DNA from: a bacterium
GTDB taxonomy: Bacteria > Actinomycetota > Acidimicrobiia > Spongiisociales > Spongiisociaceae
Assembly: GCA_028820935.1 (NCBI GenBank)
Contig: JAPPHZ010000024.1
Location: 1-42,179, forward strand
DNA: 42,179 nt
Direction of reading: 5' to 3'
Positions 1-42,179 of this stretch are shown here, in pieces. Under the pieces are notes generated by a model. That model did no database searches, had not been told where the DNA came from, and saw only the letters and a program-made list of their open reading frames with translations. Position 1 is the first letter of the stretch. Each line of letters begins with the position of its first letter. Made by a program: the position numbers and the translations under genes.

Positions 1-69
1 GACGGGGCGCCGATGGCCGCCAGAGCACCCGTTTGTTTCGCAGACAGACCACTAGTCTCGGAGGCCGGG

Positions 70-189
70 ATGGCGGGTAGCTGGGTGCTGTTCGGCTACC
101 TGGTCGCCTACGGGGCGCTGGCGATCTATGCCGGCCACCAGGCATACCGCATCAGGCGGCTTGGCCGGCGGCTGCCCCCGGAGACATGA
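70..189 (+). CDS. ccmD: CcmD-like small membrane protein
   Basis: This 39-residue protein has one hydrophobic segment (about residues 4-22) followed by a basic tail rich in Arg, the usual shape of CcmD, the small membrane subunit that helps release haem-loaded CcmE from the CcmABC haem exporter. A GGAGG sits 5 nt before the ATG, and its TGA overlaps the ATG of ccmE (ATGA). CcmD proteins are too short and divergent for a firm motif match, so the call rests on size, topology and its place directly before ccmE. The same frame is open upstream to the window edge, so a longer start cannot be excluded. Bases 1-69 presumably hold the end of the preceding gene, possibly ccmC, but nothing there is recognisable. 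Confidence 0.6.
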   Translation: MAGSWVLFGYLVAYGALAIYAGHQAYRIRRLGRRLPPET

Positions 190-605
190 ACCGTCGCCAC
201 GTTCTGATCCCGGCCGGGGCGCTCCTGGCGATCGTGGTCGGCTTCCTCGTGTGGGGGGGCATCACGGACAACGTCGTCTACTACCTGACACCGTCGGAGG
301 CGGTCGATCAGCGATCCGGCCAGGAGCCCGGCTACCGGTTCCGACTGGGGGGCCTGGTAGAGGCGGACTGGCTCCATGGGACCGACGACGGGGTCCGGTT
401 CATGGTCGGGGACGGCGCAGTCTCGATAGCCGTCGAGCATGCCGGCGCCGTACCCCAGCTGTTCCGCCCCGGGATCGGAGTGGTCGTCGAGGGGGCCTGG
501 GAGGGAGAGACGTTCCGGTCGGACACCCTGCTGATCAACCATGACGAGCAGTACCGGGCCGTGGACGGCGAGGGAACCTACCAGGTACCGACCGCCGGGC
601 CATGA
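186..605 (+). CDS. ccmE: Cytochrome c maturation haem chaperone CcmE
   Basis: CcmE is a periplasm-facing, membrane-anchored haem chaperone that binds haem covalently and hands it to CcmF/CcmH for attachment to apocytochrome c. The 139-residue protein has an N-terminal anchor (about residues 6-26) and a beta-barrel body ending in the family motif LLINHDEQY. His119 is the expected covalent haem ligand and Tyr123 the haem-coordinating tyrosine. The motif is the classical His type, not the Cys variant of some bacteria and archaea. The C-terminal tail after the motif is short. The start overlaps ccmD and the stop overlaps ccmF by 4 nt, implying translational coupling in one operon. Confidence 0.93.
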   Translation: MNRRHVLIPAGALLAIVVGFLVWGGITDNVVYYLTPSEAVDQRSGQEPGYRFRLGGLVEADWLHGTDDGVRFMVGDGAVSIAVEHAGAVPQLFRPGIGVVVEGAWEGETFRSDTLLINHDEQYRAVDGEGTYQVPTAGP

Positions 606-2629
606 TCGCCTGGCTGGGACTCGGCTCGATCCTGGTCGCTCTCGGGGCGGCGCTGGCGGTGGCGTGGAGGGGGCTACCCGCCCTGGCAGGACGGGGCGCC
701 GTGCCGATGCAGCGGATGAGGGGTCCGGTGCTGTGGCTCCTCGGCGGGGCTACGGCCGCCATGCTGGTACTGGAGATCGGCCTCCTGGCCGGCGATTTCT
801 CCATCGCCTACATAGCCAATAACCACCGGATCGGGACCCCGCTGATCTTCACCATCGCCGCCGGATGGGCCGCGCTCGAGGGTTCGATCGTCCTGTGGGG
901 GCTGGTGCTGGCGGCCTTCACCGGAGCGGTGTTCCGAGCCATGTACAGGCGTGACCACCCGCTCGCCGGAGGAACCCTGTCCGTGCTGGGGATGCTGGCC
1001 GTCTTCTGGTTCGGCCTGATGGCAACGGTCGCCAACCCCTTCGCAGTCTGCGCCGCCGCGGCCGACACCGCCGGGTGCGCCGTGTCGGCCTGGGCGCCCT
1101 GGTCGGCCGTGGACCTTCCGGGCACCGGCCGGGGGGCCAATCCCCTGCTCCAGAACCACATCCTGATGGCGGTCCACCCGCCCGTCCTGTACGTGGGATA
1201 CGTGGGCTTCTCCGTGCCGTTCGCGGTCGGGATCGCCTCGCTGGCCGCCGCCGACCAGCAAGGGACCTGGCTCCGCACCACCCGTACCTGGACCCTGACC
1301 GCCTGGGGGTTCCTGACCACCGGCATCGTGCTGGGCGCCTGGTGGAGCTACGAGGTGCTGGGCTGGGGCGGGTACTGGGCCTGGGATCCGGTCGAGAACG
1401 CCTCCTTCATCCCGTGGTTGCTGGCCACCGCCTTCATCCACTCGTCAGTGGTCCAGCTGCGCAGGGGCGTGCTCCAGTCCTGGAACTACGTGCTCGTGAT
1501 CGGCGCCTTCGCGGCCACCATCCTCGGCACCTTCCTGACCCGCTCGGGGGTGATCGCCTCGGTGCACAGTTTCACCCAGTCATCCATCGGCCCCGTCCTC
1601 CTGGCGTTTCTGGCGGTGGTCCTGGCCGGGTCGCTGGCCCTGTTCTCCGCCCGTGTCCACCTGGTGGGCAGCGCTCCCCGTCTCGACTCGCTTGCCAGCC
1701 GGGAGGGCGCCTTCCTCCTCAACAACCTGCTCCTGGCGGTATTCGCCTTCGTGGTCCTGTCCGGCACCCTGTTCCCGCTGGCCGTGGAAGCCTTCCAGGG
1801 AAAGACCGTGGGCGTGGGCCGGCCGTTCTTCGACCGGTGGGCCGTGCCGCTCTCCTACGGCCTCATCCTGGCCATGGGCATCGGGCCCATCACGCCGTTC
1901 CGGGTGGCCCGCGCCCGGGTGCTGTGGGAGCGGGTGCGCACGCCGATGCGGATCGCCCTGGGGCTGGCGGCCCTGCTGGTCCTCCTGGTGAGCCGCAACC
2001 GGCACGTGATCGTGGTTGTGGTGCTGGCGGTCTTCGTCGTGTCGGCCATCGCCAGGCACCTGGTGGTGCTGGTCCGCAAGCGCGCCACCGCAACCGGCCA
2101 GGGATCGTTGGCTGCCGCGGGGACCTTGATGAGGCGTGATCCAGGCTACTGGGGCGGGCAGATCTCCCATGTCGGCGTGGCGATCCTGGCGGTCGGGATA
2201 GCGGTCTCGGCCAACCACGCCGGCTCGGGGTCCATCGCGCTGAGCCCGGGCGAGACCGCTCCGTTCGCCGGCTACGAGATCGCCTACCGGACCCCGTTCT
2301 CGCGCGCCGAGCCGAACCGGGACGTCCTGGGCGTCCGCCTGGACGTGTCGCGGGGCGGTGAAGCCGTGACCGTGATGTCCCCGAGCCTCAACAGCTACGG
2401 CAACGGCGTCCCTCCCGTCGTCACCCCCGCGGTGTACTCGACGCCGCGGGGAGACCTGTACGTCTCGCTCACCCGGCTCGACAGCTCGGGGATGGTGGCC
2501 GATGTGTGGAGCTACCCGCTCCAGTGGATGGTGTGGCTGGGCGGGCTGGTGACGGCTGCCGGAGCAGGCTTCTCGCTCTCGGCCGTGGCAGGCCGGAGAC
2601 GGCGGACGGCGGGAGCCGGCCATGGCTGA
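602..2629 (+). CDS. ccmF: Haem lyase subunit CcmF
   Basis: CcmF is the large polytopic subunit of the haem ligation complex, which moves haem from CcmE to the CXXCH motif of apocytochrome c. The 675-residue length fits the family (about 630-670). The protein has many hydrophobic segments and, near residues 250-272, the tryptophan-rich WWD haem-handling motif with GWGGYWAWDPVEN and flanking text typical of CcmF. The C-terminal 130 residues form the expected large extracytoplasmic region before a last membrane helix. It starts within ccmE (4-nt overlap) and overlaps ccmH by 8 nt. Confidence is high; CcmC and NrfE share the WWD motif but differ in size and context. Confidence 0.96.
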   Translation: MIAWLGLGSILVALGAALAVAWRGLPALAGRGAVPMQRMRGPVLWLLGGATAAMLVLEIGLLAGDFSIAYIANNHRIGTPLIFTIAAGWAALEGSIVLWGLVLAAFTGAVFRAMYRRDHPLAGGTLSVLGMLAVFWFGLMATVANPFAVCAAAADTAGCAVSAWAPWSAVDLPGTGRGANPLLQNHILMAVHPPVLYVGYVGFSVPFAVGIASLAAADQQGTWLRTTRTWTLTAWGFLTTGIVLGAWWSYEVLGWGGYWAWDPVENASFIPWLLATAFIHSSVVQLRRGVLQSWNYVLVIGAFAATILGTFLTRSGVIASVHSFTQSSIGPVLLAFLAVVLAGSLALFSARVHLVGSAPRLDSLASREGAFLLNNLLLAVFAFVVLSGTLFPLAVEAFQGKTVGVGRPFFDRWAVPLSYGLILAMGIGPITPFRVARARVLWERVRTPMRIALGLAALLVLLVSRNRHVIVVVVLAVFVVSAIARHLVVLVRKRATATGQGSLAAAGTLMRRDPGYWGGQISHVGVAILAVGIAVSANHAGSGSIALSPGETAPFAGYEIAYRTPFSRAEPNRDVLGVRLDVSRGGEAVTVMSPSLNSYGNGVPPVVTPAVYSTPRGDLYVSLTRLDSSGMVADVWSYPLQWMVWLGGLVTAAGAGFSLSAVAGRRRRTAGAGHG

Positions 2630-3020
2630 CCGCCGCGCCCTCCTGGCGGGCGCCGCCACCCTGATCCTGGCCGCGGTCGTCGCGTGGGGCCTGGTGGTCG
2701 GCGAGCCGAGCGACCGTGACCGGGTAGAGGCGCTCGGCGCCCGGATCCGGTGCCCGGTCTGCCAGGGGGAATCGATAGCCGACTCCCCAACGCCCTATGC
2801 CAACGACATCCTGGCGTTCGTGGAGGAGAAGGTGGACGAGGGCTGGAGCGACGAGCAGATCCTGGACTATCTGGAGGCCAGGTTCGAGGGTATCCGGCTG
2901 GATCCCCGCTTCTCGGGCACCACGGTGCTGCTCTGGGTGCTGCCGGCAGGGGTGGCTGTCGCCGGCGCCTGGCTGGCCTTCCGGCGCCTGATCCGACGAC
3001 CGGACACTGCCGATGGGTGA
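2622..3020 (+). CDS. ccmH: CcmH/CycL apocytochrome thiol reductase
   Basis: CcmH keeps the cysteines of apocytochrome c reduced and takes part in haem ligation. The 132-residue protein has an N-terminal hydrophobic segment (about residues 7-26), then the redox motif RCPVCQ with Cys44 and Cys47, the SIADSPTPYAND-type helix, and a C-terminal membrane helix (about residues 100-118). This is the short form equivalent to the N-terminal half of E. coli CcmH; the TPR half is encoded separately by the next gene. It overlaps ccmF and the next gene by 8 nt each. Confidence 0.93.
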   Translation: MADRRALLAGAATLILAAVVAWGLVVGEPSDRDRVEALGARIRCPVCQGESIADSPTPYANDILAFVEEKVDEGWSDEQILDYLEARFEGIRLDPRFSGTTVLLWVLPAGVAVAGAWLAFRRLIRRPDTADG

Positions 3021-3786
3021 CGGGCCACCGGTGAGCCGGCTCCGAGCCCTGATCGAGGCGGACATCCGCGACGTGCGCCGGCAACTGGCCGAGGAGGAGC
3101 TCGACGCCGCCACCGCCGGGCAGTTGATCGAGCGGTACCGGCAGGAGCTGGCCACCATCGAGGCCGGAACGGCGGACGGAGTCCTGGAGCCGGCGCCGCC
3201 CGGCCGATCCGGACGGCGCCTGGCGGGGACGTTGCTCCTGATCGGCGCCGTGATCGTCGTGTCGGTGACCGCCTACTTAGCAATCCGGCCCAGGGAAGGC
3301 GGGTTCGTGACCGGCTACTCGGAGACGCCGGTGGACCTTTCCGAGGTGACCAACGACCAGATGGAGGCGGTCATAGCCGCCAACCCCGATGTGCCCGGGA
3401 TCGCCGCTATGCGGCTCAGCCTGGCCGACCGGTATTTCGAGGCCGGTGAGTTCTCGAACGCCCTCCCCCACTACCTGGACGCGCTGGATGGGGACCTCGA
3501 CCGCACCCGCCGATCCCGCGCCCTGGCGAGGGTCGGCTGGATGACCTTCGAGTCGGGCAACGCCGGTATCGCCCGGTCCTACCTGGACGAAGCCCTGGCG
3601 GTGGATGGCGGCTACGCGGAGGCGCACCTGTTCCTCGGGTTGCTGCTGCTGGCCGAGGACGACGCCATCGGCGCCCTGGAACACCTGGAACCCCTGCTGG
3701 ACGAGGCGGACCTCCCCGAAGGGATCCGAGGGGCGATCGAGGAGAGGATCGCCGAAGCCCGGCGGCAGGCGGGGGCCGGCGGATGA
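3013..3786 (+). CDS. CcmI-like TPR protein of cytochrome c maturation
   Basis: This 257-residue protein has a charged N-terminal helical region (about residues 8-50), one membrane helix (about 72-92) and a C-terminal region of TPR-like helical pairs (about 125-250). CcmI/CycH proteins are membrane-anchored TPR chaperones that hold apocytochrome c for the CcmF-CcmH ligation complex. The second half of E. coli CcmH plays the same role. The sequence is too diverged for a residue-level match, but size, TPR content and position between ccmH and the thioredoxin gene support the role. Overlaps of 8 nt upstream and 4 nt downstream indicate coupled translation. Confidence 0.72.
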   Translation: MGDGPPVSRLRALIEADIRDVRRQLAEEELDAATAGQLIERYRQELATIEAGTADGVLEPAPPGRSGRRLAGTLLLIGAVIVVSVTAYLAIRPREGGFVTGYSETPVDLSEVTNDQMEAVIAANPDVPGIAAMRLSLADRYFEAGEFSNALPHYLDALDGDLDRTRRSRALARVGWMTFESGNAGIARSYLDEALAVDGGYAEAHLFLGLLLLAEDDAIGALEHLEPLLDEADLPEGIRGAIEERIAEARRQAGAGG

Positions 3787-4382
3787 GCTCCCGCGGGCGC
3801 TACCTGCTCGTGGCCGGGCTGGTGGCCGTCGGCCTGGCCGTAGCCGTCTTCGCGGCCCGGTTCGGGGAAGGCGCCGGCCGGAGCGCCTCACCGGTCGTCG
3901 GCGCGGCGGTTCCCGACCTGACCCTCCCCTACCTGGACGGGAACGGTTCTCTGAACCTGGCTGATCTGAGCGGCTCGCACGACGTGGTAGTGGTCAACTT
4001 CTTCGCCTCCTGGTGCCTGCAGTGCCGCAACGAGCACGCCGATCTCATCTCGACCGCCGATGCCTACCACGACCGATCGGTGCGGTTCCTGGGAGTCGCT
4101 TTCCAGGACAATCCGGCGCGCGCCACCTCTTTCCTCGACGAGTTGGGCCGGGGTGGCGCCACCCGGTACCTGTCCGATCCGGGCTCCCGCGCCGCCATCG
4201 AGTTCGGAATCTTCGGCGTCCCCGAGACCGTCTTCATCTCCGGCGGCGTGATCGTCGGGAAGTTCCTCGGCGAGTCCGACACCCTCACGCTCACCGGAGC
4301 CCTGGAGCAGCTCCTATCCGGCCAGGCAATCGAGTCGAGACAGGTAGGCGAATTCCGCCAATCCCCGGAGGGAGACCCGTAG
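3783..4382 (+). CDS. CcmG/TlpA-like membrane-anchored thioredoxin
   Basis: This is a thiol-disulfide oxidoreductase that supplies reducing equivalents for apocytochrome c on the outer face of the membrane. The 199-residue protein has an N-terminal anchor (about residues 6-25), a thioredoxin fold starting near residue 42, the active site WCLQC with Cys78 and Cys81 inside NFFASWCLQC, and the cis-proline region GVPETVF (Pro147). CcmG/TlpA proteins usually have small or Pro residues between the cysteines, so the Leu-Gln pair is a mild deviation. The gene closes the ccm operon; the next gene has its own upstream region. Confidence 0.85.
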   Translation: MSSRGRYLLVAGLVAVGLAVAVFAARFGEGAGRSASPVVGAAVPDLTLPYLDGNGSLNLADLSGSHDVVVVNFFASWCLQCRNEHADLISTADAYHDRSVRFLGVAFQDNPARATSFLDELGRGGATRYLSDPGSRAAIEFGIFGVPETVFISGGVIVGKFLGESDTLTLTGALEQLLSGQAIESRQVGEFRQSPEGDP

Positions 4383-4421
4383 ATCTGCCCTTGTCGGCCA
4401 AGCCTCCGGTCGCCGCGCGGA

Positions 4422-4427
4422 TAGTCT
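4422..4427 (+). promoter_or_regulatory. Candidate -10 box for the histidine kinase gene
   Basis: TAGTCT fits the TAnnnT actinobacterial -10 pattern and would start transcription near 4434, about 85 nt before the ATG at 4518. No convincing -35 is visible, and read-through from the ccm operon is an alternative. Confidence 0.25.
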
Positions 4428-4517
4428 GGAGTTACGAGCGCCGGATTGCGATTCGGTTGCGCCGAACGGGGCATGCGCACCGCTGACCAACTTGTTCCGA
4501 AACGGGGGGCACCACAG

Positions 4518-5804
4518 ATGACCGATCAGCAAGACCCGCCGCAGCAACGGATTGAAGGCAACGACCCCTTCGGGATGTCCCGGTTCAGCATCCGGCGCTA
4601 CTCGATCCAGCATTTCCTCCTGATCGTGCTGGTAAACGTCCTGCTGGCGACGCTGACCGTCGCCACGATCCGGTGGGGCAATCCGGCGCTGGTGGCACTG
4701 TCGACCACGACAGTGGTCGTTGTCCTGGTCAAGACGGTCCTGGTGGTGTGGGTGGGTATGCGTACCGTGGAGGTTGAGATCTGGATCAGGCGCCTCGGTA
4801 TGGGTGACTTCGAGTACCGCATCGAGCCGCGGGGCAGCGACGAAATCGCCAAGGCCTGTGAAGCGTTGGAGACGTTGCGGCTGCGTTCAATCGAGGTCGT
4901 GAGGCTGCAACTCGTGGAGCGCCTCAGTGCCGAGTTGGCCTCCGCCAACGCCGACCTGGAGACCCGGAACCTCGAACTGGATCAGACCTTGTCCCAACTC
5001 CGCGAGGCGCAGGACCAGTTGGTTGCCCAGCAGAAGCTGCGGGAGATGGTCGATCTGGCCTCCGGGGTTGCCCACGAGATCAGGAACCCGCTGAACTTTG
5101 TAGCCAACTTCTGCGACGGATCCGCCGAGCTTCTTGATGATCTGATGGAGGCTCTGAGCCAAGACGAACAGGACGATGACCAGATCGAGGGGATCAGCAA
5201 CGAAATCCGGACCAACATGGACTACATCCGGAGGAACCTGGGCCGGGCCGACCGAATAATCGAGGGCATGATCAACCTGGGAGACATCCAAGGGTCCTGG
5301 CAGGAGGTGAGCCTGAACTTGTTGGTGCAGCAGGCCGTGCGGGCCGCGGTGGATGCCTACCTTGCCGCAGGTGGCGGCGGGAAGCCCTCGGTAGAAGTAT
5401 GGGAGGACCCGGCTGACCCACAATGTTTGGCAGTCCCCGAAGGCTTGGCATTGGCTGTCATGTGCCTGGTCCAGAACTCCCTCGAAGCCGTAGCCGCCGG
5501 TGAGAGGCCCGACGCCCCGATCACCGTGTCCGTCGAGACCGACGGAGACCGGGCCGATGTGATCGTCAGAGACGAAGGCTGCGGCATGACCCCCGAAGTG
5601 CTGGAGAATGTCATGAAGCCTTTCTACACCACCAGGCAGGGCGACAACCAGGGGGCGGGCCTGGGACTGCCCCAGGCCGCCGAGGTAGCCCGCGCCCACG
5701 GCGGCACCGTTGAGATTCAGTCGACACCTGGAAAGGGCACCACCGTAACTCTGACGCTGAGCATGCAGCACAGCCCGGCCGACACCCCCGAGCCTGTCTC
5801 GTAG
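4518..5804 (+). CDS. Membrane sensor histidine kinase (orphan)
   Basis: This is a two-component sensor kinase of 428 residues. It has two membrane helices (about 32-51 and 56-80) with almost no external loop, a HAMP-like stretch (81-130), a coiled coil (130-178), the H box AHEIRNPLNF with His186 as phospho-acceptor, and an ATPase domain with N box (Asn320), G1 DEGCG (352-356), F box (Phe369) and G2 GAGLGL (379-384). The H box resembles the NtrB/DctB-type (HPK4) kinases. The lack of a sensing loop suggests that it senses within the membrane or through the HAMP region. The frame is open back to 4446, but the ATG at 4518 follows a G-rich stretch (4504-4508) at good spacing and begins a normal N-terminus. 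No response regulator lies in the window. Confidence 0.9.
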   Translation: MTDQQDPPQQRIEGNDPFGMSRFSIRRYSIQHFLLIVLVNVLLATLTVATIRWGNPALVALSTTTVVVVLVKTVLVVWVGMRTVEVEIWIRRLGMGDFEYRIEPRGSDEIAKACEALETLRLRSIEVVRLQLVERLSAELASANADLETRNLELDQTLSQLREAQDQLVAQQKLREMVDLASGVAHEIRNPLNFVANFCDGSAELLDDLMEALSQDEQDDDQIEGISNEIRTNMDYIRRNLGRADRIIEGMINLGDIQGSWQEVSLNLLVQQAVRAAVDAYLAAGGGGKPSVEVWEDPADPQCLAVPEGLALAVMCLVQNSLEAVAAGERPDAPITVSVETDGDRADVIVRDEGCGMTPEVLENVMKPFYTTRQGDNQGAGLGLPQAAEVARAHGGTVEIQSTPGKGTTVTLTLSMQHSPADTPEPVS

Positions 5805-5904
5805 CGACCGAAGACCGGAGGCGCCCCACCACCTGATCCCGACACCGGGAGTTGCCCGGTTCGTGGACGGTCCCGCCAATCCGGAGGGCCAACTACCAAC
5901 TAAA

Positions 5905-6819
5905 TCAGACCGCTAGCACCCGCGCCGGATTCGTGTGGGTCATGGCGTGGATCGCCTCTTCGCTGATGCCCTCTTCGCGCAGCATGGGGAGGAAGGTCTC
6001 GATCAGGTACTGGTAGCCGTGACCGCCGTTGGTCTTCAGGCGGGGCCGGGCCGGCATGTCCTGGGCGATGACCAGGCGGTCCTGGTGGCCCTGGCGGACC
6101 AGTTCGGCCAGGAACTCGGCCCGGCGCTTGTCGGAGTTGATCCACTCGATCCCGATCAGGTCGAACTCCATGTAGGCGCCGGTGGCGGCCACCCGTTCCA
6201 GTTCCGGCATCTCCAAGGTGCCGTCGAGGTGCCCGAAGATCACCCGATCGACCTCAACGCCCTCCTCCTGGAAGATCTCCAGGAACTCCAGCGCCATGTA
6301 CATGGTGGTGTGGGTGGTCAGCGCCAGGCCGGTCGCCACCTGCGCCCGGGCCGCGGCCCGCAGGACCCGCTCCTCCACCCCCTGGACCCAGGCCTTGTCG
6401 AGGCCGATCTCCCCGATGATGCCGGGCTTGACGCCGGTGTCACCGACGCCGTTCTCTATCTCGTCGATCATGTAGTCGGCCAGCCGCTGGGTGGTCCACT
6501 TGTTGACGAACTCCGGGTAGTAGGGCTCGCGGTAGAAGCCGGTCCCCATGACGATGTGGACGTCGCTCGCCTCCGAGACCCGGCGGAGCTTCTCCGGATC
6601 CCGCCCGATGTGCTCCAGGGTCGGGTCGACGAGGGTTCCCCCGCCGGCATCCCTGTAGAGCCGGACCTCCTCCGTCATCTGGACCTCGTCGGTTATCGGG
6701 ATCGCCAACCAGCGGTGCCTGGGCCACGAGAGATCGGCGAACACGTGGTCATGCATCTGGGTGTGGCCCAGTTCGCCGGGCGATACCGGGCCCCGGACCG
6801 TCATCACCTGCTTGGACAC
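5905..6819 (-). CDS. Phosphotriesterase-family metal-dependent hydrolase (PTE-1)
   Basis: This 304-residue TIM-barrel amidohydrolase belongs to the phosphotriesterase/lactonase family. The binuclear metal site is visible: His23-x-His25 (QMHDH), Glu137 in GIIGEIG, His170 in LTTHT, His197 in FGHLD and Asp254 in AQDMPAR. Glu occupies the position of the carbamylated Lys of classical phosphotriesterase, as in the PHP-type homologues, so organophosphatase activity is not implied; lactone, ester or amide hydrolysis is as likely. The GTG start has a strong purine-rich site (GGGGGAAGG) upstream. It is the second gene of a two-gene operon behind the isomerase-like gene (32-nt gap). A paralogue about three-quarters identical lies at 23800-24726. 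Confidence 0.88.
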   Translation of the reverse strand: MSKQVMTVRGPVSPGELGHTQMHDHVFADLSWPRHRWLAIPITDEVQMTEEVRLYRDAGGGTLVDPTLEHIGRDPEKLRRVSEASDVHIVMGTGFYREPYYPEFVNKWTTQRLADYMIDEIENGVGDTGVKPGIIGEIGLDKAWVQGVEERVLRAAARAQVATGLALTTHTTMYMALEFLEIFQEEGVEVDRVIFGHLDGTLEMPELERVAATGAYMEFDLIGIEWINSDKRRAEFLAELVRQGHQDRLVIAQDMPARPRLKTNGGHGYQYLIETFLPMLREEGISEEAIHAMTHTNPARVLAV

Positions 6820-6851
6820 GAGCTACCACCTTCCCCCGAGCCGCCGACCCG

Positions 6852-7730
6852 CTATCCCGCGTGGGCGGCTTCTATCGCCTCCCGCGCGAACGCGACGCCC
6901 CGCCCGAATACCTCCTCGGCATGCTCCTCGCGGGCGTGGTCCTCGAAGGCCGCGTACTTGGCGGTTCCGTCCCGCTCCATCTCCGTCAGCAGTCCCCGGT
7001 AGTTGATGCCGTCATCTCCGACCGCGATGGGCAGGAAGGTTCCGGCATGGGCATCGGACAGCGTCTCGTACTGATCGGCCGAGCCGTAGATCTCCTCCGA
7101 GAATCGGGCCATTCCCTTGAGATGGGCGTAGGCGATGTAGTTGCGCAGGATCCGGTACCCGTAGGGCCAAGGCTCTATGCCCGCTGCGTAGACGTTGCCG
7201 GCATCGAAGTTGACCCTGATGTGAGGCGCGTCCAGAGCGTCGAGGAAACGGGCCGTGAGTTCCGGCTCCCGAACAACGTCCGTGCGCTCAGGATCCTCGT
7301 TACGGAGATCGAAGTGATTCTCCAACAGCATGGTGATGCCCTTTTCGGCCGCAAGGTCGTGGCAGGGTTCCATCCGCCGCTTGTACCGCTCCACGATCTC
7401 GTCGAAGTCCCAAGCGGGATTGTGCCCGGGATAGGTGATGACGAACTCCGCCCCCGCATCGCCGGCGAGGTTGATCACGTCACAGATCGCCCGCTGCGCC
7501 GCGGCCACGTCGTCGGTGATCATCACCCTCCACTTGGCGGTCGCGTTGACGCAAACGATGCGAACGCCGTATCCGTCCAGCGTTTCGGCGGCGTTGTCGA
7601 AACCATCGTTCTGGGGGTAGTAGACGAGCTCGATGGCTCCGATCCCCAGCCGGCGGCATCGCTCCCCGAGCTGCTCGTAGGTGGGATGCCATCTATTCCA
7701 GGACGAATCCGCACAAATCGCCAGTTCCAT
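6852..7730 (-). CDS. Sugar phosphate isomerase/epimerase-like TIM barrel protein
   Basis: This 292-residue protein belongs to the xylose-isomerase-like TIM barrel family (IolE/hydroxypyruvate isomerase/tagatose epimerase relatives). The metal ligands typical of the fold can be placed: Glu137 (LLENHFD), Asp176 (NFDAGN), His203 (AHLKG) and Glu263 (FEDH). Such enzymes isomerise, epimerise or dehydrate keto sugars or inosose; the substrate cannot be told here. The ATG follows GGGAAGAGAGAG, a good ribosome site. It is transcribed first in an operon with the downstream phosphotriesterase-like gene and is divergent from the ScyD-like lipoprotein gene. Confidence 0.82.
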   Translation of the reverse strand: MELAICADSSWNRWHPTYEQLGERCRRLGIGAIELVYYPQNDGFDNAAETLDGYGVRIVCVNATAKWRVMITDDVAAAQRAICDVINLAGDAGAEFVITYPGHNPAWDFDEIVERYKRRMEPCHDLAAEKGITMLLENHFDLRNEDPERTDVVREPELTARFLDALDAPHIRVNFDAGNVYAAGIEPWPYGYRILRNYIAYAHLKGMARFSEEIYGSADQYETLSDAHAGTFLPIAVGDDGINYRGLLTEMERDGTAKYAAFEDHAREEHAEEVFGRGVAFAREAIEAAHAG

Positions 7731-7762
7731 CGGTTCACTCTCTCTTCCCGCCGCCGACCGCC

Positions 7763-7769
7763 TAGGTTA
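7763..7769. promoter_or_regulatory. Overlapping divergent -10 boxes
   Basis: On the plus strand TAGGTT (7763-7768) ends 6 nt before the GTG at 7775, placing the transcription start at or next to the start codon (leaderless). On the minus strand the nearly identical bases read TAACCT (7769-7764), which would start a transcript with a roughly 27-nt leader containing the ribosome site of the gene at 7730. The two polymerases could not bind at once. Confidence 0.5.
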
Positions 7770-7774
7770 GATTC

Positions 7775-9118
7775 GTGACCATGTCGGGAACGGTCCGGAT
7801 CCTCACCAAGATCGGTCTGCCCGCGGCCGCCTGTCTGGTGATCCTCGCATGCGGTGGCGAACCCACCTCAGATGACGCGACCACAGGCGCGACCCGGGCA
7901 CCGACGACCACGACCACTGCTCCTACGACATCGGCCACCACGACTTCCGTCCCGACGCCCACCACCGGCGGTTCCCTGGAGACGAGCACCACCCAGACGG
8001 CGCCCGAGGTGCTGACGGTGGAGGTAGTGCTCACCGACCTGGAGAACCCCCGCGGCGTCGGCGTGGATGCGGAGGGTGCCCTGCTGATCGCCGAAGCCGG
8101 ATACGGGGAGGACGCCGATGCCCCGATCCTGAGGACCGGCCGCCTCACCCGCTTCCTGGACCTCAACGGTGACGGCGACTTTCTCGATCCCGGGGAGGCT
8201 GAGCGGTGGCTGGACAACCTGTTCAGCTTCAACTCGGTCAACAAGTACGAAACGGGTCGGGATGAGGTCAGCGGGGCTACGGATGTGCTGGTCCACGAGG
8301 ATGGACGGGTCTTCCTGTCCCTTGACGGTGGGATCGACCAGAGCGGGGGCACGTTCATCCTCTTCGAGTTGGACGAGGACGGGACCCTCCTGCGGGAGAT
8401 CAACCAGAACTCCAACATGACCGGGATCGGGTTCGCTCCTGACCAGCGCAGCGTCTACGCATCGCAGAGCACCCACAATTCGCTGATCGAGATCCGGCTC
8501 GAAGACGGAGACGTCCGGCACATCGTCACGTTCGAGGACCTCTACAGCGGTCAGCAGGCGGTCCCGGCCGGCCTGGCAGTGGACCCGACCACCGGCGACG
8601 TGCTGGTGGCGTTGTTCTCCGGCGTCGCCAAGGCCGAGGGCGAAGCATGCCGGTTCGTACCCGAGGCGATGTGCGACGGACGCTACCTGCCGCTGATCCC
8701 TACGGATGCGAAGGTGGTCAGGGTCGATCCGGCCACGGGCTCGGTCACCGACGAGGTCACCGGGCTGACCGCGGCGGTGGACGTGGCGGCCGACTCCGAA
8801 GGGAACGTCTTTACGGTGGAGATGGCCGCCGACCACGCCCAGCTGTTCCATCTGGGAGTCGACCTGTTCCTAGCCGACCTCCCCGCACTGCACGGCGGAT
8901 ACATAAGGTTCAGCGGGAGGGTCACGATGTATCCCGCCGACGGAGGGGACCCACGTGTCCTGGCGGAGGGCCTTGACCAGCCGACCAACATCACGGTCGG
9001 ACCCGACGGCGCCCTGTACGTGTCGACGGGGCAGGGCACCCCTGGCCGCCCCATCCCCGGTCCGCAAGGCCGTACCGAAATAGTGGGAGAAGTTCTCCGG
9101 ATAACCGGATACAAGTAG
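7775..9118 (+). CDS. ScyD/ScyE-like secreted beta-propeller lipoprotein
   Basis: This 447-residue protein begins with a lipoprotein signal (lipobox VILACG, Cys26), then a Thr/Pro-rich linker (about 32-75) and a beta-propeller-like domain with repeated phrases of the type LENPRGVGVD, GLAVDP and QPTNITVGPDGALYVS. The last one and the VNKYE/DVLV region resemble the ScyD/ScyE family and related NHL-type propellers. These are extracellular proteins of mostly unknown role; some act in scytonemin formation in cyanobacteria, which is not implied here. The GTG start at 7775 is favoured by the -10 box just upstream; the ATG at 7781 is an alternative. Confidence 0.75.
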   Translation: MTMSGTVRILTKIGLPAAACLVILACGGEPTSDDATTGATRAPTTTTTAPTTSATTTSVPTPTTGGSLETSTTQTAPEVLTVEVVLTDLENPRGVGVDAEGALLIAEAGYGEDADAPILRTGRLTRFLDLNGDGDFLDPGEAERWLDNLFSFNSVNKYETGRDEVSGATDVLVHEDGRVFLSLDGGIDQSGGTFILFELDEDGTLLREINQNSNMTGIGFAPDQRSVYASQSTHNSLIEIRLEDGDVRHIVTFEDLYSGQQAVPAGLAVDPTTGDVLVALFSGVAKAEGEACRFVPEAMCDGRYLPLIPTDAKVVRVDPATGSVTDEVTGLTAAVDVAADSEGNVFTVEMAADHAQLFHLGVDLFLADLPALHGGYIRFSGRVTMYPADGGDPRVLAEGLDQPTNITVGPDGALYVSTGQGTPGRPIPGPQGRTEIVGEVLRITGYK

Positions 9119-9131
9119 GACCCCGTCCCTG

Positions 9132-9160
9132 TGGACGGCATCCGACGGGACCACTATGTT
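9132..9160 (+). promoter_or_regulatory. Promoter of the first ABC importer operon
   Basis: TGGACG (9132-9137) and TATGTT (9155-9160) are separated by 17 bp, a good -35/-10 pair for a housekeeping sigma factor. The expected start near 9167 gives a leader of about 52 nt that carries GAGAGGAGA before the ATG at 9219. Confidence 0.5.
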
Positions 9161-9218
9161 TACAAGATCGCAGGTGGGCCGTGCCGCGGCCGGACAGGCA
9201 CTCGAGAGGAGACACGCC

Positions 9219-11132
9219 ATGAGAGCTAGTCGGATAGGGCGATTGCTGGGGCTGTTGCTCGTCGTCATGCTGGTGGCCGCGGGATGCGGCGCCGAGGACG
9301 ACACGGCCGCGGAGGATGCGGCCGCCGCGCAGGCTCAGGCGGCCGCCGCGCAGCAGGAAGCCGACGCCGCAGCGGCACAGGCGGCCGCGGCTCAGGAGGA
9401 AGCCGACGCCGCAGCGGCCGCGCTGACCCAGGCCCAGGCTGACCTGGAAGCCGCCCAGGCGGCAGCGGCCGAGGCCATGGAGGGCGACGACGCCGCTCAG
9501 GCCGAGCTCGAGGCGGCGCAGGCCGAGCTCGAGGCGGCGCAGGCCGAGCTCGAGGCGGCGCTGGCCGAAGCCGAGGCAGCTCTCGATGAGGCCGAGATGG
9601 CCGCCGATGAGGCCATGAAGGCCGCTGAGGCAGCCGAAGCCGAGGCAGCCGCGGCAACGACGACGACCGTGGCGGCGATGGCAGAACCCGAACTGATCGA
9701 GGTCGTGGTCTCCGAGGACAGCGACATCTACAACTTCGACCCGAAGAACTCGGCGGGTGGTGAGTTCGACGCACCTGTGTTCACCACCATCTACGAGACG
9801 CTGGCCTGGACGAGCCCATCGGGCGACGTCCTGCCCCGCCTTGCTACCGACTGGACCATCTCCGAAGACAAGATGACCTACACGTTCAACCTGCGGGAAG
9901 GAGTCAAGTTCCACAACGGCGCCGACTTCACCGCGCACGATGTCGTGTACAGCGTCAACCGCGCCGTGAGCCAGGGGATCCCGATGGTGCAGCAGCGGGC
10001 CCAGAACCTGGAGAGCGTGACCGCAGTCGACGACTACACGGTCGTCTACCAGTTGAAGCAGCCTTCCACCGCGTTCCTCCTCAACATCGCGGACACCACC
10101 GGGCTGGGTTTCTCGTCGGTCCTCACGTCCACGGCGCCCGCCCACGGGACGACGCCCGTCGGGACCGGCCCCTTCACGTTCGTGTCCTACGTGCCCGGCT
10201 CGGAGTTGGTGCTGGACGTCAACCGTGACTACTGGGACCCCTCGGTCCTACCGTCGTACGACCGCATCCGGGTGAGGATCATCAAGGAAGACGCTTCGAT
10301 GGTGGCTGCACTCCGCGCCAAGGAGGTGGCCCTGATCCATCCCACCGCCACCGCGACGGCCAGGACCCTGAGGGACGAGGCGGACTTCACGATCGTGGAC
10401 ACGGCGTCCCGCACCTTCTGGATCCATGCCAGCCGGGTGGGGGCGACCCGTGACGAGGCCGTGGTCAAGGCACTATGGCTCTCCATGGATCGTCAAGCCC
10501 TGGTTGACATCGCCTTCCTCGGCGAGGCGTTCCCGTGGTCGACCTCCCATCCGTCGGTTGCGTACGGCCTGGGACCCGACGACCTGCCCAACTACCAGCG
10601 GGACGTCGAGGCAGCCAAACAGATCCTGGCCGAGGCCGGTTACACGGACGGCGTCGACCTCGTGTTCACCTACCCGACCCGGGTCCCCTACGAGGACGTA
10701 TTCTTCGAGGTCCTCCAGGCATCCTGGGCGGAAGCCGGGATCAACGTGACCCTCAATCCGGTGGAGCAGGCGGTCTGGATACCGAAGCTGATCAACGCGG
10801 ACTACGACCTGTCGGCCACGGACCAGGGCTGGTACTCGAACCCCTACCGGTACGTCCTACCCAGGACCGGCTGGCAGGCTCCCCCAGAGGAGATCCTCCC
10901 CGAGCTGATCCCCGAACTGGACGCCCTGGCGGCGGCCTCCCAGGAGGAGCGGCCCGAGATCTTCCAGCGGATCCAGAGGCTTGAGGCCGAGAACGTGTAC
11001 CCCTACACGGGCACCGTCTACGCCAACGCTTCGCATGTGTACCACAACGATCTGCTCGCCAACGCGGACCTGGGTACGTATATCACCGGCGACAAGCGGG
11101 TTCTGTACCTCTCGCTGGTTCCGGCTGGATAA
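9219..11132 (+). CDS. Peptide-type ABC substrate-binding lipoprotein with Ala-rich coiled coil
   Basis: This is a solute-binding protein of the oligopeptide/dipeptide/nickel family (SBP_bac_5), anchored by lipid at Cys23 (lipobox VAAGC). Between the anchor and the binding domain lies an unusual stretch of about 125 residues (roughly 25-150), made almost only of Ala, Glu, Gln, Asp and Leu. It is predicted to be a long helix or coiled coil and ends in a short Thr run. The binding domain (about 160-637) shows family phrases such as LATDWTIS, VKFHNGADFTAHDVVYS and GTGPFTF. The ATG at 9219 follows GAGAGGAGA and starts a standard signal peptide, so upstream in-frame codons are not used. The transporter core genes follow after a hairpin. 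Confidence 0.92.
   Translation: MRASRIGRLLGLLLVVMLVAAGCGAEDDTAAEDAAAAQAQAAAAQQEADAAAAQAAAAQEEADAAAAALTQAQADLEAAQAAAAEAMEGDDAAQAELEAAQAELEAAQAELEAALAEAEAALDEAEMAADEAMKAAEAAEAEAAAATTTTVAAMAEPELIEVVVSEDSDIYNFDPKNSAGGEFDAPVFTTIYETLAWTSPSGDVLPRLATDWTISEDKMTYTFNLREGVKFHNGADFTAHDVVYSVNRAVSQGIPMVQQRAQNLESVTAVDDYTVVYQLKQPSTAFLLNIADTTGLGFSSVLTSTAPAHGTTPVGTGPFTFVSYVPGSELVLDVNRDYWDPSVLPSYDRIRVRIIKEDASMVAALRAKEVALIHPTATATARTLRDEADFTIVDTASRTFWIHASRVGATRDEAVVKALWLSMDRQALVDIAFLGEAFPWSTSHPSVAYGLGPDDLPNYQRDVEAAKQILAEAGYTDGVDLVFTYPTRVPYEDVFFEVLQASWAEAGINVTLNPVEQAVWIPKLINADYDLSATDQGWYSNPYRYVLPRTGWQAPPEEILPELIPELDALAAASQEERPEIFQRIQRLEAENVYPYTGTVYANASHVYHNDLLANADLGTYITGDKRVLYLSLVPAG
9501..9563 (+). repeat. Three 21-bp tandem repeats in the SBP coding region
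   Basis: Three head-to-tail copies of a 21-bp unit beginning GCCGAGCTCGAGGCGGCGCA, the last with one changed base, encode AELEAAQ repeats of the coiled coil. The length is a multiple of 3, so copy changes would keep the frame. Confidence 0.9.
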
Positions 11133-11144
11133 CTCGCAATCAGC

Positions 11145-11175
11145 GGCCGGGTGGGCTGCAACGGCCCACCCGGCC
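11145..11175 (+). terminator. Hairpin between SBP gene and ABC core genes
   Basis: A perfect 12-bp GC-rich stem (11145-11156 with 11164-11175) encloses the 7-nt loop TGCAACG, 12 nt after the SBP stop. Only a short T run (TTT at 11188-11190) follows, so it is more likely a partial terminator or a 3' end that stabilises the SBP transcript than a full stop. Confidence 0.6.
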
Positions 11176-11192
11176 CCGGCCATCGCCTTTCA

Positions 11193-12245
<1,053 letters not shown>

Positions 12246-12253
12246 GCGACGGG

Positions 12254-13267
12254 ATGGCCCTACTAAGGCTCGAAGGCGTCTCGGTTCACTTCCGGCTTCG
12301 CAGGCGCGGACGGGCGGGCGGGATCGTGCGCGCCGTCGACGGCGTGGACCTGACCATTAACGAGGGCGAGGTGCTCGGCATCGTCGGCGAGTCGGGCTGC
12401 GGGAAGACCACCCTGGGCCGGGTGATCGTCGGGTTGCAGCGACCCACTTCGGGTGACGTGGTGGTGCGGGGTGAGAAGCGGTCGCTCCGCCAGCGTCCGG
12501 GCGCCAACGCTCGAGCCGACGGCTTCCAGATGGTGTACCAGGACGCGGCCGGATCCCTCAACCCCTGGAAGCGGATCGGCTGGACCATCGCCGAGCCGCT
12601 CAGGAACGAGGGCATGAGGAAACCCGAGATGCGCGAGCGGGTTCTGGAACTGCTCGATCAGGTGGGCCTCCCCGATTCGATGATCGACCAGTACCCGGGT
12701 CAACTCTCCGGAGGGCAGCAGCAGCGGGCGGCCATAGCCAGGGCCCTGGCCGGGCGGCCCCGGCTGATCGTGCTCGACGAGGCGGTCAGTTCCCTGGACA
12801 TGTCGACCCAGGCACAGGTCCTGAACCTGCTCAAGGACCTGGCGGAACGCCACGCGGTGAACTACGTGTTCATCTCTCACGACATCGCCGCGGTCGACTT
12901 CATGAGCGACCGGGTAGCGGTCATGTATCTGGGCAAGATCGTCGAGCTCGAAGACGCTCACGACCGCAAGAACCCGCTCGTCCATCCGTACTCCATCACG
13001 CTGCGGTCGGCGGTGCCGGTGCCGGATCCGGTCGTGGAGCGCCGCCGCAACCGCATCGTGCTGACCGGGCCGGTGGCCAGCGCTACCGAACTTCCTTCCG
13101 GGTGTCGCTTCCACACCCGTTGCCCGATCGCCCAACCGCTCTGTTCCGACGCCGAGCCGGAGTTGGTAAGCGCATCGCCAACCAGCCGGGTTGCCTGCCA
13201 CTTCGCCGGGGAGTTCGACGGCCGTTACGCCGCGACCGGCGCCGGGACTCACGGGGCTTCGGCGTGA
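12254..13267 (+). CDS. Oligopeptide-type ABC transporter ATPase (DppF-like)
   Basis: This is the second nucleotide-binding subunit, 337 residues. It shows Walker [11 protein letters not shown]-loop VYQDAAGSLNP, signature LSGGQQQR, Walker B LIVLDEAVSSLD, H-loop FISHD and the C-terminal GCRFHTRCPIAQPLC extension. The start at ATG 12254 begins the usual N-terminal strand. Its TGA overlaps the GTG of the next permease gene. Confidence 0.93.
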   Translation: MALLRLEGVSVHFRLRRRGRAGGIVRAVDGVDLTINEGEVLGIVGESGCGKTTLGRVIVGLQRPTSGDVVVRGEKRSLRQRPGANARADGFQMVYQDAAGSLNPWKRIGWTIAEPLRNEGMRKPEMRERVLELLDQVGLPDSMIDQYPGQLSGGQQQRAAIARALAGRPRLIVLDEAVSSLDMSTQAQVLNLLKDLAERHAVNYVFISHDIAAVDFMSDRVAVMYLGKIVELEDAHDRKNPLVHPYSITLRSAVPVPDPVVERRRNRIVLTGPVASATELPSGCRFHTRCPIAQPLCSDAEPELVSASPTSRVACHFAGEFDGRYAATGAGTHGASA

Positions 13268-14214
13268 TCCTCTTCACCGTCCGCAGGTTCGCCGAGGCGG
13301 TCGCCGTGCTGTTCGTGCTGACCTTCCTGATCTACGTGATCGGGACCATCGTCCCGGGTGACATCGCCCAGCAGATGGCGGGCATCGAGGGCGCCACGCC
13401 CGAGCGGATGGCCGAGATGCGGGCCCGTCTCGGGCTGGACCGCCCGCTGATGGTGAGGTACGGGGAGTGGTTGGGCAATGCGGTGAGGGGCGACTTCGGC
13501 CATTCGTTGTTCACGGAACGCAATATCGCCGCCGATGTCCGGCAGCAGTTCCCGGTGTCCCTGGAGGTGGCCTTCCTCAGCGTTCTGCTGGCGGTGATCA
13601 TCGGCATCCCGCTCGGCGTGTACGCCGCCGTGAACACCGGCACGATCGTGGACAGGGTCCTGAGAGGCATCTCCCTGGTGTTCTTCTCGGTGCCGACCTT
13701 CGTATCGGGAGTCCTGTTCGTATGGCTGGGATCGATCGTCCTCAGGTCCTTCTACACGTCGTTCTACGTGCCGTTCACCGAGGATCCGATCGCCAACCTG
13801 CGGTCGATCATGTTGCCGTGCCTTGCTATCGCCCTTCCCACGTCCGCCTCGATCATCCAGATGACCCGCACCACGATGATCGCCAGCCTGCAGGAACCGT
13901 TCGTCGATACGGCCCGTGTCAAGGGCGCCAGGGAGAGCAGGGTCCGGTATATCCACGCGCTGCGCGCCTCGCTGGGACCCGTCGTCACGCTGATCGGCCT
14001 GCTGTTCGGCGCTCTCGTCGGTGGTCTGATCATCGTGGAGCAGATCTTCAACCTGCCCGGGCTGGGCCGCGGGGTATTGCTCGGCATCGCGGAACGTGAC
14101 TTCCCGTACGTGATAGCGGCCACGCTGGTCATCGCCAGCGTCTACATAGTGGTGAACTTCATCGTGGACCTCCTCTACCCCATCCTCGACCCGAGACAGC
14201 GGGAACAGACATGA
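13264..14214 (+). CDS. Oligopeptide-type ABC transporter permease (DppB-like)
   Basis: This 316-residue inner-membrane permease has six predicted helices. It has the DppB-type N-terminal helix (RRFAEAVAVLFVLTFLIYVI), the external region with LGLDRPLMVRYGEWLGNAVRGDFG, and the EAA-loop region TARVKGARESRV that docks on the ATPases. The start is GTG 13264, overlapping the ATPase stop (GTGA). The stop overlaps the next permease start (ATGA), so the core is translationally coupled. Confidence 0.93.
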   Translation: MILFTVRRFAEAVAVLFVLTFLIYVIGTIVPGDIAQQMAGIEGATPERMAEMRARLGLDRPLMVRYGEWLGNAVRGDFGHSLFTERNIAADVRQQFPVSLEVAFLSVLLAVIIGIPLGVYAAVNTGTIVDRVLRGISLVFFSVPTFVSGVLFVWLGSIVLRSFYTSFYVPFTEDPIANLRSIMLPCLAIALPTSASIIQMTRTTMIASLQEPFVDTARVKGARESRVRYIHALRASLGPVVTLIGLLFGALVGGLIIVEQIFNLPGLGRGVLLGIAERDFPYVIAATLVIASVYIVVNFIVDLLYPILDPRQREQT

Positions 14215-15143
14215 CCACACCGCACCCACTGCCGGACGCTCTCTCGACGGTGGAGAGGCGGGGAGCCGGGGAGACCCCCGGGATCCGCAACGCTCGTTTC
14301 TGGCACCAACTCCGCGCCGTGGCCAGGCATCCCTCCGGAAGGTTCGGCCTTCTGCTGATCGCGCCCGTGCTGATCCTCGCCATCGCCGGACCGCTGGTGA
14401 TCCACTGGGATCCCATCCAGATCAACCCGGCAGACTCCCTCCAGGGACCGTCCGCCCGGCACTGGTTCGGGACCGACCAACTCGGCCGGGACCTCGCCGC
14501 CCGGGTGGTGAGCGCCATCCCGGTGGTCATCTGGGTCCCACTCGGCGCGGTCATCCTGGCCGTGACCACCGGGAGCGCCATCGGCATCCTGGCCGGATAC
14601 CGCCGGGGATGGCTGGAGAGGGTGCTGATGGCGGGAACCGACGTGCTGCTGGCGATGCCGGGCCTGCTTACCGCCATCCTCATCGTCGGCGTGTTCGGAG
14701 GCGGCTCCCGCAACATGATCCTGGCCATCGGAGTCATTTACCTCCCCCGCTTCACCCGCATCGCCCGCGGTTCCACCCTGGAGGTCCGCGGCCTCCCCTA
14801 CGTCGATGCCGCCCGCCTGTCGGGCACCAAGCCGCTGGCCCTCGTCACCCGACACATCCTGCCGGGCATCAGCTCTCCCCTGTTCGTGATGTGCGTGCTC
14901 AGCCTGTCCACCGGGTTGCTGGTGCAGACCGCCCTGAGCTTCCTCGGTTTCGGCTTCGAGCCTCCCACCGCCGATCTCGGGAGGATGCTCGCCAACTCGG
15001 TCGACTTCCTGACCCTCGCCCCGTGGATGGCCATATCCCCCGCTCTGGTGATCACCCTGCTCATCCTGGCCTTCAACAACTTGGGCGACGCGGTCCGCGA
15101 CGTGATGGACCCCGAGGTCGCCCGCTCCGCAGGCGCGGTCTGA
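14211..15143 (+). CDS. Oligopeptide-type ABC transporter permease (DppC-like)
   Basis: This is the second permease, 310 residues. It carries the N-terminal OppC-type cytoplasmic tail and helix, the phrase HWFGTDQLGRDL that marks DppC/OppC, and the EAA loop DAARLSGTKPLALVTRHILPG. Six membrane helices are expected. It is the last gene of the first importer operon (SBP, two ATPases, two permeases). Confidence 0.93.
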   Translation: MTTPHPLPDALSTVERRGAGETPGIRNARFWHQLRAVARHPSGRFGLLLIAPVLILAIAGPLVIHWDPIQINPADSLQGPSARHWFGTDQLGRDLAARVVSAIPVVIWVPLGAVILAVTTGSAIGILAGYRRGWLERVLMAGTDVLLAMPGLLTAILIVGVFGGGSRNMILAIGVIYLPRFTRIARGSTLEVRGLPYVDAARLSGTKPLALVTRHILPGISSPLFVMCVLSLSTGLLVQTALSFLGFGFEPPTADLGRMLANSVDFLTLAPWMAISPALVITLLILAFNNLGDAVRDVMDPEVARSAGAV

Positions 15144-15206
15144 CCTCAGCCCGCACGCGAAAACCGCCATCTAGAGCGAGATCTAACTGCTCTCAAACAG
15201 CTAGTA

Positions 15207-15222
15207 CCAATTGTCCAAATGG
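15207..15222. promoter_or_regulatory. AT-rich imperfect palindrome upstream of a ThDP enzyme gene
   Basis: CCAATTGTCCAAATGG is an imperfect inverted repeat (CCAATT against AAATGG) in an AT-rich patch of the otherwise GC-rich 150-bp gap 15144-15293. It could be an operator. TACAAT at 15302-15307 resembles a -10 box, but it lies inside the assigned coding start, so the true start of the gene is uncertain. Confidence 0.25.
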
Positions 15223-15293
15223 CTTACCGGCGCCGACCCTGACGGCCATCGTCCCGTGTCCTGTCCTGCCAGGGCGGCACCGGCCGCAAGACG

Positions 15294-17096
15294 GTGCACG
15301 TGTACAATCCGCTCACCGACAGGGGTGGACTTACGGGCGATCCGACTCAGATAACCGGCGCAGCATCGCTCGTGCGTGCCCTGGAACTTGAGGGGATCGA
15401 CACGGTCTTCGGGTTGGTCGGTCACGGCAACCTCGCATTCGTGGACGCCCTGGCGGACAGCGACACGATCGACTACGTCACCGTGTTCCACGAGCAGGTG
15501 GCCGCCCACGCCGCCGACGCCTACTTCCGGGCGGGTGGACGGATCTCGGTCGTGACGACCACGGTGGGACCGGGATTCACCAACCTGATGACCGGACTCG
15601 GGGACGCCATGCTCGACTCGTCGGCCATGGTGGTGATAGCCGGGGGGATGCCGAGCGCCTACGTGGGGAAGGAGCCCCTCCAGGAACTCTCCTACTCGAT
15701 CGACAACGCCCAGATCGACATCGCCCGCCCTCTCACGAAACGGATCATCCAGGCAACCGGCGCCGCCGAGCTCGCCAACCAGTTCCACCGGGCGGTGGGC
15801 TACGCGCTGGCGGGGTGTCCGGGCCCGGTCGTCCTGCAGGTCCCGCTCGACTTCTTCTCGGAATGGGTGGAGCCTTCGGTTGCCAGGCTCCGACCCTCAC
15901 GGCCCGGCCGCAGCGGCCCCGATCCCACCGAGATGGAACGGGCGGCCGATCTGATCGCACGAGCCGAACGCCCGCTCGTCTTCGCCGGCGGCGGCGCCAT
16001 CATCTCGCATGCCTCCGCGGCGGTGACGCGCCTCGCCGATGAGTTCGGGCTGCCGGTCGCCACAACCATGAGCGGGCAGGGGGCCATTGCCGAGAACCAC
16101 CCGCTCTCGATCGGCTACACGGGCGTCGTGGGGACCAGGCCGGGCAACAATGCGGCGAGAAGGGCCGACCTGCTGGTGGCGGTCGGTACCCGGTTCCCGG
16201 AGATGGATTGCAACAACTGGAGGCCGGAGTACTTCACTCCCATCCCGCCCGCCAAGTTGATCCATATCGACATAGACCCCAACCAGATCGGCAAGATCTA
16301 CCCCACTGACGTCGGCCTGGTCGGTGACGCCCGCCGCTCTCTCGAGGAACTGGCCGCCGCGCTGGGAGACCGCATGAACGGAGCAGACCCGTGGCATGGC
16401 TGGCGCGAGGAGTTGGCCGGCGAGAAGCAGACCTGGGCGGACGACCTCCATGAGGTCCGCACCACCCCCAGCTTCCCGTACGAGCCGGCCTACCTGGGAA
16501 CCCTGCTGCGCGAGCTGCTGCCACCCGACACGATCCTGGTCACGGGGGTAGGAATCCGCCATGCCATTGGGCAGCACTACCCGTTCTTGAATGAGGGCAC
16601 CCAGATCGTGGCCAGCGGGTTCGGGACCATGGGCCAGGAAGTAGCCGCTCCGATAGGAGTACGGAGGGCCCGCCCGGACGTGCCGGTGGTAGCCGTGGTG
16701 GGCGACGGGGCGGTGATGGCATGCCTCGCGGCGCTCCCCACCGCGGTGACGGCGGGCATCGACGCGGTCTGGCTGATAGCCGACAACACGGGTTACGCGT
16801 CGATCGCCCTTTACCAGAACAAGCACTACGGTCGCGACGCCGGCACCTATTTCAAGGACCACGAAGGGGTTTCCTACGATCTGGACTACGTAGCCTTCGC
16901 CCGCTCCTTCGGCGCCCGGGCGGAGCGGGTAACCGATCCGGACGACTTCCCCGGGCTTCTGTCCAGGGCCTTGGAGGAACGCGGCACCTGGGTACTCGAA
17001 CTGCCGGTGACACCCTATCCCCGCATCATCGGATCAGGTCATTGGGATGTGAACGACATACTGGCGGCGGGTACCGAGAAGGGTCGGACCGGCTGA
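15294..17096 (+). CDS. Acetolactate-synthase-like ThDP-dependent enzyme
   Basis: This 600-residue enzyme has the three domains of the acetolactate synthase/pyruvate decarboxylase superfamily. Glu67 in VFHEQ is the residue that activates the ThDP aminopyrimidine. A central Rossmann-like domain carries GTRFPEMD and HIDIDP, and the C-terminal domain has the Mg-ThDP motif starting at GDGAVM and ending at ADN. It could carboligate, decarboxylate or hydrolyse 2-oxo or 1,2-dione substrates. No acetolactate synthase small subunit is adjacent, which argues against a branched-chain amino acid role. The start (GTG 15294, or GTG 15300) is uncertain because no clear ribosome site is seen. Confidence 0.8.
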   Translation: MHVYNPLTDRGGLTGDPTQITGAASLVRALELEGIDTVFGLVGHGNLAFVDALADSDTIDYVTVFHEQVAAHAADAYFRAGGRISVVTTTVGPGFTNLMTGLGDAMLDSSAMVVIAGGMPSAYVGKEPLQELSYSIDNAQIDIARPLTKRIIQATGAAELANQFHRAVGYALAGCPGPVVLQVPLDFFSEWVEPSVARLRPSRPGRSGPDPTEMERAADLIARAERPLVFAGGGAIISHASAAVTRLADEFGLPVATTMSGQGAIAENHPLSIGYTGVVGTRPGNNAARRADLLVAVGTRFPEMDCNNWRPEYFTPIPPAKLIHIDIDPNQIGKIYPTDVGLVGDARRSLEELAAALGDRMNGADPWHGWREELAGEKQTWADDLHEVRTTPSFPYEPAYLGTLLRELLPPDTILVTGVGIRHAIGQHYPFLNEGTQIVASGFGTMGQEVAAPIGVRRARPDVPVVAVVGDGAVMACLAALPTAVTAGIDAVWLIADNTGYASIALYQNKHYGRDAGTYFKDHEGVSYDLDYVAFARSFGARAERVTDPDDFPGLLSRALEERGTWVLELPVTPYPRIIGSGHWDVNDILAAGTEKGRTG

Positions 17097-17148
17097 CCTA
17101 CCGTGCCCTTGGACGTGCGCATACGGACCGACCGGGGAGGATGGCGGA

Positions 17149-18114
17149 GTGACCGGAACGGGCCTGATACGAACGGTGCTAGGCGACGTAGCGCCCGAGC
17201 CCTGGGGGATAACCAACGCTCACGCCCATCTGGTCGGCGTGCCCGACACCTCCAAGCCACCCTTCGACACCACGGACGCGTCCGAGCTCACCATGACCCT
17301 CGACGACAGCCTCCCCGAATTGGAGGACTTCGCGGGCGCAGGCGGGTTCTGCCTGGTCGATCTGACCCCGGCTGGTATGGGACGGGACCCGGCGGCGCTC
17401 GTGCGGGCCTCGGAGCAGACCGGGATGCACATCGTGATGGGCACGGGCATCTATCACCACGCCCACCACCCCGGGTCGATCGCCGGCCTGGATGAGGCCG
17501 AGATCGCCGAGATGCTGGTCCGGGACATCGTCGAGGGGGTGGACGGCACCGGTGTGCGCGCCGGCATCATCGGGGAGCAGGGCACCTTCACCGGCCCGAT
17601 GACCGAACGCGAGAAGGTCGTGTTCAGGGCCTCGGCCATGGCCGCGATGGAGACCGGAGTGGCGGTCACCACCCACACCCACCTGGGTCTCAACGCCCTG
17701 GACCAGATCGACGTACTCACGTCGGTCGGTCTGGCCCCCGAGCGGATAGTGATCGGACATCTTGACGACGGCGAGCCCGACCTCGACCTGATCCGCGAGA
17801 TCATCAAACGGGGGGCTTGGGCACAGTTCGACGACATCGGGTACGAGTACTACACCGAGAGGCTCAAGGTCCAGATGACGACCGACGTCGTCCGGGCCGC
17901 CAAACTGCTCCAGTTGGCCGAGGAAGGCCTGGCCGGCCGGGTGATCCTCGCCAGCGACTTCGGCATGCAGCGGCATCTGCAGGTCCGGGGCGGACCGGGT
18001 CTGGTAGTACTCGCGGACGGGTTCCGCCGGACAGCTCTGGACGGAGGAGTCCCCGAAGAGGTGCTCGATCAGTGCATGATCACCAACCCGGCAACCGTTC
18101 TGACCATGCTGTGA
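17149..18114 (+). CDS. Phosphotriesterase-family hydrolase (PTE-2)
   Basis: This 321-residue amidohydrolase has the binuclear metal ligands His25 and His27 (NAHAH), Glu143 (GIIGEQG), His176 (TTHTH), His204 (IGHLD) and Asp270 (LASDF). As in PTE-1 the bridging residue is Glu instead of Lys. It differs from PTE-1 in the N-terminus and substrate loops and forms a separate subgroup with the next gene. The GTG start is set by GGGGAGG (17134-17140). An ATG in another frame at 17141 stops after three codons. A 52-nt gap separates it from the ThDP gene. Confidence 0.88.
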   Translation: MTGTGLIRTVLGDVAPEPWGITNAHAHLVGVPDTSKPPFDTTDASELTMTLDDSLPELEDFAGAGGFCLVDLTPAGMGRDPAALVRASEQTGMHIVMGTGIYHHAHHPGSIAGLDEAEIAEMLVRDIVEGVDGTGVRAGIIGEQGTFTGPMTEREKVVFRASAMAAMETGVAVTTHTHLGLNALDQIDVLTSVGLAPERIVIGHLDDGEPDLDLIREIIKRGAWAQFDDIGYEYYTERLKVQMTTDVVRAAKLLQLAEEGLAGRVILASDFGMQRHLQVRGGPGLVVLADGFRRTALDGGVPEEVLDQCMITNPATVLTML

Positions 18115-18222
18115 AACCGACGCCTACTTCCCCGACCGGGCGGCTGCGCGCTGCTTGCCGGCCGAACGGGACCTTCGACGGAGCCGGCAGGAACGCCGGA
18201 TCTCCGCGGAGCGGCTGACGGC

Positions 18223-19197
18223 ATGCGCTCGCCGGGTCTGATCAGGACGGTGCGAGGAGACGTGCCGGCAGGCGACTGGGGTCTGACGAACGCCCACGCC
18301 CACCTGTCTCTGGGTGTGGAGGAGCAGGCGCATCCGGCCTGGACCGAGACGGCGGAGCGTTACGGCGATCACATGCTATCGATCGAGGACACCTTGCCGG
18401 AGTTGTGGGACTTCTCCAGGGCGGAAGGCACGTGCCTGGTCGAACTCACGCCGATGGGCATGGGACGAGATCCCGGCGCCCTGCTACGTGCATCGGAAGC
18501 AACCGGCGTACATGTCGTGATGGGAGCGGGCATCTATCACGAACCGTTCCATCCCGACCGCATCGCCGGCCTGACCGCCGACCAGATCGCCGAGATACTG
18601 GTAGGGGAGATCACGGAAGGTGTGGACGGGACGGGGATCCGGGCCGGGATCATCGGCGAACAGGGCACCTATACCGGACCGATGACCGAACGGGAGACAA
18701 CCGTGTTCAGAGGCTCGGCGCTGGCAGCCGTCGAGACCGGGGTGGCGGTGTCCACTCACACGTATCTGGGGCGCAACGCCCTCGACCAGATCGACGTACT
18801 CACGTCGGTAGGGTTGGCGCCCGAGCGCATAGTCGTCGGGCATCTCGACGACACCGAGCCCGACCTCGAGCTTGTCCGCCGCATCGTCGGGCGGGGCGCC
18901 TACGCACAGTTCGACACCATCGGGTACGAGTACTACACCGAGACGCTCGGGGTGCAGATGACGACCGACCGCGTGCGCGCCGGAGCGTTGCGCCGGCTGG
19001 CCGAGGAGGGTCTGGCCGATCGGATCATCGTGGCCAGCGACCTATGCAGGAGACGACACCTCACGGTCAACGGCGGCCCCGGCCTCGCCCATCTCATCAC
19101 CGGGTTCCGAACTCTGGCCATCGGAGAGGGTGTCCCGGCCGATGTTCTGGACCGGTGCATGATCACCAACCCGGCCTCTGTCCTGGCGATGGTCTGA
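18223..19197 (+). CDS. Phosphotriesterase-family hydrolase (PTE-3)
   Basis: This is a tandem paralogue of PTE-2, 324 residues and roughly two thirds identical by eye. It shares the ligands His25, His27, Glu146, His179, His207 and Asp273, and the GIIGEQG, GPMTERE and TIGYEYYTE blocks. The main differences are in the region after the first His pair (about residues 29-55) and around residues 272-278, which line the substrate pocket in this family, so the pair may have split substrate ranges. Its stop overlaps the start of the next ThDP gene (TGATG), coupling the two. Confidence 0.88.
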   Translation: MRSPGLIRTVRGDVPAGDWGLTNAHAHLSLGVEEQAHPAWTETAERYGDHMLSIEDTLPELWDFSRAEGTCLVELTPMGMGRDPGALLRASEATGVHVVMGAGIYHEPFHPDRIAGLTADQIAEILVGEITEGVDGTGIRAGIIGEQGTYTGPMTERETTVFRGSALAAVETGVAVSTHTYLGRNALDQIDVLTSVGLAPERIVVGHLDDTEPDLELVRRIVGRGAYAQFDTIGYEYYTETLGVQMTTDRVRAGALRRLAEEGLADRIIVASDLCRRRHLTVNGGPGLAHLITGFRTLAIGEGVPADVLDRCMITNPASVLAMV

Positions 19198-20801
19198 TGG
19201 CGGTCCCGAACGGGGGTGACGCGGCGATCGCGGCCCTGATCGAGGGCGGCGTCACCACCGTCTTCGGTATCCCGGCCAGCTACACCGTGGAGATCTACGA
19301 CGCCATCGGCCGCCAGGGATGCATTAGGTCGATAGTGGCTCGCAACGAGCAGGCCGCCGCCTTCATGGCCGACGGCTACGCACGCCGCTCGGGCGAACCC
19401 GGGGTGGTGGTGGTCACCGGGGGTCCCGGACTCGGGAACACGGTCACCGGCCTGCAGACCGCGTACGCGGATTCGTCGCCTGTGGTGGTCATCGCCAGCG
19501 ATCACAATCCGTCCCACCGCTGTGGCCGGCCCCTCGGACTCCCGCACGAAGCACTTGACCAGGCCGCGCTGGCGGAAGCCACCGGAGCGAAGGTGGTGCG
19601 GGCAGACACCGGCGCATCCATCTTCGCGGCCGTGGAGGAGACCCTGGCAGCGTGTCGTTCGGGGCGTCCCCGACCCGGGGTGGTGCTGATCAGTCGCGCC
19701 GCCCTGGAAGCACCGGAGACTCCACGCCCCGCTATGCGAGAGAAGCCCCGGCTGGATTACCCGACGGCTAACGGCGACGAGGTGGATCGGGTAGCCGGGC
19801 TTCTCGCTGCGGCTACCGACCCGGTAGTTCTGGCCGGCGCCGGGGTGTTACGGGGACGGGCAGAGCCTCAGCTGGCGCGCCTCCTTCACAGCACAGGTTT
19901 GCCGGTGGTTACGACGGTCGCCGGCCGCTCGTCGGCCGATCGGGACAGCGGCTGGGTCGGAGTCATGGACAATGCCGCCACCCGGGTCATCGTGGAACGG
20001 GCTGACCTGGTGCTGGCTCTCGGCACGAGCTTCGGATGGGCCTCCACCGCAGATTGGACGCTCCGCATCGGTGGCTCGCTCGTCCACGTCGACATCGATC
20101 CCGCCAGCCTCGGACAGCATTACGAGCCGGATCTGGCTATCGAAGCCGACGTCGGTCCCTTCCTCGCCTCGCTCGGAGAGGCGGTGGCCCGGCGCCGGAC
20201 CCGCGCCGGCCGCCTCCGGACGGAGATCGACCCGGTGACCGCCTCCCATCCCTGGACCGATCCGATCGACAGGGTGCTGCCGTCCCGTGGCGTGACGATC
20301 TGCGGTGACGTGACGATGGCTTCGCGGTGGATCCCCGGTGGAGTGGCTCTGGGACCTGAGCGCCGGCTCATGACCCCTTGGAACTTCCAGACCCTCGGAT
20401 GGGCATACGGAGCCGCCCTGGGCGTGCAGGCCGCCGCACCGGACGAGACCGTGCTGGCGGTGATGGGAGACGGCGGAGCTCTGTTCACGCTCGGGGAATT
20501 GGCTACTGCCGTGGAGCATGAGCTCCCCGTGTGCCTGGTGGTGTACAACAACCGCTCCTACGGGATCATCGCCGAGGTCCAGGACATGTACTGCGAGGGG
20601 CGCCGGTTCGGCGTCGACCTGGAACAACCCGACTTCACGGCCGCGGCGCGGGCATTCGGCATGAGTGCGTCGCGCGCCGACACCCCTGATGAGTTGGCGG
20701 CTGCTCTCAGCAAACATGTAGGAACCGGCGAGCCAAGCCTCATCGAAGCGCGACTCGGCATCGCCGACCTGGGCATCGATCCGGTCGACGGCCGGGACTA
20801 G
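19197..20801 (+). CDS. ThDP-dependent decarboxylase/lyase-like enzyme
   Basis: This 534-residue ThDP enzyme has catalytic Glu51 (ARNEQAAAFMADGYAR), a central domain with LALGTSFG and HVDIDP, and the C-terminal ThDP motif GDGGALF running to YNNRSYG. Its length and the motif ending resemble benzoylformate/indolepyruvate decarboxylase-type and unassigned acetolactate-synthase-like proteins. The ATG overlaps the stop of PTE-3, so hydrolase and ThDP enzyme are probably made together and act on the same substrate chain. A paralogue of similar length lies at 35155-36762. Confidence 0.8.
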   Translation: MAVPNGGDAAIAALIEGGVTTVFGIPASYTVEIYDAIGRQGCIRSIVARNEQAAAFMADGYARRSGEPGVVVVTGGPGLGNTVTGLQTAYADSSPVVVIASDHNPSHRCGRPLGLPHEALDQAALAEATGAKVVRADTGASIFAAVEETLAACRSGRPRPGVVLISRAALEAPETPRPAMREKPRLDYPTANGDEVDRVAGLLAAATDPVVLAGAGVLRGRAEPQLARLLHSTGLPVVTTVAGRSSADRDSGWVGVMDNAATRVIVERADLVLALGTSFGWASTADWTLRIGGSLVHVDIDPASLGQHYEPDLAIEADVGPFLASLGEAVARRRTRAGRLRTEIDPVTASHPWTDPIDRVLPSRGVTICGDVTMASRWIPGGVALGPERRLMTPWNFQTLGWAYGAALGVQAAAPDETVLAVMGDGGALFTLGELATAVEHELPVCLVVYNNRSYGIIAEVQDMYCEGRRFGVDLEQPDFTAAARAFGMSASRADTPDELAAALSKHVGTGEPSLIEARLGIADLGIDPVDGRD

Positions 20802-20853
20802 TGAACGGCATAGCGCCACCAGACGACACGGCAGACAACTCCGGAGAAGCAAG

Positions 20854-22212
20854 ATGAACCACACAGGCAACCCATCCGGTACCCCGGAGCTACCCAGGCT
20901 CGTCACCGAAGTACCCGGCCCCAGATCCAGGGCGATCTTCCAGCAGGATCAAAGCCTGCTTGCAGCCGGCAACTCCGCCGGTTCGCTCTGGTCGGAACTG
21001 GCAGTGGTGGAAGGACGCGGCGCCATGATCCGGGACGCCGACGGAAACTGGCTCCTCGATGCGTGCGCCGGCACCGTGGTGATGAACCTGGGCCACGGGC
21101 ACCCGGCGGTGGCGACCGCTCTCGGGGAACAGGCCCGGCTGCTGACCCACTTCTACGACTTCGCCACCGAGGTCCGGGTGCGTTTCGCAGAACTCCTCAG
21201 GAGCACCCTGCCCGAAAGGTTCGATGCCTTCCACCTCGCCAACTCCGGGAGCGAGGCCGTGGAGGCGGCCCTCCGGACCGTCCGCTCGGCCACGGGACGC
21301 CACGAGGTGATCGCCTTTCACAACGGCTACCACGGACGGACGCTGGGGGCGCTCTCTCTCACCTCGGGCGCGGGACGAGAGGGCCTCGGACCGTTCCTGC
21401 CGGGCGTGGTGCATGCGGTGGCCCCCGATCCGATGGAAACGCCGCACCGGAGCGAAGCCCAACGGGTCGAGGCATGCGCCCGGCACCTCGACCGGGTGGC
21501 GGGGCAGGTACTGGCCGGCCCACCCGCCGCGGTCATCATCGAGCCCATGCAGGGAGCCGGGGGCATGATTCCCGTCCCCGCCGCCTTCCTCGAGTCCGTC
21601 AGGGCTTTCTGCGACCGGACCGGGGCCCTGCTCATGTTCGACGAGATACTGACCGGAGGCGGCCGCACCGGCCGGCTCTGGGCCTACCAGCACTCCGGCG
21701 TGGTGCCCGATCTCCTCCTGCTCGGCAAGGGCATCGGCGGAGGCTTCCCCCTTGGGATCGTGGCCGGTCCCCGGCACGTCATGGACGCCGGTCCTGGTGC
21801 GCAACCCACCCACAACAGCAGCACCTTCGGCGGCAACCCGCTCGCCTGCGCATCGGGTCTCGCTGCGCTGACCGCTTTGCTCGAAGAGGGCCTGGTGGAC
21901 AACGCCTCCCGCGTGGGCGAACACCTCGTCAACGCGCTCGGAGAGCGCCTGGCACAGCGTCGCAACGTGGCGGACGTCCGGGGACTGGGCCTGGCCATCG
22001 GTGTCGAGATGGTCCGCGATCGGGCTACCCGCACCCCCGTATCCGGTGACTTCATCCGCGAGGTGCTGCGGGGTCTCCTGCGCAGGGGCGTCGTGATATC
22101 CAGCACCGGCCACGTGATGAGGATCACCCCTCCCCTATGCCTGACGATCCCCCAGGCCGAGTACATAACACATGCCGTCGGGAGCACGCTCGCCGAGCTC
22201 GAGCGGGATTGA
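20854..22212 (+). CDS. Class III PLP-dependent aminotransferase
   Basis: This 452-residue aminotransferase belongs to the omega-amino acid group (4-aminobutyrate, ornithine, taurine and related donors). PLP-binding features are NSGSEAVEAALR, the FHNGYHGRT loop, Asp263 (MFDEILTGGGRTG) and the Schiff-base Lys292 (LLGKGIGGGFPLG). The donor cannot be fixed from sequence. GGAGAAGCAAG precedes the ATG. It lies 52 nt after the ThDP gene and is probably co-transcribed. It would interconvert an omega-amine and a semialdehyde or keto acid that could feed or drain the ThDP reaction. Confidence 0.88.
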   Translation: MNHTGNPSGTPELPRLVTEVPGPRSRAIFQQDQSLLAAGNSAGSLWSELAVVEGRGAMIRDADGNWLLDACAGTVVMNLGHGHPAVATALGEQARLLTHFYDFATEVRVRFAELLRSTLPERFDAFHLANSGSEAVEAALRTVRSATGRHEVIAFHNGYHGRTLGALSLTSGAGREGLGPFLPGVVHAVAPDPMETPHRSEAQRVEACARHLDRVAGQVLAGPPAAVIIEPMQGAGGMIPVPAAFLESVRAFCDRTGALLMFDEILTGGGRTGRLWAYQHSGVVPDLLLLGKGIGGGFPLGIVAGPRHVMDAGPGAQPTHNSSTFGGNPLACASGLAALTALLEEGLVDNASRVGEHLVNALGERLAQRRNVADVRGLGLAIGVEMVRDRATRTPVSGDFIREVLRGLLRRGVVISSTGHVMRITPPLCLTIPQAEYITHAVGSTLAELERD

Positions 22213-22261
22213 GCCGATCCACCCATTCGCGCGTCCCGAGCCGGGCCGACCGCTCCCGAGT

Positions 22262-23032
22262 TCAGACCGCCGAGTACCCCCCGTCGACCACCAGGTCGGA
22301 GCCGGTGACGTAGGAGCTGTCATCCGACGCCAGGAACAGGACAGCCCTGGCGATCTCCTCGGGTTCCGCCCAGCGCTGCATCGGTATGTGGGGAAGGAAC
22401 AGGGAGCGCCGCTCCGGGTCATCCCAGGACGAGCGACCCATCTCGGTCATCGTGAATCCCGGCACCACCGTATTGACCCGGATCCCGTACCTGGCGTACT
22501 GGGCGGCGGCGGTCCTGGTGAGGAGGCGGACCGCTGCCTTCGAGGCCGCATAGGCAGGGGCCTGGGCCTCGGACAGGTCCGGGTAGATGGCTCCGAGCAT
22601 GCCCATAACCGACGACACGTTGATAATCGACCCGGATCGCTGGCCCTTCATCACCGGCAGGACGGCGCGGATTCCGAGGAAGGTCCCGGTCAGGTTGACA
22701 TCGTTGACCCGGTTCCATTCCTCGAGGGGGGTGTCCGCGAAGGAGGACCGGTAGCCGGTCCCGGCGTTGTTGACCAGCACGTCCAGTTTCCCGAAGCGAT
22801 CGACCGTCTCCTCCACAGCCCGCTGCCAACTCTCCTCCCGGGTCACGTCGAGAGCGACGAAAGACGCCGTTCCCCCCTTTGACGAGATGGAGGCCGCTAC
22901 TCGCTCCCCCGCCTCGGTTTCGATGTCACCGACCACGACTGTGGCCCCTTCCCCGGCGAACAGGACTGCTTCGGTAGCGCCCATGCCCCGGGCAGCTCCG
23001 GACACGAACACCGCCTTGCCTTCGAGCCTCAC
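22262..23032 (-). CDS. SDR-family NAD(P)-dependent oxidoreductase
   Basis: This 256-residue classical short-chain dehydrogenase has the nucleotide motif SGAARGMG (11-18), NNAG (88-91), the catalytic Ser near 140, Tyr161 and Lys165 (YAASK). Asp36 after the second strand (VVVGDIE) suggests NAD(H) preference. The C-terminus SYVTGSDLVVDGGYSAV is typical. The GTG start follows GTGAGGAGAA. It converges on the aminotransferase gene and is divergent from the small lipoprotein gene at 23115. Confidence 0.9.
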   Translation of the reverse strand: MRLEGKAVFVSGAARGMGATEAVLFAGEGATVVVGDIETEAGERVAASISSKGGTASFVALDVTREESWQRAVEETVDRFGKLDVLVNNAGTGYRSSFADTPLEEWNRVNDVNLTGTFLGIRAVLPVMKGQRSGSIINVSSVMGMLGAIYPDLSEAQAPAYAASKAAVRLLTRTAAAQYARYGIRVNTVVPGFTMTEMGRSSWDDPERRSLFLPHIPMQRWAEPEEIARAVLFLASDDSSYVTGSDLVVDGGYSAV

Positions 23033-23098
23033 CTGTTCTCCTCACTTCCGGTTGCCCACCCCAGATTCTGTCTCCGGTTCGCCAACCCCGGTCCTCCC

Positions 23099-23108
23099 AG
23101 GCTAGAAC
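23099..23108. promoter_or_regulatory. Overlapping divergent -10 boxes
   Basis: The minus strand reads TAGCCT (23104-23099), positioned to start the SDR transcript with a leader of about 60 nt. The plus strand reads TAGAAC (23103-23108), ending 6 nt before the GTG at 23115, consistent with a leaderless transcript although the last base is not T. The arrangement mirrors that at 7763. Confidence 0.4.
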
Positions 23109-23114
23109 TTCAGT

Positions 23115-23711
23115 GTGAAGACCAGGGCCCTCTGCACGATCGCCGTCGTGGTTGCCTCCCTGATGGGGAGCTGCCGCGCCGCCCCCTCGCCCACCACCGT
23201 CCAGACGTCGGACACGCTCGCGACGGCCACCGTGGCGACCACCGCCCCCAGCCCCCCAACGGCCTCGGCCGCGACCACCCACGCAACCAACACCCAGGCC
23301 TCTGCCGGGCCGGTATTGGATGGAGCCGCGGAGGAGTGTGACAGCTTCACCATCGCCCTCGACCGGCTCGTCTTCATCCGGCTACAGCCCATCGTCGAGG
23401 AGGCCGCTGACCTGCTCCACTCAGCACCCGACCACGTCGACCCCGCGGAGGTGGCGACCGGGCTGATGGAAGCGAGCCGCCGACTCTTCGGGCTGGTCGA
23501 GGAGCTCGATCTGATGGGAGTTCCACCAAGGGAGATCGTGGATCTGCTGCTGTCGATAAGGGAGGGCATCCTGGCATACGCCGCCGGTTTCGACGAGGGA
23601 TCCCGAGGATGGGCATCGGGCGACGCAGAGTTGATCGCGGAGGCACGGGCCGATGTCCTGGAGGCGTCGGCGGTTCTGACCGAATTCTTCGGATGGCAAC
23701 TCTGCCCCTGA
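23115..23711 (+). CDS. Small secreted lipoprotein of unknown function
   Basis: I do not recognise this 198-residue protein. It has a signal peptide with a lipobox-like LMGSC (Cys20), a Thr/Ala/Ser-rich linker (about 22-68) and a helical acidic domain (70-198) that begins with EECDSF and ends in WQLCP, so the two cysteines (about 75 and 197) could form a disulfide joining its ends. The GTG start is favoured by the -10-like box directly upstream. It stands alone between an SDR gene on the other strand and a phosphotriesterase-like gene with its own promoter. Confidence 0.7.
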   Translation: MKTRALCTIAVVVASLMGSCRAAPSPTTVQTSDTLATATVATTAPSPPTASAATTHATNTQASAGPVLDGAAEECDSFTIALDRLVFIRLQPIVEEAADLLHSAPDHVDPAEVATGLMEASRRLFGLVEELDLMGVPPREIVDLLLSIREGILAYAAGFDEGSRGWASGDAELIAEARADVLEASAVLTEFFGWQLCP

Positions 23712-23756
23712 GGAGATAGTCGGGGCCGCGACGCAGCCCGCCGGTGCCGGTTCGGG

Positions 23757-23762
23757 TAGGGT
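23757..23762 (+). promoter_or_regulatory. -10 box of PTE-4
   Basis: TAGGGT fits TAnnnT and would start a transcript near 23769, giving a leader of about 31 nt with GGGGAGA before the ATG at 23800. Confidence 0.4.
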
Positions 23763-23799
23763 CGAAGCAGCGACGGGATCGACCGACCGGGGAGACGAC

Positions 23800-24726
23800 A
23801 TGGCGTTGCAGGTAATGACCGTGCGAGGGCCGGTCTCACCGGATGAACTGGGCCACACCCAGATGCACGACCACATTTTCGCCGACATCTCTTGGGCCCG
23901 GCACCGCTGGGTGGCCATGCCGATCACGGACGAAGTCCAGATGACCGAGGAGGTCGGGTTCTACAAGGACGCGGGCGGGGGCACTCTGGTCGACTGCGGA
24001 TTGGAACACATAGGCCGGAAGCCGGTTGAAATGCGGCGGATCTCCGAGACCACCGGCGTGCACCTCGTGATGGGAACCGGCTTCTACCGGGAGCCCTACT
24101 ACCCCGAGTTCGTCAACAAGTGGACCACCCGCCGGCTCGCCGAATACATCGTCAACGAGATCGAGAACGGCTGGGCCGACACCGGCATCCGCCCGGGCAT
24201 CATCGGCGAGATCGGCATCGACAAGCGCTGGGTGCAGGGGGTCGAGGAGCGGGTCATCCGCGCCGCCGCCCGGGCTCACCATGCCACCGGCCTGGCGATC
24301 ACCACCCACACCCCGCCGCACACGGCTCTGCTCTTCCACGAGATCCTCCAGGAAGAGGGGGTGCCACCGGACCGCATCATCTTCGGGCACCTGGACAACA
24401 CGCTGGAGATGGACGAGTTGGAGCGCATCGCCCAGACCGGCGCCTACATCCAGTTCGACCTGATCGGCATCGAGTGGATCAACGCAGACCACCGGCGCGC
24501 CCGGTTCCTCGCCGAGTTGGTCCGTCGAGGTCACAGGGACCGGCTGCTGGTGGCCCAGGACATGCCCGCCCGCCCGCGCCTGATGACCAACGGCGGCCAC
24601 GGCTACCGGCACCTCATCGACAACTTCCTGCCGATGCTCCGCAACGAGGGACTCGACGAGGAGACCATCCACCAGATCACCCACACCAACCCCGCCCGAG
24701 CCCTCGCTGTGGACAGCGCCGACTGA
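23800..24726 (+). CDS. Phosphotriesterase-family hydrolase (PTE-4)
   Basis: This 308-residue paralogue of PTE-1 is about 76 percent identical by hand count over 304 aligned residues without gaps. All metal ligands are conserved: His23, His25, Glu137, His170, His197, Asp254. The differences cluster at 171-182 and 81-90, next to the second His cluster and on an outer helix, so substrate preference may differ. Unlike PTE-1 it is not next to an isomerase-like gene. The ATG follows GGGGAGACGAC. The two copies are about 18 kb apart in opposite orientation, which points to an older duplication. Confidence 0.88.
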   Translation: MALQVMTVRGPVSPDELGHTQMHDHIFADISWARHRWVAMPITDEVQMTEEVGFYKDAGGGTLVDCGLEHIGRKPVEMRRISETTGVHLVMGTGFYREPYYPEFVNKWTTRRLAEYIVNEIENGWADTGIRPGIIGEIGIDKRWVQGVEERVIRAAARAHHATGLAITTHTPPHTALLFHEILQEEGVPPDRIIFGHLDNTLEMDELERIAQTGAYIQFDLIGIEWINADHRRARFLAELVRRGHRDRLLVAQDMPARPRLMTNGGHGYRHLIDNFLPMLRNEGLDEETIHQITHTNPARALAVDSAD

Positions 24727-24802
24727 GAACTTGTGCATCCCTCCCGGAGGTCATGGCCTCTTCTCGCTCTCGAGCGAGGGCCCCGGTAGGCGACCGGGCC
24801 GG

Positions 24803-24808
24803 TAGCCT
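24803..24808 (+). promoter_or_regulatory. -10 box for the repeat lipoprotein gene
   Basis: TAGCCT lies 4 nt before GTG 24813 and 10 nt before ATG 24819, consistent with a leaderless or near-leaderless transcript and with a start in this region instead of the much longer open frame upstream. Confidence 0.4.
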
Positions 24809-24812
24809 GTCG

Positions 24813-27002
24813 GTGCCGATGGAGTCGCCAATCCGTGTACCTTGCCTCGGGCTGCTCGCGGCTTTGGTTGCCGTAATCGTCCTAGCGAGCTGCGGAGGCG
24901 ACTCGACACAGGAGTCAACTTCCACCACCGCCGCAAGCAGCACGACAACAACTGCCGGCAGCACGACAACGACCACCACTGCCACCAGTACGACGACCGC
25001 GCCATCCGAGACCACGGAGGCTCCCGCCGATTTCGATGTCAGCGTGGATGCGTACACCGATTGGGGAGAGGTGTTCAACGCTCTCACCACCACCGAACAG
25101 GAGTGCATCCGCGACACCTTCGATGCCGACTTATTGGAGTCGGTACTGGACCGATCGGTCATGTCGGAGTCGGACACCCCGGAGGCTTGGGAGATCTCGA
25201 TGTTCTCGTGCCTCGCCCCTCAAACTGCCCGAGCCGTGTTCCTCGCCTTATTGGTCGCAGGGATTGAGAAGGATGGTGCATTCCGGGCAGACGCGGATGC
25301 GCAGGCCTGCCTGGATGAATGGGTAGCCGGGATCGATGTGTTTGCAACGATGGTGGCCCTGTCGGCTGATGACGCCGGGGCGGCAGGGGAAGTTACCACC
25401 GCGTTCATGAGATGTCATCCAGATCTGTTCATTTCCTCCATGCTCGAGCAGACCGGCATGACCCTCGAAGACCTCAACGAGGAAGAAGCAACCTGCCTCC
25501 GGGAATGGGCAGCCGGCACCGACTGGGCAACCCTCCTCGCAAGCTCCACCGACGACCCTTCGTTTCTGGGAGACTTCGTCCCCGACCTGATCGCATGCGC
25601 CCCCGACCTGTTCATCTCATCCATGCTCGAGGACACCGGTCTGACCCTTGACGACCTCAGCGAGGAAGAAGCAACCTGCCTCCGGGAATGGGCAACCGGC
25701 ATCGACTGGGCAACCCTCCTCGCCGGAGACGACTTCGCGGTCCTCCTGGACTTCCTCCCCGACCTGTTTGCGTGCGCCCCCGACCTGTTCATCTCATCCG
25801 TCCTCGAGGACACCGGTCTGACTCTCGAAGACCTCAGCGAGGAAGAAGCGTCCTGCCTCCGGGAGTGGGTAACCGACTTCGATTGGTCGACCCTCTTCAC
25901 CGGCTTCGCCGACGATTCCATGTATCTGTTCGAGCTGCTGGAGTGCGTGCCCGACCTATCGTGGTCGGAGCCCGGTGACCTTCCTTGGGGCCAGGTGATC
26001 GAAGAGGCAACACCCCTTGGGATCGGTGTGGTCTTCCAAGGCGAGTTGGACGACGAAGGCGACAGCGACTACTTCATCTTCGAAGCCGAAGAAGGCGAGT
26101 TCTACCAACTGGACGTAACCCTCGGAACCCTCGAAGACTCCGTACTGGACCTATACGACGCAGACGGCATCTGGCTGGACGCCAACGACGACTATGGCGA
26201 CTCGACCGCGTCGCGGCTCGTATGGGACGCGCCCGCCACCGGCACCTACTATGTCCAGGTAGCCAGCTTCGACACCGGCACCGGCACCTACACGCTCACG
26301 ATCTCAGGCATCACGGACGATCACGCGAATTCGGCAGCCAACGCAGTGCCGGTCGAGATCGGAATGACAGCCCGAGGCGCGATCGACTACGAAGGCGACG
26401 GCGACTACTTCATCTTCGAAGCCGAAGAAGGTGTGTTCTACCAACTGGACGTAACGCTCGGAACCCTCGAAGACTCCGTACTGGACATCTTCGACACCTA
26501 CGGCATCTGGCTGGACGGCAACGACGACTCCCCCGAATCCACAGCCTCCCGGCTCTATTGGACCGCACCCGGCACCGGCACCTACTACGTCCGGGTGACC
26601 GGCTTCGACGTCAGCACCGGCACCTACACCCTCACCATCGCCGTCTCGGACATCGTGGACGACCACCCCGATTCGACTACCGACGCAACACCGGTGGAGA
26701 TCGGAGTGGCAGCCCATGGCGCTATTGACTACGAAGGCGACAGCGACTACTTCACCTTCGAAGCCGAAGAAGGCGAGTCCTACCAACTGGACGTGACCCT
26801 CGGAACCCTCGAAGACTCCATACTCGAACTGTTCGACGCCGACGGGATCTGGCTGGACGCCAACGACGACTTCGCCGAATCGACAGCCTCCCGGCTCGTA
26901 TGGCTCGCACCCGGCACAGGCACCTACTACATCCTGGTAGGCAGCTTCCGCACCGGCACCGGCACCGGCACCTACACCCTCACCATCGCCACCGCCCTGT
27001 AG
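24813..27002 (+). CDS. Repeat lipoprotein: Cys-paired repeats plus three PPC-like domains
   Basis: This is a cell-surface lipoprotein of about 729 residues, lipidated at Cys27 (VLASC), with a Ser/Thr linker (31-68). Residues about 80-390 consist of repeated units of roughly 60 residues, three well conserved and at least one degenerate before them. Each unit has CLREW, TDWATLL, a CAPDLF-like Cys-Pro pair and LTLEDLSEEEA. I do not recognise this repeat. Residues about 405-729 hold three near-identical domains of 112-114 residues with GDxDYFxFEAEEGxxYQLDVTLGTL and GTGTYYxxVxxF...TGTYTLTI, matching bacterial pre-peptidase C-terminal (PPC) domains. No protease domain is present. PPC domains usually occur on secreted enzymes, so their presence on an all-repeat protein is unusual; a binding or adhesive role is a guess. 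The frame is open far upstream through PTE-4, but the signal peptide fixes the start near 24813-24819. Confidence 0.8.
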   Translation: MPMESPIRVPCLGLLAALVAVIVLASCGGDSTQESTSTTAASSTTTTAGSTTTTTTATSTTTAPSETTEAPADFDVSVDAYTDWGEVFNALTTTEQECIRDTFDADLLESVLDRSVMSESDTPEAWEISMFSCLAPQTARAVFLALLVAGIEKDGAFRADADAQACLDEWVAGIDVFATMVALSADDAGAAGEVTTAFMRCHPDLFISSMLEQTGMTLEDLNEEEATCLREWAAGTDWATLLASSTDDPSFLGDFVPDLIACAPDLFISSMLEDTGLTLDDLSEEEATCLREWATGIDWATLLAGDDFAVLLDFLPDLFACAPDLFISSVLEDTGLTLEDLSEEEASCLREWVTDFDWSTLFTGFADDSMYLFELLECVPDLSWSEPGDLPWGQVIEEATPLGIGVVFQGELDDEGDSDYFIFEAEEGEFYQLDVTLGTLEDSVLDLYDADGIWLDANDDYGDSTASRLVWDAPATGTYYVQVASFDTGTGTYTLTISGITDDHANSAANAVPVEIGMTARGAIDYEGDGDYFIFEAEEGVFYQLDVTLGTLEDSVLDIFDTYGIWLDGNDDSPESTASRLYWTAPGTGTYYVRVTGFDVSTGTYTLTIAVSDIVDDHPDSTTDATPVEIGVAAHGAIDYEGDSDYFTFEAEEGESYQLDVTLGTLEDSILELFDADGIWLDANDDFAESTASRLVWLAPGTGTYYILVGSFRTGTGTGTYTLTIATAL
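25422..25921 (+). repeat. Tandem coding repeats of about 180 bp
   Basis: Units beginning GATCTGTTC or GACCTGTTC at 25422, 25605 and 25782 (spacing 183 and 177 bp) are highly alike in DNA as well as protein, which suggests recent expansion or gene conversion. A diverged copy precedes them. Confidence 0.85.
26055..26999 (+). repeat. Three tandem PPC-domain coding repeats of about 340 bp
   Basis: Units starting with GAAGGCGAC at 26055, 26391 and 26733 (spacing 336 and 342 bp) keep long identical DNA runs, for example CTCGGAACCCTCGAAGACTC in all three. In the last unit a short ACCGGC run is also expanded, lengthening a Gly-Thr stretch by two residues. Confidence 0.88.
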
Positions 27003-27137
27003 CGTCGTCTCGCTCCGGGCTTGCTCCGGTCTCGACGGATCGCTCCTGATCAGTCGGGTGGTCTTCGCCTACCACGGCGCGCCATCACCAAGGAAAATGG
27101 AGTCCCACTATCTCGGACGCCGGCCGGTCCCTCCATG

Positions 27138-27143
27138 TATGAT
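27138..27143 (+). promoter_or_regulatory. -10 box of the second ABC importer operon
   Basis: TATGAT matches the consensus closely, in an AT-rich patch of the 215-bp gap 27003-27217. The start would be near 27150, giving a leader of about 68 nt with GAAGGGAAAA before the ATG at 27218. No clear -35 is seen, and the rest of the gap shows nothing else I can name. Confidence 0.45.
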
Positions 27144-27217
27144 CAAAATTGAGACCACTCCGGGGTCAGGTGGAGCAAGTGGACGTTCTTACCCGGGGTC
27201 CGGACGAAGGGAAAACG

Positions 27218-29029
27218 ATGTACAAACACCGACCAGGCCGATGGCTGGCAGTGTTATTGACACTGGCTGTGTTCGCCGTCGCTTGCGGCACGGACGACGC
27301 GGACGATGCACCCGCAACCCCGGCGGCCCCTGCGACCACCGCCGCGCCCGCGGAGACAACCGCCACGACTGTGGTGGAGGTGGGAACGACCACCACGACC
27401 GCGGCGCCGGCGGGTGAGACCACCACGACGACCGCCGCTCCCACGACCACCACCGAGGCGATGGCCGAACCCCTGACGGGCCGCGAGGCAACCGTCGTGA
27501 TCGGCAAGAAGATGGATGGCGACACCAAGTTCGATCCGGCCCGGGCCTTCGAGGAACTGTACGTGCTCGTGCTCGGATCCGTGTACAACAACCTCGCGCA
27601 GTGGGCGCAGACCGATACCGGCTACGACTACCAGACGCTGCTTCCCGAGTTGGCCACCGAGTGGTCGTCCAACGCGGACGCTACCCAGTGGACCTTCACG
27701 CTGGATCCGAACGCCCGCTTCCACGACGGGTCACCGGTCACCTCTGACGATGTGGCGTTCTCGTTCATGCGGCTGAAGAACGTAGCCGCCACGCCGTCCT
27801 ACCAGGCGGCCAACCTCGACAGCGTCGACACGCCCGACCCCCAGACCGTCGTGGTCAACCTGGCCGCACCAGACGCTGAGTTCCCGGGCCTGACCACCGC
27901 CGCCGCTTTCAGCATCCTCAACAGCGAGTTGGTGATGGCCAACGGCGGCGCGGCCGGGGAGGATGCCTCGGAGACCGACACAGCCGGCGAATGGCTGGCC
28001 CTGAACAGCGCCGGATCCGGTCCGTTCACCTTCGACTTCTCCGAACCGGGCAGTCGCCTCGAGATCGTCCGCGTGGACGATTACTGGGGAGGCCCGCCCG
28101 CCGTCATGGAGCGGATCATCATGGTGAACATCCCCGAAGCCCAGTCGCGCATCGACGCGCTGGCCCGGGGCGACATCGACCTGGCATGGACGGTGATCCC
28201 GCACCAGGCCGCTACGTTGGGAGAGGACTACACGATCCTGCAGGCCAACACCAACCACTGGTACTACGTGATATTCACGACCGATGCGGAGAACAACAAC
28301 GCATTCGTGGCCAACCCGACGGTCCAGAAGGCGCTCAAGTACGCCATCGACTACGACGGCCTCCAGCGACTCTGTCCCGGATACACCGCCAATCGGGTGT
28401 ACGGCCTGGCGCCGATGCGCCTGGGAGGCATCACGGAAGGCTACGAGCGTGACCTGGACAAGGCCAAGGAACTGCTGGCAGAGGCGGGCTATCCCGATGG
28501 CTACGACGATCCTGAGAACCCGATCCGTCTCCAGACGTTCCAGTGGAGCGGTTTCTGCCCCGGATTCGGTGACGTGGCCCAGAAGCTGGCCGCCGACTTC
28601 GCCGACATCGGTGTCAAGACCGAGGTGCAGATCCGCGATGTGGGCGTGTTCTTCACCGACTTCCGCAAGGGCGACCTCGACATCAACGTGAGCGACTGGT
28701 TCCCCGACTTCCCGTCGGCGATGAACTCGGCGGCGGTGTCGTTCGCGGACGGATTCATCAACTGGCAGCGGTCGCTCTGGCCCGACAATGCCGAGGGCTG
28801 GCCTCTGTATGACGAGATCAAGGCGGCAGGTGACGCGGCGCTGGCGTCGGTCGATCCGGCGGAGCGGTTGAGCCTGCTGAACGACGTGGAGCGGTTGAGC
28901 TTGGAAGCCAACCCGACTCACCTGATGGTCGAGATTCCCGAGTGGTACCCGCACGTCAACACGTTGACCGGCGTCTACTACCACGCCGTCCACCGGTTTG
29001 AGCCATACCGGATGGGGCGGTCCCGGTAG
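27218..29029 (+). CDS. Peptide-type ABC substrate-binding lipoprotein
   Basis: This 603-residue SBP_bac_5 protein is the receptor of the second importer. The lipobox is AVACG (Cys23), followed by a long Thr/Ala/Pro linker (about 28-85) and a binding domain with family phrases LATEWSSN, ARFHDGSPVTSDDVAFS and GSGPFTF. Its linker is Thr-rich and flexible, unlike the Ala/Glu helical linker of the other SBP in this window. The ATG at 27218 follows GAAGGG and begins a standard signal peptide. Permease and ATPase genes follow after two hairpins. Confidence 0.93.
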   Translation: MYKHRPGRWLAVLLTLAVFAVACGTDDADDAPATPAAPATTAAPAETTATTVVEVGTTTTTAAPAGETTTTTAAPTTTTEAMAEPLTGREATVVIGKKMDGDTKFDPARAFEELYVLVLGSVYNNLAQWAQTDTGYDYQTLLPELATEWSSNADATQWTFTLDPNARFHDGSPVTSDDVAFSFMRLKNVAATPSYQAANLDSVDTPDPQTVVVNLAAPDAEFPGLTTAAAFSILNSELVMANGGAAGEDASETDTAGEWLALNSAGSGPFTFDFSEPGSRLEIVRVDDYWGGPPAVMERIIMVNIPEAQSRIDALARGDIDLAWTVIPHQAATLGEDYTILQANTNHWYYVIFTTDAENNNAFVANPTVQKALKYAIDYDGLQRLCPGYTANRVYGLAPMRLGGITEGYERDLDKAKELLAEAGYPDGYDDPENPIRLQTFQWSGFCPGFGDVAQKLAADFADIGVKTEVQIRDVGVFFTDFRKGDLDINVSDWFPDFPSAMNSAAVSFADGFINWQRSLWPDNAEGWPLYDEIKAAGDAALASVDPAERLSLLNDVERLSLEANPTHLMVEIPEWYPHVNTLTGVYYHAVHRFEPYRMGRSR

Positions 29030-29033
29030 TCGA

Positions 29034-29091
29034 GGTCTCACGGGAGACCGCACAACCCCATCGGGGGGCGGCCGGCCGGTCGCCCCCCGAT
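29034..29091 (+). terminator. Two successive hairpins after the second SBP gene
   Basis: The first has a 6-bp stem GGTCTC/GAGACC (29034-29049) with loop ACGG. The second has a perfect 11-bp stem ATCGGGGGGCG with CGCCCCCCGAT (29060-29070 with 29081-29091) and a 10-nt loop. No T tract follows. They probably protect the SBP mRNA 3' end or reduce read-through into the transporter genes. Confidence 0.6.
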
Positions 29092-29133
29092 CCCCATCTC
29101 GTACGACTGAAGCCATGACCCGGAGGAGTTGAC

Positions 29134-30171
29134 ATGCGCTGGTTCGTACTGCGGCGCCTGGCCCTGGCTCCGCTCGTGCTGCTGGGCATGACCTGCATCA
29201 CCTTCTTCGTGTCCCAACTGATCCCCATCGACCCGGTCGCCGCCTACCTGGGAGGTCGGGGCGCCGCCCAATCCGACGCGGCTGAACAGGCCATCATCGA
29301 CGCCCTCAACGCCCGCTGGGGATGGGACAAGCCGATCCCGGAGCGCTACTGGATCTACCTGACCAACCTACTCCAGGGTGACATGGGCGAATCGAGCCAC
29401 TCGGCGCGAGCCGTCAGCACCGACCTCGCCAACGTGGTGCCCCCCACGATCGAGTTGGTCGTGGCGGCCTTGATGGTCGCGCTCGTGTTCGGCATCCCGC
29501 TCGGCGTGTTCGCGGCGGCGCGCCGGGGAGGCGTCTGGGACGAGTTCTTCAAGGTGGCCTCCACCCTGGCGATCTCGGTACCGGTCTTCTGGCTGGCCAT
29601 CGTGGGATTCACCGTGTTCTACGGGCGGCTGGGGTGGGCGGCAGGGCCCGGACAGCTGGACATCTTCATGCGCCCGCCTCCGGACGTGACCGGGATGGTC
29701 ACCGTCGACTCCATACTGACCGGCCGCTGGGACGCCCTGTTCGACACCCTGCACCACCTGGCGTTCCCCGCCCTGGTGCTGGGTCTGGTGATCGGCTTCT
29801 ACTTCGCCCGGGTGGTCCGTTCGGAGATGGTCGACGCCTTGGAGTCGGACTACGTCCGCACCGCTCGCGGCAAGGGCCTGCGCCGCCGCCTGGTCCTCTA
29901 TCGCCATGCTTTTCGCAACGCCGTCATCCCGGTGATCACCCTGTCGGGGCTTGCCTTCGGTTCGCTGCTCACCGGGATCATCGTGGTGGAACGCGTGGTG
30001 GGCTGGCCCGGACTCGGCTCGTACGCCTTCACGGCGGCCACGCGCCTGGACCTCAACGCCCTCTCCGGCGTGGTGCTGGTGATCAGCCTGGCCTACGTAC
30101 TGGCCAACCTGGCGGTCGACCTGCTGTACACGGTGGCCGACCCGCGGGTACGCGACGGGATGAGTTCGTGA
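29134..30171 (+). CDS. Oligopeptide-type ABC transporter permease (DppB-like)
   Basis: This 345-residue permease has the DppB/OppB N-terminal helix, the external region with ARWGWDKPIPERYWIYLTNL and GDMGESSHS, several membrane helices and the EAA loop YVRTARGKGLRRRLVLYRHAFRNA. The start is well supported by CGGAGGAGTTGAC. The stop overlaps the GTG of the partner permease by 4 nt. Confidence 0.93.
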   Translation: MRWFVLRRLALAPLVLLGMTCITFFVSQLIPIDPVAAYLGGRGAAQSDAAEQAIIDALNARWGWDKPIPERYWIYLTNLLQGDMGESSHSARAVSTDLANVVPPTIELVVAALMVALVFGIPLGVFAAARRGGVWDEFFKVASTLAISVPVFWLAIVGFTVFYGRLGWAAGPGQLDIFMRPPPDVTGMVTVDSILTGRWDALFDTLHHLAFPALVLGLVIGFYFARVVRSEMVDALESDYVRTARGKGLRRRLVLYRHAFRNAVIPVITLSGLAFGSLLTGIIVVERVVGWPGLGSYAFTAATRLDLNALSGVVLVISLAYVLANLAVDLLYTVADPRVRDGMSS

Positions 30172-31026
30172 CCTTGAGCCGGCTTCGCCGCCTGGAGGAG
30201 GCGGTAGCGCCCACCCGCCTCTCCACGACCCTGGAGTCGCTCCGGCCCCGCACCTTCCTCGAGTTCTACGGCCTGGGCGTGATCGTGGTGATGGTGGCGG
30301 CCATCGCCGCCGCGCCCCTCATCGCCCCCGACCCGCTCGCCCAAGATCTGACGTCGGCCCTGGCCGGTTCGAGTGCCGAGCACTGGCTGGGCACCGACAA
30401 CCTGGGCCGTGACCTGTGGGCGCGGATCCTCTACGGGGGTCGCGTGTCGGTGGTGATCGGCGTCTTCGTCCTCCTGACGGCGGGCGCCGTCGGCGTCCTC
30501 TACGGCGCGGTGTCCGGATATGCCGGTGGCATGGTCGACGCGGTGATGATGCGGATCGTAGATATCTTCCTGTCGTTTCCCTCCATCATGCTGGCCCTGC
30601 TCATCTCCGCAGCGCTGGGACCCACCATCCGCAACGTGATCATCGCCATCGCGGCAGCCTGGTGGCCGGTCTACGCCCGGCTGATCCGCGGCCAGGTCAT
30701 CGTGGTGAAGGAACGCGAGTTCGTTACCGCCTCCAGGGCATTGGGAGCGGGGCCGATGCGGAACCTGCTGCTTACGGTCCTGCCCAACAGCTTCGGGGTG
30801 ATGAAGACGATCTTCGTCCTCGACATCGGCTACGCCATCCTGGCAGGATCCACCCTCGGCTTCCTGGGACTCGGAGTCTCGGCGCCGACCCCCGAGTGGG
30901 GGTACATGATCCGCGAGGCCCTCCAGTACCCCACCCACTGGTGGTTCATCCTCAGCCCCGGCCTCGCTCTGCTGCTGTTCGTATCGGCCATCAACTTCGC
31001 CGGGGGTATCGTGACCCGGTCGGTCC

Positions 31027-31046
<20 letters not shown>
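30168..31046 (+). CDS. Oligopeptide-type ABC transporter permease (DppC-like)
   Basis: This 292-residue partner permease has the marker HWLGTDNLGRDLWARILYGG, the EAA loop FVTASRALGAGPMRNLL and about six membrane helices. The start is GTG 30168, overlapping the stop of the DppB-like gene. Its end overlaps the next ATPase gene by 20 nt. Gene order (SBP, two permeases, two ATPases) differs from the first importer (SBP, two ATPases, two permeases), so the two operons are not a simple recent duplication. Confidence 0.93.
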
Positions 31047-32144
<1,098 letters not shown>

Positions 32145-32148
<4 letters not shown>

Positions 32149-33257
32149 GCACCGAGCAGGTGGCCAGTCCGGCCCTGGTCGAGGTCCAGGACCTGAGGGT
32201 CTGGTTTCCGGCAGGGCGCGGATCGTCAGCCAAGACCGGTGGCTCCATCAAGGCGGTGGACGGGATTTCGTTCACCGTCCGGCGCGGTGAAACCCTTGGT
32301 CTCGTGGGTGAGTCGGGATGCGGCAAGACCACGACCGCCCGAGCCATCCTCAAACTCCTGGACCCGACGGAGGGAAGCATCCTGTTCGACGGCGTCGACC
32401 TGTCAACCGTCTCGCGTCGAGAACTGCGGCTGATGCGCCGCCGGATGCAGCCGGTCTTCCAGGACCCGTTCTCCAGCCTCAACCCGAAGCGGACGGTGGA
32501 GCGGATAGTCGCCGAGCCGCTCGTCATCCATCGCCAGGGGACCCCGTCGGAGCGCCGGGAGAGGGTCGCCGATCTGCTCGAGACGGTCGGGCTACCACCC
32601 GACGCGGCGGGCCGTTACCCGCATGCCTTCAGCGGAGGCCAGCGGCAACGCATCGCCATCGCCCGGGCCATGGCCCTCCGACCGGACCTGATCATCGCCG
32701 ACGAGCCCGTCAGCGCTCTCGACGTCAGCATTCGCGCCCAGATACTCAACCTGCTGAGCGATCTCCAGCAGGAGTTCCACCTGACCTACCTGGTCATCGC
32801 GCACGACCTCGCCCTCGTTCGGCAGGTGACCGACCGGGTGGCGGTCATGTACCTGGGAAAGATCGTCGAACTGCGACCCACAGAGGACCTCTACCGGCGG
32901 CCGCTCCACCCGTACACGGTGGCACTCCTGTCTTCGGCGCCCATTCCCGACACCGAGGCCGAAGCGACCCGGCAACGTATCGTGTTGGAGGGTGATGTAC
33001 CCAGCCCGGCCGATCCGCCGGCAGGCTGTCGCTTCAACACCCGATGCTGGCTCCGGCGAAATCTGGGAAACCCGGAGATCTGCACCACCGAAGCACCCCC
33101 GTTGGCGCAGGTACAGGACCACGGCGCGTCCGGCGTGGTGGCGTGCCACTTCCCAGAGGCGGTGGAGGACTCACCCGAACGTAGGGAGACGTTGGTAGCT
33201 CTCACCGGTTCGAGGGCTTCCTCCCCCGATGAGGGCTCTACCCCGGACGTCGGCTAG
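32145..33257 (+). CDS. Oligopeptide-type ABC transporter ATPase (DppF-like)
   Basis: This is the second ATPase, 370 residues: Walker [11 protein letters not shown]-loop [11 protein letters not shown], signature FSGGQRQR, Walker [14 protein letters not shown]-loop VIAHD, and the C-terminal [13 protein letters not shown] extension. It ends the operon. Its TAG stop shares the bases CTAG with the stop of the convergent SDR gene. Confidence 0.93.
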
Positions 33258-33997
33258 CCGAGCATCTCCCCGCGATCCACCACCGCGACCTCGCCCGTGA
33301 TCGAGTCGTTGGCCAGCAGCCCCATAAGGGACCGGACCACGTCCTCCACCGGTATTACAGGCACCGCACCTGACCGGAGCTCTCGGGCGCGGTCGGGAGG
33401 CACGTGGCGGTCTATCCATTCGGTGAGCATCCAACCCGGCGCGATGGCGTTGACCTGCACCTCGGGCGCCAGCGCCCGGGCCAGGCAGCGGGTAAGCGAC
33501 ACCAGCGCAGCCTTCGACACCACGTAGGGGATGGAGCTACCCGCGCTGGTGAAAGCGGAATTGGAGGCCACGTTGATGATCTTGCCCGCACCCCTGGATC
33601 GCATCCCGGGCGCCACCGCCCGGGAGCACAGGAACGCACCCGTGACGTTGACATCCATGATCCGCCGCCACTCCTCCGCGGTAACCGCCCCCAGGTCGGG
33701 GAAGGCAACGTAGCGGGTGGTGCCCGCGTTGTTGACGAGGATGCTCACCGGTCCCAACTCCTCCTCGACCGACGCCACCATCGAAGAGACCGCCGAACCG
33801 TCGGTGATATCGGCCCGGACTGCTACGGCGGTCCCTCCGCGGTCGCTGATCTGCCGGGCTACCCGCTCCGCCTCTGGACGCGACCTCGAGTAGTTGACGG
33901 CTACCGAGACACCGGCCCTGTCCAGCGCGAGGGACGTCGCTCGACCGAGACCGGTGCCCCCGCCGGTCACCAGCGCCACCTGCCCGTCCAGATCCAC
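33254..33997 (-). CDS. SDR-family oxidoreductase
   Basis: This 247-residue short-chain dehydrogenase has TGGGTGLG (11-18), NNAG (89-92), Asn115, Ser145, Tyr158 and Lys162 (YVVSK), which form the full catalytic tetrad. The second strand ends VNYSRSR, with basic residues where NADP(H)-preferring enzymes have them, unlike the SDR at 22262. It is the last gene of a minus-strand operon: ThDP enzyme, class V PLP enzyme, SDR. Only 3 nt separate it from the PLP enzyme gene. Confidence 0.9.
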
Positions 33998-34000
33998 GCT

Positions 34001-35164
34001 CTACCCCGCCGACGCCCGGGTAGAACCGCGCCGGTACGCGTCGATTCCACCGAGAAGACGGTCCACGTCGCCGGGAGTGTTGTAGAGATGGGGATCGGCC
34101 CGGACCCGGTCGTCCTCGGGGTATCCCCACACATCCACGCCCAGCCTCCGCAGATGGCGGCACAACGGCACTGCCCCGTCGAAGTGGAAGGACACCACCC
34201 CGCCCCGCTCGGTCCGGCTCGCCGGGGTCAGCACATGGATTCCCCGTTCGGTCAGCCCATCGATCATCTGCCCGGTCAGTTCCAGAACATGCCGTTCGAT
34301 GTCCGGTATGCCCGCCTCGATGATGATGTCCAATCCTCTGCGCGCGGCCGTGATGCCCGGCAGATCCGCGAGTCCGATCTCGTGGCGCACCGCACCGGGC
34401 CGGTACGAGAGGTTGGCAGGCTCGTCCGGCCCGCCGTCCTGGTAGGTACCCACGTAGCCGACGTGGGGCGGCGCCAGAGACTCGAGGTGCTCCCGGCGCG
34501 CGTAGAGGTATCCCAGCCCGGGCGGACCGAGCAACCACTTCATCAGCGTGCCGCTGATGAAGTCGACACCGGCATCCGTGGCATCGATGGGAACGGCGCC
34601 CGCCGACTGGGCGGCGTCGACGATGAGGTAGCCGCCACAACTGCGGGTGAGTTCGGCCAGCTTGCGGAGGTCGTGGCGGAAGCCGGTACGGGGGGCCACG
34701 TGAGAGACGAGCACCGCGATGGTGTTCTCGTCCACGAGGTTTTCGATCTCTGTCATCCGGGTGGAGGACGGTCCGTCGGGAACCGAGCGGACCTCGACCG
34801 GGCGGCGGTTCGGCAGCAGCCAGGGCCAGACGGCGCTCGGATGGGAGGTCGGGTCCGTGACGATGTTGGCACCGGGCGGCGGTTCGATCATCTGGACCGC
34901 CAGGTTGGACCCTCGAGAGGTATTGTCGACGATGGCTATCTCACCGGGATCAGCACCCAGCACCGTCGCCAGCCGGGCCTTGAGGATCTCCCACTCGTCG
35001 AAGTAACGCGCCCTGTGATACGCCGGATCGAACATCCATCGATCGGACCACCGGTCGAGGGCCGCCTTGACCGGGATCGCAGCCGGGGCAAGACCCCCGG
35101 CGAAGAGGTAGGCGCGGGTCTCGGTGATCGGGAAGAGAGACCGGTACCGCTCCGTCAGGACCAT
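34001..35164 (-). CDS. Class V aminotransferase-fold PLP enzyme
   Basis: This 387-residue fold-type I PLP enzyme belongs to the cysteine desulfurase/kynureninase/isopenicillin epimerase group. Cofactor features are NTSRGSN, HVAPRTG, VDAAQSAG and the Schiff-base Lys209 in GTLMKWLLGPPGLGYLY. A cysteine desulfurase active-site Cys loop is not evident, so transamination, racemisation or a lyase reaction is more likely. The ATG at 35164 overlaps the upstream ThDP gene by 10 nt and follows GAGGTG; the longer open frame upstream is a shadow of that gene. Confidence 0.82.
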   Translation of the reverse strand: MVLTERYRSLFPITETRAYLFAGGLAPAAIPVKAALDRWSDRWMFDPAYHRARYFDEWEILKARLATVLGADPGEIAIVDNTSRGSNLAVQMIEPPPGANIVTDPTSHPSAVWPWLLPNRRPVEVRSVPDGPSSTRMTEIENLVDENTIAVLVSHVAPRTGFRHDLRKLAELTRSCGGYLIVDAAQSAGAVPIDATDAGVDFISGTLMKWLLGPPGLGYLYARREHLESLAPPHVGYVGTYQDGGPDEPANLSYRPGAVRHEIGLADLPGITAARRGLDIIIEAGIPDIERHVLELTGQMIDGLTERGIHVLTPASRTERGGVVSFHFDGAVPLCRHLRRLGVDVWGYPEDDRVRADPHLYNTPGDVDRLLGGIDAYRRGSTRASAG

Positions 35165-36762
35165 GCGGGCACCTCGATCAGGGTCGGACCGTCGGTTGCC
35201 AGGGCAACCTCCACTGCGTCCGCCAGATCGGGGGGCTCGTCCGCGCGCGCCCATGCCGCGCCGTAGGCGGAGGCCAGGGTTGCCAGGTCCGGTACGAGCA
35301 GGTCGGTGGCGAACGGCTCGAACCCTCGTTCCCGCATCAGGCGGCTTATCTCACCGAAGGCCCGGTCGTTCCAGACGACCACCGGAAGCGTCAGCCGGTG
35401 CTGGGCAGCCACCATCAGCTCGGACATGGTGAACATGAACCCGCCGTCCCCGACCAGCGCGGCCACCGCTCTGTCGGGCCGGGCGATCTTGGCGCCGATC
35501 GCGGCGGGCAGCGCGTATCCCAGAGTGGCCAGACCGGACGGGTTCATCCATGTCCGCGGTCCGGGGAGGTCGTAGAAGGGGAAGGCGCCGAATCCGGCCA
35601 CCATCGCCACGTCCAGGGCGAGGGAGGACTCCTCGGGCATAGCCGTCCGCAGGGCTCGGATCCAGGGAAGGTAGGTCCGGCCCATGACCAACGCCTCCTT
35701 CTCGGCCGCGTCGCGGACATGGGCCGCACGGGAAGCACCCACCCGGGGGCTCGAACCCGCCACGGAGTCGAGCATCATCGCCAACGCCGTCCCGGCCTCC
35801 CCCACCACCGCCGCGTCCACCGGGTGGTTGCGGCCGACCTGGTCCGGGTCGATGTCGACCTGTACCAGCTTGCCACCCAGTTGCAGCGGGCCCAGCCAGA
35901 AGTCCGCCGGGCTCAACTCCGTACCCACGGCCAGCACTACGTCACACCCTTCGAGGAAACGCGCCACCGAGCTGTAGACAACCAGCGAAGCCTCCAAAGG
36001 ATGGCCGCCCGGGACCACCCCCTTCCCGTTGAGCGTGGTCGCGATGGGCGCGTCAAGGCGCTCGGCGATCGCCAGCACCTCCTCGACCGCACCTTGAGCG
36101 CCGCCCCCCGCCACGATGGCGGGCGCCGCGGCCGAACCGAGCAGTCGGGAGGCCCTCATAACCGCTTGCCCGTCCGGAGCGGGTGGATCCTCGGCGGGTG
36201 CGGCCGGAATCGGGGCGGAGGTCGCCGCCTCCTGCACGTCTACGGGAATGGCCAGGCACACGGGTCGGGGCCGCTCGGTCCTGAAACGCCGGAACGCGTC
36301 GTGCACGGCCTGCGCCACCTCGTCAGGCGAGAGCACGAGCCGAGGCCGGTCGGTGATGCCCTCCAGGACGCTCTCCTGGGAACGGAGTTCGTGCGAGTGA
36401 CCCCTGCCGCGCCCGATGTCCTCGCTGGGGATGTGGGCGGTGATGCAGAGCACCGGAACGGAGTCGGAGTAGGCCTCGGCGATCGCGGTTGCCGCATTCG
36501 TAACGCCCGGCCCGGTGGTAACGATGCAAACCCCCGGGCGGCCGGTCACCCGGGCGTAACCATCCGCCATGAAGGCTGCCCCCTGCTCATGGGTGGTGGT
36601 GATGTGCGCGATGTCGGTTGCGCTGCCCAGCGCGCGGTAGATCTCGAGCGTGTGGGTGCTCGGAATGCCGAAGACGTGCCGGACACCGTTCACCCGGAGC
36701 GATTCGATCAGTGCATCGGCGCCGGTAATCGCGGACCTCTCCCCGGGGTAGGCTCGGTGCAT
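35155..36762 (-). CDS. ThDP-dependent decarboxylase/lyase-like enzyme
   Basis: This 535-residue ThDP enzyme has Glu59 (TTHEQGAAFMADGYAR), a central domain with LAVGTEL and QVDIDPDQVGRNHP, and the ThDP motif from GDGGFMF to WNDRAFG. It has the same architecture as the enzyme at 19197, and its N-terminal GIPSTHTLEIY corresponds to GIPASYTVEIY there, marking the two as paralogues distinct from the 600-residue enzyme at 15294. The ATG follows AGGAGAAGG at good spacing. It heads an operon with the PLP enzyme and SDR. Its start codon overlaps that of the divergent amidohydrolase gene. Confidence 0.82.
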   Translation of the reverse strand: MHRAYPGERSAITGADALIESLRVNGVRHVFGIPSTHTLEIYRALGSATDIAHITTTHEQGAAFMADGYARVTGRPGVCIVTTGPGVTNAATAIAEAYSDSVPVLCITAHIPSEDIGRGRGHSHELRSQESVLEGITDRPRLVLSPDEVAQAVHDAFRRFRTERPRPVCLAIPVDVQEAATSAPIPAAPAEDPPAPDGQAVMRASRLLGSAAAPAIVAGGGAQGAVEEVLAIAERLDAPIATTLNGKGVVPGGHPLEASLVVYSSVARFLEGCDVVLAVGTELSPADFWLGPLQLGGKLVQVDIDPDQVGRNHPVDAAVVGEAGTALAMMLDSVAGSSPRVGASRAAHVRDAAEKEALVMGRTYLPWIRALRTAMPEESSLALDVAMVAGFGAFPFYDLPGPRTWMNPSGLATLGYALPAAIGAKIARPDRAVAALVGDGGFMFTMSELMVAAQHRLTLPVVVWNDRAFGEISRLMRERGFEPFATDLLVPDLATLASAYGAAWARADEPPDLADAVEVALATDGPTLIEVPAWS

Positions 36763-36795
36763 GGTCGACCTTCTCCTGCGAAATGCGATGATCTA
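36749..36795. promoter_or_regulatory. Interleaved divergent promoters
   Basis: Plus-strand TAGGCT (36749-36754) ends 6 nt before ATG 36761, giving a leaderless transcript; this box lies inside the first codons of the minus gene. Minus-strand TAGATC (36795-36790), with AGGAGAAGG before ATG 36762, lies inside the first codons of the plus gene. Each promoter is therefore embedded in the other gene. Confidence 0.45.
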
Positions 36796-38347
36796 CCCCG
36801 GCGACGCCGAGCCCCGGCCGGGAGATGTCGCAATCGACAACGGCGTCATGGTAGCGGTGGGACCAGGCCTCCAGCACGAAGCGGCCCGGACCATCGACCT
36901 CGGGGGACTGTCCCTGGCGCCCGGGTTCGTGGACATGCACGCCCACAGCGCTCTGCGTACCTTCGAGGATCCGATCCTCACGCCGAAGCTTCTCCAGGGC
37001 TTCACGACGGAGCTGATCAACCCTGACGGGATGGGTCCGGCGCCCGTAACGGACAAGGGTCTGGCCGATCGGATGACACAGCTGGCTCTGTCGGAAGGTC
37101 GAGGCCCTGCCGAGTGGCCCTGGCGATCCATCGGCCAGTACCTGGACGCCCTGGACGGTACGCGTCCCGCCATCACCCTGTGCCCGTTCGTGCCTCATGG
37201 TGCCGTGCGTGACGCCGTGTTGGGGGGTGCCCAGCGGGCACCCGGCGCCGACGAGCTGCGTGCCATGCGGCGCCAGGTGGCGGACGGCATGGAGGCGGGC
37301 GCGTGGGGAATCTCTTTCGGCCTCGTGTACACGCCGGGCGCGTACGCGGACCGCGACGAGGTCGTGGCCGTCGCCACCGAGGCGGGCCGGTTCGGCGGGC
37401 TGACATCCGTCCACATGCGGGGCGAGAGCCACAACCTGCTGGAGGCGGTCGAGGAGATGATCGACGTGTCACGGCGGAGTGGCGCGCCCCTTCACCTCTC
37501 CCACCTGAAGGTGCTGGGGCATCGCAACACCTGGAAGCTGGAGCCGCTGGTCGAAATGATCGACAGGGCGCCGGCGGACGGGGTCGACATCACCTTCGAC
37601 CAGTACCCGTACGGCGCCGGTGTGACCCTGCTGTCTGCCCTGCTACCCCCGTGGGCACATGACGGGGGCGTCAAGCAGATGACAGCTCGGCTGCGGGACG
37701 GCCCGACGGTGGACCGTCTGCTCGAGGCGCTCGGAGACCCGGACGCGGGCCCGGAGAGCTTCTACTACCAGTGCGGCCCGGAGGGAATCGTCGTGATCGA
37801 CTGCGGGCCCGACGGTCCCGGCGACGCAATGGGGCGCACGCTTGCCGAGATCGCCTCCGCCCGACGGGTCGAGCCCGAACGGGTGGTCATCGACCTCTTG
37901 CTGGAAACTCGGATGAGCGCTCTGGTCATCCTCCATTACGCCGACGAATCCGTCGTCAAGGCCATCGCCCGGCACCCGGCCATGCTGGTGGGTAGCGACG
38001 CGGTCTTCGCCGCCACCCCCCACCCGAGGCTGTGGGGCACCGCACCCCGGTTCCTGGGCGGTTACGCCATCAGGGATGGCGTCGTCACAGTACGCGAAGC
38101 CATCGCCCGGCTCTCGTTCCGGGCAGCACGGCGGGTCGGGCTGGACGACCGAGGTGAGATCGCACCGGGACAGCGAGCCGACCTGGTTGCCTTCGACCCC
38201 GACAGCGTGATCGACCGGGCGACCTACGACCAGCCCGAGCTCTCACCCTCCGGGATCGACTGGATAATCGTCGGCGGCGCGGTCGCGGTAGACCCGAACG
38301 GACCTACCGGAGAACGCCGGGGCCAGATCGCCCGTAAGAACGGCTAA
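36761..38347 (+). CDS. N-acyl-D-amino-acid deacylase-like amidohydrolase
   Basis: This 528-residue metal-dependent amidohydrolase belongs to the D-aminoacylase group. It has an N-terminal beta-sandwich strand region, His60-x-His62 (GFVDMHAHS), His218 (VHMRGES), His248 and Lys250 (LSHLK), DQYPYGAG, and a late Asp413 (GSDAVF), followed by the closing beta-sandwich with GEIAPGQRADLVAFD. Family members remove acyl groups from N-acyl-D-amino acids or act on related amides and cyclic ureides; the substrate is unknown. The ATG directly follows a -10 box (leaderless). It is divergent from the ThDP operon and is the last gene before the region changes character. Confidence 0.85.
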   Translation: MVDLLLRNAMIYPGDAEPRPGDVAIDNGVMVAVGPGLQHEAARTIDLGGLSLAPGFVDMHAHSALRTFEDPILTPKLLQGFTTELINPDGMGPAPVTDKGLADRMTQLALSEGRGPAEWPWRSIGQYLDALDGTRPAITLCPFVPHGAVRDAVLGGAQRAPGADELRAMRRQVADGMEAGAWGISFGLVYTPGAYADRDEVVAVATEAGRFGGLTSVHMRGESHNLLEAVEEMIDVSRRSGAPLHLSHLKVLGHRNTWKLEPLVEMIDRAPADGVDITFDQYPYGAGVTLLSALLPPWAHDGGVKQMTARLRDGPTVDRLLEALGDPDAGPESFYYQCGPEGIVVIDCGPDGPGDAMGRTLAEIASARRVEPERVVIDLLLETRMSALVILHYADESVVKAIARHPAMLVGSDAVFAATPHPRLWGTAPRFLGGYAIRDGVVTVREAIARLSFRAARRVGLDDRGEIAPGQRADLVAFDPDSVIDRATYDQPELSPSGIDWIIVGGAVAVDPNGPTGERRGQIARKNG

Positions 38348-38427
38348 CCGGATGGCCCGGCTCCGCCGCAAGTCCGCATCGAACTGGCACAGCCGGATCT
38401 CACAGGTAGCACATCGACTGTCCAAAG

Positions 38428-39006
38428 ATGATTGACTCGCAAGGCTCTGACGCTGAAAGCCTTCCTCGGAATAACGACCGCCTTGTCCTGGTCGGTACTA
38501 CGGGCGCGGGCAAGACAACGATGGCAAAGACGATTGCTCAAGTGCTCGGCATGGATCACATCGAGTTCGACGCCATTCGCCATGGGCCGGATTGGACGGA
38601 GACACCGGACGATGTCTTCAGAGAACGGTTACGGCAACAGCTGCAGGGCGACAGGTGGGTCGGAGACGGAAACTACAGCCTCGCACGGGATGTAGTTTGG
38701 CCCAACGCAACCGTGTTGATATGGCTGGACTACCCGATACGCGTGGTCCTGTGGAGGTTGTTTTGGAGGACTATGCGTCGTGGAGTCCTTCGGGAAGAGC
38801 TATGGCACGGCAATAGGGAACAGATATGGCGGCACTTTCTCAGCCGCCAGTCGTTATTCCTCTGGGCATTACAGACCCACTGGCGGCGACGCCGTTCGAT
38901 ACCAGCGGCCTTGGCCCATCCAGACCATGCTCACCTGGACCTGGTCCACCTGCGCTCGCGAAAAGCTGCCAACGAGTGGCTCCTGACTCTGACGCAAGGG
39001 CAATGA
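38428..39006 (+). CDS. P-loop NTPase, adenylate-kinase/FlaR-like
   Basis: This 192-residue P-loop NTPase has Walker A GTTGAGKTT (23-31), a region HIEFDAIRHGPDW and the block WVGDGNYSLARDVVWPNATVLIWLDYP. These match the adenylate-kinase-related group often annotated as DNA topology modulation protein FlaR; the real substrate is not established. The basic patch WRRRRS and other Arg/Trp-rich stretches (about residues 100-155) are typical. No clear ribosome site precedes the ATG. GC content and codon use are lower than in the genes to its left, marking the start of the accessory segment. Confidence 0.8.
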   Translation: MIDSQGSDAESLPRNNDRLVLVGTTGAGKTTMAKTIAQVLGMDHIEFDAIRHGPDWTETPDDVFRERLRQQLQGDRWVGDGNYSLARDVVWPNATVLIWLDYPIRVVLWRLFWRTMRRGVLREELWHGNREQIWRHFLSRQSLFLWALQTHWRRRRSIPAALAHPDHAHLDLVHLRSRKAANEWLLTLTQGQ

Positions 39007-39161
39007 AGGCAAGAGGATGGCCCCTGTGCGGTAACGCCAAATTCGCTCCTCCATCCCCCGCATGGTCACCATGTAGGCCGATACGGTGAATGGCTGTCCG
39101 CCAGCGATATCCCAGCGTTACCACCCAAGGCGTACGGATGCCGGATACGGCACGAAGTGGC

Positions 39162-39180
39162 TATAATTTTGGGGATTATA
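39162..39180. repeat. AT-rich inverted repeat upstream of the transposase
   Basis: TATAAT and ATTATA form a perfect 6-bp inverted repeat around TTTGGGG. It could be an operator or part of an element end. The same sequence was not found downstream of the transposase. The rest of 39007-39188 shows nothing I can name. Confidence 0.4.
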
Positions 39181-39188
39181 TACCTAAC

Positions 39189-39217
39189 TTGACAAAGCCT
39201 TTGGATTCTGCTTAGAT
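39189..39217 (+). promoter_or_regulatory. Transposase promoter
   Basis: TTGACA (39189-39194), a perfect -35, is followed after exactly 17 bp by TTAGAT (39212-39217) as -10. The start would be near 39224, about 25 nt before the ATG. This classical form differs from the -35-less promoters of the catabolic genes. Confidence 0.6.
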
Positions 39218-39248
39218 AACAGCATACAGCAGACCAGGACGGCGGACG

Positions 39249-40247
39249 ATGACAACCAAGACCACACAGAGCGCACCCGGACGGGCAGACCGGAAGGGCA
39301 TCTCGGTTCTCGAACTGTTCGACATGTTCCCCACCGAGCAGGCTGCCCGTGACTGGTTCGAGTCGATCCGCTGGCCCAACGGCGTAGACGCGTGCCCACG
39401 GTGCGGAACTGTCGGTGAGGTATCGCCGGTTACCTCCGGCAAGCCTATGCCCTACCGATGCGGCGCCTGCCGCAAGTACTTCTCCGTTCGTACCGGAACG
39501 GTCATGGAATCTTCCCGCTTGCCGATCCGCAAGTGGGTTATCGCCCTGTACCTGTGCTCAACGAACCTCAAAGGCGTGTCCAGCATGAAACTACACCGCG
39601 ACCTGGACGTGACTCAGAAGACCGCCTGGTTCATGCTCGGGCGTATCCGGGAAGCCTGGGTGGACGCTGCCGACGTGGTGCTGGATGGCACGGTGGAGGT
39701 TGACGAGACCTACATCGGCGGCAAAGAGAAGAATAAGCACCAGTCGAAGCGTCTGAACGCCGGGCGGGGCGCTGTGGGTAAGGCTGTGGTAGTTGGCGGT
39801 CGGTCACGCGACGGGCGGGTCACTGCTGCCGTCGTAGACGACACGACACGGGCCACGCTTCACGGGTTCATCCACGATCACGTACAGGCCGGATCACGAG
39901 TGTTCACCGACGGTGCCGACGCCTACCACGGAGTAGGCGAAGGCCGCGACCTTGACCACGAAGCGGTGAAGCACACGGTCGGTGAGTACGTGCGGGGTGA
40001 GGTTCACACCAACGGCATGGAGTCGTTCTGGTCCATGCTCAAGCGGGGCTACTACGGCACCTACCACAAGATGAGCTTCAAGCACCTACGCCGCTACGTT
40101 GCCGAGTTCGCCGCCCGCCACAACGTGCGGAACTTCGACACGTTGGATCAGATGGCCGCGCTCGCGAAGGGCATGGAAGGGAAGCGGCTCATGTACCGGG
40201 ACCTCATCGCAGGCGAACAGGTGTGCGGACCACGACCAGCCTCCTGA
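39249..40247 (+). CDS. IS1595-family (ISXO2-like) transposase
   Basis: This 332-residue transposase has an N-terminal zinc ribbon with Cys49, Cys52, Cys71 and Cys74, the linker region SSRLPIRKWVIALYL, and an ISXO2-like catalytic domain: Asp152 (VDETYIGG), Asp221 (TDGADAY) and the third site HTNGMESFWSMLKRGYYGTYHKMS-type region with Asn255 and Glu258. Length and motifs are those of an intact enzyme. I could not find terminal inverted repeats or a target duplication in the flanks, so either the ends are diverged or farther out, or the element is no longer mobile. Its own strong promoter suggests that it is expressed. Confidence 0.9.
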   Translation: MTTKTTQSAPGRADRKGISVLELFDMFPTEQAARDWFESIRWPNGVDACPRCGTVGEVSPVTSGKPMPYRCGACRKYFSVRTGTVMESSRLPIRKWVIALYLCSTNLKGVSSMKLHRDLDVTQKTAWFMLGRIREAWVDAADVVLDGTVEVDETYIGGKEKNKHQSKRLNAGRGAVGKAVVVGGRSRDGRVTAAVVDDTTRATLHGFIHDHVQAGSRVFTDGADAYHGVGEGRDLDHEAVKHTVGEYVRGEVHTNGMESFWSMLKRGYYGTYHKMSFKHLRRYVAEFAARHNVRNFDTLDQMAALAKGMEGKRLMYRDLIAGEQVCGPRPAS

Positions 40248-40282
40248 AGTCGCGAAAACCCTGGCCAGAAAGGATTCTCCCG

Positions 40283-40311
40283 TTTGGATATGCATGCACA
40301 GCCTGTATAGT
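40283..40311 (+). promoter_or_regulatory. Promoter of a two-gene unknown unit
   Basis: TTTGGA (40283-40288) and TATAGT (40306-40311) are 17 bp apart. The start would be near 40318, about 30 nt before the ATG at 40347, with GAGAGGAGA in the leader. Confidence 0.5.
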
Positions 40312-40346
40312 CTCGTACACACGCCGGGCGGGAGAGGAGAGTCAGG

Positions 40347-40535
40347 ATGTCCCCGCAGAGCGAGATCGGCATTCTCATGGAGTTCGTAAGCTCCATGATC
40401 TGTCCACTACTAGTTGAGGCTCAGGAGAACGGGCGACAGCTCTCACTAGAGAAGGTACCTGCCTCTGTTCTAGAAGCTGCCCGCGAGATCACGGAACATG
40501 AGATTACGCCGCGCGTCATGGTTGCTACTTCGTGA
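40347..40535 (+). CDS. Small protein of unknown function, first gene of a coupled pair
   Basis: I do not recognise this 62-residue protein. It is acidic and probably helical, with a hydrophobic stretch near residues 9-22 (LMEFVSSMICPLL). It has its own promoter and a strong ribosome site, GAGAGGAGA, before the ATG. The stop overlaps the GTG of the next gene (GTGA), so the two are translated as a unit. GC content is clearly lower than in the catabolic genes. A small coupled pair could be a toxin-antitoxin or a regulator pair, but no motif supports either. Confidence 0.6.
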   Translation: MSPQSEIGILMEFVSSMICPLLVEAQENGRQLSLEKVPASVLEAAREITEHEITPRVMVATS

Positions 40536-40828
40536 ACCGCGAGGACCCTTCGAATCTCCCTGAAATCCCCTTTGACATAGCAAGCCGAGCGACCTATGTG
40601 TTTGGCCACCTTCATCATCTAGCTGGCATCTACGACGGCGACTGGAATGCTAGAGAGCACCCAAAATCGGTCACACTCGCTGTTCGAGAGATACAAGAGT
40701 GGTTGGCGTACCGTCAAGGTCTTGCCCTGGCCATCTACACACAGTCGTTCACGGTAGAGATCACACGAGATACGTTCGGGGTTGCCAAAGGATTACCTAT
40801 GGAAACCGTCGATCTAGGAGGCGACTAG
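40532..40828 (+). CDS. Protein of unknown function, second gene of a coupled pair
   Basis: I do not recognise this 98-residue protein. It contains several His residues near residues 26-29 (GHLHHL), aromatic residues and mixed helix/strand character, with no signal peptide or membrane segment. It begins at a GTG that overlaps the stop of the upstream small gene and has no separate ribosome site, so its synthesis depends on translation of the first gene. Composition matches its partner and not the GC-rich genes to the left. Confidence 0.55.
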   Translation: MNREDPSNLPEIPFDIASRATYVFGHLHHLAGIYDGDWNAREHPKSVTLAVREIQEWLAYRQGLALAIYTQSFTVEITRDTFGVAKGLPMETVDLGGD

Positions 40829-40905
40829 GGCCTCGGCGGGCGAACAAGCGTGCGGACACCGACCCCCTTTAGCGGCGATCCCCAGATGATTTGAAGGGTT
40901 TAGGT

Positions 40906-41316
40906 TCAGACGGAGAAGGTGAAGCGGCCCGCGAAGTCCATCGTTAGTACCCCCTTACAGAGGATGTCTCGACCGATCAGCACGTCGTAATGAGGGGAGC
41001 CAGCCTCAAAGGAAGCCGCCCGGTGGTCCGGGATTCCGATGTGCTGTGTTCCGAACTGCAGCAAGAGATCAACGAGGTATTGGTTAACGGCGTCGGAACC
41101 GGTAGCTCCTACCATTGGTACCTTGCCGGTTGACTGCAAGTCTAGGAAGTCCGCAACCTTGTTAGAGATGCAGGTCACGTCGGCGCCGGTGTCGACGAGG
41201 CCTGAGAACACTCTGGCTTCACCTTCCGACTGCTGCTCGAACGTCCCGCCAGGTAGGACAGCCACTTGGAGCAGGATACCTACGGTCGGGTCGTACTCGC
41301 CGCTAAGACACGGCAT
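40906..41316 (-). CDS. Retropepsin-like aspartic protease
   Basis: This single-domain aspartic protease of 136 residues has the active-site motif VDTGADVTCIS (Asp42-Thr-Gly-Ala) and, near the C-terminus, the hydrophobic-hydrophobic-Gly motif DVLIGRDIL (111-119), both features of retroviral-type pepsins. Half-size enzymes of this kind must dimerise to make an active site. No signal peptide, transmembrane helix, reverse transcriptase or integrase is nearby, so it is a cellular bacterial protein and not part of a retroelement. It overlaps the preceding 84-residue gene by 14 nt and is the last gene of the operon. The substrate is unknown. Confidence 0.8.
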   Translation of the reverse strand: MPCLSGEYDPTVGILLQVAVLPGGTFEQQSEGEARVFSGLVDTGADVTCISNKVADFLDLQSTGKVPMVGATGSDAVNQYLVDLLLQFGTQHIGIPDHRAASFEAGSPHYDVLIGRDILCKGVLTMDFAGRFTFSV

Positions 41317-41557
41317 GGGAGAACCACCCTAGATCCACAGGACGAGCGGTGATCTCCTGTACCGAGAAACAGGTCTCTGGATAGAGCTTGACCCCAGCCA
41401 GATGAGCATCCCGCACAGTGTCAAACACGGCGGTGAGGGTGCCGTCGTGAAGGAGCGCCCACTTGTTAGCGTGAGTCGCATTCAGGCTGGGGAGCAAAGC
41501 TTTGAAAGCCTCATAGTTGCGGTCCACTTCCGCCTGGGCTGCTTGCTGAGCTGCCAT
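41303..41557 (-). CDS. 84-residue partner protein of the retropepsin-like protease
   Basis: This small cytoplasmic protein begins with an Ala/Gln-rich helix and contains NYEAFKALLPSLN, WALLHDGTLTAVFDT, DAHLAGVKLY and a C-terminal FSVQEI...PVDLGWFSHAV block. From memory, similar short proteins with this ending occur in many bacteria beside retropepsin-like genes, but their function is not known to me. The ATG at 41557 has AGGGGA in front; the longer frame back to 41839 is not used because a separate small gene lies there. The C-terminus overlaps the protease start, which suggests complex formation or use as substrate or regulator (inference). Confidence 0.75.
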   Translation of the reverse strand: MAAQQAAQAEVDRNYEAFKALLPSLNATHANKWALLHDGTLTAVFDTVRDAHLAGVKLYPETCFSVQEITARPVDLGWFSHAVS

Positions 41558-41558
41558 T

Positions 41559-41717
41559 CTAAGCTTCCCCTCTAGGCCCAAGGAACTTCTCCGTCTGATC
41601 GGCTTGAATGAACATGGCGCGGGCGAGGTCCTGTGGGCTCCGCGGTTCCCGTACCTGCTCAAGACGCCGTTTCGCGCGTTTGGTGGTCTTGCGGGTGTGT
41701 TTCTGGCGCGTGTCCAT
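41559..41717 (-). CDS. 52-residue basic protein, first gene of the retropepsin operon
   Basis: This very short gene encodes 52 residues. The N-terminal half is strongly basic (RQKHTRKTTKRAKRRLEQVR), and the rest contains PQDLARAMFIQADQTEKFLG. A strong ribosome site, AGGGGAGAAGG, precedes the ATG, and the TAG lies 1 nt before the ATG of the 84-residue protein, so it is clearly within the operon. I do not recognise a family. A basic N-terminus could bind nucleic acid or be processed by the neighbouring protease, but both are guesses. Confidence 0.6.
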   Translation of the reverse strand: MDTRQKHTRKTTKRAKRRLEQVREPRSPQDLARAMFIQADQTEKFLGPRGEA

Positions 41718-41745
41718 GTCGCCTTCTCCCCTTCCCTGGTGCCGA

Positions 41746-41751
41746 ATGATA
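41746..41751 (-). promoter_or_regulatory. Candidate -10 box of the retropepsin operon
   Basis: TATCAT on the minus strand would start a transcript near 41739, about 22 nt before the first ATG. No -35 is evident. The upstream 103-residue gene could instead supply read-through across the 72-nt gap. Confidence 0.35.
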
Positions 41752-41789
41752 CAGATACTACTCGCGGGCCGCTCCGTAGCCAGTCGAGT

Positions 41790-42101
41790 TCATCCGCAGT
41801 CGAACCACGCCGGTGCGTCCTCCTCACAAACTGTCGCAAGCTCGGCCCTAGACCGCCTCAGGTCGGCCACAGGCGACACGACCTGATCCAACATGTCCTC
41901 GGGCGCGAGATGCCCGCACTCGTCTATCCAGTTCTCCGCCTTCAGCAGGGTCACGTCCATGTTGCTCACGTAGACCAGGTAGTCCGCTTGTGCTGCCTCC
42001 CAGCCTTCGAGCAACAGGAGCAGCATGTATTGGGTTTGCGCTTCGAGTTCGAACATGAGATCGGCAGTGTCATAGGCTTCTGCTACACACCAAGCGGACA
42101 C
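41790..42101 (-). CDS. Hypothetical protein upstream of the retropepsin operon
   Basis: I do not recognise this acidic protein of about 103 residues with predicted helices (MFELEAQTQYMLLLLLEGW, AENWIDECGH, PVADLRRSRAELATV). Third codon positions are GC-rich in this frame and the composition is protein-like, so it is probably real. The start is uncertain: GTG 42101 has no well-placed ribosome site, and the N-terminus could lie farther upstream beyond the frame's available starts. It may be the first gene of the same operon. Confidence 0.5.
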   Translation of the reverse strand: MSAWCVAEAYDTADLMFELEAQTQYMLLLLLEGWEAAQADYLVYVSNMDVTLLKAENWIDECGHLAPEDMLDQVVSPVADLRRSRAELATVCEEDAPAWFDCG

Positions 42102-42179
42102 GTCCCTTGTTGTAGTCGTGCGTGGTGTTGACGATCGTCGAGATTCCCCGGTCTCGATCAGTGAATTTCCCCACCCTGT

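Follow-up and report, generated by a model that had tools for sequence, protein, structure and literature searches.

Our analyses identified, in an uncultured actinobacterium, a two-gene arrangement in which a retropepsin-like aspartic protease is encoded directly downstream of, and overlapping with, an 84-residue protein of divergent DUF5678 type. Both proteins are real and conserved, as are their order and a protease start codon nested in the partner gene; the protease retains its fold and an intact catalytic motif, and the spread of the pair is patchy. The protease and the 84-residue protein probably work as one mobile unit. We see about an even chance that this DUF5678–retropepsin unit has coupled synthesis, contains a protease controlled by the bound partner and moves between bacteria and phages.

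Results

Locus layout

The window, by which we mean the whole stretch of 42,179 nt analyzed here, is an entire contig, and its end 462 bp upstream of the 52-residue ORF limits reading on that side. Three ORFs lie on the minus strand at the place given in the first-pass annotation, with a gap of 1 nt between the 52- and 84-residue genes and an overlap of 14 nt (41303–41316) between the 84-residue and protease genes. The features are as follows:

41559–41717, minus strand: ORF of a 52-residue basic protein, member of a separate leader-gene family and judged to lie outside the protease unit
41303–41557, minus strand: ORF of the 84-residue partner, classed as divergent DUF5678 type from its L043 and L045 relatives, AF2 model and fold match; precedes the protease in several phyla
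40906–41316, minus strand: ORF of a 136-residue retropepsin-like aspartic protease, by Pfam gathering scores, PDB profile matches and AF2 model
41303–41316, minus strand: nested protease start (ATG) within the codons for S-H-A at the end of the partner gene, at 43-nt spacing from a conserved Gln codon

All three kinds of genes are under purifying selection where relatives allow the test and do not reflect chance. In pairs of relatives, dN/dS ranged from 0.09 to 0.39 for partners and from 0.12 to 0.20 for proteases; the 52-residue ORF is likewise real, with a dN/dS of 0.18 against its L064 homolog.

Family, fold and catalytic motif of the protease

Judged by motif, family profile and predicted fold, the window protease is a genuine single-domain retropepsin (clan AA, A2-like). 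It carries DTGA at residues 42–45, with D42 as catalytic residue, and a C-terminal IGRD at residues 114–117. Three Pfam models scored it above their gathering thresholds: gag-asp_proteas (30.6, threshold 28.2), Asp_protease_2 (27.8, threshold 24.3) and RVP (24.2, threshold 20.7). A profile built from the protease and its relatives matched the RVP domain of Ddi1 in the PDB (E 1.4e-6) and also HIV-, HTLV- and FIV-type proteases. The AF2 model (pLDDT 91.1) found its best PDB fold match in APRc (5C9F; Z 13.1, rmsd 2.0, 115 residues), and HIV-type proteases matched with Z about 11. Pfam scores and predicted fold bear out the half-size aspartic protease with DTGA and IGRD motifs described in the first-pass annotation. 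The NCBIfam model TIGR02281 for clan AA DTGA proteases gave 15.4 bits and missed its curated cut-off of 57.95, and neither the protease nor the 84-residue partner had a family in PHROGs. A single DTG per chain implies that the active protease would be a homodimer.

Loss of Asp42 in close relatives, envisaged in the first-pass annotation as counterevidence, is not what we found, as the catalytic Asp is retained in every aligned protease relative except that of L027. This paired protease (L027:753–1187, minus strand) reads HTG for DTG and is possibly inactive, or the change is a sequencing error. The motif of the L097 protease is DNG. Another paired protease (L010:3–548, minus strand) carries a C-terminal CPCGSGKKY that resembles the SEC-C metal-binding motif.

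A search for reverse transcriptase (RVT_1) found none in the 3.3-Mb genome assembly, and the same search was positive in three of 14 control genomes. Within the limits of the assembly, the earlier statement that no retroelement surrounds the gene is correct, and we rejected a retroelement protease or an origin from a nearby retroelement on these grounds.

Pairing across phyla and on viral contigs

In 59 related genomes, the protease occurs at five other places, each with a relative of the 84-residue protein directly upstream. When genome and viral contigs were searched with a profile of the protease alone, 13 loci emerged, from which L040 and L042 were excluded as they hold query sequences, leaving 11 new contigs (by length and position, L002 and L040 are judged to be one contig; L041 shares its contig with L006). 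The partner lies immediately upstream in 10 of these 11, which belong to Actinomycetota, Pseudomonadota, Bacteroidota and viral contigs. Cellular pairs were found in Cellvibrionales (L038), Rhodobacteraceae (L039), L041, Cyclobacteriaceae (L043), Sphingopyxis (L044) and Rhodospirillales (L045), viral ones on L033, L034, L035 and L037. The exception is viral contig L036 (3040–3555), where a retropepsin-like gene without recognizable partner stands among likely phage structural genes. Protease homologs that never co-occur with the small proteins, the other outcome held to speak against a pairing, are not what was seen for the 84-residue protein. The contig scans relied on the closer subsets A6 and A7, since the sequences in alignments A4 and A5 were too diverse for this purpose, and A7 gave no matches in viral contigs; plasmid and annotated phage records gave no tblastn match.

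In 398 Pseudomonadota genomes, all four strong new protease matches (E < 1e-19) were paired, with partner HMM E-values of 1e-14 or better, whereas none of the 27 weaker retropepsins inspected (E about 1e-10 to 1e-5; 25 plus two, with L096 among them near a contig end) had one. The pairing therefore marks the window-type protease subfamily and not retropepsins at large.

Searching with the partner only, we found 12 places in the window's family, with the protease downstream in 10 (frameshifted in L006); the remaining two, L026 and L032, are decayed remnants. The Pfam DUF5678 model found 17 loci in 198 Actinomycetota genomes, and at 12 of them a D(S/T)G protease-like ORF comes next downstream, L059 and L062 sharing one such ORF within this count. 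When eight of these downstream ORFs were scanned, seven matched Pfam aspartyl-protease models (E < 0.01), two of them above the gathering score. There are also DUF5678 genes that lack an accompanying protease. Among 249 Pseudomonadota genomes the same model recovered the L045 pair only, from which it follows that it misses most window-type partners.

The 84-residue partner and the nested start codon

The window's own 84-residue protein had no match to Pfam DUF5678 (PF18929) at E 1 and did not reach the gathering score. Its relatives in L045 and L043, in contrast, scored 28.9 and 27.9 against a cut-off of 23.2, and the L045 partner is 40% identical to that of the window. In a viral fold library, two pandoravirus proteins named DUF5678 ranked third and fifth for the window partner (E about 0.015, probability 1.0). 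Through these relatives and the modeled fold, the protein is classed as a divergent DUF5678 type. In its AF2 model (pLDDT 82.9), a helix is followed by a beta hairpin, a second helix and a strand. Among solved structures no relative was found by sequence, and the best structural matches reached E 1.8 with Foldseek and Z 3.7 with VIA-align. At L053:1462–1929, a DUF5678 domain appears, from our reading of the sequence, to be fused to a DNA-alkyltransferase-like domain. Small genes resembling ribbon-helix-helix (RHH) proteins lie just upstream of the DUF5678 genes in L046, L058 and L059, and one of these loci also has a PemK/MazF-like gene.

The C-terminal tail of the partner is predicted to be disordered (pLDDT about 41–54) yet is conserved as DLG-x-x-S-H-A. 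A G-rich, ribosome-binding-like stretch falls into its D-L-G codons, ahead of the protease start within the S-H-A codons; tail conservation can in part be attributed to these two elements. Counted from the first base of the conserved Gln codon in the partner gene, the distance to the protease start codon is exactly 43 nt in all 10 window-type pairs, and the partner's stop ends 14, 20, 26, 32 or 47 nt past the protease start, a range of 33 nt. The sequences of L097 and L098 read with the same arrangement. The fixed 43-nt spacing argues for conserved translational coupling, which would then operate in the cell. In a second subtype of pairs (L037, L042, L043), the genes instead abut or overlap by 0–8 nt, and the DLG-x-x-S-H-A tail is missing.

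The 52-residue gene

The 52-residue gene is a separate leader gene with changing company and not part of the protease system. Its family (41559–41717; L064–L069, L071–L075) consists of small, basic proteins with a conserved PRSxxDLARAxF motif, and relatives were found in seven of 149 genomes, all within the window's own bacterial family. Members sit tightly before differing downstream genes; as far as the sequences can be read, these are a Cas2/SinR-like-looking gene in L064, L065, L066 and L073 and a 150-residue membrane-protein-like gene in L067 and L071. Upstream of 32 other DUF5678-type genes no homolog was found. This absence at other pairs, together with the unrelated downstream genes in sister genomes, led us to reject the protein as a component of the system. 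Close to the operon of the window is an IS1595-type transposase (39249–40247, plus strand), and a transposase end similar to it precedes the 52-residue homolog in L064 (1226–1417).

Distribution and gene neighborhoods

In the two phyla sampled, only about 1% of genomes have strong protease matches, which vary within one genus and are also found on viral contigs. The window protease resembles those of viral contig L033 (44%) and Pseudomonadota L038 and L039 (39–41%) more closely than that of L040 from its own genus (32%). The tree mixes phyla: Bacteroidota L043 groups with Pseudomonadota L099 and L100 (support 100/99), and deeper forks are unsupported. Distances among partners track those among proteases (r 0.76, Mantel p 2e-4), as is expected of any co-inherited neighbors.

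Type I restriction-modification genes lie near the pairs of L039, L041 and L043. The L038 pair has an N6-methylase-like gene, SocA/Panacea and nucleotidyltransferase genes as neighbors, the L037 pair has ABC-3C/DUF2326, and the L034 and L037 pairs have genes for a phage tail tape measure or connector nearby. The L044 pair, from our own reading, looks flanked by core genes. The patchy spread and these neighbors, which come from inspection of individual loci, suggest mobile accessory cargo that perhaps serves phage–host conflict.

The B components of PADLOC PDC-M08 and PDC-M52 look related to aspartic proteases, with weak matches to the protease only. For PDC-M08, a match to both components was not obtained, as the weak matches were to PDC-M08B only. 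No partner matches any PADLOC model, and the partner was accordingly rejected as a PADLOC component.

Discussion

To our knowledge, a partner or purpose is known for few bacterial retropepsins. Retropepsin-like proteases themselves are already known in bacteria; our literature search found no paper on the function of DUF5678 or describing the DUF5678–retropepsin pair. APRc (RC1339) of Rickettsia conorii is a retropepsin-like protease with PDB structures 5C9F and 5C9B (PMC4140852). The window model shares its single-domain fold and has it as best PDB match, although both proteins are 12% identical in the aligned region. RimB of Pseudomonas fluorescens is a retropepsin-like protein of ribosome modification with RimK and RimA as partners (PMC11957791), and RloA of P. 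aeruginosa, with the transglutaminase-like RloB and the ATP-grasp protein RloC, is linked to osmotic stress (PMC12239564). Both are, like the window protease, bacterial retropepsin-like proteases working with other gene products; however, the partner families differ, and the RloA paper mentions no DUF5678. The likeness of our partner to DUF5678 lies in the L043 and L045 scores, the fold match and the frequent position of DUF5678 loci ahead of a retropepsin-like ORF, whereas the window's own protein stays without a match at E 1.

We may thus propose that the DUF5678-type protein is translated first and that ribosomes then start the retropepsin at the codon nested in the last codons of its partner, such that both would be made together. 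A single active site would arise from two paired protease chains. Binding and control of the protease by the partner are probable, and the partner might either keep it inactive or present substrates to it. A trigger, perhaps an event in phage–host conflict, would then release the protease. A bolder extension would make DUF5678 a large class of dedicated retropepsin control proteins and the nested-start pairs a new protease-based kind of phage–host conflict system, also carried by phages, which we put forward tentatively and would sooner doubt than accept.

Control by binding has a special case in which the pair resembles a toxin–antitoxin system, the protease being a growth-inhibiting toxin that is freed when the DUF5678 protein, as antitoxin, is lost under stress or phage attack. 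The small size and coupling of the genes, in which the partner takes the first position, the patchy spread, the RHH-like genes of L046, L058 and L059, and the decayed loci L006/L041 and L026, in which the protease is lost or broken while the partner remains, are all in agreement with this, but no partner matches a Pfam antitoxin family or a PADLOC model, and we consider it unlikely. To the same degree we would not expect a housekeeping or stress-response protease with an adaptor and no role in conflict. The characterized retropepsins RimB (PMC11957791) and RloA (PMC12239564), with their roles in ribosome modification and osmotic stress, set a precedent for it; strong matches in only about 1% of sampled genomes, their variation within one genus and their presence on viral contigs do not fit such a role well.

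The partner could also be a dedicated substrate whose flexible C-terminal tail is cut by the protease, with release or inactivation of the partner as a result. A tail that is predicted to be disordered and still conserved would suit this, but the nested start and the ribosome-binding-like stretch explain much of the conservation, and the L037/L042/L043 subtype manages without the tail, which makes cleavage somewhat less probable again than either of the former two. The first-pass annotation had proposed a protease operon of three genes, two of them for small dedicated partners. Its 84-residue half stands, as this gene precedes the protease across phyla and on viral contigs and shares the nested start with it. 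The 52-residue half was not supported: this gene is real and lies 1 nt from the partner gene, but its homologs were found at no other pair and precede other genes elsewhere, so that the three-gene version appears highly improbable.

With the two-gene DUF5678–retropepsin unit, a conserved and coupled partner offers a function class for DUF5678, a Pfam family without known function. With just two proteins, the pair may also be a compact model for experiments on how cells restrain a retropepsin or aim it.
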